Assembly: GCA_025363015.1 (NCBI GenBank)
Contig: JANYEQ010000035.1
Span: 1-64,000 of the forward strand
Origin: Bacteroidota bacterium
GTDB taxonomy: Bacteria; Bacteroidota; Bacteroidia; B-17B0; Aurantibacillaceae
Direction: 5' to 3'
Length of the DNA: 64,000 bases
Under the pieces are notes generated by a model. The model was not told the DNA's origin. It saw nothing but the letters and a program-made list of their open reading frames with translations, and did not search any database. Position 1 is the stretch's first letter, and each line of letters begins with the position of its first letter. Of this stretch, positions 1 to 64,000 are shown one piece after another. The position numbers and the translations under genes were made by a program.

Positions 1-339
1 GAGGTTAAACTTTTAAGTGGAAATGAGGATGAAACGGAAGGAGCAAATTACTTAGCAGCTTACTGTAATGTATTATTAAAAGGCGGGCATAGCGAAAAAA
101 ATAAAGGCATTGATTTTTTGTTTCAACATAAAACTAAGCTGAATGTCACCCTGAGCATAGTCGAAGGGAATAAAAATATCTTATCTCCTAAACATGGTTC
201 GGGCTGTATACTATCCTCATCTATCACTGCCAATTTAGCTTTGGGAAATAATTTAGAAACCTCTTGCACTAAAGCAAAACAGTACATTGAAACAGTTTTA
301 AGTAGCAATACCAATTTATTAGCCTATCATGTTGCATAA
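1..339 (+). CDS. thiD: Hydroxymethylpyrimidine/phosphomethylpyrimidine kinase, C-terminal part (5' truncated by window edge)
   Basis: Frame open from base 1; LLKGGH...KHGSGCILSSSITANLALG kinase C-terminal motif; followed by thiE, thiG, thiH. Confidence 0.85.
   Translation, partial: EVKLLSGNEDETEGANYLAAYCNVLLKGGHSEKNKGIDFLFQHKTKLNVTLSIVEGNKNILSPKHGSGCILSSSITANLALGNNLETSCTKAKQYIETVLSSNTNLLAYHVA
144..168 (+). repeat. REP-like repeat (TGTCACCCTGAGCATAGTCGAAGGG) inside thiD
   Basis: Same family as 789-816, 5492-5515 and 5545-5569. Confidence 0.7.
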
Positions 340-967
340 ATTACAATACATATCTCAAGGTTTAACACCTGATATTCATATTCAAAATATCGAATCTGCT
401 TTAAATGCTGGAGTTAAATTAGTGCAGTTGCGTTTAAAAAATATCTCTAACGAAAGCTATATTGAATATGCAATTAAAGCAAAAGCTTTGTGCGAAAAAT
501 TTGATGCTCAATTAATTATTAATGATAACCCTTTAGTTGCTAAAGCTTGTAATGCCAGCGGTTTGCACTTAGGCTTAAACGATATGTCGGTTTTAGAAGC
601 AAAAAAAATAATTCTCAACAAAATAATTGGTGGTACGGCTAATACCTTTAAACACATTCAGCAACGTTGCGCCGAAGGAGTTAATTATATTGGTCTTGGC
701 CCTTATCGTTTTACTAGCACCAAAGAAAAGTTAAGTCCTATTTTAGGAGTTGATGGTTATGAAAATATCATTCAAAAAATGAAAAAAATGTCGGACACTG
801 AGCTTGTCGAAGTGCCTATTTATGCCATTGGCGGAATTGAATTGAATGATATTGAATCGATTATTAACATAGGTATTTATGGCGTTGCTGTTTCAGGGCT
901 AATTACAAATTCAACTAATAAAGAACATTTAGTAAAAGAAATTAATAAAATATTATATCATGTTTAA
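329..967 (+). CDS. thiE: Thiamine phosphate synthase
   Basis: [38 protein letters not shown] motifs. Confidence 0.93.
789..816 (+). repeat. REP-like repeat (TGTCGGACACTGAGCTTGTCGAAGTGCC) inside thiE
   Basis: Same family as 144-168; translated in frame as [10 protein letters not shown]. Confidence 0.7.
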
Positions 968-1724
968 AATAGCCGATAAAGAATTTTCATCACGTTTATT
1001 TTTGGGAAGTGGTAAATATGGTTCCAGCAAAGAGATGTATGAATCCATTATAGCCTCTGGTACACAAATGGTAACCGTTGCATTAAAACGTATTGATACA
1101 GATGCCCCAAGCGACGATTTAATAGAAGCTTTAAAAAAAGCTAATGTAAAATTATGGCCAAATACTTCTGGTGTGCGTAATGCCAAAGAAGCTGTATTTG
1201 CCGCACAATTAGCAAGAGAAGCTTTGGAAACCAATTGGATTAAATTAGAGATTCATCCTGACCCTCGTTACTTAATGCCCGACCCCATTGAGACACTAAA
1301 AGCGACAGAAGAATTAGCAAAACTTGGCTTTATTGTATTACCATACATTCATGCCGACCCAGTTTTATGCAAGCGTTTAGAAGATGCAGGAACTGCTGCT
1401 GTAATGCCTTTAGGTTCGCCCATTGGAAGCAATAAAGGATTAAAAACAGAAGATTTTTTAGAAATTATTATTGAACAAAGTAAAGTACCTGTAATTGTAG
1501 ATGCAGGAATTGGCGCACCGTCGCACGCAGCGCGTGCTTTGGAAATGGGGGCTGATGCTGTTTTAGTAAATACAGCTATTGCTTCTTCAAATAATTCTAT
1601 ACAAATGGCTATTGCATTTAAAAATGCAGTTATTGCAGGAAGATTGGCTTTTGAAGCAGGTTTATCAAAAGTTAGCAATAAAGCATCTGCAACAAGTCCT
1701 TTAACATCTTTTTTAAATAAGTAG
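960..1724 (+). CDS. thiG: Thiazole synthase
   Basis: [56 protein letters not shown] motifs. Confidence 0.96.
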
Positions 1725-1758
1725 GTTCACGCAGATTAAACAGATATAGCAGATAAAG
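1725..1758. repeat. Intergenic CAGAT-type tandem microrepeat (GTTCACGCAGATTAAACAGATATAGCAGATAAAG)
   Basis: Three CAGATnnnn units in the thiG-thiH gap. Confidence 0.5.
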
Positions 1759-1767
1759 TAAATTAAA

Positions 1768-2883
1768 ATGAATTTTAAAAACAGATTCAATACATACAAC
1801 TGGGATGAACAAAAAACATCTATTTACTCTAAAACAAGCAGGGATGTAGAAAATGCTTTGACCTCTAAAAAACGAACCTTAGAGGATTTTAAATCGCTTA
1901 TTTCTCCTGCTGCTACACCATATTTAGAACAAATGGCAAGTTTAAGCCACGATTTAACAACCAAACGATTTGGGAAAACAATTCAAATGTTTGCACCCAT
2001 GTATTTAAGTAACGAGTGTAATAATATTTGCACCTATTGTGGTTTTAGTTTAGATAATAAAGTAAAACGAAAAACGCTAACTGATACTGAAATTTTAAAA
2101 GAAGTTGCATTTATTAAAGCACAAGGTTTCAATCATATTTTATTAGTTACTGGCGAAGCCAATCACACCGTTCATGTTTCCTATTTTAAAAATGCTATTC
2201 AATTAATTAAATCTCATTTTGCCAATATTTCTATTGAAGTACAACCTCTGGAAACACAGGATTATAAAGAATTGCACGAAGCAGGAGTTTACTCAGTGTT
2301 AGTATATCAAGAAACCTATCATAAAGAAGTTTATAAACATTATCACCCAAAAGGAAAAAAATCTAATTTTGATTATAGACTTGAAACACCTGATAGGGTT
2401 GGACAATCGGGTACTCATAAAATTGGTTTAGGTGTTTTATTAGGATTGGAAGATTGGCGTGTAGATTCGTTTTTTTGTGCTTTGCATTTAGATTATTTAC
2501 AAAAAACATATTGGCAAACAAAATATTCTATTTCCTTTCCGCGCATGCGCCCAGCAGAAGGTATTATTGAGCCTAATGTAATTGTTACAGATAAAGAATT
2601 AGTACAATTGTTATGCGCGTACCGACTGTTAAACGAAGATGTGGAATTATCTATCTCAACTCGCGAATCTGAAAATTTAAGAAACAACATTATTCCATTA
2701 GGAGTAACCAGTATGAGTGCCGGCTCTAAAACTAACCCTGGTGGATATATAGTAGAACCCGAATCGTTAGAGCAATTTGAAATTAGCGATGAGCGTAATA
2801 TATCACAAATTAGTCATCTTATTAAACAATCAGGTTACGAACCAGTTTATAAAGATTGGGATCATGCATTAAGCCATCTTTAG
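1768..2883 (+). CDS. thiH: 2-iminoacetate synthase (radical SAM)
   Basis: CNNICTYCGF radical-SAM motif; operon context. Confidence 0.95.
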   Translation: MNFKNRFNTYNWDEQKTSIYSKTSRDVENALTSKKRTLEDFKSLISPAATPYLEQMASLSHDLTTKRFGKTIQMFAPMYLSNECNNICTYCGFSLDNKVKRKTLTDTEILKEVAFIKAQGFNHILLVTGEANHTVHVSYFKNAIQLIKSHFANISIEVQPLETQDYKELHEAGVYSVLVYQETYHKEVYKHYHPKGKKSNFDYRLETPDRVGQSGTHKIGLGVLLGLEDWRVDSFFCALHLDYLQKTYWQTKYSISFPRMRPAEGIIEPNVIVTDKELVQLLCAYRLLNEDVELSISTRESENLRNNIIPLGVTSMSAGSKTNPGGYIVEPESLEQFEISDERNISQISHLIKQSGYEPVYKDWDHALSHL

Positions 2884-2943
2884 TAAAAAAAATCAAATTA
2901 GGCACTAAAAAATCTTATTTTTATATTTTAAACCTCTTTAAAT

Positions 2944-3795
2944 ATGTTATCCTTAAATCCAAAAGACCTTACTATTCCTATACTTCAAAAGTATTTACAA
3001 AATGCTATTGCTCCACGCCCCATTTGTTTTGCAAGTACAATTGATAAAAATGGAAATCCAAATTTAGCACCCTTTAGCTTTTTTAATATTTTTTCGAGTA
3101 ACCCACCAATTGCTGTATTTTCGCCTGCATATAGCGGTAGAACGGGTGCCTCAAAAGATACACTTTTAAATGTATTAGATGTGCCTGAATGCGTTATAAA
3201 CGTGGTAACTTACAGCATGGTTCATCAAACTAGCTTAGCAAGTAGCCCTTTTGCTAAAGAAATTAACGAATTTGAAAAAGCGGGCTTTACGCAATTAGCA
3301 TCCGATTTGGTAAAACCATTTCGTGTTAAAGAAAGTCCGGTGCAGTTAGAATGTAATGTAATAGAGGTAAAAGAATTGGGTAAACAAGGCGGAGCAGGCA
3401 ATTTGGTGATTTGTGAAATTATTAAAATTCATATTGATGAGAGCATTTTAAACGAAGCCAATCAAATTGATACGCATAAAATAGATTTAGTAGCACGAAT
3501 GGGCGATAATTGGTACTGCCGAGCCAATGGCGATGCTTTGTTTGAAGTACAAAAACCCATAACAAGCATTGGCATTGGTTTTGATAATATACCCAACCAA
3601 ATAAAAAACAGTTTGGTTTTAACCGGAAATAATTTAGGGTTATTAGGAAGCATAGAAGCCTTGCCAAAGCCAGAAGAAATAGCTGAATTTAAAAAAACAC
3701 TAAAGCCATTTGTTAATGTAGCAGAGCAGCATCAATACGCTCAAAGTCTATTAAACGTCAATAAAGTAATAGATGCTTGGAAGGTGTTGTTATGA
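2944..3795 (+). CDS. Flavin reductase family protein (flavoredoxin-like)
   Basis: APRPICFASTIDKNGNPNLAPFSFFN FMN-binding split-barrel motif. Confidence 0.85.
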   Translation: MLSLNPKDLTIPILQKYLQNAIAPRPICFASTIDKNGNPNLAPFSFFNIFSSNPPIAVFSPAYSGRTGASKDTLLNVLDVPECVINVVTYSMVHQTSLASSPFAKEINEFEKAGFTQLASDLVKPFRVKESPVQLECNVIEVKELGKQGGAGNLVICEIIKIHIDESILNEANQIDTHKIDLVARMGDNWYCRANGDALFEVQKPITSIGIGFDNIPNQIKNSLVLTGNNLGLLGSIEALPKPEEIAEFKKTLKPFVNVAEQHQYAQSLLNVNKVIDAWKVLL

Positions 3796-4967
3796 AGTTA
3801 GGGCTTTCATTAATAATTATTTGCGTTTCATTAGTTTCTTTGTCTCAAAAAAAAGTAAACGAAATAAAAAATTTATACTCTGAGGTGGACAATATTATCA
3901 ATTCAAAAAATGACTCTTTAACGTCTTTAAATATTCTATCATCATATATTAATTCGAAATTTACAAAAGAAGAAGATAAATCTAGAGCCATTTTTTATTG
4001 GATTACAAAAAACATTAGTTATTCTTCCGAATTAATGTTTAGTTATAAAACGAATACCAATAGATCAAGTTTAGTAAAAGAAGTATTTGAAAATAGAACG
4101 GGTGTTTGTATTGGTTATGCGGTTTTGGTAGATACATTATGCAAATTAACTAACCTAAACTCGTATATAATTGAGGGTAGTACTAAGCAAAGTTTTTTGC
4201 CTTCTATTATTGGACACGCCTGGAATGGAATAAAAATAAATGGAGAATGGAAACTAATTGATGCTACCTGGGGTAGTGGCTACCTTCAAGGCAAAAAATT
4301 TATAAGTAAACTAAATAATTTTTATTTTCTTCCTAATCCCGATAAATTAATTAGTACTCATATTTCTATTGATCCAATATGGCAAATGTTAAAACGTCCT
4401 ATAACTTTATATCAATTTTATAGTAATCGAGCGTCAATTGTTACTAATGATTGGAATTGGCAAGACTCAATATCTTTGTATTTAAACTCGGATTATATTT
4501 CAAAAATTAGCTCAACCATAAGAAGATTAAACGAATTTGGTACAACCAATGAAATTTCTTCTAACTACTACCAATACTTAAAATCATTAGAAGGTAATTT
4601 TTATGTAAAAAAAATTAATCAATCAACAAACTATTTAAACGAAGGAATTGCTCAGTATAACGATTATATAAATTTTAAAAACAAACAATTTAAACCAATC
4701 AAAAGTGATGAAGAAATTTCAAAACTTCTACCAAAAATAACTATACAAATTAATAAGTCTAAACAAGAGATGGTCGAAATACCTGAAGAATATCTGTTAA
4801 CAAATAAAGAATTTGTACTAAATAACAATAAGTTAGCGAGTGATTTAGATCTAAAGGTAAAAGATGAAACTATTTTTGTGGAAAAGTATTTAACTACTAA
4901 AAAAAATAAACGTAACGACTTGTTCTTTATCAAAAAATATACTGTTTTTGGAGTGCCTGTTAAATAA
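3792..4967 (+). CDS. Transglutaminase-like domain protein, probably exported
   Basis: Signal peptide from ATG at 3792; NRTGVCIGYA...HAWNGIKINGEWKLIDATWGSG Cys/His/Asp core. Confidence 0.8.
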   Translation: MKLGLSLIIICVSLVSLSQKKVNEIKNLYSEVDNIINSKNDSLTSLNILSSYINSKFTKEEDKSRAIFYWITKNISYSSELMFSYKTNTNRSSLVKEVFENRTGVCIGYAVLVDTLCKLTNLNSYIIEGSTKQSFLPSIIGHAWNGIKINGEWKLIDATWGSGYLQGKKFISKLNNFYFLPNPDKLISTHISIDPIWQMLKRPITLYQFYSNRASIVTNDWNWQDSISLYLNSDYISKISSTIRRLNEFGTTNEISSNYYQYLKSLEGNFYVKKINQSTNYLNEGIAQYNDYINFKNKQFKPIKSDEEISKLLPKITIQINKSKQEMVEIPEEYLLTNKEFVLNNNKLASDLDLKVKDETIFVEKYLTTKKNKRNDLFFIKKYTVFGVPVK

Positions 4968-5031
4968 ATTACAATAACTCCACATTAAATAATTTTAATA
5001 TTTTAATTTTTTTTTAGTAATTTGTAAATTA

Positions 5032-5049
5032 TCTGCAATATATTGCAGA
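5032..5049. promoter_or_regulatory. Perfect 18-bp palindrome upstream of a DUF3127 gene
   Basis: TCTGCAATATATTGCAGA equals its own reverse complement; 33 nt before the ATG at 5083. Confidence 0.45.
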
Positions 5050-5082
5050 ATATTAACTTGTAATCAAATAAATATATATATC

Positions 5083-5484
5083 ATGGAAGTAGTAGGAACA
5101 CTTAAAGTAAAATCAGAAACACAAAAAGTAAGCGAGCGTTTTACAAAACGCGATTTTGTATTAACTACAGAAGCAAGCACCCCGTACCCTCAACACGTTA
5201 GTTTTCAAATAACACAAGATAAATGTAGCCTTCTAGACCAATTTAACGAAGGGGAAGAAATAAAAGTACAATTTAATTTACGTGGTAGAGAGTGGAAAAG
5301 TCCGCAAGGTGAAACAAAATTTTTTAATACTCTAGAAGCATGGCGTATTGAGCGTTTACAGGGCAGTAACAATGGTGGGCAAACAACTCAAAACACAAAC
5401 CAAGCCTCTAATACTACCATTAATACAAGTTCAGCACCAGTATTTACTGCAAATACAGATGATAACGACGATTTACCATTTTAA
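5083..5484 (+). CDS. DUF3127 domain-containing protein (ssDNA-binding-like, acidic DDNDDLPF tail)
   Basis: MEVVGTLKVKSETQKVSERFTKRDFVL; acidic C-terminus. Confidence 0.85.
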   Translation: MEVVGTLKVKSETQKVSERFTKRDFVLTTEASTPYPQHVSFQITQDKCSLLDQFNEGEEIKVQFNLRGREWKSPQGETKFFNTLEAWRIERLQGSNNGGQTTQNTNQASNTTINTSSAPVFTANTDDNDDLPF

Positions 5485-5491
5485 AAAACCT

Positions 5492-5569
5492 TGTCAGGTT
5501 GAGCGTAGTTAAAACCTTTTGTTTTACGAATGAAATAATAACACACTTCGACTACCCTCAGCGAGACAA
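5492..5569. repeat. Inverted pair of REP-like repeats (BIME-like)
   Basis: TTGTCAGGTTGAGCGTAGTTAAA and reverse complement of TTCGACTACCCTCAGCGAGACAA are related and face each other. Confidence 0.6.
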
Positions 5570-5574
5570 CACTT

Positions 5575-6609
5575 ATGACTAAAAAAAAATCTAAAGTACT
5601 TTTAATTTACACGGGTGGTACCATTGGTATGATGCAGGACGCTCGTAGTGGCGAATTAAAACCTTTTGATTTTAAAAGTTTAAAAGAGCAAATCCCCGAA
5701 TTAAATAAATTCGAGATTGAGTTATCGTCCATTTCTTTCAAAGAGCCCATTGATAGCAGCAACATGCACCCAAAAGTATGGAGCGAATTGGTTATACTCA
5801 TTCAAAAAAACTATACTAAAGTTGATGGATTTGTAATACTTCATGGTAGCGATACAATGAGTTTTACAGCAAGCGCATTGAGTTTTATGTTAGAAAATTT
5901 GGCTAAACCAGTAATTTTAACAGGCTCGCAATTACCAATAGGAATGATAAGAACCGATGGTAAAGAGAATTTAATTACAGCCATTGAAATTGCTGGTGCT
6001 AAACAAAAAAATGGTAAGCCCATTGTAAACGAAGTTTGTATTTATTTTGAGTATAAATTATATCGTGGTAACCGAACATTTAAATATAACAGCCAGCATT
6101 TTGATGCCTTTAAATCGCCCAATTACCCTACTTTGGCAGAAGCTGGTGTAGATATAAAATACAATACAGTTGCTTTTTTAAAACAAAACAAAAAATCGTT
6201 AAAAGTCTATTCTATTTTAGATAATGATATTGCAGTTTTAAAATTATTTCCAGGTATTAGTAAAAAAATAACATCAGCCATCATTAATACACAGGGTATA
6301 AAAGCTATAGTATTAGAGACCTTTGGTGCTGGTAATGCCACCACGCAAAATTGGTTTATTGATGAGTTAAAAAATGCAATAGATAAAAATATTATTGTTT
6401 TAAACATTACGCAGTGTGCCGAGGGTAAGGTAATTCAAGGAATGTACCAAACTAGTTCGGCACTTAAAAAAATAGGTGTAATAGGTGGTGCAGATTTAAC
6501 ATTTGAAAGTGCTATTACTAAACTTATGTTTTTATTAGGACAAAATTTAAGTCATTCTCAAATAAAAAAACAATTACAGATAAACTTACGTGGTGAGTTA
6601 ACTCGCTAA
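5575..6609 (+). CDS. ansA: Type I asparaginase
   Basis: IYTGGTIGMM, ILHGSDTMSFTASALSFMLENL, LTGSQLPIG motifs. Confidence 0.92.
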   Translation: MTKKKSKVLLIYTGGTIGMMQDARSGELKPFDFKSLKEQIPELNKFEIELSSISFKEPIDSSNMHPKVWSELVILIQKNYTKVDGFVILHGSDTMSFTASALSFMLENLAKPVILTGSQLPIGMIRTDGKENLITAIEIAGAKQKNGKPIVNEVCIYFEYKLYRGNRTFKYNSQHFDAFKSPNYPTLAEAGVDIKYNTVAFLKQNKKSLKVYSILDNDIAVLKLFPGISKKITSAIINTQGIKAIVLETFGAGNATTQNWFIDELKNAIDKNIIVLNITQCAEGKVIQGMYQTSSALKKIGVIGGADLTFESAITKLMFLLGQNLSHSQIKKQLQINLRGELTR

Positions 6610-7664
6610 TGTATTTCTGAAAAGCGAGGGTTTGTAGTAAAACTATAATCGTTTAGGGTATTTAAAAAACTAATAAGATCTGATTTTTGTTGTATAGTAA
6701 TAGGATGTGGCGTTACCATAAACGGGTCTAAATTTTGAGTATTAGCTACTCCGTTTGTAAAAAAATCAATTACCTCAGAAAGTGTTTGAAAACGACCATC
6801 GTGCATATAGGGAGCTGTAAAACCTAAGTTACGTAGGGTAGGTACTTTAAATTTGTATATATCAGCCGTATTTTGCGTAATGTTATATCTGCCACTATCT
6901 TGATAAGCATTTATAGGTAAGCCCTTGTTCCTAAAAGTATAATCGCTAAATAAGGGCTCGGTGTGGCAGCCCGCGCAGTTAGTAGTAAACACAGCATAGC
7001 CATTATTTTCGCTCAGCGTAAAAACATCTTGCCCAGCTTTTACCTTATCGTATTTACTATTGTTAGAAACCATTAAACCCATAAATTGAGCAAAGGCACG
7101 TAACATACGTTGTGAGTTAATTAGGGTATCGCCAAAGGCTTTTTTAAATAGCGTTTTGTATTTTGTAGAATAAGATAAACGGCTAACAGCAGTACCTAAA
7201 TTTAAATTCATTTCTACAGGATTTGTGATGGGAGTAATGGCTTGATTTTCTAAATTGTTTACGGCACCATCCCACATAAGTTGGTTAGGCCACGTTAAAT
7301 TAAATAAAGCAAGGCTGTTGCGTTTGCCAATTACATCATTTACCCCATGGCTAAAGGTATGACTTGGACCGTTAGAAAATGCAAACGTTTGCTCGTGGCA
7401 ACTACCGCATGCCACAGTAGTATCTAGTGATAATAAAGGTTCATAAAATAAATAGCGCCCTAAGGTAAATCCATCGTAGGTTACTGGGTTGTTTTGAAAC
7501 ATGTAAGAAGGTGCAGGCCAGCCCTGGGGTACAATTGGTAAATAGATATTAGTAGTAGGTGTTGGCTCAGATTGTGGCGTTTCGTTTATTTTTTTTGTAT
7601 CTTTTTTACAAGAAAAAATAAATATTAAACTAAAAAGTAAAAAGTAAATTATTTTTGTGCGCAT
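6606..7664 (-). CDS. Di-heme cytochrome c peroxidase family protein, MbnH-like lipoprotein
   Basis: Two CxxCH motifs (CGSCHEQTFAF, CAGCHTEPLF); lipobox FSCKK; next to an MbnP homolog. Confidence 0.88.
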   Translation of the reverse strand: MRTKIIYFLLFSLIFIFSCKKDTKKINETPQSEPTPTTNIYLPIVPQGWPAPSYMFQNNPVTYDGFTLGRYLFYEPLLSLDTTVACGSCHEQTFAFSNGPSHTFSHGVNDVIGKRNSLALFNLTWPNQLMWDGAVNNLENQAITPITNPVEMNLNLGTAVSRLSYSTKYKTLFKKAFGDTLINSQRMLRAFAQFMGLMVSNNSKYDKVKAGQDVFTLSENNGYAVFTTNCAGCHTEPLFSDYTFRNKGLPINAYQDSGRYNITQNTADIYKFKVPTLRNLGFTAPYMHDGRFQTLSEVIDFFTNGVANTQNLDPFMVTPHPITIQQKSDLISFLNTLNDYSFTTNPRFSEIH

Positions 7665-7668
7665 AGTT

Positions 7669-8514
7669 TTAATGTATTACGGTTGTTACTAAAAACATAT
7701 CGGTATAATTATTTGCAATGGGTTTGCTAGAAGCCGGACTAATTGCTGTGGGAAGTGTAGCAAAGCTAATTGTGGTTGGTGTTTTTAAACATTCTTTTGC
7801 ATTAGCTTTTATAAATAGTTTAGAAATATGGTCGTTATCAACCACCAAATTGCTTGGAAGTGTAAGACTAACATTTTTTATGTTATTGGTTGCTCCTTTA
7901 AACCCGCCCACATGATACTCCACATTATGCCCACCAAAAGATGAAATACTAGAAGTGTACGCTTCAAATTTTAAAAAGATGTAACCTTGATTCCAATTCC
8001 AATACATATCCTTTAATGGGTCTAGTTGCCCTGTTTGAGCCCCCGAACAATTACGTGTGCTGTCAACACCAATCATATATTCAATGGCTGTATACGTGGC
8101 ATAAGGCACATTTTTTAAATTAAATTTACACGTATTTAGGCTATCACTAGCATCAATTAAATGATAACTTTCTGTTTCGGTATAATAACTACCATCTTGT
8201 TTTTTTAGCTTAATATTTGAGATATAATATCTGAATTTTGTAACCGAAAATGTATCGCCATAAGCACTAATATACTTTGGTGTTGACGGCTTATAAATAG
8301 TATCCTTGGCAATTTGTAAAATTACATTATCAGCCATATTGGTAATATTTATGGTTACGTCGTTTGTTGAAGCAGTAGTTGTAACTGTTGGTGCTCCGGT
8401 AGTTATGGTATTAACAACAACAGGGTCTTCTTCTTTTTTCTTTTTACACGAAAATAAATGTAGTACGATTAGAGTAATTAGTAGTTTGCTGGTAATTGTT
8501 TTAATGTTTTTCAT
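7669..8514 (-). CDS. MbnP family copper-binding lipoprotein
   Basis: Lipobox LFSCKK; DMYWNWNQGYIFLKFEA with WxW motif (codons 7993-8001); paired with MbnH-like gene. Confidence 0.85.
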   Translation of the reverse strand: MKNIKTITSKLLITLIVLHLFSCKKKKEEDPVVVNTITTGAPTVTTTASTNDVTINITNMADNVILQIAKDTIYKPSTPKYISAYGDTFSVTKFRYYISNIKLKKQDGSYYTETESYHLIDASDSLNTCKFNLKNVPYATYTAIEYMIGVDSTRNCSGAQTGQLDPLKDMYWNWNQGYIFLKFEAYTSSISSFGGHNVEYHVGGFKGATNNIKNVSLTLPSNLVVDNDHISKLFIKANAKECLKTPTTISFATLPTAISPASSKPIANNYTDMFLVTTVIH

Positions 8515-8532
8515 TTATGTTTGTTTTAAATA

Positions 8533-9366
8533 TTATTTATAAGCGTTAAAAAAATTATATTCTAATCGTAACGAAATGGTATTTGTGTTTAAGCGACTCA
8601 GATTTCCAAATAATTGATATTTATATACAACATCTACTCTAAATACACTATTTATAATACATTGTAGGGCAGGGGCAATATCTAAATAACTTTGTTTAGT
8701 ATTGGTATTTGTTTTTCCTAAAAATTCACAGTACAAGTTAAAATTTGGTTGATTATAATTTATATATTTTAAAGGTAATACTAATTGCCCAAACGACAAA
8801 GAGTAATTTAATACATTTGAAGCGGAATCATTTAAAACATTAGGCTTAATATTGGATATGCCTTTTATGTAACCAAAGGATGCAGATAATGCAGTTTTAT
8901 GCAAAAGTTGTGTAAAAATTACGCCTGTGGTTCCACCCGAATTATCTCCACCCAAATTAATTTCGTTACTATGTATAGCATTATTAACTAACGCACCTTT
9001 GCCATATAAAGCAATTCTAAAATGCGATTGAATATTATCAATAGAGTACAGCCTATATTTTAAATAAAAGCCACCGCCTTCAAATTTAAAATTTTGTTGG
9101 TGCATATTGCTCGAAAATATCAATGCGTGTGCCATCCATTTTTTAGTAATACCTACCATTGCTTCAATGCCAGTTCTAAACATGTTTGAACTACCTGCAT
9201 AGGTTAAATTATGTGAGCTAGTAGCATAGGGCATAAATTCGTTATTTAAACGAATACCAATAGACTTGGTGGCCATATTACTAGCAGGTTCGGTTAAAGG
9301 AAATAACTCTTGTGCAACTAAATTTACCGAAAATAATAACAAGCAATAAAATAATACTGCTCTCAT
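8533..9366 (-). CDS. Putative outer-membrane beta-barrel protein
   Basis: Signal peptide MRAVLFYCLLLFSVNLVAQ from internal Met of ORF 8533..9399; alternating-residue barrel-like sequence with terminal aromatic/NFFNAYK; cluster position. Confidence 0.55.
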   Translation of the reverse strand: MRAVLFYCLLLFSVNLVAQELFPLTEPASNMATKSIGIRLNNEFMPYATSSHNLTYAGSSNMFRTGIEAMVGITKKWMAHALIFSSNMHQQNFKFEGGGFYLKYRLYSIDNIQSHFRIALYGKGALVNNAIHSNEINLGGDNSGGTTGVIFTQLLHKTALSASFGYIKGISNIKPNVLNDSASNVLNYSLSFGQLVLPLKYINYNQPNFNLYCEFLGKTNTNTKQSYLDIAPALQCIINSVFRVDVVYKYQLFGNLSRLNTNTISLRLEYNFFNAYK

Positions 9367-9367
9367 T

Positions 9368-9865
9368 TTATAAGGTAATATTATAGCTATTTTGAACATT
9401 ATTTGGTTTTATTAAAGCAGAGTATTTTTTAAATTCTTTAGCACTTATAAAACCTTTATCAATTATTTTAAAAGGTACTATACCATTTAATATTTGTAAT
9501 TTTGTTGTAATAAAATTAAAAGTACTTTGGTTATAGCTAAAGGCAGAATTTGCTTCTACATTATAGTTTTTAAAATTATAAAATACATTTAAGCTAGCAA
9601 CCGAAAAGCCAGCGTCTTCAACTTTTAATTTTATAGCCTTAAAATCAACTAATTGGTTAGTTTTTAAAAAAATAATAAAGGTAGCTTTATCTAAATTTAC
9701 ACCAATACTATCTATAAAACTAAGTGTTTTTAATTGTTTGTGTATAGATTTTGAACACATAGAGCAAGTTAGTCCAGCAGCTTGTAGCTCTACTTTTACA
9801 TATTGTGCTTTAATAGTAGCTGTAAAAAACAGCAATATTATTAAGGTGATGATTATTTTTTTCAT
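9368..9865 (-). CDS. Exported heavy-metal-associated (HMA) domain protein
   Basis: Signal peptide then VELQAAGLTCSMCSKSIHKQL (CxxC metal site). Confidence 0.82.
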   Translation of the reverse strand: MKKIIITLIILLFFTATIKAQYVKVELQAAGLTCSMCSKSIHKQLKTLSFIDSIGVNLDKATFIIFLKTNQLVDFKAIKLKVEDAGFSVASLNVFYNFKNYNVEANSAFSYNQSTFNFITTKLQILNGIVPFKIIDKGFISAKEFKKYSALIKPNNVQNSYNITL

Positions 9866-10002
9866 TTTAAATTATTTTTAAATTAAATTAATTAAATTAT
9901 TACCCCATTAACAGTTAATGTGTTGGGTTTAAATAATGTATTTGTAAATACACTTTTAACTACTAATGCAAATTAGTAGCAATGTATTAAAATTGAAAAT
10001 AA

Positions 10003-10395
10003 TCAAATAATTAAAACTCTGTTTTTTAAATAGAGTGGTTTGCCGAATGAGACGGGCGGAGGATTTATATAATAAGTAATTACTGGTTGAGATGCAAGTA
10101 CATTATTTATGAAATTAGAAGTAGGCGAAACAGCAGTTAATATATGAGTAGTTTCAAAAAATTTAATTGAAACAGCCGCTTTGTGCGTATCGCTTATTTT
10201 TAGAAGAGTGGTAGTATTTTTGCAACACCCATCATCACCCATTTCTTCTTCATCAGCGCCACAACAGCCAGCTTCGTTAGTTTTCAGTAGCGAAACAGTT
10301 TTTAACTCGCCATCACAATAATGTAAATTAAGCGTTACACCGGATGCAGCTATAAAGTAAAAAAAACTAAAAAATATGAATAGATACTTTTTCAA
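10003..10395 (-). CDS. HYC_CC_PP family protein (Cys-rich exported protein)
   Basis: Signal peptide; LHYCDGEL...GCCGADEEEMGDDGCCKN...INPPP. Confidence 0.75.
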   Translation of the reverse strand: MKKYLFIFFSFFYFIAASGVTLNLHYCDGELKTVSLLKTNEAGCCGADEEEMGDDGCCKNTTTLLKISDTHKAAVSIKFFETTHILTAVSPTSNFINNVLASQPVITYYINPPPVSFGKPLYLKNRVLII

Positions 10396-10480
10396 ATGTT
10401 TAACAAAGGTAATAATTTTTTAAATGTGATTTGTTTTTTAGAATGTTAAAATTAATTAACGATATTTAAGTATAAAAAAA

Positions 10481-11059
10481 TTATTTTTTTATAAAACTCT
10501 CGTTATAGCAATTACGGCACAAGGGCTCGTAATTATCAGTTTCGCCCAATAAAACTAAATCTTCACTGGCTGAAGTTCGATGGCTAACATAAGCTAAATA
10601 ACCACATTTCATACAAATAGCGTGTACTTTTGTAACATACTCGGCAGTTGCAATTAATTGTGGCATAGGGCCAAAGGGTTTGCCTGCAAAATCCATATCT
10701 AAACCTGCAATAATAACCCTAATACCGCGGTTGGCTAATTGATTACACACGTTAGGTAATTCATCGTCAAAAAATTGTGCTTCGTCTATACCCACCACAT
10801 CCACATCGTTAGCTAATAGTAAAATGTTTGCGCTTGAAGGTACGGGTGTACTCATAATTTCAATACCCGTGTGCGATACAACTTTTACTTCGTCGTAACG
10901 AGTATCTATTTTAGGTTTAAAAATTTCAACTTTTTGTTTTGCAAATTGGGCACGTTTTAAGCGACGAATTAACTCTTCGGTTTTACCCGAAAACATACTT
11001 CCGCACACAACCTCTATCCAGCCTCGTTTTCTACCCGAATTATTATTTTCTAAAAACAT
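10481..11059 (-). CDS. tdk: Thymidine kinase
   Basis: [20 protein letters not shown]-loop; [17 protein letters not shown] and CRNCY zinc site. Confidence 0.96.
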
Positions 11060-11148
11060 TGTTTAAAAAGCGTTTAAAACAAAAGTTAAATGTAGTGTTT
11101 GGTATAATAAAATCAAACTACATTTAGTTGTAAATTTATTCACAATAT

Positions 11149-11703
11149 ATGGCTTTAGATAAAATTTTAAGTAAACTTCAATTGCAAATAAAAGAAATTG
11201 TACCCACAATAGAATTGTTTGTAGATGATACTATACAGCCATCGGTTAAGGATTGCGAGGCTTTAATGCAACAATTAATTGCGTTACAAGAAAGTTTAGT
11301 AATTTATAAATACAGTAAATTAGAAAAAGAAATTTCGCCAAGTTTTAATATTCATTCAAAAGTGAGCGAAAAACAAGTAGAAGAATCTCAAATTAAAAAT
11401 TTAGGGCCAGAAGATAAGCCAATTGAAGAGCAAAAACCTGTTATAGCCAATACAGACATGAATGATTTAGCCCCTCGCATTAAAAAAATAAATATTGGCT
11501 TAAACGATAAATTTAGATTTATAAATGAATTATTTAAACAAAATAATACCGAGTATAATGTGGCGTATGAGCAATTAAATTCGCTAAATACTTGGTACGA
11601 TAGCGAGTTATATTTAAATAGCTTAAAAGAAGTTTACCAATGGAAAGAAACTGCTGATACGGTTAAACATTTATATAGTATTATTAAAAAACGATTTGAT
11701 TAA
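11149..11703 (+). CDS. Hypothetical protein
   Basis: Clean ORF abutting the M28 peptidase gene (TAATGAAAA overlap). Confidence 0.65.
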   Translation: MALDKILSKLQLQIKEIVPTIELFVDDTIQPSVKDCEALMQQLIALQESLVIYKYSKLEKEISPSFNIHSKVSEKQVEESQIKNLGPEDKPIEEQKPVIANTDMNDLAPRIKKINIGLNDKFRFINELFKQNNTEYNVAYEQLNSLNTWYDSELYLNSLKEVYQWKETADTVKHLYSIIKKRFD

Positions 11704-12851
11704 TGAAAAAAATAGCAATTGCATTATTACTTCTACTACCTTTTAATTTTTTAGCCCAAGATACCCTTTACGCCCGCGAAATAATTGCTAAACTTACGTC
11801 AAACTATTGTTTTGGTAGAGGTTACGTAAATAATGGTTTACAAAATGCCGAAGCTATAATTATTAATGAATTAAAAATGGCTAAATGCCAGCCTTTATTT
11901 AATGGTATTTTTACTCAACCCTTTTTACACAATGTAAATACTTTTCCTAGTGAATGTGAGGTAAAACTTAATGGTAAAAACTTAATTGCTGGGATAGATT
12001 ATATTGTAAACCCTAATTCAAATTCGGCTAAGGGTAAATTTAAACTGCTAAAAAAAGATAGTATTAGCTTCCAAAGTAACGAACAAAAGCCATTAGTTGT
12101 AGTAACAAAAAAAAATAAATTAACGTTTAGTGTAGCTAGTTCTGTAAATGGTTTTTGTGAAATACAATTAGATAAAAATCGTATTACAGACGAACCAATT
12201 AGTATTAATTTAAATATTAAAAATAAGATAATTACAAATTTTGAAAGTAAAAACATAGGATGTTATATTGCTGGCAGTTCAACTTCCGATTCGGTAATTG
12301 TATTTTCTGCACATTACGATCATTTGGGTGGAATGGGTAAGGATACTTACTTTCCAGGTGCTAACGACAATGCAAGTGGTGTAAGTATGTTATTAAATTT
12401 AATAAAGTATTATACTGTAAATCTGCCAAGGTATAAAACGATTTTTTTGTTTTTTGCAGGCGAAGAGGCCGGTTTAATTGGTTCTAAATTTTTTGTTGAA
12501 AGTAAAGTTCTTAACCTAAAAAAAATTAAATTTTTAATAAATTTAGATTTATTGGGTACAGGTAATGATGGTATTATGGTAGTAAATGCTTTTGTGTACC
12601 AAAAACAATTTAATATATTAAATGATATTAATTTTAAAAACGGGTTATTAATTAAAGATATTAAAAAACGTGGCAAGGCTGCCAATAGCGACCATTACTG
12701 GTTTACTGAAGCGGGTGTACCAAGTTTTTTTATTTATACTTTAGGGGGAATAGCTGCCTACCACGATGTATTTGATGTGGCGGCTACATTGCCTTTAACC
12801 GATTATGTTGATGTTTTTAACCTGCTTGTTACATTTACATCTCAGTTATAA
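11703..12851 (+). CDS. M28 family zinc metallopeptidase, exported
   Basis: Signal peptide; SAHYDHLG, PGANDNASGVSMLL, FAGEEAGLIGS motifs. Confidence 0.92.
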   Translation: MKKIAIALLLLLPFNFLAQDTLYAREIIAKLTSNYCFGRGYVNNGLQNAEAIIINELKMAKCQPLFNGIFTQPFLHNVNTFPSECEVKLNGKNLIAGIDYIVNPNSNSAKGKFKLLKKDSISFQSNEQKPLVVVTKKNKLTFSVASSVNGFCEIQLDKNRITDEPISINLNIKNKIITNFESKNIGCYIAGSSTSDSVIVFSAHYDHLGGMGKDTYFPGANDNASGVSMLLNLIKYYTVNLPRYKTIFLFFAGEEAGLIGSKFFVESKVLNLKKIKFLINLDLLGTGNDGIMVVNAFVYQKQFNILNDINFKNGLLIKDIKKRGKAANSDHYWFTEAGVPSFFIYTLGGIAAYHDVFDVAATLPLTDYVDVFNLLVTFTSQL

Positions 12852-12857
12852 TTTTTT

Positions 12858-13640
12858 ATGCCCATTTATAACGATCAATTAAATAACACCATTACACTTA
12901 CCAAAACGCCAACTCGTATTATTTCAGTTGTTCCATCGCAATCTGAATTTTTGTGGCATATAGGTATTAAAAAGCAATTGGTAGGTATTACAAAATTTTG
13001 TATACATCCAACCGAAATGTTTAATAGTATTGATAGAGTAGGAGGTACAAAAAAACTAAATATTGATAAAATTAGAGCTCTAAAACCCGATTTAATAATT
13101 GCAAATAAAGAAGAAAACAACCAAGCAGAAATAGAATTACTACAAAAAGAATTTAATGTTTGGATAAGTGATATTTATAATTTTGATGATTCTTTTAAAA
13201 TGATGAAACTACTAGCCCTTATTTTAAATAAAGAAGAAGAAGTTAAAGTTTTAATTACACAAATAAAAAAATCGTTACTATCAATTAAAAATATATTTAA
13301 CAAAAAAACAGTAGCTTATTTTATTTGGTATAAACCCTATATGCTCGCTGCTAATGATACTTATATTAATTTTATTTTAAATTATTTAGGGCTAAAAAAT
13401 ATTGCTTTTAAATTAACACGTTACCCTAGTATTGATATTGAAAATTTAGAAAAACTTAAACCACAATTTTGTTTTTTATCAAGCGAGCCGTTTCCATTTA
13501 AACAAAAACATATTTTTGAATTACAACAGCATTTACCAAATAGTAAAATAATAATTGTTGATGGAGAAGTATTTAGCTGGTATGGCCTACGAATGTTACA
13601 TTTGGCAAAATATGTTAAATCTTTAACATCAATAGTATAA
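12858..13640 (+). CDS. Helical-backbone metal receptor / BtuF-like substrate-binding protein without signal peptide
   Basis: TPTRIISVVPSQSEFLWHIG, RVGGTKKLNIDKIRALKPDLIIANKEEN. Confidence 0.85.
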   Translation: MPIYNDQLNNTITLTKTPTRIISVVPSQSEFLWHIGIKKQLVGITKFCIHPTEMFNSIDRVGGTKKLNIDKIRALKPDLIIANKEENNQAEIELLQKEFNVWISDIYNFDDSFKMMKLLALILNKEEEVKVLITQIKKSLLSIKNIFNKKTVAYFIWYKPYMLAANDTYINFILNYLGLKNIAFKLTRYPSIDIENLEKLKPQFCFLSSEPFPFKQKHIFELQQHLPNSKIIIVDGEVFSWYGLRMLHLAKYVKSLTSIV

Positions 13641-13718
13641 TATCAACTTTCTTCCTATTTAATTATCTGTTAATAAAAAAAGTTTTAATTTTTAATAAAT
13701 TGTTATAGTTTTATATTA

Positions 13719-14072
13719 ATGTCAGTAAAAGAAGAAACACAAAAACTATATTATTCTATTAGCGAAGTAAGCCAAATGTTTGAAATAAACGCAAGCACTA
13801 TTCGCTTTTGGGAAAAAGAGTTTGATACTTTGAAGCCAACAAAAAATAAAAAAGGCAATAGGTTATTTACTCAAAAAGATATTAATTATTTACAGCAAAT
13901 TGTTGAATTAATAAAAAAACAAGGTTTTACAATACAGGGCGCTAAAGAGCAGTTAAAAAATAAACCTGTTAAAAAAGTCACAACAACTAGTATCTCTAAT
14001 CCTAATGGCGAAGTGATTAATAAATTACAAAAAATTAAACAAAAATTAATTGATTTAAGAGATAATAGTTAA
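13719..14072 (+). CDS. MerR family transcriptional regulator
   Basis: YYSISEVSQMFEINASTIRFWEKEFDTLKP HTH. Confidence 0.92.
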   Translation: MSVKEETQKLYYSISEVSQMFEINASTIRFWEKEFDTLKPTKNKKGNRLFTQKDINYLQQIVELIKKQGFTIQGAKEQLKNKPVKKVTTTSISNPNGEVINKLQKIKQKLIDLRDNS

Positions 14073-14098
14073 CTGAAATTTTAAAACAAAAAATATAA

Positions 14099-14458
14099 AT
14101 GGAAAACATAAACACACAGCCAACTGCCGATAATGGTAAAACAATAGCAATAATTAGTTATATAACCATAATTGGGTGGATAATAGCGTTAGTAATGCAT
14201 GGCAGTAATAAAACATCGTTGGGTGCGTTTCATTTGCGCCAAGCCTTAGGCATAGCATTGCTTGCAATTGCAACTATGTTTATTAGAATACCATTACATT
14301 TTATACCTGGCGTAGGTTGGATATTTAGCATGGCTATTGGTATTGGGTTGTTTGTACTTTGGATAATGGGCTTAATTTCGGCAGTTAATGCCCAAGAAAA
14401 ACCATTACCGGTTTTAGGTACACAGTTTCAAAACTGGTTTGCTTCTATTGGTGTATAA
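14099..14458 (+). CDS. DUF4870-like small membrane protein
   Basis: SYITIIGWIIALVMHG...SLGAFHLRQALGI with multiple TM segments. Confidence 0.75.
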   Translation: MENINTQPTADNGKTIAIISYITIIGWIIALVMHGSNKTSLGAFHLRQALGIALLAIATMFIRIPLHFIPGVGWIFSMAIGIGLFVLWIMGLISAVNAQEKPLPVLGTQFQNWFASIGV

Positions 14459-14481
14459 TTTTTTTACAACCTTAATTTTTT

Positions 14482-14970
14482 TTACTTACTTTTTTCAATT
14501 TCAAAGCCAAAATCCATAATAAGGGGTAGGGGGTCTACTCTCATGGCTTGTTCAAATGTGAATTGATATTTACCAGCTTTTGGAAAGCGAATATTTTTTT
14601 TAATGGGTATTTTAAAATCAAAAATATCTCCTGCGCCACTGCCTTGCCATTCGCCTTTTTCGTTCGCTAAAACTACTTCCATAGTATCGCTTAAGGTTTT
14701 TCCATCAGGATATTTTGTGGTAACAAATAAAAATAAATTACTGTAAGGGTAGCTATCAGCATGGCGTACCATTAAGGAAATAGTGTTTAACGATTCTACA
14801 TCCGTAATATCCACATCAAATACAGCTTTATCTTTTACAAACCACTCGTTTTCTTTAAAGGTTTGGTATTTACTAAATACAGTATTTTTGTTACAAGCTG
14901 TAAATACAAATAGTAAGCTAAAAGCAAATACTAATTTATTGCGGTGGGTTATTAGTTTTGTTAGCGTCAT
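14482..14970 (-). CDS. gldH: Gliding motility lipoprotein GldH
   Basis: Lipobox FTACNK; SLMVRHADSYPYSNLFLFV. Confidence 0.85.
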   Translation of the reverse strand: MTLTKLITHRNKLVFAFSLLFVFTACNKNTVFSKYQTFKENEWFVKDKAVFDVDITDVESLNTISLMVRHADSYPYSNLFLFVTTKYPDGKTLSDTMEVVLANEKGEWQGSGAGDIFDFKIPIKKNIRFPKAGKYQFTFEQAMRVDPLPLIMDFGFEIEKSK

Positions 14971-16306
14971 TATTTGGTGTGGTATTATTTTTATTGTTGT
15001 TATGATGAGGCTTACGGTGTTGTGGTTTGTTTTGATTAGGGTTTGGTTTAGTGTTTTTAACCTGATTAGGATTTGGGTTATTTTGCCCTTGCGGTTTTTT
15101 TTGTATGCGCTCAGGGTTAGTGTCTTCGCTTAAAGTTATAGGCTTTTTGTGCTGACTTTTTTTGTTAGGATTATTTTTAAAGTTTGGTTTGTTACTTTTG
15201 GTTCTATCAAAACGCGTTAAACTATCTTGTCCTACAACGTTTTCAAAGCTATGTTCAACTACTTTTATTTTATTAGTTTCTTTAAATGCTACTTTAAAAT
15301 CATCTGGTAACTCACCTTTTTCGTTGGCTTGTAATACTTCTTTTACCAATGTAACACTTAAGGGAATAAACACATCGGGTTCGCTACGGTAACTAAAATA
15401 CATGGTGCGTTTAAAAATATCTGTTTTTTGTAAAAAAGCCTCGCCCTTTTTTGTTTTTAGGCGTTTGCCTTCCATTTCAGGAAATTCTTTTAAAGCATCT
15501 ATATAACTATCTAATTCATAATTTAAACAGCATTTTAATTTACCACATTGCCCAGCTAATTTTAAAGGGTTAAGCGATAATTGTTGGTAACGTGCAGCGC
15601 TGGTACTAACAGCTCTAAAATCGGTAAGCCAGGTGCTACAACATAATTCACGTCCGCAGGCGCCAATACCGCCTAAACGAGCGGCTTCTTGCCTAGCACC
15701 AATTTGTTTCATTTCAATTCTAACGCCAAATTCTGTAGCTAAAACTTTTATTAATTCTCTAAAATCTACACGTGCTTCGGCGGTATAATAAAATATAGCT
15801 TTTGATTTATCGCCTTGGTATTCTACATCGCTTAATTTCATAGCTAAGCCTAATTTTAAAGCAATGGTGCGGGCTTTATACATGGTATCAACTTCTAATG
15901 CTTGCGCTTCTTTCCATTTATCAATATCACTTTGTTTTGCCTTACGATATATTTTTTTAACTTCTTCGCTATCAGCTTTAATATTGTGTTTTTTTAATTG
16001 GAGCTTAACTAGTTCTCCCGTTAAACTAACTATTCCAATATCGTGTCCACTAGTGGTTTCAACAGCTACGGCATCGCCCACGTTTAAACTAAGGTTATTT
16101 ACGTTTTTATAATATTCTTTACGCGAATTTTTAAAGCGTATTTCTAATATTGGAAAGGTAGATTGGCCTTCGGGTAAATTCATATTACCCAACCAATCAA
16201 AAACAGTTAATTTATTGCAACCACTGTCTGTACCACAAGAGCCGTTATTATTACACCCTTTTGGTATTCCATTACTTTCGGTACTACATCCACTACTACA
16301 TCCCAT
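14936..16306 (-). CDS. ricT: PSP1 domain / RicT family protein with low-complexity Asn/Lys/Pro tail
   Basis: GDAVAVETTSGHDIGIVSLTGE, GACGRELCCSTWLTDF, CGKLKCCLNYELD. Confidence 0.9.
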   Translation of the reverse strand: MGCSSGCSTESNGIPKGCNNNGSCGTDSGCNKLTVFDWLGNMNLPEGQSTFPILEIRFKNSRKEYYKNVNNLSLNVGDAVAVETTSGHDIGIVSLTGELVKLQLKKHNIKADSEEVKKIYRKAKQSDIDKWKEAQALEVDTMYKARTIALKLGLAMKLSDVEYQGDKSKAIFYYTAEARVDFRELIKVLATEFGVRIEMKQIGARQEAARLGGIGACGRELCCSTWLTDFRAVSTSAARYQQLSLNPLKLAGQCGKLKCCLNYELDSYIDALKEFPEMEGKRLKTKKGEAFLQKTDIFKRTMYFSYRSEPDVFIPLSVTLVKEVLQANEKGELPDDFKVAFKETNKIKVVEHSFENVVGQDSLTRFDRTKSNKPNFKNNPNKKSQHKKPITLSEDTNPERIQKKPQGQNNPNPNQVKNTKPNPNQNKPQHRKPHHNNNKNNTTPNNDANKTNNPPQ

Positions 16307-16474
16307 GTATTAAATTTAATGCTTAAAGATAGGTAATTTTTGCCATTTTAAATGGGTAGATAAAACACTTATTCACAATGTAATCATTAAAAACTTTATA
16401 TAATTAGGCGATAGCTATTAATTACTGCTTTAAAAAATAAATTAAGTATTTTTACACTTATATAATTTTTAACA

Positions 16475-17884
16475 ATGAAACATTTTTTTATTTTTTTGTT
16501 TGTAATAAGTTTAAGCTGCATTAAAGGTCAACAAGCTTGGGATTTGCAACAGTGTATTAGTTATGCTACAAATCATAATATTAGTTTAAAGCAAAGTGCC
16601 TTAACTAACGAATTAAATAAAAATAATACTATACAAAGTAAAGCGGGTATTTTACCTACTTTAAATTTAGGCGCATCACATACTTATAACTTTGGTCAAA
16701 CTATTGATAGGTTTACTAATACGTTTGCCAATACGCAAGTATTATCTCAAAATTTTTATATAAGCAGTAATGTGGTTTTATGGAGCGGCTTAAGCCAGCA
16801 CAACACCATTAAAGCCAATGAATACAAATATTTAAGCGGTGTTGAAAATTTAAAACAACAGCAAAACGATTTAAGTTTAAATGTGGCCAACGCCTACATT
16901 ACTTTAATTTTTACCGACGAGTTATTAAAAATTTCGACCAACCAATATGCTATTACTAAAGAGCAGTTAGAGCGTACACAAAAATTAGTTAATGCTGGAG
17001 CCTTAGCTAAAAGTGTTGAGTATGATGTAAAAGCCCAATTAGCAAGCGAAGATGTAAATATTACTACAGCCGATAATAATTACCAATTAGCACTTTTAAA
17101 CTTAAAGCAACTGCTAAATTTAGATACTGTTACCAATTTTAGCATTGCTAAGCCAAATATTGATGTACAAGAAAATACTTTACTTGCAAATAATATACAG
17201 TATGTTTACGAAACGGCTTTAAAAAACCAACCAAGTATAAAAAGTGCAGAATACACTATTAAAAGTGCAGAAAAAACATTGGCGGCAAGTAAAGGTAGGA
17301 TAAGCCCAAGTTTAAGTTTAACAGGTAGTATGGGTACTGGTTATTCTGGCTTAGGTAAAGAATTTGTAAGTGCTAATATTAGTGGGTTTCAAGCAAGTGG
17401 AATTACTAATAAAGGCGATACTGTATTTACACCAATTACAAATTATGTAACTCGTAAAAAGCCATTTGCTGACCAGTTTAAAGATAATGTAAATAAAAGT
17501 ATTGGTTTTACTTTAAATGTACCTTTATATAATGGTTTGCAAACACATACCGCTGTAAAAAACGCAAAAATAAATGCATTAAATGCACGTTTTAGCCAAG
17601 ATTTGGTGGAGCAAAATTTATACAAAACTATTGCTCAAGCCTTTGCTAATGCTAAGGCCGCCTTAAATAAATATAACGCTACCAAAGCCAGTGTGGATGC
17701 CGCTAACGAATCATTTAAATATGCACAACAAAAATTTAATGCTGGAGCCATTAGTGCTTTTGATTTTAATTCGGCTAAAAACCGTTTGTTTGCTGCGGAA
17801 AGTAATTTGCTACAAAGTAAATACGACTACATTTTTAAATTAAAAGTGTTAGATTATTACCAGGGTAAGCCGCTAACATTATAA
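16475..17884 (+). CDS. TolC family outer-membrane efflux protein
   Basis: Signal peptide; WDLQQCISYATNHNISLKQ; repeated helical TolC pattern. Confidence 0.92.
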   Translation: MKHFFIFLFVISLSCIKGQQAWDLQQCISYATNHNISLKQSALTNELNKNNTIQSKAGILPTLNLGASHTYNFGQTIDRFTNTFANTQVLSQNFYISSNVVLWSGLSQHNTIKANEYKYLSGVENLKQQQNDLSLNVANAYITLIFTDELLKISTNQYAITKEQLERTQKLVNAGALAKSVEYDVKAQLASEDVNITTADNNYQLALLNLKQLLNLDTVTNFSIAKPNIDVQENTLLANNIQYVYETALKNQPSIKSAEYTIKSAEKTLAASKGRISPSLSLTGSMGTGYSGLGKEFVSANISGFQASGITNKGDTVFTPITNYVTRKKPFADQFKDNVNKSIGFTLNVPLYNGLQTHTAVKNAKINALNARFSQDLVEQNLYKTIAQAFANAKAALNKYNATKASVDAANESFKYAQQKFNAGAISAFDFNSAKNRLFAAESNLLQSKYDYIFKLKVLDYYQGKPLTL

Positions 17885-17893
17885 ATAAAAATA

Positions 17894-20314
17894 ATGTGTT
17901 ATCGCATTTTTATAACTTTATTTTTTTACACCTCTATTTATTTTTCTCAAACCCAAGCAGTAGAGTGGCATTATGTAGGCCCAAAACAAACTACCGAACA
18001 AGTAAAAGGCTTATATCAAAGTGTTTGGATAGATAGTACAAACGCAAATTATGTATTAGCGGGTAGCGCTTGTGGTGGTTTATTTAAAACCCAAAATGCA
18101 CTAGATAGTTTGCCAAATTGGGTAAATATAACAGATACTTACCAAGGTATAAATTTTGGTATAAGTGATATTGTTGTAAAACCTAATACTAATAATAAAA
18201 CAATTTATATAAGCACCGCGCAAATTGGTGGGGGTATGCCCGAAACCTACGGTAATGGTATTTTAAAAACTATAGATGCTGGTTTAACATGGCAAGCCAT
18301 TGGGCCAAAAGCCGAGAAAGCAAATTTATTCCCATTATTTGGTTTAAAAGCAAACCCGCAAAACCAAAATGAAATGATAGCGTATTCAAATCATAATGTA
18401 TATATAACCACAAACGATTGGCAAACATTTAAAAAAATAGAGTTTCCAATAAAAGATGTAACTGCGGGGTATAAAAATTGGAGCATTTGCGATGTTGAAT
18501 TTGCACCTTTTGAAACTGGGAAATTTTATGTAAGCACTAAAACGTATAACTATTACGAACCAAAATTATTTGTATGTACTAATTTTGGAAATACTTTAAA
18601 TGAAATTACTCCTACACTAAATAAGGGCGAACGTATAGAAATTGCAACTATTTTTTTACCTAAATATAAAGGTAAATTTTACATTGCTACTGGATGGGGA
18701 GAAGTGTTTATACAGTATTTTAATGGACAAGTATTTAGTAACAATATTAACCCACAAGGTATTGCACACGCTAATGGCGGCGCTTACTTTAATTTAGAGT
18801 TTGAAGTCAATCAAACAGATACAAGTGTAATGTATATTGCTATGACAGAGGTATCGAGAAGTTTAGATGGAGGGAAAACATTTAATAAAATTACAACCTA
18901 TAATGCGCATAACACACATGCAGATGTTAGAGCAATGCAACTTAGTAATAGCACTTATAAAGGCTTAAATGATAAATTATTTTTAGCAAACGATGGTGGT
19001 ATTTCGTATTTACAAAATTGTAAAACACTTGCATGGCAAAGCTTAAATGGAATTGGATTAAACGCCAATATGTTTTGGGGTATAGATGTAGCCCAAAGCG
19101 ATACCCTGCTTTTAGCCGCTGGTGCACAAGATAATGGCAATTTTTTAATTAAAGAAAATACAAGTTTTAATAATGTAAACTCTTGTGGCGATGGGTATTT
19201 AACAGCAGTAATAAATCCACATTCGGCAGTGGGCGAGTGTAATGCCCCCTCTTTAATTTATTGGAATTTAAAAACCAACCAGCATAATTATTTAAACGTA
19301 CCCGATGAATTTTATGACGGACGTCGTCCAATTAAATATATAGATACAATGGTATATATTGGGCACCATCATATTTGGCGCATGAGTATACGTAGTTTAG
19401 AAAATAACCAAACACAATTTGAAAAATTTGCCGATTTACCATTTTATAAAAACCAAACGGGCGAACAAAAAAGTCCAACTTTAAAAAATTTTATAATACA
19501 TAAAAATACAGTAATTGCCAGTTTTCATAATCCTAATTGGGAATCAACTAACACTGGTAAACTTATTTTTTGCGAAGATATTACAAGTAAAACGCCAAAT
19601 TGGGTTGATTTAACGCCCATTGCAGTGCATGGCAATAGCTTAGAAATTTGTAGATGGGCTGAAATTACTTCCTTAATAAGCGATGAAATAAATGAAAACG
19701 TTTTTTATTTTGTTAGTAGAGATGTGTTTAATCAAACCAATTCGCGTTTATTTAAAATGAATTATTTTATTGATTCAAATAAATGCATTGTTACCGAAAT
19801 TAACTACAATTTACCAAAATTAGGCATTAACAAACTAATTATTGATAAGTACAGTAATGTAATGTATGCTGCCCTTGATGATGGAATTTATTACCGAGAT
19901 TTAATAACAGATACGTTAATATGGCATAAATTAAATGGTATAAGCAACAAGCTACCAAATGTTATGATGCTAGATTTGGCTATTAATTATGCTACAAATA
20001 CCCTATTTGTTAGTGCTTATGGGCGCGGCATTTATAAAAGCCAATTAGTAAATAATTATCAATTAAAAATAACCATTACTAAAAATAAAATAGAAACACA
20101 GCCTATAAAAATTGATGGTACTTTAATCATACAAAAGAAAAAAAATTATACAATTACCAATAAACTTATAATTTGTAAAGGCTCTATTATTTATCTTCAC
20201 AAAGGAAGCAGTTTAATTATTACTCATAAAAATTTAATTACAAACGAAAATAATGAGCCAATTGATTTAAATAATTTTATAAAAAAACATAAAACGGCTA
20301 AAATTATTTATTAA
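17894..20314 (+). CDS. VPS10/BNR-repeat (sialidase-like propeller) exported protein
   Basis: Signal peptide; WHYVGPKQT, GNGILKTIDAGLTWQAIGP, SLDGGKTFNKI repeats. Confidence 0.75.
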   Translation: MCYRIFITLFFYTSIYFSQTQAVEWHYVGPKQTTEQVKGLYQSVWIDSTNANYVLAGSACGGLFKTQNALDSLPNWVNITDTYQGINFGISDIVVKPNTNNKTIYISTAQIGGGMPETYGNGILKTIDAGLTWQAIGPKAEKANLFPLFGLKANPQNQNEMIAYSNHNVYITTNDWQTFKKIEFPIKDVTAGYKNWSICDVEFAPFETGKFYVSTKTYNYYEPKLFVCTNFGNTLNEITPTLNKGERIEIATIFLPKYKGKFYIATGWGEVFIQYFNGQVFSNNINPQGIAHANGGAYFNLEFEVNQTDTSVMYIAMTEVSRSLDGGKTFNKITTYNAHNTHADVRAMQLSNSTYKGLNDKLFLANDGGISYLQNCKTLAWQSLNGIGLNANMFWGIDVAQSDTLLLAAGAQDNGNFLIKENTSFNNVNSCGDGYLTAVINPHSAVGECNAPSLIYWNLKTNQHNYLNVPDEFYDGRRPIKYIDTMVYIGHHHIWRMSIRSLENNQTQFEKFADLPFYKNQTGEQKSPTLKNFIIHKNTVIASFHNPNWESTNTGKLIFCEDITSKTPNWVDLTPIAVHGNSLEICRWAEITSLISDEINENVFYFVSRDVFNQTNSRLFKMNYFIDSNKCIVTEINYNLPKLGINKLIIDKYSNVMYAALDDGIYYRDLITDTLIWHKLNGISNKLPNVMMLDLAINYATNTLFVSAYGRGIYKSQLVNNYQLKITITKNKIETQPIKIDGTLIIQKKKNYTITNKLIICKGSIIYLHKGSSLIITHKNLITNENNEPIDLNNFIKKHKTAKIIY

Positions 20315-20336
20315 ACATAAAATAAGTTTAAACAAA

Positions 20337-20365
20337 AAAGGTTAGCAATTAATTTGCTAACCTTT
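20337..20365. terminator. Bidirectional intrinsic terminator
   Basis: AAAGGTTAGCAA-loop-TTGCTAACCTTT between convergent genes. Confidence 0.8.
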
Positions 20366-20394
20366 ATATAAAAATTAAACTACTAATTTTTTAT

Positions 20395-20985
20395 TTATTT
20401 TCCTTTTGGTGTTGTTCCTGGTGTTTTTGGATTTTTAGGAGCTGTTGTTCCGCCTACACCTGGTATTACAGCAGCTGGCATACTATCTAATTTCTTTTTT
20501 ACTGCCAATAATATATCTTCACCTGCTTCGCTATATAATACTAGGCCTGTGCTTGTATCTAACACATATTTATAACCACCTTCTTTAGCAACTGCATCTA
20601 TACCTTTTTTAGCTTTTTCCATAATTGGGGCTGTTAATTCGCCATATTTACGTTGGTAATCTTGTTGTGCTTGTTGTCTAAAATCTTCAATACGTTTTTG
20701 TAATTGATTTAAGTCTTGTTGTTTATTTTGTTTAACTGGCTCGGCCATCGTAGCTTCTTTTTCTAAATAATCTTTATATTTAGTTTCTAACTCGGTTTGC
20801 ATTCCTAACACCTCGGCTTCAATACCTTTTAAATAATTTTGTGCTGCGTCTTTAGCTGTTTTCGTTTCTGGCATCATACTTATTAAAGAGTCTAAACTTA
20901 AATGCGCTGTTTTTTGTGCATTAGCAAATGTTAAACATCCAACTGATGCAATTACTAATGCTACTTTTTTAACCGAGTTTTTCAT
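20395..20985 (-). CDS. OmpH/Skp family periplasmic chaperone
   Basis: Signal peptide; YLKGIEAEVLGMQTELETKYKDYLEKEATM coiled coil; YKYVLDTSTGLVLYSE. Confidence 0.9.
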   Translation of the reverse strand: MKNSVKKVALVIASVGCLTFANAQKTAHLSLDSLISMMPETKTAKDAAQNYLKGIEAEVLGMQTELETKYKDYLEKEATMAEPVKQNKQQDLNQLQKRIEDFRQQAQQDYQRKYGELTAPIMEKAKKGIDAVAKEGGYKYVLDTSTGLVLYSEAGEDILLAVKKKLDSMPAAVIPGVGGTTAPKNPKTPGTTPKGK

Positions 20986-21028
20986 AATTTATTGTTACGT
21001 TTTTATTTATGTTTTATATATGTTTTTT

Positions 21029-21553
21029 TTATTTTTTATACCCTAAGTAAACTAATACATCATCACTTTTATCATATTTACTATTTGCGTAAAGTATTGA
21101 TACTTGACCACTTTTATCTAATACAAAGCCTAAAGCGCTTTTTTCGGCAACGGCTTTAATAGCATTAAATACTTTATCTTGTATTGGTTTTACTAATTCT
21201 TGGCGTTTTTTGTATAATTCGCCATCCACTCCAAAACGTTGTTTTTGTAAGTCTTTTACTTCTTTTTCTTTATTAATAATTTCGTTTTCGCGTTTCTTTT
21301 TCATGTCTTCAGTTAAAAGAATTGCATCGGCTTGGTAGGCTTTATAAAGTTTGTCAATTTCGGTATATTTTGTTTCAATTTCTTTTTGCCATTGTATACT
21401 TGTTTTATCTAATTCACTTTGTGCCGCTTTATATTCAGGTATTTGCCCTAAAATATAGTCGGTATCAACATACCCAAACTTAGCAGCAGTATTTTGAGCA
21501 CTTAGAGTAAATGTACTTATTGCAATAATTAATGTTAAAATTATTTTTTTCAT
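21029..21553 (-). CDS. OmpH/Skp family periplasmic chaperone (second copy)
   Basis: Signal peptide from internal Met of ORF 21029..21592; KFGYVDTDYILGQIPEYKAAQSELDK. Confidence 0.9.
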   Translation of the reverse strand: MKKIILTLIIAISTFTLSAQNTAAKFGYVDTDYILGQIPEYKAAQSELDKTSIQWQKEIETKYTEIDKLYKAYQADAILLTEDMKKKRENEIINKEKEVKDLQKQRFGVDGELYKKRQELVKPIQDKVFNAIKAVAEKSALGFVLDKSGQVSILYANSKYDKSDDVLVYLGYKK

Positions 21554-21723
21554 TTTTTTTGTATTATAAATTATAAGCATACAACGTGCCAAATTACAAA
21601 TTATGCACTAATTAACTAAACTTAACACAAAGAAAGTAAATTTATATAAAATAAAAAACTTACTCTTACCACAAATGCCTAAATTATCTTAAAAAATGGT
21701 AATTTTTGTTTGGGTTTAATTTT

Positions 21724-22020
21724 TTAAGGTGTTGAAGCAATTAATTTTACAATAAACTGGCTCATCATTATAGCCACTGTACAGCTAAAAAATACAACAA
21801 TTAATCGTGCCCCATTTTTATAACTAAAACTTAAATGGCAAATTGTAAAGCCTATTGTAATTAAAAAGGGTATTAAACTCGCATTAAAAGTTAAACTTTG
21901 TACAAAATCACCTTTTAATAAAGCAATTAAAGCCCTTTGCATGCCGCAACCAGGACAGTCTATTCCCAAAAATAATTTAAATGAACAGGCAAATAAATGT
22001 TGCTCAAAAAATTGTAGCAT
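21724..22020 (-). CDS. DUF2752 domain-containing protein
   Basis: LGIDCPGCGMQRALIALLKGD. Confidence 0.9.
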   Translation of the reverse strand: MLQFFEQHLFACSFKLFLGIDCPGCGMQRALIALLKGDFVQSLTFNASLIPFLITIGFTICHLSFSYKNGARLIVVFFSCTVAIMMSQFIVKLIASTP

Positions 22021-22021
22021 T

Positions 22022-22423
22022 TTAGTGTAAAGCGCCCATGCGGGCCAAATTAAAGGCTAAAGTGCCAAATATTGCTACCATAATTATTATATAAACAATA
22101 AAAAGTGCGCCACAACTTATGCCAATTATAGCACATATTCTCCCTGCTTTCATATTTTTATACGATGCTAAAGTATAAGCATTTGGATTTGATAAATACA
22201 ATTTATTTGCCCCAGAAGCCAAAACAATTGATATAATTCCTAAGGCTATAGCAATTATGCCATAACACCAACAAAGTACAATTGATAATATACCCAGCAC
22301 CAAAACGCCTACACTGTTTGGTAAAGTTATTTGACCACCACCACCAATATTTTGGTTAAAATTATTGTACGGATTCTGATTGTTATCAATTGGTGTGGTA
22401 TTGTTTGTGTCGTTTACGTCCAT
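22022..22423 (-). CDS. CCC-motif-type small membrane protein
   Basis: LGILSIVLCWCYGIIAIALGIISIVLA; MKAGRICAIIGIS; adjacent DUF2752 gene. Confidence 0.8.
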   Translation of the reverse strand: MDVNDTNNTTPIDNNQNPYNNFNQNIGGGGQITLPNSVGVLVLGILSIVLCWCYGIIAIALGIISIVLASGANKLYLSNPNAYTLASYKNMKAGRICAIIGISCGALFIVYIIIMVAIFGTLAFNLARMGALH

Positions 22424-22595
22424 TTTAGTTTTTATTTAATTTATTTGTTAAAATTATAAAAATAATTAGGATAAAAAAATAATGAAATATAAATAGTGTT
22501 TATTAAAGGCTAATTGTTTAAACTATTTATATAATTAGCAATTTTTAAACAATTTTATTGTAACCTTTATAGTGTAAGGCATTTTAAATTAATAG

Positions 22596-25190
22596 TTGGA
22601 TAAACCAGAAAATAATAATCAAAAAAAATCTATTTTAAAAAAAACACTAAAGTTTTTTATGTGGTTTTTTATGGCTTTAACTTTATTAATTATTGCCGCA
22701 ATAGCCTTAGTTTTTATTTATGAAAAAGATGTAAAGGCTATAATAATTAAAGAACTAAATAAAAATTTGAAAGCTGAAGTTGTTATAAACCCAAGTAATA
22801 TTGATATTACTATTATTAAATCTTTTCCCGATTGCTCTTTACAATTTAAAGATGTGTTAATGTTTGAGGCTTCAAATACTAAAACCAGAGATACTTTGTT
22901 ATTTGCTAAACAATTAAATTTGTTTTTTAGTGTTAGCGATTTATGGAATAAAAAATACGATATAAAAAAAATTACATTAAATTCTTTTTACACAAATTTA
23001 AAAACATTTAAAAATGGCAAACCTAATTATGTTTTTTGGAATCAAGAACCCTCTGCTAATAGTTCAAAAAACGATAGTTTAAGTTTTAATTTGCAAGATA
23101 TTAAACTCATTAATGGTAATGTTTTATATACAGATTATAAAACAAAATTTAAAAGTAATATTACGATCAGTGCGCTTAGCTTTAGTGGTAATTTTAAAGA
23201 TAAAGATTATACTTTAACGTCCAAAGGGCAGCTAGTTATTAATAAAATAAGCTCGTATAAAAAAAATATTTTTCAAAACAAAAATTGCAATATTAACGTT
23301 GCGCTTAAGGTTACAAATACAAATTATAAAATAAATTCAGCTAGTATTACTTTAAATAAAATGCAATTTAACGTTGCTGGAGATTTTAAATATGAAGATA
23401 GTTTGCAAAATTTAGATTTAAATTACATAGTAAAAAATTTAGATATTGAGTCTGTATTATCTTTATTACCAGAGGCTTATAAACAAAAAACTAACGACTA
23501 CGAAAGCATGGGTAATTTTTATGCGAGTGGGAATATTAAATACAAAAATTTTGAATTTTCAACCAATAGTGCTTTTGGTATTGTAGATGCTAAAATCACC
23601 TATAAAGCAAAATCTATTACCGTCAAAGCTGTTAATTTAGAAGGGGTTTTAAATTATTCGCCGTTAAATTCAGAATTAGAATTAAAAAACATTTCGGCTA
23701 CATTAAATAACGATATACTAAACGGTAATTTAAACATTAATAATTTTAACCAACCTTTTATAAAAGCAAATTTAATTGCAAATGTTGATTTAGCCAATGT
23801 ATATGCCTTTTGGCCAATGGATACCCTAACTAAATTAAATGGTAAATTAAATTTATACGCTAGTATTAAAGGGCAGTTAAACGACTTAAAAACAAAAACA
23901 TTTTCTAATAATGTACAATTAAACTTAAACGCATCTATTAAAAACTTACAAGCACAATTTAAAGGCGATAATAAAATTTTTGCTATTGAAAGTTGCTCCT
24001 TAATGGCTGTTGATAGAGAAATTATAGTGCAAGATTTAAAATTAACTAGAGGTTCTAGCGATGTTTTACTAAACGGAAAAATGCCTGCCATGTTTAATTA
24101 TTTATTAGATGCTACACAGCCGCTCACTATTAATGGTAGTTTAGTTTCAACAAACTTTAATTTAGATGATTTTTTAGCCTCTACAAATTCAGCACAAACA
24201 ACTACAACAACTTTAATACCGGCTGGCATTAATTTTAAATTAGATGCAAACATTAGCAACTTTAAGTTTAATAAATTTGAAGCTCAAAAAATTGCAGGCA
24301 CCATTGAAATAAAAAATCAAAAAGCAATTATAAGTGATATGCACTTTAATACTATGGAAGGCGAGGCTAATGTTGATGCTTTTGCCGATAATTCTAACAA
24401 TAAATTAGAGGTAGTACTACAGGCCAATTTAAAAAACATAAACGTAAATCAATTATTTACAAGTGTAAATAATTTTGGGCAAACAACTTTACAAGATAAA
24501 AACATAAAAGGTTTTTTAACATCCACTATTGATTTTAGTTGTAATTGGAATACTAAACTAGAACCCGATTATAAATCGCTGCAAGCCACATCAGATATGA
24601 CGATTGAACGTGGTGAATTAGTTGATTTTAAGCCCTTATTTAGTCTTTCTAAATTTGTTAATTTACAAGATTTGCGACGTATTAAATTTTCAACGTTAAA
24701 AAGTACAATCGAAATAAAAAATAGTGTAATTATAATGCCTAAAACTGAGTTAAATAACTCCGCTTTAAATATAAGTTTTTGGGGTACACATTCGTTTAAT
24801 GATGAAATTGATTACCACATTCAATTACTAATTAGCGAATTATTATCTAAAAAACGCAAAAAAGATGATGCTGAATTTGGCATTATTGAAAATGATAAAG
24901 ATAACCGCCGAAGCGCATTTATATTAATGACAGGCACAATTGATAACCCAATAATCAAGTATGATAGAAAAGGATTAAAAGATAAAATTAAAACCGATAT
25001 TAAAGAAGAAAAACAAACACTAAAGAAATTATTAAAGGATGAATTTGGATTATTTAAAAAAGATTCAGCTACAAGTAAACAAATTATAAAAGCAAACAAT
25101 CAATTTGAATTAGAAAAACCAAACGTAAATAATTCCTCTAAAAAAACACTTCAAACGCCTAAGAAAAAAGCGGAAGACGACGATTTTTAA
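22596..25190 (+). CDS. AsmA family outer-membrane biogenesis protein (TTG start assumed)
   Basis: N-terminal TM, long beta-rich AsmA pattern, MTIERGELVDFKPL, GTIDNPIIKYDRKG. Confidence 0.85.
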   Translation: MDKPENNNQKKSILKKTLKFFMWFFMALTLLIIAAIALVFIYEKDVKAIIIKELNKNLKAEVVINPSNIDITIIKSFPDCSLQFKDVLMFEASNTKTRDTLLFAKQLNLFFSVSDLWNKKYDIKKITLNSFYTNLKTFKNGKPNYVFWNQEPSANSSKNDSLSFNLQDIKLINGNVLYTDYKTKFKSNITISALSFSGNFKDKDYTLTSKGQLVINKISSYKKNIFQNKNCNINVALKVTNTNYKINSASITLNKMQFNVAGDFKYEDSLQNLDLNYIVKNLDIESVLSLLPEAYKQKTNDYESMGNFYASGNIKYKNFEFSTNSAFGIVDAKITYKAKSITVKAVNLEGVLNYSPLNSELELKNISATLNNDILNGNLNINNFNQPFIKANLIANVDLANVYAFWPMDTLTKLNGKLNLYASIKGQLNDLKTKTFSNNVQLNLNASIKNLQAQFKGDNKIFAIESCSLMAVDREIIVQDLKLTRGSSDVLLNGKMPAMFNYLLDATQPLTINGSLVSTNFNLDDFLASTNSAQTTTTTLIPAGINFKLDANISNFKFNKFEAQKIAGTIEIKNQKAIISDMHFNTMEGEANVDAFADNSNNKLEVVLQANLKNINVNQLFTSVNNFGQTTLQDKNIKGFLTSTIDFSCNWNTKLEPDYKSLQATSDMTIERGELVDFKPLFSLSKFVNLQDLRRIKFSTLKSTIEIKNSVIIMPKTELNNSALNISFWGTHSFNDEIDYHIQLLISELLSKKRKKDDAEFGIIENDKDNRRSAFILMTGTIDNPIIKYDRKGLKDKIKTDIKEEKQTLKKLLKDEFGLFKKDSATSKQIIKANNQFELEKPNVNNSSKKTLQTPKKKAEDDDF

Positions 25191-25287
25191 AATAACTTTA
25201 TAAGTTTTAAATTTAAATCAGTTTAGAAATTTTAATTATTTTTTTCTTCAAATTCAATCATTAACTTCAACTATTATTTTTAAAACT

Positions 25288-27360
25288 ATGCAAAAATTAT
25301 TTATTTTTTTAATGTTAGCAGTTTGCGGTAGTGTTAAAAGCCAAACGCTAAACATTCCGCCACGTTTAGCGTCCTATATGACAGGTACTCAATTTACTGC
25401 TGCTATTGCGCCGCTTAGTTTTACAGCCCGCGAAAATTTAATTTATAACGAATTTATAAAAGGTAATGTACCTAATTTTTTACGTACGTTAACACCAGTA
25501 ACATCTACCGCCATTATTAGTAGCAGTTTGCAAAGCGTTACGTATTATGTTATACCTGATTATATAGCTATTGGAAGTGATATTGATTATTTTTTATGCC
25601 CTATGTCGCCTATTATTGCTACAAAAATAGCCGATAGTATTGGTTGCACTTTACCCACTCGTAAAATGGTAAATGATATTTATGCCCAAGCGAATTTAAC
25701 GTTAACACCACTAACAATATCAGCAAGTGGCACTATGACAACCGTTCAAGCCTTTGCGCAACACAATAATATGGTGGGCTCGCAACGCAGTAGTTTTACA
25801 AATACATTAGGTACGGCAACTAGTGGTGATAAAAAAGATGTAATTATTTCTAATCAAATTTATACAACCTCTAATCGCGTTATAATTTACGGTTGGCATA
25901 CTTCGGTTGGTAATCCTATTCAACCGCTTACCAATGTTCATGCCGATACTTACATGGATTACAGCCATGGTATTAGATTGGTACAAAACGCTATATTATA
26001 TAATGGTAATCCTACCACTATAAAAAACATGTTACAATCGTCAACATTAAATACTTTATTGAGTGATGAGGGTGTGATTGCTCAGCCTTATTACCCTTAT
26101 TTTACACCAGTTGGTAGTTTAAGCACACCAATATCTTTTGCAGTTGTTAATAAAGTAAATAATAGCATCGAAATAAAAGTTAAAAATGATAATAATGCCA
26201 CTCATTATAAAATTTATACAAGCACTAACGGCACAGTATTTAACCCACCTGTTACACAATTAAAAACAAATTTAATTTTATCGCCAACTGTAGGGCAAAT
26301 TTGTTATATAAAAATTGCAGCATACAATACTACTTATTCCATTACCTCTAATATTTCAGAAGTTCTGGCTGCAGTACCCTGCAACTATCAAGATAGTGTT
26401 TTAATAGTAAACGGTTTTGATAGAACGATAACAGGTAATACATATGATTTTATTCGTCAGCATGGCTCGTCAATAAAAAATTGTAATAAAAACTTTTCTT
26501 CGGCTACTAACGAAGCCATACAAGATGGTCTTATAAATTTAGCAACTTACAAAGCTGTTGATTGGCTGTTGGGCAAAGAAAGTACGGCTAACCAAACCTT
26601 TAATAGTAGTGAGCAAATTTTGGTTCAAAACTATTTAAAACAAGGCGGTAATTTTTTTACAAGTGGTTCTGAAATTGGGTGGGATTTGGATAACAGTGGT
26701 ACAACAACCGATAAGGCATTTTATAATAATTATTTAAAAGCAAGTTATGTGGCCGATTCGCCCAATAACCAAGCTAGCACTTGGTATAAAACATTAAATG
26801 AAACTACTGCTAGTATTTTTAATTTTAATGATACTACTACTTTTGATAATGGAAGTAATGGAATCTATAATGTAGATTATCCAGATGTAATAAACTCTTT
26901 AAATGGAAGTATAGCTACCTTGCGTTATACAAATGCCACAACAAGTAAATCAGCTATTTATTTTTCTGGATTATTTAGTGGTGGCACTAGCAATGGCAAA
27001 TTGGTATATTTCGGGTTTCCGTTTGAAACAATTTATCCTGCTACTAAACGTAATAGTATGATGAATGATATTTTAAATTTCTTTTTTGTTAGCACTATTG
27101 TTACCGAATTTTTGGCTAATACTAAAACTAACGAAATTTTAATCTACCCAAACCCATGCACAGATATAGTTACTATACATTCTACCCAACCCATTATTAA
27201 ATGGGAGTTAACAGATATAACAGGAAAATTAATTTTCGAAAAAACAATAAATTCTGTTATCGAAACTATTGATGTCAATCAATTTATTAATGGGGTTTAC
27301 TTTTTAAAAGTACAACAAGAGAAAGATATTTTTGTGAGAAAAATTACGATTATTCATTAG
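25288..27360 (+). CDS. Exported protein with type A T9SS C-terminal sorting domain
   Basis: Signal peptide; C-terminal IYPNPCTDIVTIHS...WELTDITGKLIFEK...GVYFLKVQ. Confidence 0.85.
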   Translation: MQKLFIFLMLAVCGSVKSQTLNIPPRLASYMTGTQFTAAIAPLSFTARENLIYNEFIKGNVPNFLRTLTPVTSTAIISSSLQSVTYYVIPDYIAIGSDIDYFLCPMSPIIATKIADSIGCTLPTRKMVNDIYAQANLTLTPLTISASGTMTTVQAFAQHNNMVGSQRSSFTNTLGTATSGDKKDVIISNQIYTTSNRVIIYGWHTSVGNPIQPLTNVHADTYMDYSHGIRLVQNAILYNGNPTTIKNMLQSSTLNTLLSDEGVIAQPYYPYFTPVGSLSTPISFAVVNKVNNSIEIKVKNDNNATHYKIYTSTNGTVFNPPVTQLKTNLILSPTVGQICYIKIAAYNTTYSITSNISEVLAAVPCNYQDSVLIVNGFDRTITGNTYDFIRQHGSSIKNCNKNFSSATNEAIQDGLINLATYKAVDWLLGKESTANQTFNSSEQILVQNYLKQGGNFFTSGSEIGWDLDNSGTTTDKAFYNNYLKASYVADSPNNQASTWYKTLNETTASIFNFNDTTTFDNGSNGIYNVDYPDVINSLNGSIATLRYTNATTSKSAIYFSGLFSGGTSNGKLVYFGFPFETIYPATKRNSMMNDILNFFFVSTIVTEFLANTKTNEILIYPNPCTDIVTIHSTQPIIKWELTDITGKLIFEKTINSVIETIDVNQFINGVYFLKVQQEKDIFVRKITIIH

Positions 27361-27388
27361 TTATGCCCCATTTATGCACACAAGACAA

Positions 27389-28075
27389 ATGAAAAGACTT
27401 CTACTATATATCTCGACTTTTCTTGTCGCCTGCTCTCCTTTGACAAACGTCAGATTCTTAAAATTTCCTCCGAGTGACTTCCGCATCAATAACAATATAT
27501 TGAAAACTAACGGCTATTATTATTGTGAAAAACAAACGACACGATACTGTAGACGCATACCTTCTAATCACATTGCAGACACTGCTTCGAAATTTAATGA
27601 ACGATATATCAGTGCTTTCTTTTTATTTAATGATGGGTATGCGTATCATACAGGCGGTTTAATTATCGCTGGCGTAAATAGACCTGGATTTTATAGTTCA
27701 TATGACTATTGTGACAATTTAGCCGAATTCAATACTTTCAAATCTGCTCGAGAAGTTTTCGAAGATCATTTGAGTAAAAACTATGTTGGTAGAAACTCAC
27801 TCCACGACAAAGGAGTGTTTCACTTACAGCGTGACACAATTCATTTCCAAATATACCAAAGTGGTTCACATTCGCTAGTTTTGACGGAACATTTCGGAAT
27901 TATTCTTAACGACACAACATTCCGACTAATTAAAACAATAAGACATCAAAACACTTTTCCTAAGACCAAACCAATCGTTAATAATCTAGATGACCTTTAT
28001 CAGTTTAAAAGTCATAATCGTAAGGCCGACTCGACAAATTACTTACGCGACAATAGGATCAAAATCGAAAAATAA
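27389..28075 (+). CDS. Cassette-borne hypothetical lipoprotein
   Basis: MKRLLLYISTFLVACSP lipobox (alternative start 27374); composition differs from neighbours. Confidence 0.75.
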   Translation: MKRLLLYISTFLVACSPLTNVRFLKFPPSDFRINNNILKTNGYYYCEKQTTRYCRRIPSNHIADTASKFNERYISAFFLFNDGYAYHTGGLIIAGVNRPGFYSSYDYCDNLAEFNTFKSAREVFEDHLSKNYVGRNSLHDKGVFHLQRDTIHFQIYQSGSHSLVLTEHFGIILNDTTFRLIKTIRHQNTFPKTKPIVNNLDDLYQFKSHNRKADSTNYLRDNRIKIEK

Positions 28076-28079
28076 ACGA

Positions 28080-28261
28080 GGCATAACACGGGGCAATTGC
28101 GTCAGCGGGTTTGACGGGTATTTTTTTACTTTGCTTTTGCCCCTTTTGGACTTTTATTTTCATAAAGCAAAAAAGAAAATGTTTTGTATATTTAAATTTA
28201 GTTTTCGGTTGGTAGACGGTTTAACGGTTTTTATACCCGCCGAATGCAAGCCCCGAAAACG
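28080..28261 (+). repeat. attC-like recombination site
   Basis: GGCATAAC..CGGGGC(AA)TTGC..GCGGGT pairs with ACCCGC..GCAA-GCCCCG..CG plus TTATGCC from cassette 5' end. Confidence 0.65.
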
Positions 28262-28993
28262 TTAGCTAAAAAAATAACCTCTTATTTTTATATTATTTTT
28301 AAAATAATTCCAAACAGAATCTTCAGTTACCGGAAAGGTAGTTACCGAAATTGGCTCTAATTTTATAGGATGTACAAAATTTAGTTTATAGCTGTGTAAG
28401 TGAATAAAGCCTCCATCATTTGTCCGATTAAATCCATATTTTAAATCGCCTTTAATGGGGCAACCAATAGCACTTAATTGGCAACGTATTTGATGATGTC
28501 TACCGGTATGTAAATCTACTTTTAGCAAATGATAATTATCGCTGCTGGCAATTAATTCATAATCTAATTCTGCCCTTAAACCGTTTTCTACAGGTTTAAA
28601 AAAGGCTTTACTCATATTTGTTTTTTCGTTTTTTATAAGGTAATGAACAAGTTTGTCTTTTAGTTTTGCGGGTTTATTTTTAACAACGGCTAAGTAGGTT
28701 TTAGTAATTGTTTTTTCTCTAAATAATTCGTTAAAACGCGTTAAGGCTTTGCTTGTTTTTGCAAAAATAATTAAACCGCTTACGGGCCTGTCTAATCGAT
28801 GAATTACTCCACAAAATACGTTGCCAGGTTTTAAATCACGATTTTTTAAAAAGGTTTTAATTTTTTCGCTTAAAGGTATATCGCCTGTTTTATCACCTTG
28901 CACTAACTCGCCAGGTAACTTATTAATGATGATAATGTGATTATCTTCATAAACAATTTGTTGTTCTAAAATTGTATCCTTTTTAATTTCCAC
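28262..28993 (-). CDS. RluA-family pseudouridine synthase
   Basis: VIHRLDRPVSGLIIFAKTSKALTRFNELF; LHTGRHHQIRCQLSAIGCPIKGDLKYG. Confidence 0.93.
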   Translation of the reverse strand: MEIKKDTILEQQIVYEDNHIIIINKLPGELVQGDKTGDIPLSEKIKTFLKNRDLKPGNVFCGVIHRLDRPVSGLIIFAKTSKALTRFNELFREKTITKTYLAVVKNKPAKLKDKLVHYLIKNEKTNMSKAFFKPVENGLRAELDYELIASSDNYHLLKVDLHTGRHHQIRCQLSAIGCPIKGDLKYGFNRTNDGGFIHLHSYKLNFVHPIKLEPISVTTFPVTEDSVWNYFKNNIKIRGYFFS

Positions 28994-28995
28994 AA

Positions 28996-30777
28996 TTACA
29001 TCCTCTCTGGAACATTAATACCTAATAAATTCATAGCATTATAAAGTGTTTGAGAGCAGGTAAAAGATAATTGTAATCTAAATCTTTTAATCGTTTCATC
29101 TTCTTCTTTTAAAATATTAAACTCATGATAAAAACGATTGTATAATTTTGTCAATTCATACGCATAATTAGCTACAATGCTTGGGTTATAAAGCTTAGCG
29201 GCTTCTTCAACCGTTCCTTCAAAATCGTAAATTAATTTTATTAATTCTTTTTCAATTTGGTTAAAGCTAACCGTTTGCAACTGTGTATCAAAATTCAAAT
29301 CTGTTTTTCGTATAACAGATTTTATTCGGGCATAAGTATATTGTATAAATGGCCCTGTATGCCCATTAAAATCAATACTTTCTTTAGGATCAAACAGCAT
29401 TTTCTTTTTAGGATCTACTTTTAAAATAAAATACTTTAAAGCGCCCATGCTTATTGTACGGTACAATTCTTTTAATTCATCTTCCGTAAAATTAGCTACT
29501 TTGCCCAACTCTTCGGTAGTTTGCTGGGCAGTGTTAAACATTTCATTTATCAAATCATCCGCATCAACTACAGTACCTTCGCGGCTTTTCATTTTACCTT
29601 CGGGTAATTCAACCATACCGTAACTTAAATGATAACACTCCTTAGCCCATTGGTAGCCTAACTTTTCTAATATTTTAAACAACACTTTAAAATGATAATC
29701 TTGCTCGTTACCAACCGTATAAATTAATTGATTAAGCTGTGGAAATTCTTTAAAGCGTTCAATGGCGGTGCCAATATCTTGTGTAATGTAAACGCTGGTG
29801 CCATCGCTACGTAATACTATTTTTTCATCCAAACCTTCGGCAGTTAAATCAATGGCAACACTTCCGTTTTCTTTTTTATAAAATATATTTTTTTGTAAAC
29901 CTTCCTGCACCAATTCTTTTCCTAATAAATAGGTGTTGCTTTCGTAATACATTTTATCAAAGTCAACCCCAAGACTTTTGTAGGTAACGGCAAATCCATT
30001 GTACACCCAACCATTCATTTTTTTCCACAAATCAACAACTTCTTTATCTCCTGCTTCCCATTTCAAAAGCATTTGTTGTGCTTCTATAATTAAAGGTGCT
30101 AGTTTTTCAGCTTCTTCTTTTGTTTTACCTTTATTTACTAATTCTTCTATTTGTTTTTTATATTCTTTATCAAAAATAACGTAGTACTTTCCTACCAAAT
30201 GGTCGCCTTTTAATCCACTACTTTCGGGTGTTTCGCCATTACCCCATTTTTGCCAAGCCAGCATACTTTTACAAATGTGTATGCCTCTATCGTTAATAAT
30301 ATTAGCTTTTATAACGGTATGGCCGGCACCTTTTAAAATTTGAGCTACTGAATAACCCACTAAATTATTACGCACATGCCCTAAATGCAATGGTTTATTG
30401 GTATTGGGCGAAGAATATTCTAACATTACCGTTTTACCACTACTATTAGGATTTTTTAGGCCAATAGTTGCATTACTTTTGATGGAATTAAAATAATTTA
30501 ACCAAAACGTATCAGATAAAGTAATATTTAAAAAGCCTTTAACAACATTAAAAGCCACAATCTGAGGTTCGTTTGCTATTAAATAAGCGCCAATATCGTT
30601 CCCAATTTGTTCAGGAGATTTTTTTGTTTCTTTTGTAAAAGCAAAAGTTACTAATGTAAAATCACCTTCAAATTCTTTTCGTGTTTTTTGAAATGAAAGC
30701 GGTAAATTATTTAAATTATAAAGTTGAGTAATGCCTTTTTTAACGGCATTTTGCAAAATATGTTCAGCAATAATCAT
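28996..30777 (-). CDS. argS: Arginine--tRNA ligase
   Basis: VMLEYSSPNTNKPLHLGHVRNNLVGYSVAQIL; EGKMKSREGTVV. Confidence 0.97.
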   Translation of the reverse strand: MIIAEHILQNAVKKGITQLYNLNNLPLSFQKTRKEFEGDFTLVTFAFTKETKKSPEQIGNDIGAYLIANEPQIVAFNVVKGFLNITLSDTFWLNYFNSIKSNATIGLKNPNSSGKTVMLEYSSPNTNKPLHLGHVRNNLVGYSVAQILKGAGHTVIKANIINDRGIHICKSMLAWQKWGNGETPESSGLKGDHLVGKYYVIFDKEYKKQIEELVNKGKTKEEAEKLAPLIIEAQQMLLKWEAGDKEVVDLWKKMNGWVYNGFAVTYKSLGVDFDKMYYESNTYLLGKELVQEGLQKNIFYKKENGSVAIDLTAEGLDEKIVLRSDGTSVYITQDIGTAIERFKEFPQLNQLIYTVGNEQDYHFKVLFKILEKLGYQWAKECYHLSYGMVELPEGKMKSREGTVVDADDLINEMFNTAQQTTEELGKVANFTEDELKELYRTISMGALKYFILKVDPKKKMLFDPKESIDFNGHTGPFIQYTYARIKSVIRKTDLNFDTQLQTVSFNQIEKELIKLIYDFEGTVEEAAKLYNPSIVANYAYELTKLYNRFYHEFNILKEEDETIKRFRLQLSFTCSQTLYNAMNLLGINVPERM

Positions 30778-30798
30778 AAAACAAAGGTAAAAGAAATT

Positions 30799-31329
30799 TT
30801 AAAGTGGCTCAATGCCATTTACCATTTCGTAAAGTTCTTTTTCAACAGTAGGATTCAAAAGATTAGCGCTCTCTTGCCAAGCGTAAATGATGTAACTTCT
30901 GTCTTCTATTTTTGTTAAATATCGAATAACGTTGTACGATTTTTTAGCAGTTTTTGTATCCGTAAAATAGGATGATTTTTTTTGAAATGAGAAAAAACTA
31001 TTTTTGGTTTTGTCGTATTTCTCAACATTTTCAAAACGCAAGGAGCCTACAAAATTACGTTTGGCAGAATCTAATCCTGAAGTTGTAGTTGGGTAAATAA
31101 CTACATTCATTTTACCATTTTTATGCGCTTTAAAAAACAGAATACCAGCACATTTGCAAAGCTGATTATTGCCTGATTCCCATGGCTGTTCAGCAACATA
31201 GGTTTCTGCGTTCCAGTTTTCGGGTAAATTATATTTTAATTTTAATTCTTTTACTTTTACCACTTTTTGAGCAGTAATAACTAACGAAAGGCTTAAGCAA
31301 AAAAACAGACAAATTTTTTTCATACACAT
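30799..31329 (-). CDS. Hypothetical exported protein
   Basis: Signal peptide KKICLFFCLSLSLVITAQ. Confidence 0.6.
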   Translation of the reverse strand: MCMKKICLFFCLSLSLVITAQKVVKVKELKLKYNLPENWNAETYVAEQPWESGNNQLCKCAGILFFKAHKNGKMNVVIYPTTTSGLDSAKRNFVGSLRFENVEKYDKTKNSFFSFQKKSSYFTDTKTAKKSYNVIRYLTKIEDRSYIIYAWQESANLLNPTVEKELYEMVNGIEPL

Positions 31330-31454
31330 ACTTATTTAAATTTAGTTAAAAATACAAATAAGCCCAATATAATACGTAAATTTGTATACGTTCTTTATTA
31401 TAAATTATTAAAATGTAACTTTATTTTTACATTTTAAATTTATAATTTTTTATT

Positions 31455-31823
31455 GGGTCCGACCGGTTTTGACAGTGAGCGCATCAAATAAGTAAGCATG
31501 TAGAGCGTTGTAAGACGAGCTCTTTAAACTGAACTTTCAAAATTTTTATTTGGCGAAGAGAATTCTTACGCTATGGCTGCTTAATCTAGGATTTAGCAAC
31601 CGTTGCTTATTTCGGAGCTAAACTGCTCTGCGCCGATTTTTAAGTATCATAAATGCGTAGTTTGTTTTTAGAATGCTATTACTAAGAACAATATTAATAG
31701 CTAAGATAAAATTTGGTTTAAATTAACGCCTGATTTTGTATTAAAACCAAGTTAATTTTAAACGTGTAGAAAGCTTATTTTTTCCTTATTTGGACGAGAG
31801 TTCGAATCTCTCCGGATCCACCT
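31455..31823 (+). ncRNA. ssrA: tmRNA
   Basis: GGGTCCG acceptor 5' half pairs with CGGATCC at 31813-31819; T-arm GAGAGTTCGAATCTCTC; tag ORF GEENSYAMAA* at 31552-31584. Confidence 0.92.
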
Positions 31824-31862
31824 AAAGGGACAAACTTAAATTTTTGAGTTTGTCCCTTTTTT
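31824..31862 (+). terminator. Intrinsic terminator of tmRNA
   Basis: AAAGGGACAAACT-loop-AGTTTGTCCCTTT followed by T run. Confidence 0.88.
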
Positions 31863-31989
31863 ATTTCCTCCAAAACCCTTATCAATATTAGCTTTCAAAA
31901 ATTCCTGTTTTTAAAATTGTGAGTTCGAACTTTTTCCGGAAAATCACGTTTTTGGCCTAGTATCTTTAAGGGATTCGAACTTTTTGAGT

Positions 31990-33096
31990 TTATTTTTTCA
32001 AGAGGTTAAATAATTCTGTGTTTATATAAAGTGTTTCTTTCCACACCTTTTTGGATTTTAAAACTTCAATTTTTTCTAGCTCTTTAAGATATTTTGATGC
32101 TGTAATTCGCGAAACACCTAATCGATTTTCTAAATATTCGCTTTTACAATAAGGCTGTTCAAATAATATTTCAATCAATTCTTTACTATAAATTTTAGGA
32201 ATCATTTTTTGCACCGCTCCTTTTGTTTGATCAAACAATTTGTTTATTCTGTTAACCTGAAAAATTGTTTCATTTGCGGTTAATTCTATCCCTTTCAAAA
32301 TAAATAAAATCCAAGCCTCCCAATTTTGTTTTGTTCTAACTTCTTGTAACAATTTATAATAATCAGATTTGTTTTCTATTATATAACCGCTTAAAAATAA
32401 CACAGGGTTTTCAATCAGACCGTTCATAATAATACATAAAACATTTATTATCCTTCCAGTACGGCCATTTCCATCATAAAAAGGATGAATACTTTCAAAC
32501 TGATAATGTTGAACAGCCATTTTTATTAAGTGAGAAACATCATCTTCCTCATTTATGTATTGCTCATAGTTTCTCAATAGCCTATTTATAACATCAATAT
32601 TATCAGGAGGTGTATAAATCACTTTTCCTGTTGATGCATTTCGAAGAGCAGTACCAGGCAATTTCCTTATTCCTGCATTATTTTCTTCAAGTATTTTTTG
32701 AATTTCAATAATTGCATTTGTTGTTAGAAATGATTTCTTCTTTATAAAGTTCACTCCGTAAAGCATTGCCTCGCGGTATCGCAAAACTTCCTTTGTAGCC
32801 GTATCTATTTGAATACCTTTAGCAGAAAGAGCTAGGTATAATTTGTCTTGTGTTGTTATTACATTTTCTATTTCCGAACTAGCTCTAGCTTCTTTCAAAA
32901 TAACTGCATTAAGTAAAATCTCCGGATTAGGTAAAATGTGAACTCTTCCTTTTAATTCTGCCAATGCAACTGAAGATTTTACCAGTTGTCTTAAAACTTT
33001 TACGGTTTCAATTTTGTCTTTAGTAGGAGGTAAAAAAGGTAGATTATTGAATGCAATTTCACTATTCGGAACTATGTTTTTTTTACTTTTTGTCAT
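31990..33096 (-). CDS. Fic family protein with N-terminal inhibitory motif and C-terminal winged HTH
   Basis: HPFYDGNGRTGR Fic motif; inhibitory SSEIEN; C-terminal SEYLENRLGVSRITASKYLKELEKIEVL. Confidence 0.93.
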   Translation of the reverse strand: MTKSKKNIVPNSEIAFNNLPFLPPTKDKIETVKVLRQLVKSSVALAELKGRVHILPNPEILLNAVILKEARASSEIENVITTQDKLYLALSAKGIQIDTATKEVLRYREAMLYGVNFIKKKSFLTTNAIIEIQKILEENNAGIRKLPGTALRNASTGKVIYTPPDNIDVINRLLRNYEQYINEEDDVSHLIKMAVQHYQFESIHPFYDGNGRTGRIINVLCIIMNGLIENPVLFLSGYIIENKSDYYKLLQEVRTKQNWEAWILFILKGIELTANETIFQVNRINKLFDQTKGAVQKMIPKIYSKELIEILFEQPYCKSEYLENRLGVSRITASKYLKELEKIEVLKSKKVWKETLYINTELFNLLKK

Positions 33097-33188
33097 GTAA
33101 AGCGTTTTTACTTGATGTTCTTGTCATGTAAAGATAATTAAAATATTTATACCTGACAAGCTTCTCGTGTATAGTTTTTATACATGAG
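33090..33188 (-). promoter_or_regulatory. Operator-like repeat array at fic promoter
   Basis: TTGTCATGTAAAG at 33090 and 33121; TACCTGACAAG at 33150; CTCGTGTATA-5nt-TATACATGAG at 33164-33188. Confidence 0.5.
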
Positions 33189-33309
33189 AAAATACGCCCT
33201 TTAAGGAAAACACTAACTGCTTATATATTGCTTTAAAACAGTTATTTTATTTAGGTGATCAAGAAAAAAGTTCGGAAAAATGTGGCTGGGCTTCACTAAT
33301 TTAAACTAA

Positions 33310-33341
33310 AAAACCCTGTTTAGCTAACTAAACAGGGTTTT
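33310..33341. terminator. Intrinsic terminator
   Basis: AAAACCCTGTTTAG-CTAA-CTAAACAGGGTTTT. Confidence 0.85.
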
Positions 33342-33359
33342 AATTTTATAAACTATTAT

Positions 33360-34298
33360 TTACGGTAAAGTAATGTTATAGGTGTTACCATTTACGGTAA
33401 GTGTTGCTAAATCGTCGCAAGCACCATTACCATAATCAATGGTACGTGTAGGTTTACTACTGGGTGTAAAAGCTAATTGCCCACTTACAAAATGTCTTCT
33501 ACCAGTGGTACCTGAGCAAGTATGGTCGCGTAATAAGTTAGTTGCTGTTGCAGAGAAACCTTCGCCATCTTTACTTGTACCAGTTGCTGAACCATTAATT
33601 TTAATTTTAGCTTTTGTCCAATCAATTGCATTAAATTGACCTTTGTAACACAATGGGTCGCTACAATTGGTTAATTCTTTAGTACGGTTACAAGTCCAAC
33701 TTACTGTGCCACCACTATTTGCTTTAATAATACTAACATTAGCAGTAATAGACCAAGTAAGGTTTGTACCTGAATATGCTGTTTCAGTTGCAATACTTAA
33801 TGGCGATATATTTTTAACAGTTTTAGTAATAATATTTACTTGGTTACCATCTACAACATAACTGTTTGTAGAGATACTCATAGTAAAGCCTGGTTTGCGG
33901 TATCTATCCGAACCTGTAGGCGAAGCCGAATAATCGTACATTAATTTACCTGAGCGTGTTCTTCCATCAGCGCCAATTATTCCTGTTCCAAAATCAACTG
34001 TAATTAATTTTCCAACCACAGTAACTGTAGCTGATGGCGCTAAACTTAATACGTCTGTATTTCCTACGCTACCATTAATGGTTTTAAAGGTGCTTAAGGT
34101 TTGGGTTTCTGCCGCTTGACTTCCCATTGCTACTATATCATTATTAATACTTTCGCTTAGGTTATTGTCTTTAGCCGCCGTTTGGTCGGTATCGGGTTCT
34201 TGCGCTTTTGTGGTTTCTTTTTTACGACAAGAAGTAAACGTAAACGAAGTGGCTAATAATATAGCTGCTACTCCTAAGGTGATGTGTTTGGTTTTCAT
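33360..34298 (-). CDS. Hypothetical lipoprotein
   Basis: Lipobox FTSCRKK; long extracytoplasmic Ser/Thr-rich sequence. Confidence 0.75.
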   Translation of the reverse strand: MKTKHITLGVAAILLATSFTFTSCRKKETTKAQEPDTDQTAAKDNNLSESINNDIVAMGSQAAETQTLSTFKTINGSVGNTDVLSLAPSATVTVVGKLITVDFGTGIIGADGRTRSGKLMYDYSASPTGSDRYRKPGFTMSISTNSYVVDGNQVNIITKTVKNISPLSIATETAYSGTNLTWSITANVSIIKANSGGTVSWTCNRTKELTNCSDPLCYKGQFNAIDWTKAKIKINGSATGTSKDGEGFSATATNLLRDHTCSGTTGRRHFVSGQLAFTPSSKPTRTIDYGNGACDDLATLTVNGNTYNITLP

Positions 34299-34407
34299 AT
34301 TTTTTTGTTTATTTGGTTAATATTTCTTCTATGATTATAAATATAGTAAAAGGTTTAATTGGTTTAAAAAATATTTTTATTTTTTTTGTTATATTAGCAT
34401 ATTATTT

Positions 34408-35262
34408 ATGATTAACGGCGACTATACAATAAAAAAACAGTTTAAAAACAGTGCCGTTTTTGAGCAAAAAAGCAATTTATCGCTATTTTTTAGTTCAAAT
34501 TCGTTAATTTTTTGCGAGTTTACAGCCGATTTTACCCAAATTATTCAGTTAGTTGATGTAGAATTTAATATTCAAAATAATCCAACCTTAAGTGTGTTAG
34601 ATAGATTGCAGTTCATTTGCAATAACTATCAGCTAATAAAAACGTATAATAAAGTTTACATTAGTACACTAAATTTAAACTTTACTTTAATACCAAATAC
34701 CTTTGCGAGTTTAAATAACGAGGCGGATTTATTAAAATTTGGGACAGGGTTAACTACCGTAAAAAATAGTTTAGAACATACATTAAGTAACCTTAAATTT
34801 TGTTATACCGTTGAACAAGATTTAAAACAGTTTTTAGAAAAAAAATTTCCAGCTGCATTTATTAGGCATGCTGGAGCCGTAACATTAAGCTTATTTACTC
34901 ACCAACCTTTTTTAGAAAATAGCGATTTGTTTTTAAATATTAATAATAGTTTTATTGAAATTATTGTAAAGCAAAAAAACAATTTACAGTTTTATAATGC
35001 TTTTAATTACCAAACTACCGAAGATATTATTTATTATCTTTTATTTACTTTAGAGCAGTTACAACTTAATCCACTTACAGTAAAAATAGCTATTGCAGGG
35101 CAAACAGATAGTAATAGCGAATTGATTATAAGTTTAAAAAAATACATAAAACACATTAGTTTTTTAGTAAACACTACTCCAACTTATTTTAAAAACGAAT
35201 TAATTAATACCCCACCACATTTTTACTTTACAGCTTTAAATCAAATCTTATGCGAATTATAA
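34408..35262 (+). CDS. DUF3822 family protein
   Basis: Acetate-kinase-fold-like pattern and position directly upstream of rsmD. Confidence 0.75.
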   Translation: MINGDYTIKKQFKNSAVFEQKSNLSLFFSSNSLIFCEFTADFTQIIQLVDVEFNIQNNPTLSVLDRLQFICNNYQLIKTYNKVYISTLNLNFTLIPNTFASLNNEADLLKFGTGLTTVKNSLEHTLSNLKFCYTVEQDLKQFLEKKFPAAFIRHAGAVTLSLFTHQPFLENSDLFLNINNSFIEIIVKQKNNLQFYNAFNYQTTEDIIYYLLFTLEQLQLNPLTVKIAIAGQTDSNSELIISLKKYIKHISFLVNTTPTYFKNELINTPPHFYFTALNQILCEL

Positions 35263-35780
35263 ATGGTACACACCGCGGCAAACTAATTAAAGTACCAAAA
35301 GGCTTGCCAGTGCGCCCCACTACCGATTTTGCAAAAGAAGGGTTATTTAATATTTTAACTAACAAAGTAAATTTTAACGACACTGTTTTTTTAGATTTAT
35401 TTAGTGGCACTGGGCATATTTCTTTAGAAGTAGCTTCGCGCGGAAGTACAAATATTACAAGTGTAGATGCCGATTTTAAATGCGTTAGTTTTTTAAAAAC
35501 AATTAGTAAAGAGTTTAAGTTTGAAATTAACACCATTAAAGCCGATGTTTTTGAATTTTTAAAAACAAACAAAATTACGTTTGATTTAATTTTTGCCGAT
35601 CCACCGTATGATATTGTGAATACAGAAACTATTCATTCATTGGTATTTAATAATAACTTATTAAATGCTGGAGGTATTTTGGTTATAGAACATGGCCCAA
35701 AAACTAATTTACAAACATTAAGTCATTTTAAACAACAGCGTAAATACGGTAATGTAAATTTTAGTTTTTTCGAAAACTAA
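35250..35780 (+). CDS. rsmD: 16S rRNA (guanine(966)-N(2))-methyltransferase
   Basis: MRIINGTHRGKLIKVPKGLPVRPTTDFAKEGLFNIL; FLDLFSGTGHISLE; FADPPYD. Confidence 0.95.
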   Translation: MRIINGTHRGKLIKVPKGLPVRPTTDFAKEGLFNILTNKVNFNDTVFLDLFSGTGHISLEVASRGSTNITSVDADFKCVSFLKTISKEFKFEINTIKADVFEFLKTNKITFDLIFADPPYDIVNTETIHSLVFNNNLLNAGGILVIEHGPKTNLQTLSHFKQQRKYGNVNFSFFEN

Positions 35781-35781
35781 A

Positions 35782-36918
35782 TTAATGCCTACGTTGTAAC
35801 CAACGCATTAAAAATTTATCATAAACTTCGTAATAGGGTTTTTGGGCGCTAATATCATAATAAATCATTTCTTTTTGTAGTAATGATTCTATACCTCGTT
35901 TTACAATTGCCGACGTTCCAAAATTATACGAATTTATAAAATGTTTAGAATAAGGCTGTTCTACTTTTTCTTCTTTACCAATAGCCTTTAGTAATTGCCA
36001 TTGAGCAGGTGTAAGTAAATTTCGATATTGAAAAAAAACAGATTCTTGTTCAATAATAATTTTATTTAAGATAAAAATTACAACTTGCTCATTAATAGTT
36101 TTGGTATTATAAATAAATAGTTGATGGCATAAGTATTGTGTGTAGTAGGTATGCGAGCAACTTAATTCTAAAATTAAAGTAATGGCATCATCAGTAATTT
36201 TAAATTTATTTGTATTAAAATGTAGTTTAATAAAATTAAAATATAATTTAGGGTCAATTTTTTTTAGATGTATTGTTTTAGTGCTTGCGTAAAACGGACG
36301 TTTAGTGTTATTAAACAGTTCGTGCATTAGGTGTTGATTACTACCACAAAAAATAAAATTTACATGTTTTAGTTGTTGAATAGCAGTGCGTAATATGGCT
36401 TCTACATTTTTTTCGGGGTAATTTAATATTTGTTGAAATTCGTCAATGGCAATAATTGTTTTTATACTTTGAGTATCTAAAAATTGTAATAATTGAGGTA
36501 TTGTTTTTTCAAATTGTTTTGGTTGCGTAATATCTAGGCTTAGTTCGGGCGCACCACTTAAACTATCTATACTTATTACGGGCCTAAATAGTTTTATAGC
36601 TTCTAAAAAACGTTTGCCAATACCCTTATTTGGTGGAAAAATAGTATAAATACTATTGGCTAATTGATTGGTAAAATCTTTTAAATTTTGAGTTGCGTAA
36701 ATATCTAAATAAATACATTCGGTATTTTGTTTTGTTTTTAATTGATTAAATACATGTTGTATTAAGGCTGTTTTCCCTAGCCGACGTTGTGCAAAAAAAG
36801 TTGTATTGCTATTGTTTTTTATATTTTCGAGTAGTGTTTTGGTTTCAATCTGGCGATCGCAAAAGTAATAGGGCTTAATGTAAGCAGTAATTAAAAACGG
36901 ATTTATATATTCTTCCAT
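35782..36918 (-). CDS. AAA+ ATP-binding protein (PF01637-like ATPase)
   Basis: FFAQRRLGKTALIQHVF P-loop; TIIAIDEFQQIL Walker B; likely start at MEEYINPF. Confidence 0.88.
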   Translation of the reverse strand: MEEYINPFLITAYIKPYYFCDRQIETKTLLENIKNNSNTTFFAQRRLGKTALIQHVFNQLKTKQNTECIYLDIYATQNLKDFTNQLANSIYTIFPPNKGIGKRFLEAIKLFRPVISIDSLSGAPELSLDITQPKQFEKTIPQLLQFLDTQSIKTIIAIDEFQQILNYPEKNVEAILRTAIQQLKHVNFIFCGSNQHLMHELFNNTKRPFYASTKTIHLKKIDPKLYFNFIKLHFNTNKFKITDDAITLILELSCSHTYYTQYLCHQLFIYNTKTINEQVVIFILNKIIIEQESVFFQYRNLLTPAQWQLLKAIGKEEKVEQPYSKHFINSYNFGTSAIVKRGIESLLQKEMIYYDISAQKPYYEVYDKFLMRWLQRRH

Positions 36919-36932
36919 ACTACAAATATAAC

Positions 36933-36961
36933 TATACATTTTGTATTATACAAAATGTATA
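36933..36961. promoter_or_regulatory. Perfect 13-bp inverted repeat at ATPase promoter
   Basis: TATACATTTTGTA-TTA-TACAAAATGTATA. Confidence 0.7.
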
Positions 36962-37011
36962 ATTTTAGTTTAGCGTGTTTATCTTTATTATGTGGAAGTA
37001 ATACAAACGAA

Positions 37012-37950
37012 TTAGTTTTCTTTTAAACCTCTGCCTTCTTTGGTAATTTTATCCTCGCGGCGTAATTCTGCAATAATTTTATCCAACACGCCATTTACAA
37101 ATAGTTTACTATTAGGCGTGCTATATTCTTTGCTAATATCAATATATTCGTTTAGCGAGGCTTTTACAGGAATGTTTGGCAAGTGCATAATTTCGGTTAA
37201 GGCCATTTCCATTAACAACATATCCATATTTGCAATACGCTCTACATCCCAATTTTGGGTATGTTTGCCTATTAACTCTTCAAATTCTGAGCGGTAAATA
37301 ATTGTTTTTTTAAACAATTGACTCATAAATTCTAAATCATCTTTTTCGTCTTTTAATAAGGGTAATAACTTAAAATCGCCTTCAAAGGTTTCAAAATTGC
37401 GAATTACCGAGTTAAAAGCTACAAAGGAATCATCTACCCAATGCATATTTTTTTCTTCAAAAAGCGATTGTAATAATTCGTTTTCGCTTAATTGTTCGGC
37501 AATTACTTCAATTAAAAATTCTCTATCTTCTTTTACCGATATTGTTTGATTTTGCATATAATTTATATATGCTTCAGAATTTTTAATTTCTTGAAACAAT
37601 TTACGTACTACATCAAAATCACCTTGCCACGATATTTTTCGTTTTTCTAATTGATCGGCAAAATCTTTGTTAGCAGCCAAGCTTACTAATAAACTATTAT
37701 TTGCAAATTTTAAGTTAGGGGATAAATCATCCTTAGTAGGTAAGTGTTTGTTTTTATGCTCATCAATAATTACCAAAGCTACATGGTGAATATCGCTTAC
37801 TAAACATAAAATAGAAAAATACAATTCATGAATTTTATCTAAGCTTTTAAACAGTTCTCTTTCAAAAGCAACAACATCGCCTTTTTCGTGTTGAAAAAAA
37901 GAGTACAAGGCTTGCATTACTTTTATTCTTAAAAATCTTCTGTTTAGCAT
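37012..37950 (-). CDS. nusB: Transcription antitermination factor NusB
   Basis: RRFLRIKVMQALYSFFQHE; MLLMEMALTEIMHLPNIPVKASLNEYIDISKEYSTPNSKLFVNGVLDKI. Confidence 0.93.
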   Translation of the reverse strand: MLNRRFLRIKVMQALYSFFQHEKGDVVAFERELFKSLDKIHELYFSILCLVSDIHHVALVIIDEHKNKHLPTKDDLSPNLKFANNSLLVSLAANKDFADQLEKRKISWQGDFDVVRKLFQEIKNSEAYINYMQNQTISVKEDREFLIEVIAEQLSENELLQSLFEEKNMHWVDDSFVAFNSVIRNFETFEGDFKLLPLLKDEKDDLEFMSQLFKKTIIYRSEFEELIGKHTQNWDVERIANMDMLLMEMALTEIMHLPNIPVKASLNEYIDISKEYSTPNSKLFVNGVLDKIIAELRREDKITKEGRGLKEN

Positions 37951-38014
37951 TTTTTATTTAGTTAGTTAATAGGTATTAGTTAATAGGAAAAATAGGTATT
38001 AATTTTTCTTAATA

Positions 38015-39118
38015 TTATAATACTGCATTTATCCTTGCAATGGCTTCAATACGTTGTTCGCCCAAACGATTAGCTGCCATATAAGTTGGTATACCTTCTT
38101 TTTTAGCTAATTGAAATAAATTAAAGGTGGTGGTATAAATTTGTTCAGCGTGTGCTAAGGCACGTTCGCGATTATAACCCTCTAATTCATAATACACATT
38201 TATAATTCCACCGGCATTTACCACAAAATCGGGCGCATATAAAATCCCTTTTTTAGTTACTAATTCGCCATGTATTTTTTCATCGGCTAATTGGTTGTTG
38301 GCAGCACCACAAATAATTTTGCATTTTAATTTGCTTAAGGTAACCTCGTTAACCGTTGCTCCTAAAGCGCAGGGGGCATAAATATCAATGTCTAAATCAA
38401 ACATGGTATCGGCGCTTACTACTTCGGCTTTATATTTAGTACTTACTTCTTTTAAACGCTCTTCACTAATATCGTTAATAAAAACTATAGCACCATCTTT
38501 AGTTAAATGACTTACCAATACTTCGCCCACGTGCCCAATACCTTGTACCAATATTTTTTTGCCGCTAAGGCTATCACTTCCCCAGGTTTCTTTGGCACTG
38601 GCTTTCATACTCACATAAACGCCATAAGCTGTTACAGGACTTGGATCGCCGCTGCCACCCATATTTTCGGGCAAACCGCTTACGTAATCGGTTTCCATTT
38701 TTATAATTTCCATATCGCGGCTTGTCATGGCTACATCTTCGGCAGTAATGTATTTACCGCCTAAGCTATTTACAAACTTACCAAAACGACGTAATAAAGC
38801 TTCGTTTTTAATTTTTTTAGGATCGCCCATTATTACGGCTTTTCCGCCTCCTAAATTAATACCTGCAACTGATGATTTATAAGTCATACCTCTTGAAAGG
38901 CGCAACACATCGGTTAAAGCTTCCATTTCGTTGTTATAATTCCAAAAACGGGTACCTCCTAACGATGGCCCTAACACTGTATTGTGAACTGCAATAATGG
39001 CTTTTAAGCCAGTTGCATTATCGTTACAAAATAAAATTTGCTCGTGATTATTAATACCCATTTGAGCAATAACTGGGTTTTTAGATAAATCTATCTCGTT
39101 TAAAGTTTTAACTTCCAT
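38015..39118 (-). CDS. Glu/Leu/Phe/Val dehydrogenase (leucine-dehydrogenase-like)
   Basis: LGPSLGGTRFWNY...LRLSRGMTYKSSVAGINLGGGKAVI; VQGIGHVGEVL; NNQLAD. Confidence 0.94.
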   Translation of the reverse strand: MEVKTLNEIDLSKNPVIAQMGINNHEQILFCNDNATGLKAIIAVHNTVLGPSLGGTRFWNYNNEMEALTDVLRLSRGMTYKSSVAGINLGGGKAVIMGDPKKIKNEALLRRFGKFVNSLGGKYITAEDVAMTSRDMEIIKMETDYVSGLPENMGGSGDPSPVTAYGVYVSMKASAKETWGSDSLSGKKILVQGIGHVGEVLVSHLTKDGAIVFINDISEERLKEVSTKYKAEVVSADTMFDLDIDIYAPCALGATVNEVTLSKLKCKIICGAANNQLADEKIHGELVTKKGILYAPDFVVNAGGIINVYYELEGYNRERALAHAEQIYTTTFNLFQLAKKEGIPTYMAANRLGEQRIEAIARINAVL

Positions 39119-39224
39119 AATAATTTTAGGTTTTGAAGCGCCCCAAATGTAGCGTTATTTTTACAAAAAAAGAAAAATTAGCCAAACAATTACAATATAA
39201 AAATGTTACTTTTATAATCTAAAA

Positions 39225-39710
39225 ATGTATTCAAAAGATCAAATAATTAATGCTTTAGGGCAAATCCCCGATCCTGAAATTCCAGTTATTTCGATAGTAG
39301 AATTAGGTGTAATTAGAGATGTTATTTTTAAAGACAAAACCATTGAAGTTGTATTAACACCCACATACAGTGGTTGCCCAGCTATGAAGCAGATGGAAGA
39401 TGATGTGAGAGCCAAGTTAGTGGAATTGGGTTTTGAAACAATTGTTTTAAGTATAGTTTATAACCCACCATGGACAACTGATTGGCTGAACTCTGAGACA
39501 AAGTTAAAATTACAAAAGTATGGAATTGCGCCACCCGAAGAAAGTACGACAGATAAATCCTTTTTAACTGGTAAAATTAAAAACATTACCTGCCCACATT
39601 GTAAAAGTACGGATACAGTTATGGTTTCGCAATTTGGAAGTACGGCTTGTAAAGCATTGTACAAATGCAATAATTGTTTAGAAGCTTTTGATTATTTTAA
39701 GTGTATTTAG
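39225..39710 (+). CDS. paaD: PaaD family protein (phenylacetyl-CoA epoxidase subunit-type)
   Basis: LGQIPDPEIPVISIVELGVIRDV; PTYSGCPAM; C-terminal CPHCKS...CNNCLEAFDYFKCI. Confidence 0.87.
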   Translation: MYSKDQIINALGQIPDPEIPVISIVELGVIRDVIFKDKTIEVVLTPTYSGCPAMKQMEDDVRAKLVELGFETIVLSIVYNPPWTTDWLNSETKLKLQKYGIAPPEESTTDKSFLTGKIKNITCPHCKSTDTVMVSQFGSTACKALYKCNNCLEAFDYFKCI

Positions 39711-39727
39711 TACTATTTAATACCGTA

Positions 39728-41098
39728 TTAACTAACGCTTAACTCCTTTGCCAAGCCATTAAAATCAACGCCATCAAAGTTTCCGCTACTCATCATTAAC
39801 AGTACTTTATCTTTCCAGTTAAGTGATTTTAAATAATCAGTTACGTCACTACTTTTTGTAAATACTTTTAAATCATTTCTGTTAAATGCTTTATGGACTT
39901 GCTCGGATGTAATTTCTTTTAATTTTTTATGGGCAATAGTATGAGGGTTAAAGTAAACAATGGCTTCATCGGCTAAATTCATGGCACCACTGTACTCGTT
40001 TAAAAATTCTTCGGTAAGGCTACTAAAGGTATGTAACTCCATGCAGGCAACAGTATGTCTGTTTGTAAATTGTTGTTTCACCGCATCGGTAGTTGCTTTT
40101 AGTTTTGAGGGTGAATGTGCAAAATCTTTATAAAAATTAAAATTATTAGTTTTATACACTAATTCTAAACGTTTTGCAGCACCTTTAAAGGATTGAATAG
40201 CCTCGTAAAATTGAGCATCGCTAATATTTATTTTATTACACACCAAGCGTGCACCGTTTAAATTCATTAAATTATGATTTCCAAAAATTTGTAAAGGAAT
40301 TTTATTTTCATCAACTAACAAGTAGGTGGTGCCATTTTCAATGCTATTATTAGGAATGGAATAGGGCGTTTTACTTTGTAAATTAGAATAGGTTTTATTA
40401 CAAACATTTGCCAATATTTTGTCTTCGTTACAGTACATTAAATGACCTTGCGGTTCAATTAATTTTATAAAAATTTCAAATTGTTCTACATAATTTTCAA
40501 AGGTTGGAAATACATTTATATGATCCCACGCAATGCCACTAATAATGGCAATATTAGGTTTGTATAAATGAAATTTAGGACGTCTATCAATTGGCGAGGC
40601 AAGGTATTCGTCGCCTTCTATTACTGCATATTTAGAAGTATTACTTAAATTAACCATGGTATTAAAACCTTCTAATTGTGCGCCAACTAAATAATCGGTT
40701 TCTATTTTATGATAATGCATTACGTGTAAAATCATGGCTGTAATGGTTGTTTTACCATGACTACCGCCAATAACAATACGTATTTTGTCTTTTGTAGCTT
40801 CGTAGATATATTCGGGATACGAATAAATTTTTAAACCTAATTGCTTTGCTTTTATTAATTCAGGATTATCGGCTCGGGCGTGCATTCCTAAAATTACCGC
40901 ATCTATATCAGTAGTTAATTTTTGTGGAAACCAGCCAATTTCACTTGGTAAAATACCTGCTTTTTGTAAACGGCTTTTGCTAGGCTCGTTAATTTCATCA
41001 TCGCTACCACTAACGGTATATCCTTTTTCGTGAAGTGCTAAAGCCATGTTATGCATTGCACTACCACCTATGGCAATTAAATGTACTTTTTTAGTCAT
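39728..41098 (-). CDS. mpl: UDP-N-acetylmuramate:L-alanyl-gamma-D-glutamyl-meso-diaminopimelate ligase (Mur ligase)
   Basis: IAIGGSAMHNMALAL; GGSHGKTTITAMILH; EGDEYLASPIDRRPKF; DFAHSPSKLKATTDAV. Confidence 0.92.
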   Translation of the reverse strand: MTKKVHLIAIGGSAMHNMALALHEKGYTVSGSDDEINEPSKSRLQKAGILPSEIGWFPQKLTTDIDAVILGMHARADNPELIKAKQLGLKIYSYPEYIYEATKDKIRIVIGGSHGKTTITAMILHVMHYHKIETDYLVGAQLEGFNTMVNLSNTSKYAVIEGDEYLASPIDRRPKFHLYKPNIAIISGIAWDHINVFPTFENYVEQFEIFIKLIEPQGHLMYCNEDKILANVCNKTYSNLQSKTPYSIPNNSIENGTTYLLVDENKIPLQIFGNHNLMNLNGARLVCNKINISDAQFYEAIQSFKGAAKRLELVYKTNNFNFYKDFAHSPSKLKATTDAVKQQFTNRHTVACMELHTFSSLTEEFLNEYSGAMNLADEAIVYFNPHTIAHKKLKEITSEQVHKAFNRNDLKVFTKSSDVTDYLKSLNWKDKVLLMMSSGNFDGVDFNGLAKELSVS

Positions 41099-41191
41099 AG
41101 TTTAAAGAAACTAATTAAAGAAGTTTAAATAATGAACTTTTAAATATTTTTTGCACATTGGTAATTTAATAAACTACTTTAATTAGTTTTT

Positions 41192-43054
41192 TTAAACCAA
41201 TACTAAAGGCACTTTTATATTGTGCCTTACGGTTTCTACAGTTGTGCCCAGTAAAATATCTTTAAATGTTTTATGGCCGTGTGTACCCATTACCAGCATA
41301 TCGCACTTGTTTTCTAGTACTAAATTAGGGATGGCTATTTTAGGATTTCCAAAGCCCAATTTAATTTCGGAAATAATATTTTGTTGTGCTAATTGTTGCT
41401 GATATTCTTTTAGTTTTTGTACGTCTTCTTCACGCTCTAAGTCAAAGGCATTTTCACCATATACTACAGCGTTTGTACTCTCGAGCACATGCATTAAAAC
41501 TAAAACAGAATTTCCGTTTCCAAATTGTATAGCTCTATTAATGGCTTTATTATCGCTATCGCTAAAATCAACGGTTACTGCAATTTTATTAAATAATTGT
41601 GTTGGCTCAATCATTAGTGGTTTTAACTCGTTGTGAAAGCCTTTGTTAGCCGTAGTTTTATGTTTAGTAATAAACGGAACTATTAAAATATATAACAGCA
41701 TTAAAAAACAAAATACGCAAGCGGGCACTACTGTAAAACTCATTAAAACAGGGCTCTGTGAATTAACAATGAGATTAGAAATTTCGGCATATACTAATTT
41801 AATATTTAACGAAATAATGGTTATGGCTGCAATCCACGATGCAATTTTTTGCCATAAAGGAATTACAAAATCGCCCATCTTTTTTTTATCGCTTACAAAA
41901 TGAATTAAAGGAATAATAGCAAAACCCAATTGTAAACTTAAAATTACTTGGCTAAAAATTAGTAGCTTACCTGTGGCTGATTCGCCCAAATAAAACAACA
42001 CTAAAAGGGCGGGTACTATTGCTATTAAACGGGTTAATAAACGCCTAATCCACGGTTGTAAGCGTAAATTTAAGTACCCTTCCATTACCACTTGTCCGGC
42101 CAAAGTACCAGTAATGGTTGAACTTTGCCCAGCTAAAATTAAAGCCACTGCAAATAAAATAGGTGCTAAGGTACTGCCTAACATAGGTGCCAGTAATTGA
42201 TGTGCGTCTTGTATTTCAACTACATCGTGCTTACCGTTATTATAAAAAGTAGTAGCCGCTAAAATTAAAATAGCCGCGTTTACAAATAACGCTAGGTTAA
42301 GAGCAATAGAACTATCAATTATATTAAAGCGTATAGCTTTTTTAATACCAGTTGGCGTTCGGTTAAATTTACGGGTTTGTACTAAGGAACTATGCAAATA
42401 CAAATTGTGCGGCATTACGGTAGCACCAATAATACCAATAGCTATGTACAAGGCTTCGTCGTTTTGAATGAACGGAATTAAACCATTAAGTATTTCACTT
42501 CCATTGGGTTTGGCAATAAATAATTGAATAAAAAACGAAGCAGCAATTAATAATACTAAACTAATGATAAAGGCTTCTAATTTACGAATGCCTTTGTTTA
42601 ATAGAAATAATAAAATAAAACTATCAAATACAGTAATACAAACGCCCATTAAAATACTTACACTCGGAAACAGTAAATGTAACCCAATAGCCATACCAAT
42701 AACTTCGGCTAAATCGCATGCTGCAATGGCAATTTCGGCTAAAATATATAAAAATAAATTTACAAAACGTGGGTAGTTTTCGCGCGATGCTTGTGCTAAA
42801 TCTTTGCCGCTTACTATACCCAAACGGGCGCAGTGGCTTTGTAATAGCAAGGCAATTAAATTGCTCATTACTAATACCCACAATAAATTATAACCAAATT
42901 TACTTCCGCCGGCTATATCCGTTGCCCAGTTGCCAGGGTCCATATACCCTACGCTAATCATATAGGCAGGACCTAAAAAGGCTAGTAATCGCCTAAACGA
43001 ACTGCTTTTATTTGTGTTTACACTGGCGTTAACTTCTTCTAAGGACTTATTCAT
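41192..43054 (-). CDS. mntH: Nramp divalent metal transporter fused to C-terminal universal stress protein domain
   Basis: VGYMDPGNWATDIAGGS, GATVMPHNLYLHS; C-terminal IAVTVDFSDSDNKAI...VMGTHGHKTFKDILLGTTVETV. Confidence 0.92.
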   Translation of the reverse strand: MNKSLEEVNASVNTNKSSSFRRLLAFLGPAYMISVGYMDPGNWATDIAGGSKFGYNLLWVLVMSNLIALLLQSHCARLGIVSGKDLAQASRENYPRFVNLFLYILAEIAIAACDLAEVIGMAIGLHLLFPSVSILMGVCITVFDSFILLFLLNKGIRKLEAFIISLVLLIAASFFIQLFIAKPNGSEILNGLIPFIQNDEALYIAIGIIGATVMPHNLYLHSSLVQTRKFNRTPTGIKKAIRFNIIDSSIALNLALFVNAAILILAATTFYNNGKHDVVEIQDAHQLLAPMLGSTLAPILFAVALILAGQSSTITGTLAGQVVMEGYLNLRLQPWIRRLLTRLIAIVPALLVLFYLGESATGKLLIFSQVILSLQLGFAIIPLIHFVSDKKKMGDFVIPLWQKIASWIAAITIISLNIKLVYAEISNLIVNSQSPVLMSFTVVPACVFCFLMLLYILIVPFITKHKTTANKGFHNELKPLMIEPTQLFNKIAVTVDFSDSDNKAINRAIQFGNGNSVLVLMHVLESTNAVVYGENAFDLEREEDVQKLKEYQQQLAQQNIISEIKLGFGNPKIAIPNLVLENKCDMLVMGTHGHKTFKDILLGTTVETVRHNIKVPLVLV

Positions 43055-43734
43055 TTTTTACTTTCTACCAGAATATTACTGGCTACTTTACTACTAAAAA
43101 ATAAAGTGTGTTTGTTATTAATTTTCACTTTGTATAAATTATCAAAACTATTAATGTCTTCTACTTTAATAACATCACCTATTTTTAAACCTATTAATGT
43201 TAAGTGCTGCAAAAACTCTTTACTATGTTCGCAAACACCCATTAATATATAGTTTCCTTTTTTTGTGAATGTAACTAAAGGCTTGGCTTTTATACTGTTT
43301 ATTTGCCCATTTGAATTTGGAATAGGATCGCCATGAGGATCAAATTTAGGTTCGCCTAAAAATTTATCTAAACGGTCTATTAATTCATCGCTGTGAATGT
43401 GCTCTAACTGCTCAGCAATATCGTGTACTTCATCCCATTTAAAGTTTAATTTTTCTAATAAAAATACTTCCCACAAACGGTGTTTACGTACGATTTTTAT
43501 CGCTAATTTTTGTCCTTTGGCAGAAAGAGTAACTCCTTTGTACTTTTGATAATTGATTAGTTTTTTGTCCGCTAAACGAATAAGCATATCTGTAACAGAA
43601 GCCGCTTTGTTATTAAAATAATTTGATATTTCGTTCGTAGAAACATCTTGAGTAGCTGATTTTGAGGCTAGAGAATAAATAGCTTTTATATAATTTTCTT
43701 CGGTAAACGAAATAATCATAACGCAAAAATACAA
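43051..43734 (-). CDS. DtxR/MntR family metal-dependent regulator with FeoA-type C-terminus
   Basis: TEENYIKAIYSLA; HRLWEVFLLEKLNFKWDEVHDIAEQLEHI; overlaps mntH start. Confidence 0.9.
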   Translation of the reverse strand: MYFCVMIISFTEENYIKAIYSLASKSATQDVSTNEISNYFNNKAASVTDMLIRLADKKLINYQKYKGVTLSAKGQKLAIKIVRKHRLWEVFLLEKLNFKWDEVHDIAEQLEHIHSDELIDRLDKFLGEPKFDPHGDPIPNSNGQINSIKAKPLVTFTKKGNYILMGVCEHSKEFLQHLTLIGLKIGDVIKVEDINSFDNLYKVKINNKHTLFFSSKVASNILVESKK

Positions 43735-43889
43735 TTAATTACTCACTTAAAAAAATATTTAGGGTAGTCTAAATTTTATCAAAAAAAAACTATTTAAAAT
43801 AAATTATCGTAAAGTAAACAGCACAAATTTTAATGTTTGTAATTTCCTGCTCATTTACTACTTTTACGCAAAATTAATTATTTTATATT

Positions 43890-44489
43890 TTGTACAAATA
43901 CTTTAAAACACTAGTATTAGTTATATTTTTAAATGGTATTGCGCTATACTCTTTGGCTTGCCAATGTCCGCTTACAACTTTGGGTATAGATGAATGTAGT
44001 AAATACGAAGTTATTTTTAAAGGTAAAATTATTACAGTAAAAAATTGTAATCAAAATTTAGGCGAAGCCATTTTTGAGGTGGAAGAATTATACAAAGGTA
44101 ACTTACCCAACCAATTTAAAGTGTTATTTGAGTGTAAAGTTGAATGTGCTCAGCAATTTAATGTAGGCGAAGAATGGATAGTATACTCTCGTTATAAGCA
44201 AATAGATAATGCCTTAATGAATTGGTGTAGCCGAAGCCGTAAGTATTTTAAAAATTCAAAAGAAGATTTTTATACTGTAACCTATGGCAACGATTATGAG
44301 GACGAAGTAAAGTTTTTAAGAGAAAAATTAGGCTTACACCGTTTGCTAGCAACCGTTAAAAATGCCAGCGAAGGGCGAAATATAAAACCAAATGCCAACC
44401 AAACTATCGTTATTTTAATAAGTTCTATTATTTTTCTTTTTCTGTTTTATTGGCTATTTAATAAATGGTATAAAAAACAAAATAAATAA
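43890..44489 (+). CDS. Hypothetical membrane-anchored protein with Cys-rich NTR/TIMP-like N-terminus (TTG start)
   Basis: Signal peptide, ACQCPLTTLGIDECSKYEVIFKGKI, C-terminal TM. Confidence 0.55.
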   Translation: MYKYFKTLVLVIFLNGIALYSLACQCPLTTLGIDECSKYEVIFKGKIITVKNCNQNLGEAIFEVEELYKGNLPNQFKVLFECKVECAQQFNVGEEWIVYSRYKQIDNALMNWCSRSRKYFKNSKEDFYTVTYGNDYEDEVKFLREKLGLHRLLATVKNASEGRNIKPNANQTIVILISSIIFLFLFYWLFNKWYKKQNK

Positions 44490-44521
44490 TTATTCAATTT
44501 AAATAATAAATATTAAGTATT

Positions 44522-45316
44522 ATGACTTATTTACAAGCCCTAATTATTGCAATTATTGAAGGATTAACCGAATTTTTACCCATATCATCTACTGGGCATA
44601 TGATGATAACTACCGCCATTTTAGGTGTTGAAATTACACCATTTGTAAAATTATTTACTATTGCCATTCAATTAGGAGCAATTTTAAGCGTGGTAGTTTT
44701 ATACTTTAAACGTTTTTTTAAAACTATACACTTTTATATAAAATTAATTGTAGCATTTATTCCTAGTGCTATTGCGGGTTTACTTTTAGGCGATTGGATT
44801 GACGCCCAACTCGAAAATATTTTTGGTGTAGCCATCGCTTTATTTGTTGGCGGAATAATTTTATTATTTGTAGATAAACGGTTTAAAAATCAAACCATTA
44901 GCGACGAAAAAAACATTAATTATTTAACAGCCTTAAAAATTGGTGTATTTCAATGCTTAGCTTTATTTCCAGGCGTTAGCCGAAGTGCCAGCACAATTAT
45001 TGGTGGTATGACACAAAAATTAACGCGTCAAACGGCTGCCGAATTTTCGTTTTTTTTAGCAGTGCCTACCATGTTAGCCGCTACCGCTAAAAAATTATTA
45101 GATGCTTATAAAGATGGTTTAACTCTTTCATCAGAGGAAATTAAACTACTAGCTTTTGGTAATGCAATAGCTTTTATTGTAGCATTAGTGGCTATAAAAA
45201 CCTTTATTGGTATCTTAAATAAATTCGGCTTTAAATGGTTTGGCGTTTACCGAATTATTGTAGGTGGAATTTTAATTATTTTGTTTTTATTACACATTAA
45301 AATTGCAGTGGTTTAA
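44522..45316 (+). CDS. uppP: Undecaprenyl-diphosphate phosphatase
   Basis: [33 protein letters not shown]. Confidence 0.96.
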
Positions 45317-45402
45317 CAAATATAATTTCTGTATTTTTTTGAACATTAACCTATTTTTACTATTTATTTTGCTAAATTCGCAACTCTAAATTACGTAAGA
45401 TT

Positions 45403-46146
45403 ATGAATATTTTAGTTGCCATTAGTAATGTGCCCGATACGACCACCAAAATTCAATTTACAGACGGTGACACTAAGTTTAATTCGGCCGGAGTTACCTT
45501 TGTTATTAACCCATATGACGAGTGGTATGCCCTTGTTCGTGCTTTAGAAATTAAAGAAGCAAACATTGCTCAAAAAGTTACCATTATACATGTAGGCTTA
45601 GCCGACAGCGAAGCTACTATTCGTAAAGGTTTAGCTTTAGGTGCCGATGATGCTGTGCGCATTGATGCCGAAGGCCCAGATGCTTTTTTTGTAGGCGAAC
45701 AAATCGCTAACTACGCAAAAGCAAATGGCTACGAATTAATTATGGTGGGTAAAGAAACTATTAATTACAACGGTTCTAGCGTGGGTGCAATTATTGCTGG
45801 CGTATTAGATTTACCATTTGTATCGCTTGCTACAAAATTAGATATTGAAGGTAATAAAGCAACCATTGAACACGATATAGATGGCGGTACTCAAATTATA
45901 GAATGTGAATTACCACTGGTACTAAGTGCAGCAAAAGGCATGGCAGAACAGCGTATTCCAAATATGCGCGGTATTATGGCGGCCCGCACCAAACCATTAA
46001 CAGTTGTAGCAGCAAGTAATGCAACACCGCTAACAAGCATAAAATCGTTTACACTAAGCGCTGGGCGTACAACTTGTAAAATGATTACTGAAGATGATTT
46101 AGATGAGTTAGTAAACTTATTACATACCGAAGCGAAGGTAATTTAA
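45403..46146 (+). CDS. etfB: Electron transfer flavoprotein beta subunit
   Basis: NPYDEWYALVRALEIKE; VGKETINYNGSSVGAIIA; LVLSAAKGMAEQRIPNMRGIMAARTKPL. Confidence 0.95.
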   Translation: MNILVAISNVPDTTTKIQFTDGDTKFNSAGVTFVINPYDEWYALVRALEIKEANIAQKVTIIHVGLADSEATIRKGLALGADDAVRIDAEGPDAFFVGEQIANYAKANGYELIMVGKETINYNGSSVGAIIAGVLDLPFVSLATKLDIEGNKATIEHDIDGGTQIIECELPLVLSAAKGMAEQRIPNMRGIMAARTKPLTVVAASNATPLTSIKSFTLSAGRTTCKMITEDDLDELVNLLHTEAKVI

Positions 46147-46218
46147 AGAAATTTTAAATTTTGAATGTCTATAAAAATCATTCAAAATAAAATCAACATT
46201 AATTTAACATTTAAAATT

Positions 46219-47196
46219 ATGATATTAGTATATACCGAAATTAACAAAGGGCGCGTAAAAAAAGCATCGTTAGAGTGTTTAAATTATGCTTCAAAAATTG
46301 CCCAATTAATTGGCTCAAGCGTTACAGCTTTAGTTAATAATGCCGATGAATCTCAGTTATTAGAGATTGGTAAAGCTGGCGCCACAAAAATTTTATCCAT
46401 AAAAAACGATAAACTAAATAGCGATGGCGTATACATTTGCGCAGCTGTTGAACAAGCTGTAAAAGCAGAAAATGCTAAACTTATTATTTTTGCGTTTGAT
46501 ATTACAGGTAAGGCAGTAGCCCCTCGTTTATCGGCTAAATTAAAAGCAGGTTTAGTGGCTGGTGCCGTTGATTATCCGGTGGTAAATGGCTCAACGTTAG
46601 AAGTTAAGAAAAATGTGTTTTCAGGTAAAGCCACTGCCGTTTATAGTATTAATAGCGATGTTAAAATTATATCTCTATTGCCTAATAGTTTCCCTGTAAA
46701 ATTAGGCGATAACACAGCAACTGTGGTTGATTTTTCGGTTGATTTATCAACAACTATTTCAAAAATAATTATTAAAGAAACAAAAAGTACAGATGTGGCA
46801 GGAATGATACCTTTACCAGAAGCAGAGCTTGTAGTAAGTGCCGGACGAGGATTAAAAGGTCCTGAAAATTGGGGCATTGTAGAAGATTTAGCCAAAGTGT
46901 TAAATGCCACTACCGCTTGCTCTCGACCTGTGGCCGATATGCATTGGCGTCCGCATCACGAACACGTGGGGCAAACAGGTGTTGCCATTCGCCCTAACTT
47001 ATATATTGCTATTGGTATTTCGGGTGCTATACAACATTTAGCAGGCGTTAATGGAAGTAAAACTATAGTTGTAATTAATAACGATAAAGAAGCTCCATTT
47101 TTTAAATCGGCTGATTATGGCGTTGTAGGAGATGCTTTTACCATATTACCAAAATTAACCGAAGCCCTAAAAAAATTTAAAGCTAACCAAAACTAA
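46219..47196 (+). CDS. etfA: Electron transfer flavoprotein alpha subunit (start set to internal MILVYTE)
   Basis: VVSAGRGLKGPENW; TTACSRPVADMHWRPHHEHVGQTGVAIRPNLYIAIGISGAIQHLAG. Confidence 0.95.
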   Translation: MILVYTEINKGRVKKASLECLNYASKIAQLIGSSVTALVNNADESQLLEIGKAGATKILSIKNDKLNSDGVYICAAVEQAVKAENAKLIIFAFDITGKAVAPRLSAKLKAGLVAGAVDYPVVNGSTLEVKKNVFSGKATAVYSINSDVKIISLLPNSFPVKLGDNTATVVDFSVDLSTTISKIIIKETKSTDVAGMIPLPEAELVVSAGRGLKGPENWGIVEDLAKVLNATTACSRPVADMHWRPHHEHVGQTGVAIRPNLYIAIGISGAIQHLAGVNGSKTIVVINNDKEAPFFKSADYGVVGDAFTILPKLTEALKKFKANQN

Positions 47197-47304
47197 TACT
47201 AAAATGGCAAAAGGAAGAGGTAAAAAGGAAGATGTAAATTCACAAATATTTACCAATTGTAGTATTGGTTATATTTATTTTTAGTATTTTAGTTAGTTTA
47301 ATGA

Positions 47305-47919
47305 ATGAAAAAAGTTAGGTTAGAAATAGTTGGATTATCATATAGCCAAACGCAAAGTGGTGCTTATGCATTAGTATTGGGCGAAAGCGCTGGTACGCGC
47401 CGTTTGCCAATTATTATTGGTGGCTTTGAAGCCCAAGCCATTGCTATTGAATTAGAAAAAATGAGCCCCAGTCGCCCATTAACCCACGATTTGTTTAGAG
47501 CCTTTGCCGATACCTTTGATGTAAAAATGAGCGAAGTGCTTATTTATAACTTGGTTGAAGGTATTTTTTATGCTAAATTATTATGTAACGATGGTACACG
47601 TGAAGTAGAGATTGATGCTCGAACAAGCGATGCCATTGCTTTAGCCGTAAGGTTTAATTGCCCTATTTTTACCTTTGAATTTATATTAAAAAGTGCAGGT
47701 ATTGTGTTAGATGATGAAACGGGTGTAGCTATTAATGCCACTACGGATACTACTCCGGTAAGCGAAGTTACCGAAACTGTGCTTAGTGCCGAAAAAGAAG
47801 AATACAAAGATAAAAGTAGCGAAGAATTACAAAGTATGCTACAACGCGCTTTAGATGATGAACAATATGAAATGGCCTCTAAAATTAGAGATGAGCTAAA
47901 TCAGCGCAAAAAATCGTAA
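47305..47919 (+). CDS. Bifunctional nuclease family protein (DUF151 plus UVR motif)
   Basis: GTRRLPIIIGGFEAQAIAIELEK...PLTHDL; IDARTSDAIALAVR; C-terminal UVR-like motif. Confidence 0.92.
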   Translation: MKKVRLEIVGLSYSQTQSGAYALVLGESAGTRRLPIIIGGFEAQAIAIELEKMSPSRPLTHDLFRAFADTFDVKMSEVLIYNLVEGIFYAKLLCNDGTREVEIDARTSDAIALAVRFNCPIFTFEFILKSAGIVLDDETGVAINATTDTTPVSEVTETVLSAEKEEYKDKSSEELQSMLQRALDDEQYEMASKIRDELNQRKKS

Positions 47920-48123
47920 GTTTTTTTTATAGTTACAAGACTAAGAGGATGAATGCCTTCATTATTAAATCCAAAACAAAAAGGAGGCATACTAGTAGGA
48001 GGAGAATTAATACCTGGTGTAAACTTTTTAGATGATAGGTTGGAAAATGCCCCACACATTTTTAACAAAAAGTACCAAAACTGTTCGAATTTTCGGCACG
48101 AAAGAAATTAGGTTGGTAAATTA

Positions 48124-48164
48124 GGAACACACATAACTTCTTAGGGAGTTAATTATGTGGTTCC
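48124..48164 (+). terminator. Probable terminator hairpin
   Basis: GGAACACACATAACT ... AGTTAATTATGTGGTTCC then T-rich. Confidence 0.6.
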
Positions 48165-48194
48165 TTCATTTTAAGTTTTAAATATAAATAACCA

Positions 48195-48809
48195 ATGAAT
48201 AAAAAATCAAGTTTAGTTATCATTTTAATATTAGTTTCAAGTATTTTTTATGCTCAAAAAATAGAATATTTAAAAGATAGTATAGAATATAAAAAAGAGC
48301 TATTTGATTTAACGTTTAAAAATAGGGTCAGTAAGTGTTACGTTACCATTTTTAATAGCTCTTTTTCATTAATACGTTTTAAAAATAATCCTGAAATTGT
48401 AAAAAGATTTAATAGACATTTTGAACCAAATGTTCTTAAACAAATTTATGGAATAAATCATTTTTTATATCCATATACTGATTGGGGTGCAATTTATTTT
48501 AATAGATATAATGATTCTGTAATATTTGTTAGGGACATGGCAATTGACGATTTTATTTTTATACAAGATAGTTTGAGAAATATAAAAGATAATAATGCTA
48601 AACCTAAATTTAAATACTATTCATTACAAGCTCTTGAACCTTTTATATTCAGTATTACTAAAAAAAATCAAACTAAAATATATGCTGTATTAAGTTTTTA
48701 TGACCGCATAAAGGTGTTTGATATTTATGGAGGAGTTGGGAAAATTGATTTATATGAAAGAAAAAATAATAAGTGGGAAAAAATAGAAGAATTATTAAAT
48801 TGGTATTAG
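48195..48809 (+). CDS. Hypothetical exported protein
   Basis: Signal peptide SSLVIILILVSSIFYAQ. Confidence 0.6.
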   Translation: MNKKSSLVIILILVSSIFYAQKIEYLKDSIEYKKELFDLTFKNRVSKCYVTIFNSSFSLIRFKNNPEIVKRFNRHFEPNVLKQIYGINHFLYPYTDWGAIYFNRYNDSVIFVRDMAIDDFIFIQDSLRNIKDNNAKPKFKYYSLQALEPFIFSITKKNQTKIYAVLSFYDRIKVFDIYGGVGKIDLYERKNNKWEKIEELLNWY

Positions 48810-48836
48810 AATTAAGTTAGAAATATTATATAATTA

Positions 48837-48992
48837 CTACTCATTTGGGCATGGTACACAGCCGTTAACCACGTAAAAACGATCTAAATATTGCTTTAAA
48901 GCAACATCTGCGCAGTTACTATTAAATAAAAAACAAGTAACCTCAAAGCCAATTGGCTCTCACGAAACTATACAGGGATTGCTTAAATCAAT
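48837..48992 (-). pseudogene. Short degraded coding remnant
   Basis: IDLSNPCIVS*EPIGFEVTCFLFNSNCADVALKQYLDRFYVVNGCVPCPNE* in one minus frame with an internal TGA and no start. Confidence 0.3.
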
Positions 48993-49025
48993 ATAACAAA
49001 CCTATTTAGTTTACTTTTTTAAATT

Positions 49026-49895
49026 TTAATTGCTTAAAGTGTGTAAACAGTTTTCAATAAGCACCTCTACACTTTTTTTATAATCGCTGGTAAATTCTTT
49101 ACGCACACGATTGGCAATAATTACACACACCGTAAGGCAATTATGACCTAGTAACTTTCCTAAACCATACAGGGCGCTTGTTTCCATTTCAAAATTGGTA
49201 ATGCGCTGCTCATTTAATTTAAAGCTAGTAAGCGATTCGTTTAAGTTTTGCATGGCTGCTTTTAAACGTATTTCGCGCCCTTGCGGCCCATAAAAGCCAG
49301 GGGCTGTAGCGGTAATACCTACAAAATTGCCTGGTTTAAATTTAGTTAATAATTGAGGCGATGCCTTAACGCAATAGGGGTAAGGTAAATTTGGTAACCA
49401 ATTGGTATGTTTAATAAATGTGTTGCTAATATCATCTTCGTTTATGCTTTGCCAATTTTGATAAAAATTTAATAAACCATCTAAACCCAAACCGTGCGAA
49501 CTTACCACTAAGCCATTTACTGGAATATCGGCCTGTAAGGCGCCACTAGTACCTAACCTAATAATGTTTAAACTGCGGTGGCTTGGGTTTAAAGTACGGG
49601 TTTGTAAATTAATATTTACGGCCGCATCTAATTCGTTTAATACAATATCAATATTATCGGGGCCAATGCCAGTGCTTAATACGGTAATGCGTTTACCTTT
49701 GTAAATACCTGTGTGGGTAACAAACTCACGGTGTTCAGTTTTAAATTCTATTTTACTAAAATGAGCCGAAATTTGTGCTACACGGTGCTGATCACCCACC
49801 ACAATTACATCATCGGCAATATCTTCGGCTTTAAGATTAATGTGATACACTCTGTTTTCGGGAGTAAGAATAAGTTCGGTTTCGGGAAACTGCAT
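49026..49895 (-). CDS. Nucleoside phosphorylase (uridine phosphorylase-like)
   Basis: VVGDQHRVAQIS; VLSTGIGPDNIDIVLNELDA; RLGTSGALQ; FEMETSALYGLGKLLGH. Confidence 0.9.
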   Translation of the reverse strand: MQFPETELILTPENRVYHINLKAEDIADDVIVVGDQHRVAQISAHFSKIEFKTEHREFVTHTGIYKGKRITVLSTGIGPDNIDIVLNELDAAVNINLQTRTLNPSHRSLNIIRLGTSGALQADIPVNGLVVSSHGLGLDGLLNFYQNWQSINEDDISNTFIKHTNWLPNLPYPYCVKASPQLLTKFKPGNFVGITATAPGFYGPQGREIRLKAAMQNLNESLTSFKLNEQRITNFEMETSALYGLGKLLGHNCLTVCVIIANRVRKEFTSDYKKSVEVLIENCLHTLSN

Positions 49896-49961
49896 ATTAT
49901 ATAAATTAAAAATTAAAAATGGCGGTACTTATTTTTTGATTTTAACATTCCAACTTAAAAT

Positions 49962-52004
49962 CTATTTAAATATACCCATTTTTTCTAGCTCTTCTAAATA
50001 CACACGTTTGCCTTTATAAATAGCGGTTACAAAGGCATCGGTTTGCCCAGCAAGTACTACTTTTTTATTATGTGTAAAAGCTTTACGAATAGTATTAAAT
50101 TTACCACCTATGGTTATACGCGTTATACCATCATCTAACAATATATTTTCAACTTTGCCTAAGTGTTTTAAATGCTTATAAGTATAATTTTTTGGGAATT
50201 TATAAGCCGCAATTTGTACTCTAAAATCTAAACCGTCGTAACTTATGTCGCCATATTTTTCAACATAGGCCATAATTTTTTCTTGCATTTTATTACGTGG
50301 CACAAAATTATCTTTTACAACTTGTAGGGTTTTAGTAGTAACTACAGCCACAGTGGATGTTATTGCCACAGTAGGAGTTACAATGGTTTTTACAGTGTCT
50401 TTTACGGGTGCAAAATCAAAATTAATATCTACATCTTTTTCGGCATAGCCTACTAATTTTGAGGCATCAACATCTATACTTTTATACTCCACTTTATCGT
50501 AACTGTATTTTATTTTGTAAGTGGCATTGGGTGGTAAAATAACCACGTATTGCCCAGTAATGGCACTTGATTTTAAGGTTTTGTATATTTTATTATTATT
50601 TGAAGTTATTTCTACTACAATTTTAGCCGCTACATTTTGATTATTTTTTGTGGTTTTACCTTTAACCATATATAAGGCAGGTTTTGGGTCGCCAAAGTTG
50701 GTTTCAATTAAATACAAATCATATAGGCCTTGGCCACCTTTTTTAGCACTACTGTAGTAGCCTGTTTTTCCATCTGCCGACAATACAAAGTATCTATCAT
50801 CGCCAGTATTATTAATAGGGTAACCTAAGTTTTCGGTTTTTTTAAAGGTACTATCTAACAAACTCATCGAAGTTTTAAATACATCGTAGCCACCCATGCT
50901 GGAGCGTCCTTTACTACTAAAATATAAGGTAACACCATCGGGGTGAATGTAAGGGGCATCATCGTCGAAAGCAGTATTTACACTATCGCCCAAATTTTTA
51001 ATATTACCCCAGGTACTATCGGCCATTAATTGTGCTCTATAAATATCGCGTCCACCAAAACCACCCCCACGCTCGCTACTAAAATAAAGTAGTTGCCCAT
51101 CGGGTGATAGGGAGCAATGCCCATCCCACGAATACGAGTTTACTTGCCCTTTTAATTTGGTGGGTGTGCTAAAGTTTGTACCTACTAAATTACTTTGGTA
51201 AATATCGCCATGGTCGTCGCCATTATCGCGGTAAATAAATAATATATTACCATCGTGGCTCAGCGAAATAGCGGCATCGTTACCAATGGTGTTAATACTA
51301 TCAAGTGGAAAAGGGGTGGAATATTTATCGTTAATTTTTACCGACATATAAATATCTTCGGTGTATTGTCCGTTTTTTTCGGGTTGTAAAAAGGCATTCA
51401 TTCGCCCGCCTTTACTTTTTTCTCCGCTGTAAGTAAATACTAACATACTTTCATCGGCCGTAATGGTTGGTACATACTCTGCCGCTGATGTATTGATAAC
51501 GCTACCTATATTTGTAATTTTAGCCGTAGTAGGTTTGCTTACAAAATATTTAGCATTGTTTATGTAGCGCTTTAATTGTTCTCCATTTTTTTTACCTTCA
51601 GGCGAAGTACGTTTGTTAATAAGGTAAGCATCTATAAGAGTTAGGGCTTCGTCAAACTTATCGGTATAATGCGCAGCGCTTGCTAAATCGTATTGTATAT
51701 CTTGTACTTTTTTATTTTTAGCATATATTTCGCTTAGTAAGTTGTAGGCATCTTCGTATTTATCGGCACGGTAAAGGGCGCATTTACCATAGCTGTATTT
51801 TAAAAATTCTTCTTTTGGGTGATGGTTATAAATATTATCAAATATGGGTAGGGCTAATAGGTAATTTTTTTCGTCGTACAGTAAAAGGGCATTATCTAAC
51901 GAATCTTTTTCGGTACGGCGCCATTTACCTGTGTTTGTAATTTGAGCTAATGTTGTAAAATAATTTAAGATAATAAAAAGTAAAAGCAGTTTTTTCATAT
52001 ACAA
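49962..52004 (-). CDS. TPR plus PD40 beta-propeller exported protein
   Basis: Signal peptide; SLSPDGQLLYFSSERGGGFGGRDIYRA; IHPDGVTLYFSSKGRSSMGGYDVF; C-terminal SPOR-like region. Confidence 0.85.
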   Translation of the reverse strand: MYMKKLLLLFIILNYFTTLAQITNTGKWRRTEKDSLDNALLLYDEKNYLLALPIFDNIYNHHPKEEFLKYSYGKCALYRADKYEDAYNLLSEIYAKNKKVQDIQYDLASAAHYTDKFDEALTLIDAYLINKRTSPEGKKNGEQLKRYINNAKYFVSKPTTAKITNIGSVINTSAAEYVPTITADESMLVFTYSGEKSKGGRMNAFLQPEKNGQYTEDIYMSVKINDKYSTPFPLDSINTIGNDAAISLSHDGNILFIYRDNGDDHGDIYQSNLVGTNFSTPTKLKGQVNSYSWDGHCSLSPDGQLLYFSSERGGGFGGRDIYRAQLMADSTWGNIKNLGDSVNTAFDDDAPYIHPDGVTLYFSSKGRSSMGGYDVFKTSMSLLDSTFKKTENLGYPINNTGDDRYFVLSADGKTGYYSSAKKGGQGLYDLYLIETNFGDPKPALYMVKGKTTKNNQNVAAKIVVEITSNNNKIYKTLKSSAITGQYVVILPPNATYKIKYSYDKVEYKSIDVDASKLVGYAEKDVDINFDFAPVKDTVKTIVTPTVAITSTVAVVTTKTLQVVKDNFVPRNKMQEKIMAYVEKYGDISYDGLDFRVQIAAYKFPKNYTYKHLKHLGKVENILLDDGITRITIGGKFNTIRKAFTHNKKVVLAGQTDAFVTAIYKGKRVYLEELEKMGIFK

Positions 52005-52098
52005 TATAGTGTTATTGGCAATGGTTATTAGGGGGATAGTAGTTTATTTTATCAGGCTAAATGTAATAAATAAAACTTAAATCCGCTAAATGTAAAAA

Positions 52099-53541
52099 CT
52101 ATAGGTTTTGATAATATTTTAAGTAGTTGCTTCGCCAAGTTTTGTTGGCTAGGGCATTGTATTTTTCTAATAAGGGAAAATTATCGGTATTAATTAATTG
52201 GCAGGGCATGGGGTTTTGGTTATTAAGGGTATAGTTTAAAGGCTTTATGGTTTGTAAGGTGGCTACAAAAATAATATTGCGGTAATTTGGATTGGCGGAA
52301 AGTGCTGTTAATTGTACATTAAACCCTGCTTTTTGTAAGGTGTTTTTTAATATGGTAGTGCCTATGCCTATAGTGCCGTTAACATAGCCATGCCAATTAA
52401 TTAAAAAAAGGGCATTAGGGTTTAAATTGTTTTTTAATTGCTTAAGGCTTTGTAGGGTTAGCAAGTGGCTGGGTTGTTCTTCGGCTTTAAACACATCTAC
52501 CAACACTATAGAGTACTTTTTTGTGCAATGGTTTAAAAAATAACGGGCATCGGCACAAATAGTATTTACGCTTGGGTTTAAATAAAAATATTTTTTAGCT
52601 ACGGTAATAATTCGGTCATCAAATTCAACGCCATCAACAGCGTAGTTTTTTGCACACAATACATTTGCGGTTAAACCCCCGCCCAAACCTAATACTAAAG
52701 CGGGTTGTGTATTTTTTGAAGGAGGAATTAAACTATCTAACAAGCTTACATAGCTTGAAACCGATTGTTTTGTGCTGCAATTCATTTCGGTTTGTACAAT
52801 ATTATTTATGGTTAATAGTGTAACAGAATCGGTATTTTGCCCTACAATGGTTTTTACTTGTAAATGCCCTAAAATACTATCGGCACTGTAGGTAATGGCA
52901 TTATTTTTAAAGGTAAATTGTAAGTTTAAGTACATTAAACCTGCAAATAATATTAGTTGCGTGGGTTTAAAGGGTTTAAAAACAAATAGGGTAATGGCAA
53001 ACAGTAAAATGGCAAATACCATTAAACACATATTTAAACCAAGAGTAGGTATTACATAAAAGCCGCATAAAAAAGTGGCAAAAATGCCACCTGCTGTACT
53101 AATGGCGTATACTGTGCCACTTGCTTTACCGGCAGATGTGGTGGCTTTTGTTTGTAATAAAATAAATAGGGGTGAGGTGGCGCCTAAAAAAAACACTGGT
53201 AAAAACAATAAGGTTAAGGTGCTAATAACTACACCCATTAAAAATGGCAAGTACGAAATACGTGGTATAACATAGTAGCTTAATACTGGCATTAGTACTA
53301 CAAATAAAGCGGCTAAATATAAAATTTGTGCTAATTTTTTTTGAGGGTGTTTGGTTTTATCGCTTAACCAACCACCATAAAAATAGCCACTGGCCAAAGC
53401 CCCCAAGGTAATACCCATTACCGATGCCCAAACATATAAACTACTGCCAAAAATAGGCGCCAATAATTTAGCACCACACAATTCGGCAGCCATTACAACT
53501 GCCCCCTCAATAAAACTTAGTATTAATAATTTTTTTTGCAT
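52099..53541 (-). CDS. Fused membrane / spermidine-synthase-like protein
   Basis: N-terminal multi-TM; ALVLGLGGGLTANVLCAKNYAVDGVEFDDRIITVAKKYF...DARYFL; VLVDVFKAEEQPSHLLT. Confidence 0.87.
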   Translation of the reverse strand: MQKKLLILSFIEGAVVMAAELCGAKLLAPIFGSSLYVWASVMGITLGALASGYFYGGWLSDKTKHPQKKLAQILYLAALFVVLMPVLSYYVIPRISYLPFLMGVVISTLTLLFLPVFFLGATSPLFILLQTKATTSAGKASGTVYAISTAGGIFATFLCGFYVIPTLGLNMCLMVFAILLFAITLFVFKPFKPTQLILFAGLMYLNLQFTFKNNAITYSADSILGHLQVKTIVGQNTDSVTLLTINNIVQTEMNCSTKQSVSSYVSLLDSLIPPSKNTQPALVLGLGGGLTANVLCAKNYAVDGVEFDDRIITVAKKYFYLNPSVNTICADARYFLNHCTKKYSIVLVDVFKAEEQPSHLLTLQSLKQLKNNLNPNALFLINWHGYVNGTIGIGTTILKNTLQKAGFNVQLTALSANPNYRNIIFVATLQTIKPLNYTLNNQNPMPCQLINTDNFPLLEKYNALANKTWRSNYLKYYQNL

Positions 53542-53783
53542 GTAATAAGATTTTAAAGTTAAAGCCTTTGTTTAACCAATGCAAACCTTTTTTACAGTAT
53601 ATTACTACTACCGTATTTACTATGGCCCTAATTTTTTTGTTATTACTATAAGCCACTCTGTTTTTGGCATATACTTATTTGTTTTGCCTTAGCATTTTTG
53701 TTTTTGTACAGGGTAACTCTTAAAGTTGGCTGTTACACGTTTGGAAACAACTTTCACAATCCGTTAAGATAATAAAAGAGTAA

Positions 53784-54563
53784 CTAACTCACCACTCCAA
53801 TACCAATTAACAGGCCCATGCTTAGCATAAAAATACCTACTAACCATTTAAAAAAAGTGAGGCTTGTTTTTTTAAATAATTTATTGCCCACAAAAGCTCC
53901 TAGCCATGCACAAACTACAGCTAGTATTACTACTACATAATTAGTTTGGTTTTGTTTTAAAACAGCAAAATTACTGTAAAGGCTCAAGCGCATTACATCT
54001 ACCATACAGGCTACTGCCACGCCTGTAGCAATGTAGCTTTGCTTTGATAAGTTTATACGTAATAAAAAGGCACTACGTATAGCGCCTTGGTGCCCACTAA
54101 AGCCACCAAAAAAACCACTTAATACGCCACCCAAGGGCAAGTATTTTTGATGAAAGGTAATGGCAGATAATTTTTTAGATAATTCGATAATAGAAAATAA
54201 AATAATTACAAAGCCTACTATTATACCCTGCCAAGTAATATTAAAATGGGTATAACAACAGTTGTAATTTGCTATTTGTAAATTAATGCCGCCCAATTTT
54301 TTTAATAAATACGCACCAAAAAAAGCAGCAAGGGTGGAGGGTAAACCGAATTTTAAAACCAATGGCCAATTTATAAATTTATATACCAAGCCTAATTTAA
54401 ATACATTGTTTAATAAATGCACACAAGCCGTTAAACCAATAGCAATGGGCAAGGGGTAATACATAGCAAAAACGGGTAGTAAAATAGTACCCAAACCAAA
54501 GCCCGAAAAAAAAGTTAAAAACGAGGCTATTAAAGCGGTAAGGGGTATTAAAACATAAATCAT
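53784..54563 (-). CDS. Sulfite exporter TauE/SafE family protein
   Basis: FFSGFGLGTILLPVFAMYYPLPIAIGLTACVHLLNN; GGVLSGFFGGFSGHQGAIRSAFLL. Confidence 0.9.
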   Translation of the reverse strand: MIYVLIPLTALIASFLTFFSGFGLGTILLPVFAMYYPLPIAIGLTACVHLLNNVFKLGLVYKFINWPLVLKFGLPSTLAAFFGAYLLKKLGGINLQIANYNCCYTHFNITWQGIIVGFVIILFSIIELSKKLSAITFHQKYLPLGGVLSGFFGGFSGHQGAIRSAFLLRINLSKQSYIATGVAVACMVDVMRLSLYSNFAVLKQNQTNYVVVILAVVCAWLGAFVGNKLFKKTSLTFFKWLVGIFMLSMGLLIGIGVVS

Positions 54564-54570
54564 AATTAGG

Positions 54571-55413
54571 TTACGAGTGGTATTCTATTAAACCTTCGAT
54601 AGGTGATTGTATTATTTTACCCATTTCAAAACCATTATCCAAAGCTACTTTGGCAATTAAATCTTTATAATAATAGCCTATTGAACCCACGGTGCTTACT
54701 TTATAATTTGTAGCATTGGTATATTTAATTACCTGTTGTTTAAAAAACGAATCAAAACAATTGTATAGTAATTGTTGTATAAAAGCATGTTGTTTGTGCT
54801 GTTCTACAAACAAACTAATGGTAGCTAAATACTTGCTGGGCATTGGATTTTTGTAAACATTGTTTAAAATTTCTTCGCGGTTAAAACCTTGTTTTTGAAA
54901 AGCCGTTTTTAAATCCGTTGGCAAATTATCATCAAAATAATGCTGTATAAAAAACTTACCTATTTGTGCACCGCTTCCGTGGTCGCCCCACAAATACCCC
55001 ACCGATGGCACGTTTTCTATAATGTGTTTGCCGTTGTATAAACAGCTGTTACTACCTGTGCCTAAAATGCAGGCAATGCCCCATTCTTTTTTACACAAAG
55101 CACGTGCGGCAGCTAATAAATCGTGCGATACATTTATTTTTGGAATGTTTAAAGTATTGGTTAAGGTATGTTCTAATAACGAGCAATTATCAAACGTTGA
55201 GCAGCCTGCGCCATAGTAATGCAAGGTAGTAATGTGGTTTAAGTACTCGGCTAAATAAGGCTTTAGGTTATTGGTAATTTCTAAACTAATTTGGTCTTTA
55301 CTTTGAAAATAGGGGTTAAACCCAATTGTTTTTATGTGTTTAATAACTTTACTGTTTTGCAACAATACCCAATCTGTTTTGGTTGACCCACTATCGGCAA
55401 TTAAAATGTACAT
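54571..55413 (-). CDS. BadF/BadG/BcrA/BcrD-type ATPase (N-acetylglucosamine kinase-like)
   Basis: IADSGSTKTDWVLL; CILGTGSNSCLY; GYLWGDHGSGAQIG. Confidence 0.9.
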   Translation of the reverse strand: MYILIADSGSTKTDWVLLQNSKVIKHIKTIGFNPYFQSKDQISLEITNNLKPYLAEYLNHITTLHYYGAGCSTFDNCSLLEHTLTNTLNIPKINVSHDLLAAARALCKKEWGIACILGTGSNSCLYNGKHIIENVPSVGYLWGDHGSGAQIGKFFIQHYFDDNLPTDLKTAFQKQGFNREEILNNVYKNPMPSKYLATISLFVEQHKQHAFIQQLLYNCFDSFFKQQVIKYTNATNYKVSTVGSIGYYYKDLIAKVALDNGFEMGKIIQSPIEGLIEYHS

Positions 55414-55680
55414 TGTTTTTTTAAGGTATAAAGTTCTTAAAATTAAAAAATATTATGGTATTAATTATAATTAATACTAACAGGTATTATTTATTGAGGT
55501 TAATTTTTAAAAACACGTAGGTACATAGGACTTTTTTAATAGTATAGATATGGAGCTTGATATAGCAAACTAAAGTATAGCTTCAGTTCTTTGAATATAT
55601 TTACCATTATATTATTTTTAGAAGAAAACTATGTTTTTATGTGGTTTGTTTTTTTATAGCCTAAGGAGTGTAGGTTTTAC

Positions 55681-56961
55681 ATGACGTTCTTCACATTACA
55701 TCGCTTAAAACTATTACAAAAACTTAAAAATAGTATAAGCAATAGGCATAACTTAGCTTTTGTGCTAAATAAAACAACATCGTTATTTAAAAAAATAGTG
55801 TTTTTTAGTCTGCTGATAACAGTAGTACTAATTACATTTTCGTCGTTTTTTATTATTGCCGAAAATTTACAAATTAAAATATATACTAATTTAAAATTAA
55901 ACGCGTTGCAGGTTAATGCTAATGCGGGCAGTTATAAAGTTATGGCCGATGGTAGCTTAATTACCGAAACCACAGGCGAAAGCATTTTTAAATTTAATCT
56001 AAAAGGCGATAGTATTGAACTAAAACAAAACGAAAAATTTATTGGTACTTTTAAATACATAAAATTTACGGGCGATGACCTTTGCGAATTAAAAGTTAAG
56101 CTTATTAACCCTGATAGAAAAGCACGCATCTATCAAAACAATTTAAGCTTTGGGGTAAGCGATGGCTATATTCGCATATTGAACGAAGTTATTTTAGATA
56201 ATTACATTGCTGGCGTTACCGAAGCGGAAGCGGGAAGCAAATCCACCCTTGAGTTTTATAAAGTACAAGCTATTTTAGCCCGCACCTTTGCCTTAGCGCA
56301 TATAAACAAACACGTTACCGAAGGCTTTAGTTTGTGTGACCAAGTGCACTGCCAAGCTTATTATGGCAAACCTAAAGATTTTAGTATTTATACGGCTATT
56401 GAAGATACAAAAGGTAAAGTAGTGGTAGATGAAAATTTAAACCTAATAATAGCAGCTTTTCACAGCAACAGCGGTGGGCAAACTGCTAATAGCGAAGATG
56501 TGTGGGGAGCCAAAACCACTTATTTACGAAGTGTAAACGATAGTTTTAGCATTAAAATGCCTAACAGTAAATGGGAACGCAAAATGCTTATAGATGATTG
56601 GCTTAAGTATTTAAAAATAAAGCATAATTATCCAATAGAAAATGATGAAGCAAAAAATGCCGCTATTAATTTTAAACAAGACCAAAGAAAATACTTTTTA
56701 GAATGCAACTCAAGCAAAGTACCTTTAAAAAATGTGAGATTAGATTTACAATTAAAATCTACTTACTTTTCTATTAGCCAATTAACGAAAGACACCATTG
56801 TTTTTAAAGGTCGCGGCTTTGGGCATGGTTTAGGTATGTGCCAAGAAGGGGCCATGCGCATGAGTAAATTAGGATATAAATATCCCGAAATTATAAGTTT
56901 TTATTATCGTAATATTCAAATAATTGATTTACGGAAATTAAGTTTTTTTAAAGACGAGTAA
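55681..56961 (+). CDS. SpoIID/LytB domain protein
   Basis: GVTEAEAGSKSTLEFYKVQAILARTFAL; AFHSNSGGQTANSEDVWG; GRGFGHGLGMCQEGAMRM. Confidence 0.92.
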   Translation: MTFFTLHRLKLLQKLKNSISNRHNLAFVLNKTTSLFKKIVFFSLLITVVLITFSSFFIIAENLQIKIYTNLKLNALQVNANAGSYKVMADGSLITETTGESIFKFNLKGDSIELKQNEKFIGTFKYIKFTGDDLCELKVKLINPDRKARIYQNNLSFGVSDGYIRILNEVILDNYIAGVTEAEAGSKSTLEFYKVQAILARTFALAHINKHVTEGFSLCDQVHCQAYYGKPKDFSIYTAIEDTKGKVVVDENLNLIIAAFHSNSGGQTANSEDVWGAKTTYLRSVNDSFSIKMPNSKWERKMLIDDWLKYLKIKHNYPIENDEAKNAAINFKQDQRKYFLECNSSKVPLKNVRLDLQLKSTYFSISQLTKDTIVFKGRGFGHGLGMCQEGAMRMSKLGYKYPEIISFYYRNIQIIDLRKLSFFKDE

Positions 56962-56968
56962 TCATTCG

Positions 56969-57925
56969 TTAAAACTTATACCCAAACCCTATGGCAATGG
57001 TTGTTAATAATTGCACCCGTGGCCCATTAATATCGTTGGGGTTAGTGTACAGGCCATCTTTATTCCAATCGCGTTTAATAATAATATCATCATCGTATAT
57101 CATTTGCGAAATAAAATTAGCAGTAAAATATTTATTTATTTTAAAAGTAAGTAGGTTGTTAAACACCACATCTATATTTTGTGGGTTGTGTGCATAATTA
57201 GAAAATAAATCTAAGTACGAATCTAAATTTACATTTTTAAATATATCTTTTTTAAACTTTAAAATTATTCGTCCTCCAAACTCATAACGTATTTTTTTAC
57301 CATGTGTAATAATAGTATCGCCCGCTGTATTAGTAGTTGCTTTTTGCACCCCATACGCTCCTGCATCAGCCAAATATTGGCGGTTTACAATAGTAATTTT
57401 ACCAGCAATTGGCGCAAATGTTGCCGAAAAATAATTAGTAGGTTTATAATCTAAACCTATAGCTAATTGAATATAGGCTGGCGACATAAAATCGGCAGTA
57501 GCTGGGCCCGAAATGGTATCGCTTACATAATTATAGCCGGGCGAAAATTGCGTTCTAAAATCGCCTTGCCCAACATAAAACCAGTACTTACTAAAGGCAT
57601 CAATATTATATTTACTAAGGGCAAATAATTGGTCAATGTTTTTACGAAACAATTTAGCATCGCCAGGTTTAATAACGCCATACTGCGCATCTATTTTACT
57701 TAACCACGAGTGTTTACCTCTTGTATAAACCGCTTCAGCATTTAAAATAGTATTAAGAGCCACATTATTTTGCCCACCACCTTGCCAATTACTGAGCGCT
57801 GTTTGGCTTGCATTAACACCAAAAAAACCCGATTTTTTCCAATAACTCGTGTCTTTTTTAGCAGATTGCTGAGCAATAACCGTAATTGTAAGTAATAATA
57901 AAGTGACGCTTATTAGTTTTCTCAT
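56969..57925 (-). CDS. DUF3078 domain-containing exported protein
   Basis: Signal peptide; GFFGVNASQTALSNWQGGGQNNVALNTILN. Confidence 0.9.
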   Translation of the reverse strand: MRKLISVTLLLLTITVIAQQSAKKDTSYWKKSGFFGVNASQTALSNWQGGGQNNVALNTILNAEAVYTRGKHSWLSKIDAQYGVIKPGDAKLFRKNIDQLFALSKYNIDAFSKYWFYVGQGDFRTQFSPGYNYVSDTISGPATADFMSPAYIQLAIGLDYKPTNYFSATFAPIAGKITIVNRQYLADAGAYGVQKATTNTAGDTIITHGKKIRYEFGGRIILKFKKDIFKNVNLDSYLDLFSNYAHNPQNIDVVFNNLLTFKINKYFTANFISQMIYDDDIIIKRDWNKDGLYTNPNDINGPRVQLLTTIAIGFGYKF

Positions 57926-58014
57926 GGGTAAATTTTAATTTATATTTTTACGAAGCGCAAAAATATAAATTAAAATCGATTACCAACCCATAAATAGGTA
58001 AAAAGTAAATGACA

Positions 58015-60090
58015 TTACTTTTTATAACTACCAATGCCTTTGGCCAACCAATCTGCAAAAATGGCTTCATCTAACTCGGTACCTTTAGTGCCATTGCTTA
58101 TGGTTTTTTCAGCAGCATCTATTATCACATATTGTGGTTGCGAACTACTGTTGTATTTTGTAGTTTGCATATAGCCCCATTTTTCACCATAGGTTTCAAG
58201 AGTACGTTGTTTGCCAAACCAAAACACTTCTTTTTGTTCGGCTTTAGGTAAATCTACTTTACTATCCACATATAACGAAACAATAACCACATCGTTTTTT
58301 AAATATTTTAAAACAGTGGGTTTGCTCCAAATATTATTTTCCATTAAACGGCAATTAACGCAAGCATTGCCTGTAAAATCAACAAACAAAGGCTTATTTA
58401 CAAGTTTAGAATATTTTAACGCATTATCATAATCGTCTTTAAACAGCATTAATCCCTCGGGGCCAACAACGCGTAAGGCTTCTAACTTACCTTCTTCAGT
58501 ATTTGAATTAGAGGCAGTAGTTGTTCCTTCAGTACCATGCCCACCAAAGCCACTTGGCGATTCAGAATAATGGTGAGGAGGAGGAAACGAGGCTATTAAA
58601 CGTAAAGGTGCGCCCCAAAGCCCTGGTATTAAATAAATAGTAAAGCTTAACGATATAGTGGCAAATAAAATTCTACCCACCGATAAATGCGATGGTGGAT
58701 CATCGTGCGAGGTGCGAAATGTACCTAATAAATATAACGAGAGCATGGCAAAAATACCAATCCATAAAGCAATAAATACCTCACGTTTTATAAAGCCCCA
58801 ATTATTAACATTATCGGCATTGGCTAAAAATTTAATAGCTAAAGCTAATTCAATAAACGCTATTACTACTTTAAAAGTAGTCATCCATCCACCCGATTTT
58901 GGTAGGTTTTTTAACCAGGATGGGAAAAATGCAAACAACATAAATGGTAGGGCAATACCTGTACCAAAGCCTGTAAAACCTACAATAGGGCATAAATAAC
59001 CTTCGCCCTTTGCCACTGCCGTGATTAAACCTCCCATAAAGCCAGCGGTACACGAAAAGCTAACCACCACTAAGGTTGCCGCCATAAAAAATAATCCCAT
59101 AATGCCCCCTTTATCAGCTTTGGCATCTAATTTATTAGCAAATGCACTTGGTAAAGTAATTTCAAACAAACCAAAAAACGATAAAGCAAAAACAACAAAT
59201 AGTAAAAAGAAAAAGATATTTAAACCTGTATTAGTGGCAATATTACTAAGCGCAGTGGGGCCAAATATAACGGTAATACCCATGGTTAAAATATCAAAAA
59301 TTAAAATAATAAATAAACCATACAGCACAGCATTTCTTATGCCTTTGGCCCTGCTGCCGCTTTGTTTTAAAAAGAAAGAAACCGTTAACGGAATTAAACT
59401 GTAAATACACGGCATTAATACTGCACCAAAACCAGCAATTAATCCTATTAGTAAAGTATCCCAGGGGTTACACTCACTTTTAGTTTCGGTAGGTGTTACA
59501 TTTGATTCTGAAACCTGTGCTTGATTTACATTTTTACTCGTATCAACAGTCATGTTAGTGTTTGGTAAATTAGCAACGCTACTGGTATCTAGTGTTAAAC
59601 TTTCAGTAGCTGCGGTACCAATATTAGTTGCGCAGGTATTAGAGCCTTGTAAATCAAATTGAAATTTATCGGGCGGCGGAAACACACATACCCCTTTACT
59701 ACAGGTTTGAAACTCGTATTTACCCGTAATTTTAATGGCGCCTCCACTTAATAATTTTATACGTTGGGTAAAACTGCCTGTATGCTCGTGATAAATAGTA
59801 GTTAACTCTAAATCTTTATCAAAATCGGTTTTAGTTTTACTTTCTTTAACGGCGCCTATCAATTCGTAATCTTTACTTTTGGTAAATTTAAATACAGTGG
59901 GGTTGGGTGCGCCATCGCCTTCGGTTTTTTTAAGCGAGTATAAATGCCAGCCTTCTTTTACGGTAGCTTTAAAAATTAAATCATATTCACAATCAGATAC
60001 TTTTTTAGTTTCAAATTGCCAAGTAACAGGCGTTTCTTGTGCTGATAGTTTTAAAACAAAAAGCAAAATTAGGAGGAATAATTTTTTCAT
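58015..60090 (-). CDS. dsbD: Thiol:disulfide interchange protein DsbD family
   Basis: Signal peptide from MKKLFLLIL; FGAVLMPCIYSLIPLTVSFFLK; C-terminal VDFTGNACVNCRLMENNIW. Confidence 0.92.
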   Translation of the reverse strand: MKKLFLLILLFVLKLSAQETPVTWQFETKKVSDCEYDLIFKATVKEGWHLYSLKKTEGDGAPNPTVFKFTKSKDYELIGAVKESKTKTDFDKDLELTTIYHEHTGSFTQRIKLLSGGAIKITGKYEFQTCSKGVCVFPPPDKFQFDLQGSNTCATNIGTAATESLTLDTSSVANLPNTNMTVDTSKNVNQAQVSESNVTPTETKSECNPWDTLLIGLIAGFGAVLMPCIYSLIPLTVSFFLKQSGSRAKGIRNAVLYGLFIILIFDILTMGITVIFGPTALSNIATNTGLNIFFFLLFVVFALSFFGLFEITLPSAFANKLDAKADKGGIMGLFFMAATLVVVSFSCTAGFMGGLITAVAKGEGYLCPIVGFTGFGTGIALPFMLFAFFPSWLKNLPKSGGWMTTFKVVIAFIELALAIKFLANADNVNNWGFIKREVFIALWIGIFAMLSLYLLGTFRTSHDDPPSHLSVGRILFATISLSFTIYLIPGLWGAPLRLIASFPPPHHYSESPSGFGGHGTEGTTTASNSNTEEGKLEALRVVGPEGLMLFKDDYDNALKYSKLVNKPLFVDFTGNACVNCRLMENNIWSKPTVLKYLKNDVVIVSLYVDSKVDLPKAEQKEVFWFGKQRTLETYGEKWGYMQTTKYNSSSQPQYVIIDAAEKTISNGTKGTELDEAIFADWLAKGIGSYKK

Positions 60091-60261
60091 ATCTATTAAT
60101 TTAATTTTAAAGGCGTTAGTATTAATTGCTAAAAATAATAATTCATTTATAATAAAATTGTAAAACAACTGACACAATTACTAAACTTATGTTAAATAGT
60201 GTTGATTTACTGCTTAAATAGGGTATTAAATTATAATTCGTAATTTTAAAATTTAATTTTT

Positions 60262-61737
60262 ATGGAACATTACGACCTTATTGTAATTGGTGGTGGCCCA
60301 AGTGGATATGCTGGGGCTATGCGTGCTATTGATTTTGGAAAAAAAGTACTGTTAATTGAAAAAAATAAAATTGGTGGTGCAGGAATTTACAATGGTGTTT
60401 TAACATCTAAAACCCTTTGGGAGCAAGCCTTAAAAGCACAATCTATTAGAGACTTAATACCCAATTATACACCCTCTTTCGATTCTATTTCTAAAATTGT
60501 AAACGAAGCTGTTTTTGAACGCAAAACACAAGCCACCGTACATTTACAGTTACTTCAAAAGCAGAACAATCGCTTACTTTTTTACGAAAAAGGTACTGCC
60601 ACTTTAAAAGATAAACATACCGTAGATATTAAAAAAGATGACGGTACCCAAAAAACAGTTAGTGCTAAATTTATATTAATAGCCACCGGTAGTAGGCCAC
60701 GCATACCCGCTAACATTACCGTAGATGAAAAAATAATTGTAACCAGCGATGGTATTAAAAACTTTACCCAATTTCCAAAAAGCATGGTAGTATTAGGTGC
60801 TGGGGTTATTGGTTGCGAGTTTGCCACTATTTTTTCGGGCTTTGGCACTACTAAAGTGAGTTTAATTGATAAAGCCGATCGTATTTTACCCTTTGAAGAC
60901 GAAGATGTAGCCAATGTTATTAAACATAATTTAGAAACAAACAATGCCCATGTGCATTCAGGTGCTTCGCTTAAACGCATGGAGATTATTAATAATAAAG
61001 TAGAATACGAACTAGATTATAAAAATGGCACCTCACAAACCTTTACTGTTGATAAAGCCTTAATTTCTATAGGGCGTGTAGCAAATGTTGAAAATATTGG
61101 TTTACAAAATGCCGACGTTAAACTTAACGAACGCGGTTGTATTTGGGACGATGATACACAAACTAACATTAGTAATATATATGTTGCGGGAGACGTAACT
61201 ACCGAGGTAGCGCTTGTAAACGTGGGCGAGCGCGAAGCCCGCCATGCTGTAGTGCGAATGTTTGGCCCTACTATTAAACCTTTATCGTATAAAAACATTA
61301 GTACCATTATGTTTTTAAACCCCGAGGTAGCCGCCGTAGGTATGAGCGAGCAAGAGTGTGTAGCCAAAGGCATTGCACACAAAGTAGTAAAGTTAGATTT
61401 TACAACAAATGCCCGTGCCATTGCTATGCGTAAAACACAAGGTTTTTTTAAAATTATTGTTACCAACGATAATGGTATGCGCATTTTAGGTATGCGTGTG
61501 GTAGGCGAACATGCCAGTAGTGCCATACAAGCCGTTGCCTATTTAATTTACACCAACCAAGGCATAAAAGAGTTGGCCGATATGATGCATCCACACCCCA
61601 GTATTATTGAGGGTGTACAAGAATGTTTACGCATGTTGTTGGGTAAATCTATATACAAACCTTATATTTTTAAAGATAGATTAAAATGCTATGTATGTGA
61701 AAATGGTGTATGCACAGCTATTGAAAGTTTAGTTTAA
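60262..61737 (+). CDS. Pyridine nucleotide-disulfide oxidoreductase (Lpd/SthA-like) lacking the CxxxxC redox site
   Basis: DLIVIGGGPSGYAGA; GVIGCEFATIFSGFG; IYVAGDVT; HPHPSIIEG; active-site region reads GGAGIYNGVLTSK. Confidence 0.88.
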   Translation: MEHYDLIVIGGGPSGYAGAMRAIDFGKKVLLIEKNKIGGAGIYNGVLTSKTLWEQALKAQSIRDLIPNYTPSFDSISKIVNEAVFERKTQATVHLQLLQKQNNRLLFYEKGTATLKDKHTVDIKKDDGTQKTVSAKFILIATGSRPRIPANITVDEKIIVTSDGIKNFTQFPKSMVVLGAGVIGCEFATIFSGFGTTKVSLIDKADRILPFEDEDVANVIKHNLETNNAHVHSGASLKRMEIINNKVEYELDYKNGTSQTFTVDKALISIGRVANVENIGLQNADVKLNERGCIWDDDTQTNISNIYVAGDVTTEVALVNVGEREARHAVVRMFGPTIKPLSYKNISTIMFLNPEVAAVGMSEQECVAKGIAHKVVKLDFTTNARAIAMRKTQGFFKIIVTNDNGMRILGMRVVGEHASSAIQAVAYLIYTNQGIKELADMMHPHPSIIEGVQECLRMLLGKSIYKPYIFKDRLKCYVCENGVCTAIESLV

Positions 61738-61827
61738 CACTTAATAAATGTAACATATTTTGTAAATTTTTATTATAAATGCTAAGTAAAAAGTTGTAAT
61801 TTTATTAAAATTTTTTAAGTAATTTTT

Positions 61828-63672
61828 ATGTGTGGAATTGTAGGATATATTGGTAACCGCGAGGCTTACCCTATTTTAATTAAAGGTTTACAACGTTTAG
61901 AATACCGTGGCTATGATAGCGCCGGCGTTGCAATGCTTGATAAAAAAGGCAATTTAAATGTATATAAACGCAAAGGTAAAGTTAGCGATTTGTTAGAGTA
62001 TGTAAAGGATGCAGATACCACTGGCAACATTGGTATAGGGCATACGCGTTGGGCTACCCACGGCGAACCCAACGATGTTAATTCGCACCCACACTATTCG
62101 CAAAGCAAAAATTTGGTAATGATACATAATGGCATTATCGAAAATTATTCCTCTATTAAAGCGGGATTAACAAAACGCGGACACACATTTTTATCGCAAA
62201 CTGATACCGAAGTTTTAATACATTTAATAGAAGAAGTACAACTACACGAAAAATGTAAATTAAGTGTAGCTGTGCAAACGGCCCTAAAACAAGTAATTGG
62301 GGCTTATGCCATTGTGGTATTAGATAAAAATGACCCTAATGTTTTAGTAGCCGCTAAAAAAGGTAGCCCTATGGTTATTGGCATTGGCGAAGATGATTTT
62401 TTTATTGCCAGCGATGCCTCTCCCATTATTGAATACACAAAAAATGTAGTGTATTTAGAAGATGAACAAGTAGCATCGTTACGCCGTGGCGAAGAATTAA
62501 AAATTCGCAATTTAAAAGATAAAGAAATTACACCATTTATTCAAGAGTTAACCTTAGAACTTGAATCGATTGAAAAGGGAGGTTACCCACACTTTATGCT
62601 AAAAGAAATATACGAACAACCTCGTTCGGTATTAGATAGTATGCGTGGGCGTTTAAATGCAAGTGCTGGCGAAATTAAATTAGGTGGGGTGGACGAACAT
62701 AAAAAGAAATTTGAAAAAGCAAAACGTATTATTTTTGTAGCCTGTGGTACCAGTTGGCACGCCTGTTTAGTGGGCGAATATATTTTTGAAGAATTAGCAC
62801 GAGTACCTGTAGAGGTTGAATACGCATCGGAATTTAGATACCGTAATCCTATCATTTACCAAGATGATATTGTAATTGCTATTTCGCAAAGTGGTGAAAC
62901 GGCCGATACTTTAGCGGCTATTGAATTAGCAAAATCAAAAGGAGCTACTGTTTTAGGGATTTGTAATGTAGTAGGTTCTTCCATTGCCCGTGCAACCCAT
63001 GGTGGTAGTTACACACACGCTGGCCCCGAAATTGGCGTAGCTTCTACCAAAGCATTTACAGCACAAGTAACAGTACTTACCTTAATGGCATTAGAAATGG
63101 CAAAGGCACGTGGTACTTTATCCGAAAGTCGTTTTCGCCAATTTTTATATGAAGTAGAAGCCTTGCCTACAAAAATAGAAGAGGTTTTAAAATTAAATAG
63201 CAAATTAAAAGAAATTGCATTTCAATACAAAGATACGAGCAATGCCTTGTACCTAGGGCGTGGCGTATCGTTTCCGGTTGCTTTAGAGGGCGCTTTAAAA
63301 TTAAAAGAAATCAGTTACATACATGCCGAAGGTTATCCAGCAGCAGAAATGAAACACGGCCCCATTGCTTTAATTGACGAAGAAATGCCCGTATTTGTAA
63401 TTGCTACTAAAGGTGCTAATTACGAAAAAGTAGTCAGTAACATACAAGAAGTAAAAGCACGTAAAGGCAAAATTATTGCGGTGGTTACTTCTGGTGATAA
63501 AGAAGTAAAACAAGTAGCCGATTATGTTATTGAAATACCTGAAACGGACGAATTATTAGTACCCATACTATCTGTAATACCTTGGCAGTTACTATCGTAT
63601 CACATTGCTGTAATGCGTGGTTGTAATGTAGATCAGCCACGTAACCTAGCAAAAAGTGTAACGGTTGAGTAA
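61828..63672 (+). CDS. glmS: Glutamine--fructose-6-phosphate aminotransferase (isomerizing)
   Basis: MCGIVGYIGNREA; RLEYRGYDSAG; HTRWATHGEPNDVNSHPH; CGTSWHA; SQSGETADT; C-terminal DQPRNLAKSVTVE. Confidence 0.98.
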   Translation: MCGIVGYIGNREAYPILIKGLQRLEYRGYDSAGVAMLDKKGNLNVYKRKGKVSDLLEYVKDADTTGNIGIGHTRWATHGEPNDVNSHPHYSQSKNLVMIHNGIIENYSSIKAGLTKRGHTFLSQTDTEVLIHLIEEVQLHEKCKLSVAVQTALKQVIGAYAIVVLDKNDPNVLVAAKKGSPMVIGIGEDDFFIASDASPIIEYTKNVVYLEDEQVASLRRGEELKIRNLKDKEITPFIQELTLELESIEKGGYPHFMLKEIYEQPRSVLDSMRGRLNASAGEIKLGGVDEHKKKFEKAKRIIFVACGTSWHACLVGEYIFEELARVPVEVEYASEFRYRNPIIYQDDIVIAISQSGETADTLAAIELAKSKGATVLGICNVVGSSIARATHGGSYTHAGPEIGVASTKAFTAQVTVLTLMALEMAKARGTLSESRFRQFLYEVEALPTKIEEVLKLNSKLKEIAFQYKDTSNALYLGRGVSFPVALEGALKLKEISYIHAEGYPAAEMKHGPIALIDEEMPVFVIATKGANYEKVVSNIQEVKARKGKIIAVVTSGDKEVKQVADYVIEIPETDELLVPILSVIPWQLLSYHIAVMRGCNVDQPRNLAKSVTVE

Positions 63673-63695
63673 AGTTTATTAAGAGAATTAAAAAA

Positions 63696-63718
63696 AGTTG
63701 GTAAATACACTACCAACT
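63696..63718. terminator. Bidirectional terminator-like hairpin overlapping LRR stop codon
   Basis: AGTTGGTA-AATACAC-TACCAACT preceded by A run. Confidence 0.65.
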
Positions 63719-64000
63719 GCACCTACAGGGCGGACTAAAATAAATAACTGTTTTTGGAAGTAAAGCTTGTATGTTATCTTGATTAAGTTGTGGAATAAGA
63801 ATATTACGCAAATCCATTGATTTTAGTAGCGTTAAGTTTTTTAACGATTCGGGGAAATAACTTAAGTTATTGCTCCACAAATCGGCATATTCTAATTTTG
63901 TAAGTTTGCCAAAAGAGTAGGGCAGTTTATAAATTTCGTTTTGATTAAGGTTTAAGTATTTTAAATTTTCTAAATCACCAAAACTAGCAGGTAAAGTTTC
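63710..64000 (-). CDS. Leucine-rich repeat protein, C-terminal part (truncated by window edge)
   Basis: ETLPASFGDLENLKYLNLNQNEIYKLPYSFGKLTKLEYADLWSNNLSYFPESLKNLTLLKSMDLRN, stop at 63710-63712. Confidence 0.88.
   Translation of the reverse strand, partial: ETLPASFGDLENLKYLNLNQNEIYKLPYSFGKLTKLEYADLWSNNLSYFPESLKNLTLLKSMDLRNILIPQLNQDNIQALLPKTVIYFSPPCRCSW

Follow-up and report, generated by a model that had tools for sequence, protein, structure and literature searches.

A solitary integron gene cassette in a Bacteroidota genome and a candidate integron platform whose tyrosine recombinase lacks I2

Positions 27361-28261 of the window (the whole 64-kb stretch of DNA that was analysed) hold what is, judged by its sequence, a solitary integron gene cassette of the SALIN/CALIN type. 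With a probability of roughly 85%, we consider that a single-gene circle released from a cassette array was inserted here at a chance GTT, most likely by a tyrosine recombinase encoded on another contig of the same genome (C112), an enzyme without the I2 insert of canonical integron integrases (IntI).

Results

A gene cassette between two convergent genes

The unit (+ strand, TTATGCC... to ...GAAAACG) completely fills the gap between a gene for a 690-aa protein with a T9SS sorting domain (25288-27360, + strand), which ends at the left junction, and a convergent RNA pseudouridine synthase gene of RluA type (28262-28993, - strand), whose stop codon abuts the right junction. The stop codon TAG of the T9SS gene occupies 27358-27360 and the left boundary, G/TTATGCC (a slash marks each junction), falls at 27360/27361, inside a putative secondary, attG-like site, ATTATTCATTAG/TTATGCC (27346-27367, + strand). 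The right boundary, ..CCCCGAAAACG/TTAGCT, falls at 28261/28262, where the stop of the minus-strand synthase gene (TTA) takes up 28262-28264.

Between these junctions lies a single ORF of 233 aa (27374-28075, + strand), a predicted lipoprotein on the strength of MKRLLLYISTFLVACS, read from an in-frame ATG at 27389 (lipobox judged by eye); it returned zero matches in searches of Pfam and PADLOC. The R'' box, GGCATAAC (28080-28087, + strand), begins 4 nt past the end of the ORF and opens the attC site. Its L'' arm, CGGGGC-AA-TTGCG-TCA-GCGGG (28089-28109, + strand), and L' arm, CCCGC-CGAA-TGCAA-GCCCCG (28235-28256, + strand), are unequal and leave bases unpaired (AA faces nothing, TCA faces CGAA), and the central spacer is unpairable. 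The R' core, G/TTAG, is at 28261-28265. At the other end of the unit, GTTATGCC, composed of the preceding G and the first cassette bases, is the exact 8-nt complement of GGCATAAC, which is about 720 bp away, and, as in integrons, it takes excision of the circle to make R'' and R' of this cassette complementary. The unit thus consists of what defines an integron cassette, a single gene and an attC with R'', L'', L' and R' boxes. These bases, boundaries, ORF stop and R'' complement had been described in an earlier note made from the sequence alone, and were found again base for base. Plain folding of the 193-nt attC stretch gave no unusual stability (z of 0.12 and -0.55), the site standing out because its arms are conserved and not because of its thermodynamic fold.

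attC sites in the genome and its relatives

A covariance model (R1) was built from 14 attC sites from relatives and from contig C135 of the same genome, with the window copy excluded. Searched against the 64-kb window, it matched 28080-28268 (+ strand) at 121.5 bits (E 3.8e-24), a score that is not purely structural since the training sites come from close relatives with shared primary sequence; the second-best match had an E of 4.1, leaving one attC in the window. In the same-genus genome G060, homology to the window cassette on two contigs starts exactly at window base 27360 and is directly preceded by the attC end of another cassette, ...TGTGCAAAACG/TTATGCCCC and ...GCTTGGAAAACG/TTATGCCCC. 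Both contigs stop 109 bp into the homologous cassette, the identical boundary being seen for the left end; on the right side, similarity to the attC of a further relative (G013) spans 28068-28265. Together, the R1 match and the junction-exact homology in G060 indicate a real integron cassette, alone at a secondary site. The earlier note's reading of the unit as a cassette with these two ends is borne out by both lines of comparison, as is its solitary state, the integrase-type matches of the genome including none on the window's contig. The note had also proposed the covariance search, with the result given above, and a search for further attC copies, which returned many.

At E<=0.01, R1 detected nine attC sites in the genome, two each on C31 and C127. 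Apart from the window's own, all lie no more than a few kb from the end of a contig, which is where breaks of the assembly at repeat arrays would leave them. Matches were also found in 99 of 150 relatives, some of them in dense rows such as the seven within 7 kb on contig C186 of G030. Contig C135 holds another cassette of the genome, which starts with GTTAGCAGCC and carries its R'', GGCTGCTAAC, about 2.2 kb on, an exact 10-nt complement. A third BLAST match, on C101, was considered as a further attC and rejected as a partial match at a housekeeping locus.

The array end on C127 (L265:489-2250), beside ribosomal protein genes, holds a two-gene cassette for what by eye are a MarR-type regulator and a serine hydrolase of beta-lactamase fold. 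Two arrays with no integrase close by, at L004:850-905 (C135) and on the reverse strand of L264 at 2800-2847 (C107), have the same start of about 45 bp, TACTTACAATTRTTTA..ACTWTACAAAGCCATTAG/TTA, unlike the integrase-linked attI; from its sequence, this start may be either what is left of a duplicated attI or an additional attachment site that has no integrase.

A tyrosine recombinase family without I2

With no integrase in the window, the earlier note had supposed that one elsewhere, or one since lost, was used. An integrase elsewhere is borne out: contig C112 carries the gene for a tyrosine recombinase of 386 aa, together with an attI and a first cassette. The enzyme is I2-less, which the note had not anticipated, and a search of the genome for canonical IntI (TIGR02249 above its cut-off of 265 bits) found none. 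The same search of the 150 relatives, likewise suggested in the note, yielded canonical IntI once, in the family member G084, an assembly with 6% contamination. Homologues of the C112 recombinase, by comparison, were present in 93 of the 150.

Against TIGR02249 the C112 recombinase scored 209 bits (cut-off 265), in a split match that left profile positions 180-237 unmatched. Its best NCBIfam equivalog was NF040815, barely above cut-off (221.8 vs 220 bits), and it fell below the XerC and XerD equivalog cut-offs (185 and 194 vs 335 and 330 bits), to which the separate XerC- and XerD-type genes of the genome came closer at 301 and 328 bits, likewise just below. The top PDB sequence matches of the family were 5hxy and 4a8e, the sequence-nearest structures being XerA and IntI. 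In a joint alignment, the stretch from the KGxKDR strand to the H-x-x-R-H region contained an insert in 15 of 15 IntI and in 0 of 42 family members, and alignment to the IntI4 structure (2a3v) left chain residues 181-242 unmatched by the family. The lack of this defining feature sets the enzyme apart from IntI, even though the anatomy is that of an integron.

A tree was computed without the insert columns and with five Xer rows, which are long. IntI formed a single clade (100/100) on a long branch, and the family grouped with IntI apart from the five Xer rows (100/97), lying outside IntI as its sister or in a basal position. The tree fits an ancestral as well as a derived origin of the family. 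Most members are also extended at the N terminus by a domain of some 80 residues in which two Trp are near-invariant; AlphaFold models this domain well, as bbabbab (mean pLDDT 86), and a comparison with PDB folds gave nothing below E 0.4. Assignment of this domain to HARP (SMARCAL1-type) was dropped, the Pfam matches being weak and confined to five of 39 members (best E 0.0043). The Acinetobacter plasmid recombinase TnpF (~265 aa) shares 45% identity with the catalytic part of the family (plasmid matches H8-H25).

In a sample of 300 genomes from the phylum, canonical IntI was detected in 87, and among the carriers listed one (G182) belongs to the window's class. The two kinds of integrase seem to share out the phylum between them in this sample. 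Integron surveys have reported almost no integrons in Bacteroidetes (PMC9024848). Surveys requiring the IntI domain would overlook a large pool of cassettes.

attI sites and cassette arrays beside the recombinase

Many family genes lie close to a contig end (100-400 bp away), which their 3' side faces. The window's genome is itself a draft of 143 contigs in which C112 breaks off some 80 bp inside the first cassette, so that its own array is broken and no contig joins the integrase to a complete cassette. An attI-like site is conserved 3' of the integrase stop, usually at 92-105 nt in about 50 loci and at 169 nt in this genome. The consensus, CGCATATAAACAAG/TTA followed by a cassette start, was seen in this genome, where it reads TTTATGGCGCGTATATACTAG/TTATAACC, and in most other loci. 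Integrase transcription in family loci points toward the array.

Thirty-four loci in which 1000 nt or more follow the attI motif were testable for cassette structure, and an exact 8-nt complement of the first cassette start was found 100-2500 nt downstream in 22 and was missing in 12, compared with 3.1% when the cores of other loci were used and 1/34 in an upstream window. These 22 R'' boxes were chosen regardless of any hairpin, and in 12 of them an L''/L' stem of at least 6 bp ended just before GTT, vs 4.9% at other TAAC; most of the remaining ten had one-mismatch stems by eye. Chains of 5, 4, 3 and 3 cassettes in the same orientation were found at L127, L154, L129 (Flavobacterium limicola DSM 15094) and L164. 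Arrays are present in Flavobacterium isolates and in many Bacteroidota MAGs, and the same pattern occurs in a single-contig genome (G001). Across the 150 relatives, integrase and attC matches occurred together in 74, integrase only in 19, attC only in 25 and neither in 32 (p 1.4e-5, ignoring kinship). From this arrangement the platform is, as far as sequence can tell, an integron by anatomy, without the defining feature of IntI.

Some loci have other genes directly 3' of the integrase in place of attI. By eye, this is an ORF6N/KilA-type gene in G070, G019 and G082, the ORF (at L106, L108 and L122) carrying ..LPDEVVLNKIYLLREEK..; in G034 (L110) a toxin-antitoxin-like gene (HigB-like ORF, by eye) lies immediately behind the integrase. 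Homologues of the integrase were also observed on two Chryseobacterium plasmids, one with a run of same-strand genes behind it. On the plasmid of Chryseobacterium sp. SNU WT5 (L205) the run includes a group II intron reverse transcriptase, and a perfect inverted repeat follows the attI; group IIC introns are known for targeting attC sites.

A palindrome before the integrase gene

The palindrome CTAY-N5-RTAG was found 30-50 nt 5' of the start codon in 13 of 16 integrase genes of the same family (L121, L077, L076, L078, L084, L086, L089, L094, L095, L082, L102, L103 and L101), reading CTATAATTTGTAG in the window's genome and CTACAAATTGTAG at L103. It has the 4-5-4 layout of the Bacteroidetes SOS boxes CTAA-N5-TTAG and TTAC-AAATT-GTAA (PMC8565304), and this likeness in sequence suggests DNA-damage control of the integrase. 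No such box was seen before dinB, a repressor or another evident SOS gene when about 1.1 Mb of the genome was inspected by eye.

Discussion

Insertion site and proposed mechanism

An attI weight matrix ranks the window target, CGATTATTCATTAG/TTA, in the top 1% of the window's GTT sites, at 7.0 bits vs 22.4 bits for the genome's own attI; this low score fits an off-target, attG-like insertion. Compared for the cassette-free allele that the earlier note had asked for, the locus was not syntenic in the 29 relatives in which the RluA-type gene was located, neither the T9SS gene nor ArgS being adjacent to it.

In the home platform of this integrase, its gene is followed at about 100-170 bp by attI and then by the attC cassettes, and is transcribed in their direction. 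A cassette circle would be formed by attC x attC exchange and would join attI, or occasionally another GTT site, cassettes being joined at AG/TTA. In the window, such a circle would have entered the end of the T9SS gene, between G and TT of a chance site that contains GTT, with the I2-less integrase as probable catalyst, the folded bottom strand as probable substrate and a site other than attI as target.

Insertion by a canonical IntI from a visiting or lost element, with the I2-less recombinase a bystander beside the arrays, would be compatible with the general anatomy of attC, and IntI is common in the other classes of the phylum (87/300), with one in G084. We nevertheless judge it quite improbable, since 99 of 150 relatives have attC matches while IntI occurs in a single one with 6% contamination, meaning that the arrays live without IntI, and since attI-like DNA and a cassette start lie at a near-fixed distance behind the I2-less gene. 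A palindrome-ended element of another sort (IS200/IS605-type, REP or MITE), or chance, might be invoked for a palindrome that adjoins one ORF with no integrase nearby, but is refuted for practical purposes by the junction-exact homology with array cassettes, the attC model match and the existence of arrays in which the genes vary and the ends stay constant. Insertion by the C112 recombinase is our preferred explanation, against which we count the 25 of 150 relatives with attC matches and no detected integrase, the 12 of 34 loci that lack the 8-nt complement, the broken array on C112, the poor score of the window target as attI and the share of primary sequence in the R1 score.

How this enzyme would handle attC is a separate matter. 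It might act on double-stranded attC, or on a hairpin with two-strand exchange, as XerCD does with CTXphi, given that I2, to which the block on exchange of the second strand is ascribed (PMC4792948, PMC7790495), is absent here, and that XerA stands beside IntI among the structures nearest in sequence. The unequal attC arms, unpaired bases and unpairable spacer are, on the contrary, the marks which steer IntI to one folded strand, and the R''/R' complementarity is of the integron kind in being restricted to the excised circle, hence we regard the two-strand route as rather unlikely. Because the unequal unpaired bases have been kept in the attC arms, recombination of a folded single strand is our first guess over ordinary double-strand exchange, at about two to one.

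An integrase that may never have had I2

IntI1 is inactive once I2 is deleted, and both I2 and the recombination of single strands are described as exclusive to integron integrases (PMC7790495). For the same group, how I2 and attC arose together is a chicken-and-egg problem, to which functional intermediates would be the solution (PMC4792948). We tentatively propose, at somewhat less than even confidence, that the cassette-capture integrase of Bacteroidota never had I2, either as a pre-I2 survivor using attC hairpins or as an enzyme whose N-terminal domain provided a separate solution to single-strand hairpin recombination. In either form, if true, this would overturn the view of I2 as what made integrons possible. 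Searches of the open-licence PMC literature turned up no report of I2-less integrons, a scope that leaves priority uncertain. With attC and attI served by an apparently I2-less integrase in Flavobacterium that can be cultured, the problem of the origin of I2 and attC becomes testable.

Comparison with known systems

The platform shares with IntI integrons a tyrosine recombinase gene, an adjacent attI, head-to-tail attC cassettes, the G/TT core and R'/R'' complementarity in the circle. The protein tail of the family, (I/V)SPFDxL, also resembles the SPLDxL of IntI, and the tree groups the two apart from Xer. It differs from IntI integrons in that no member examined has I2, an additional N-terminal domain is present in most, integrase transcription runs toward the array and the family falls outside the IntI clade. 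XerA and NF040815 are likewise close, as the top PDB sequence matches and the best equivalog match of the family. Xer enzymes have a role in chromosome dimer resolution and, to our knowledge, have no attI or attC array.

The integrons of Treponema and other Spirochaetota are alike in the transcription of the integrase toward attI, along the direction of the cassettes (PMC3607928, PMC9668308), but carry IntI, whose specific additional domain is regarded as a defining character (PMC9668308). Finally, a solitary cassette is by itself a known kind of thing. According to a citing article, cassette insertion at attG sites has been described for IntI1 (Loot et al. 2024, Nat Microbiol 9:228, cited in PMC12901181), and as portrayed there CALIN/attG insertions resemble the window cassette in lying off-platform at a divergent GTT site, and differ from it in that the enzyme available here is not IntI.
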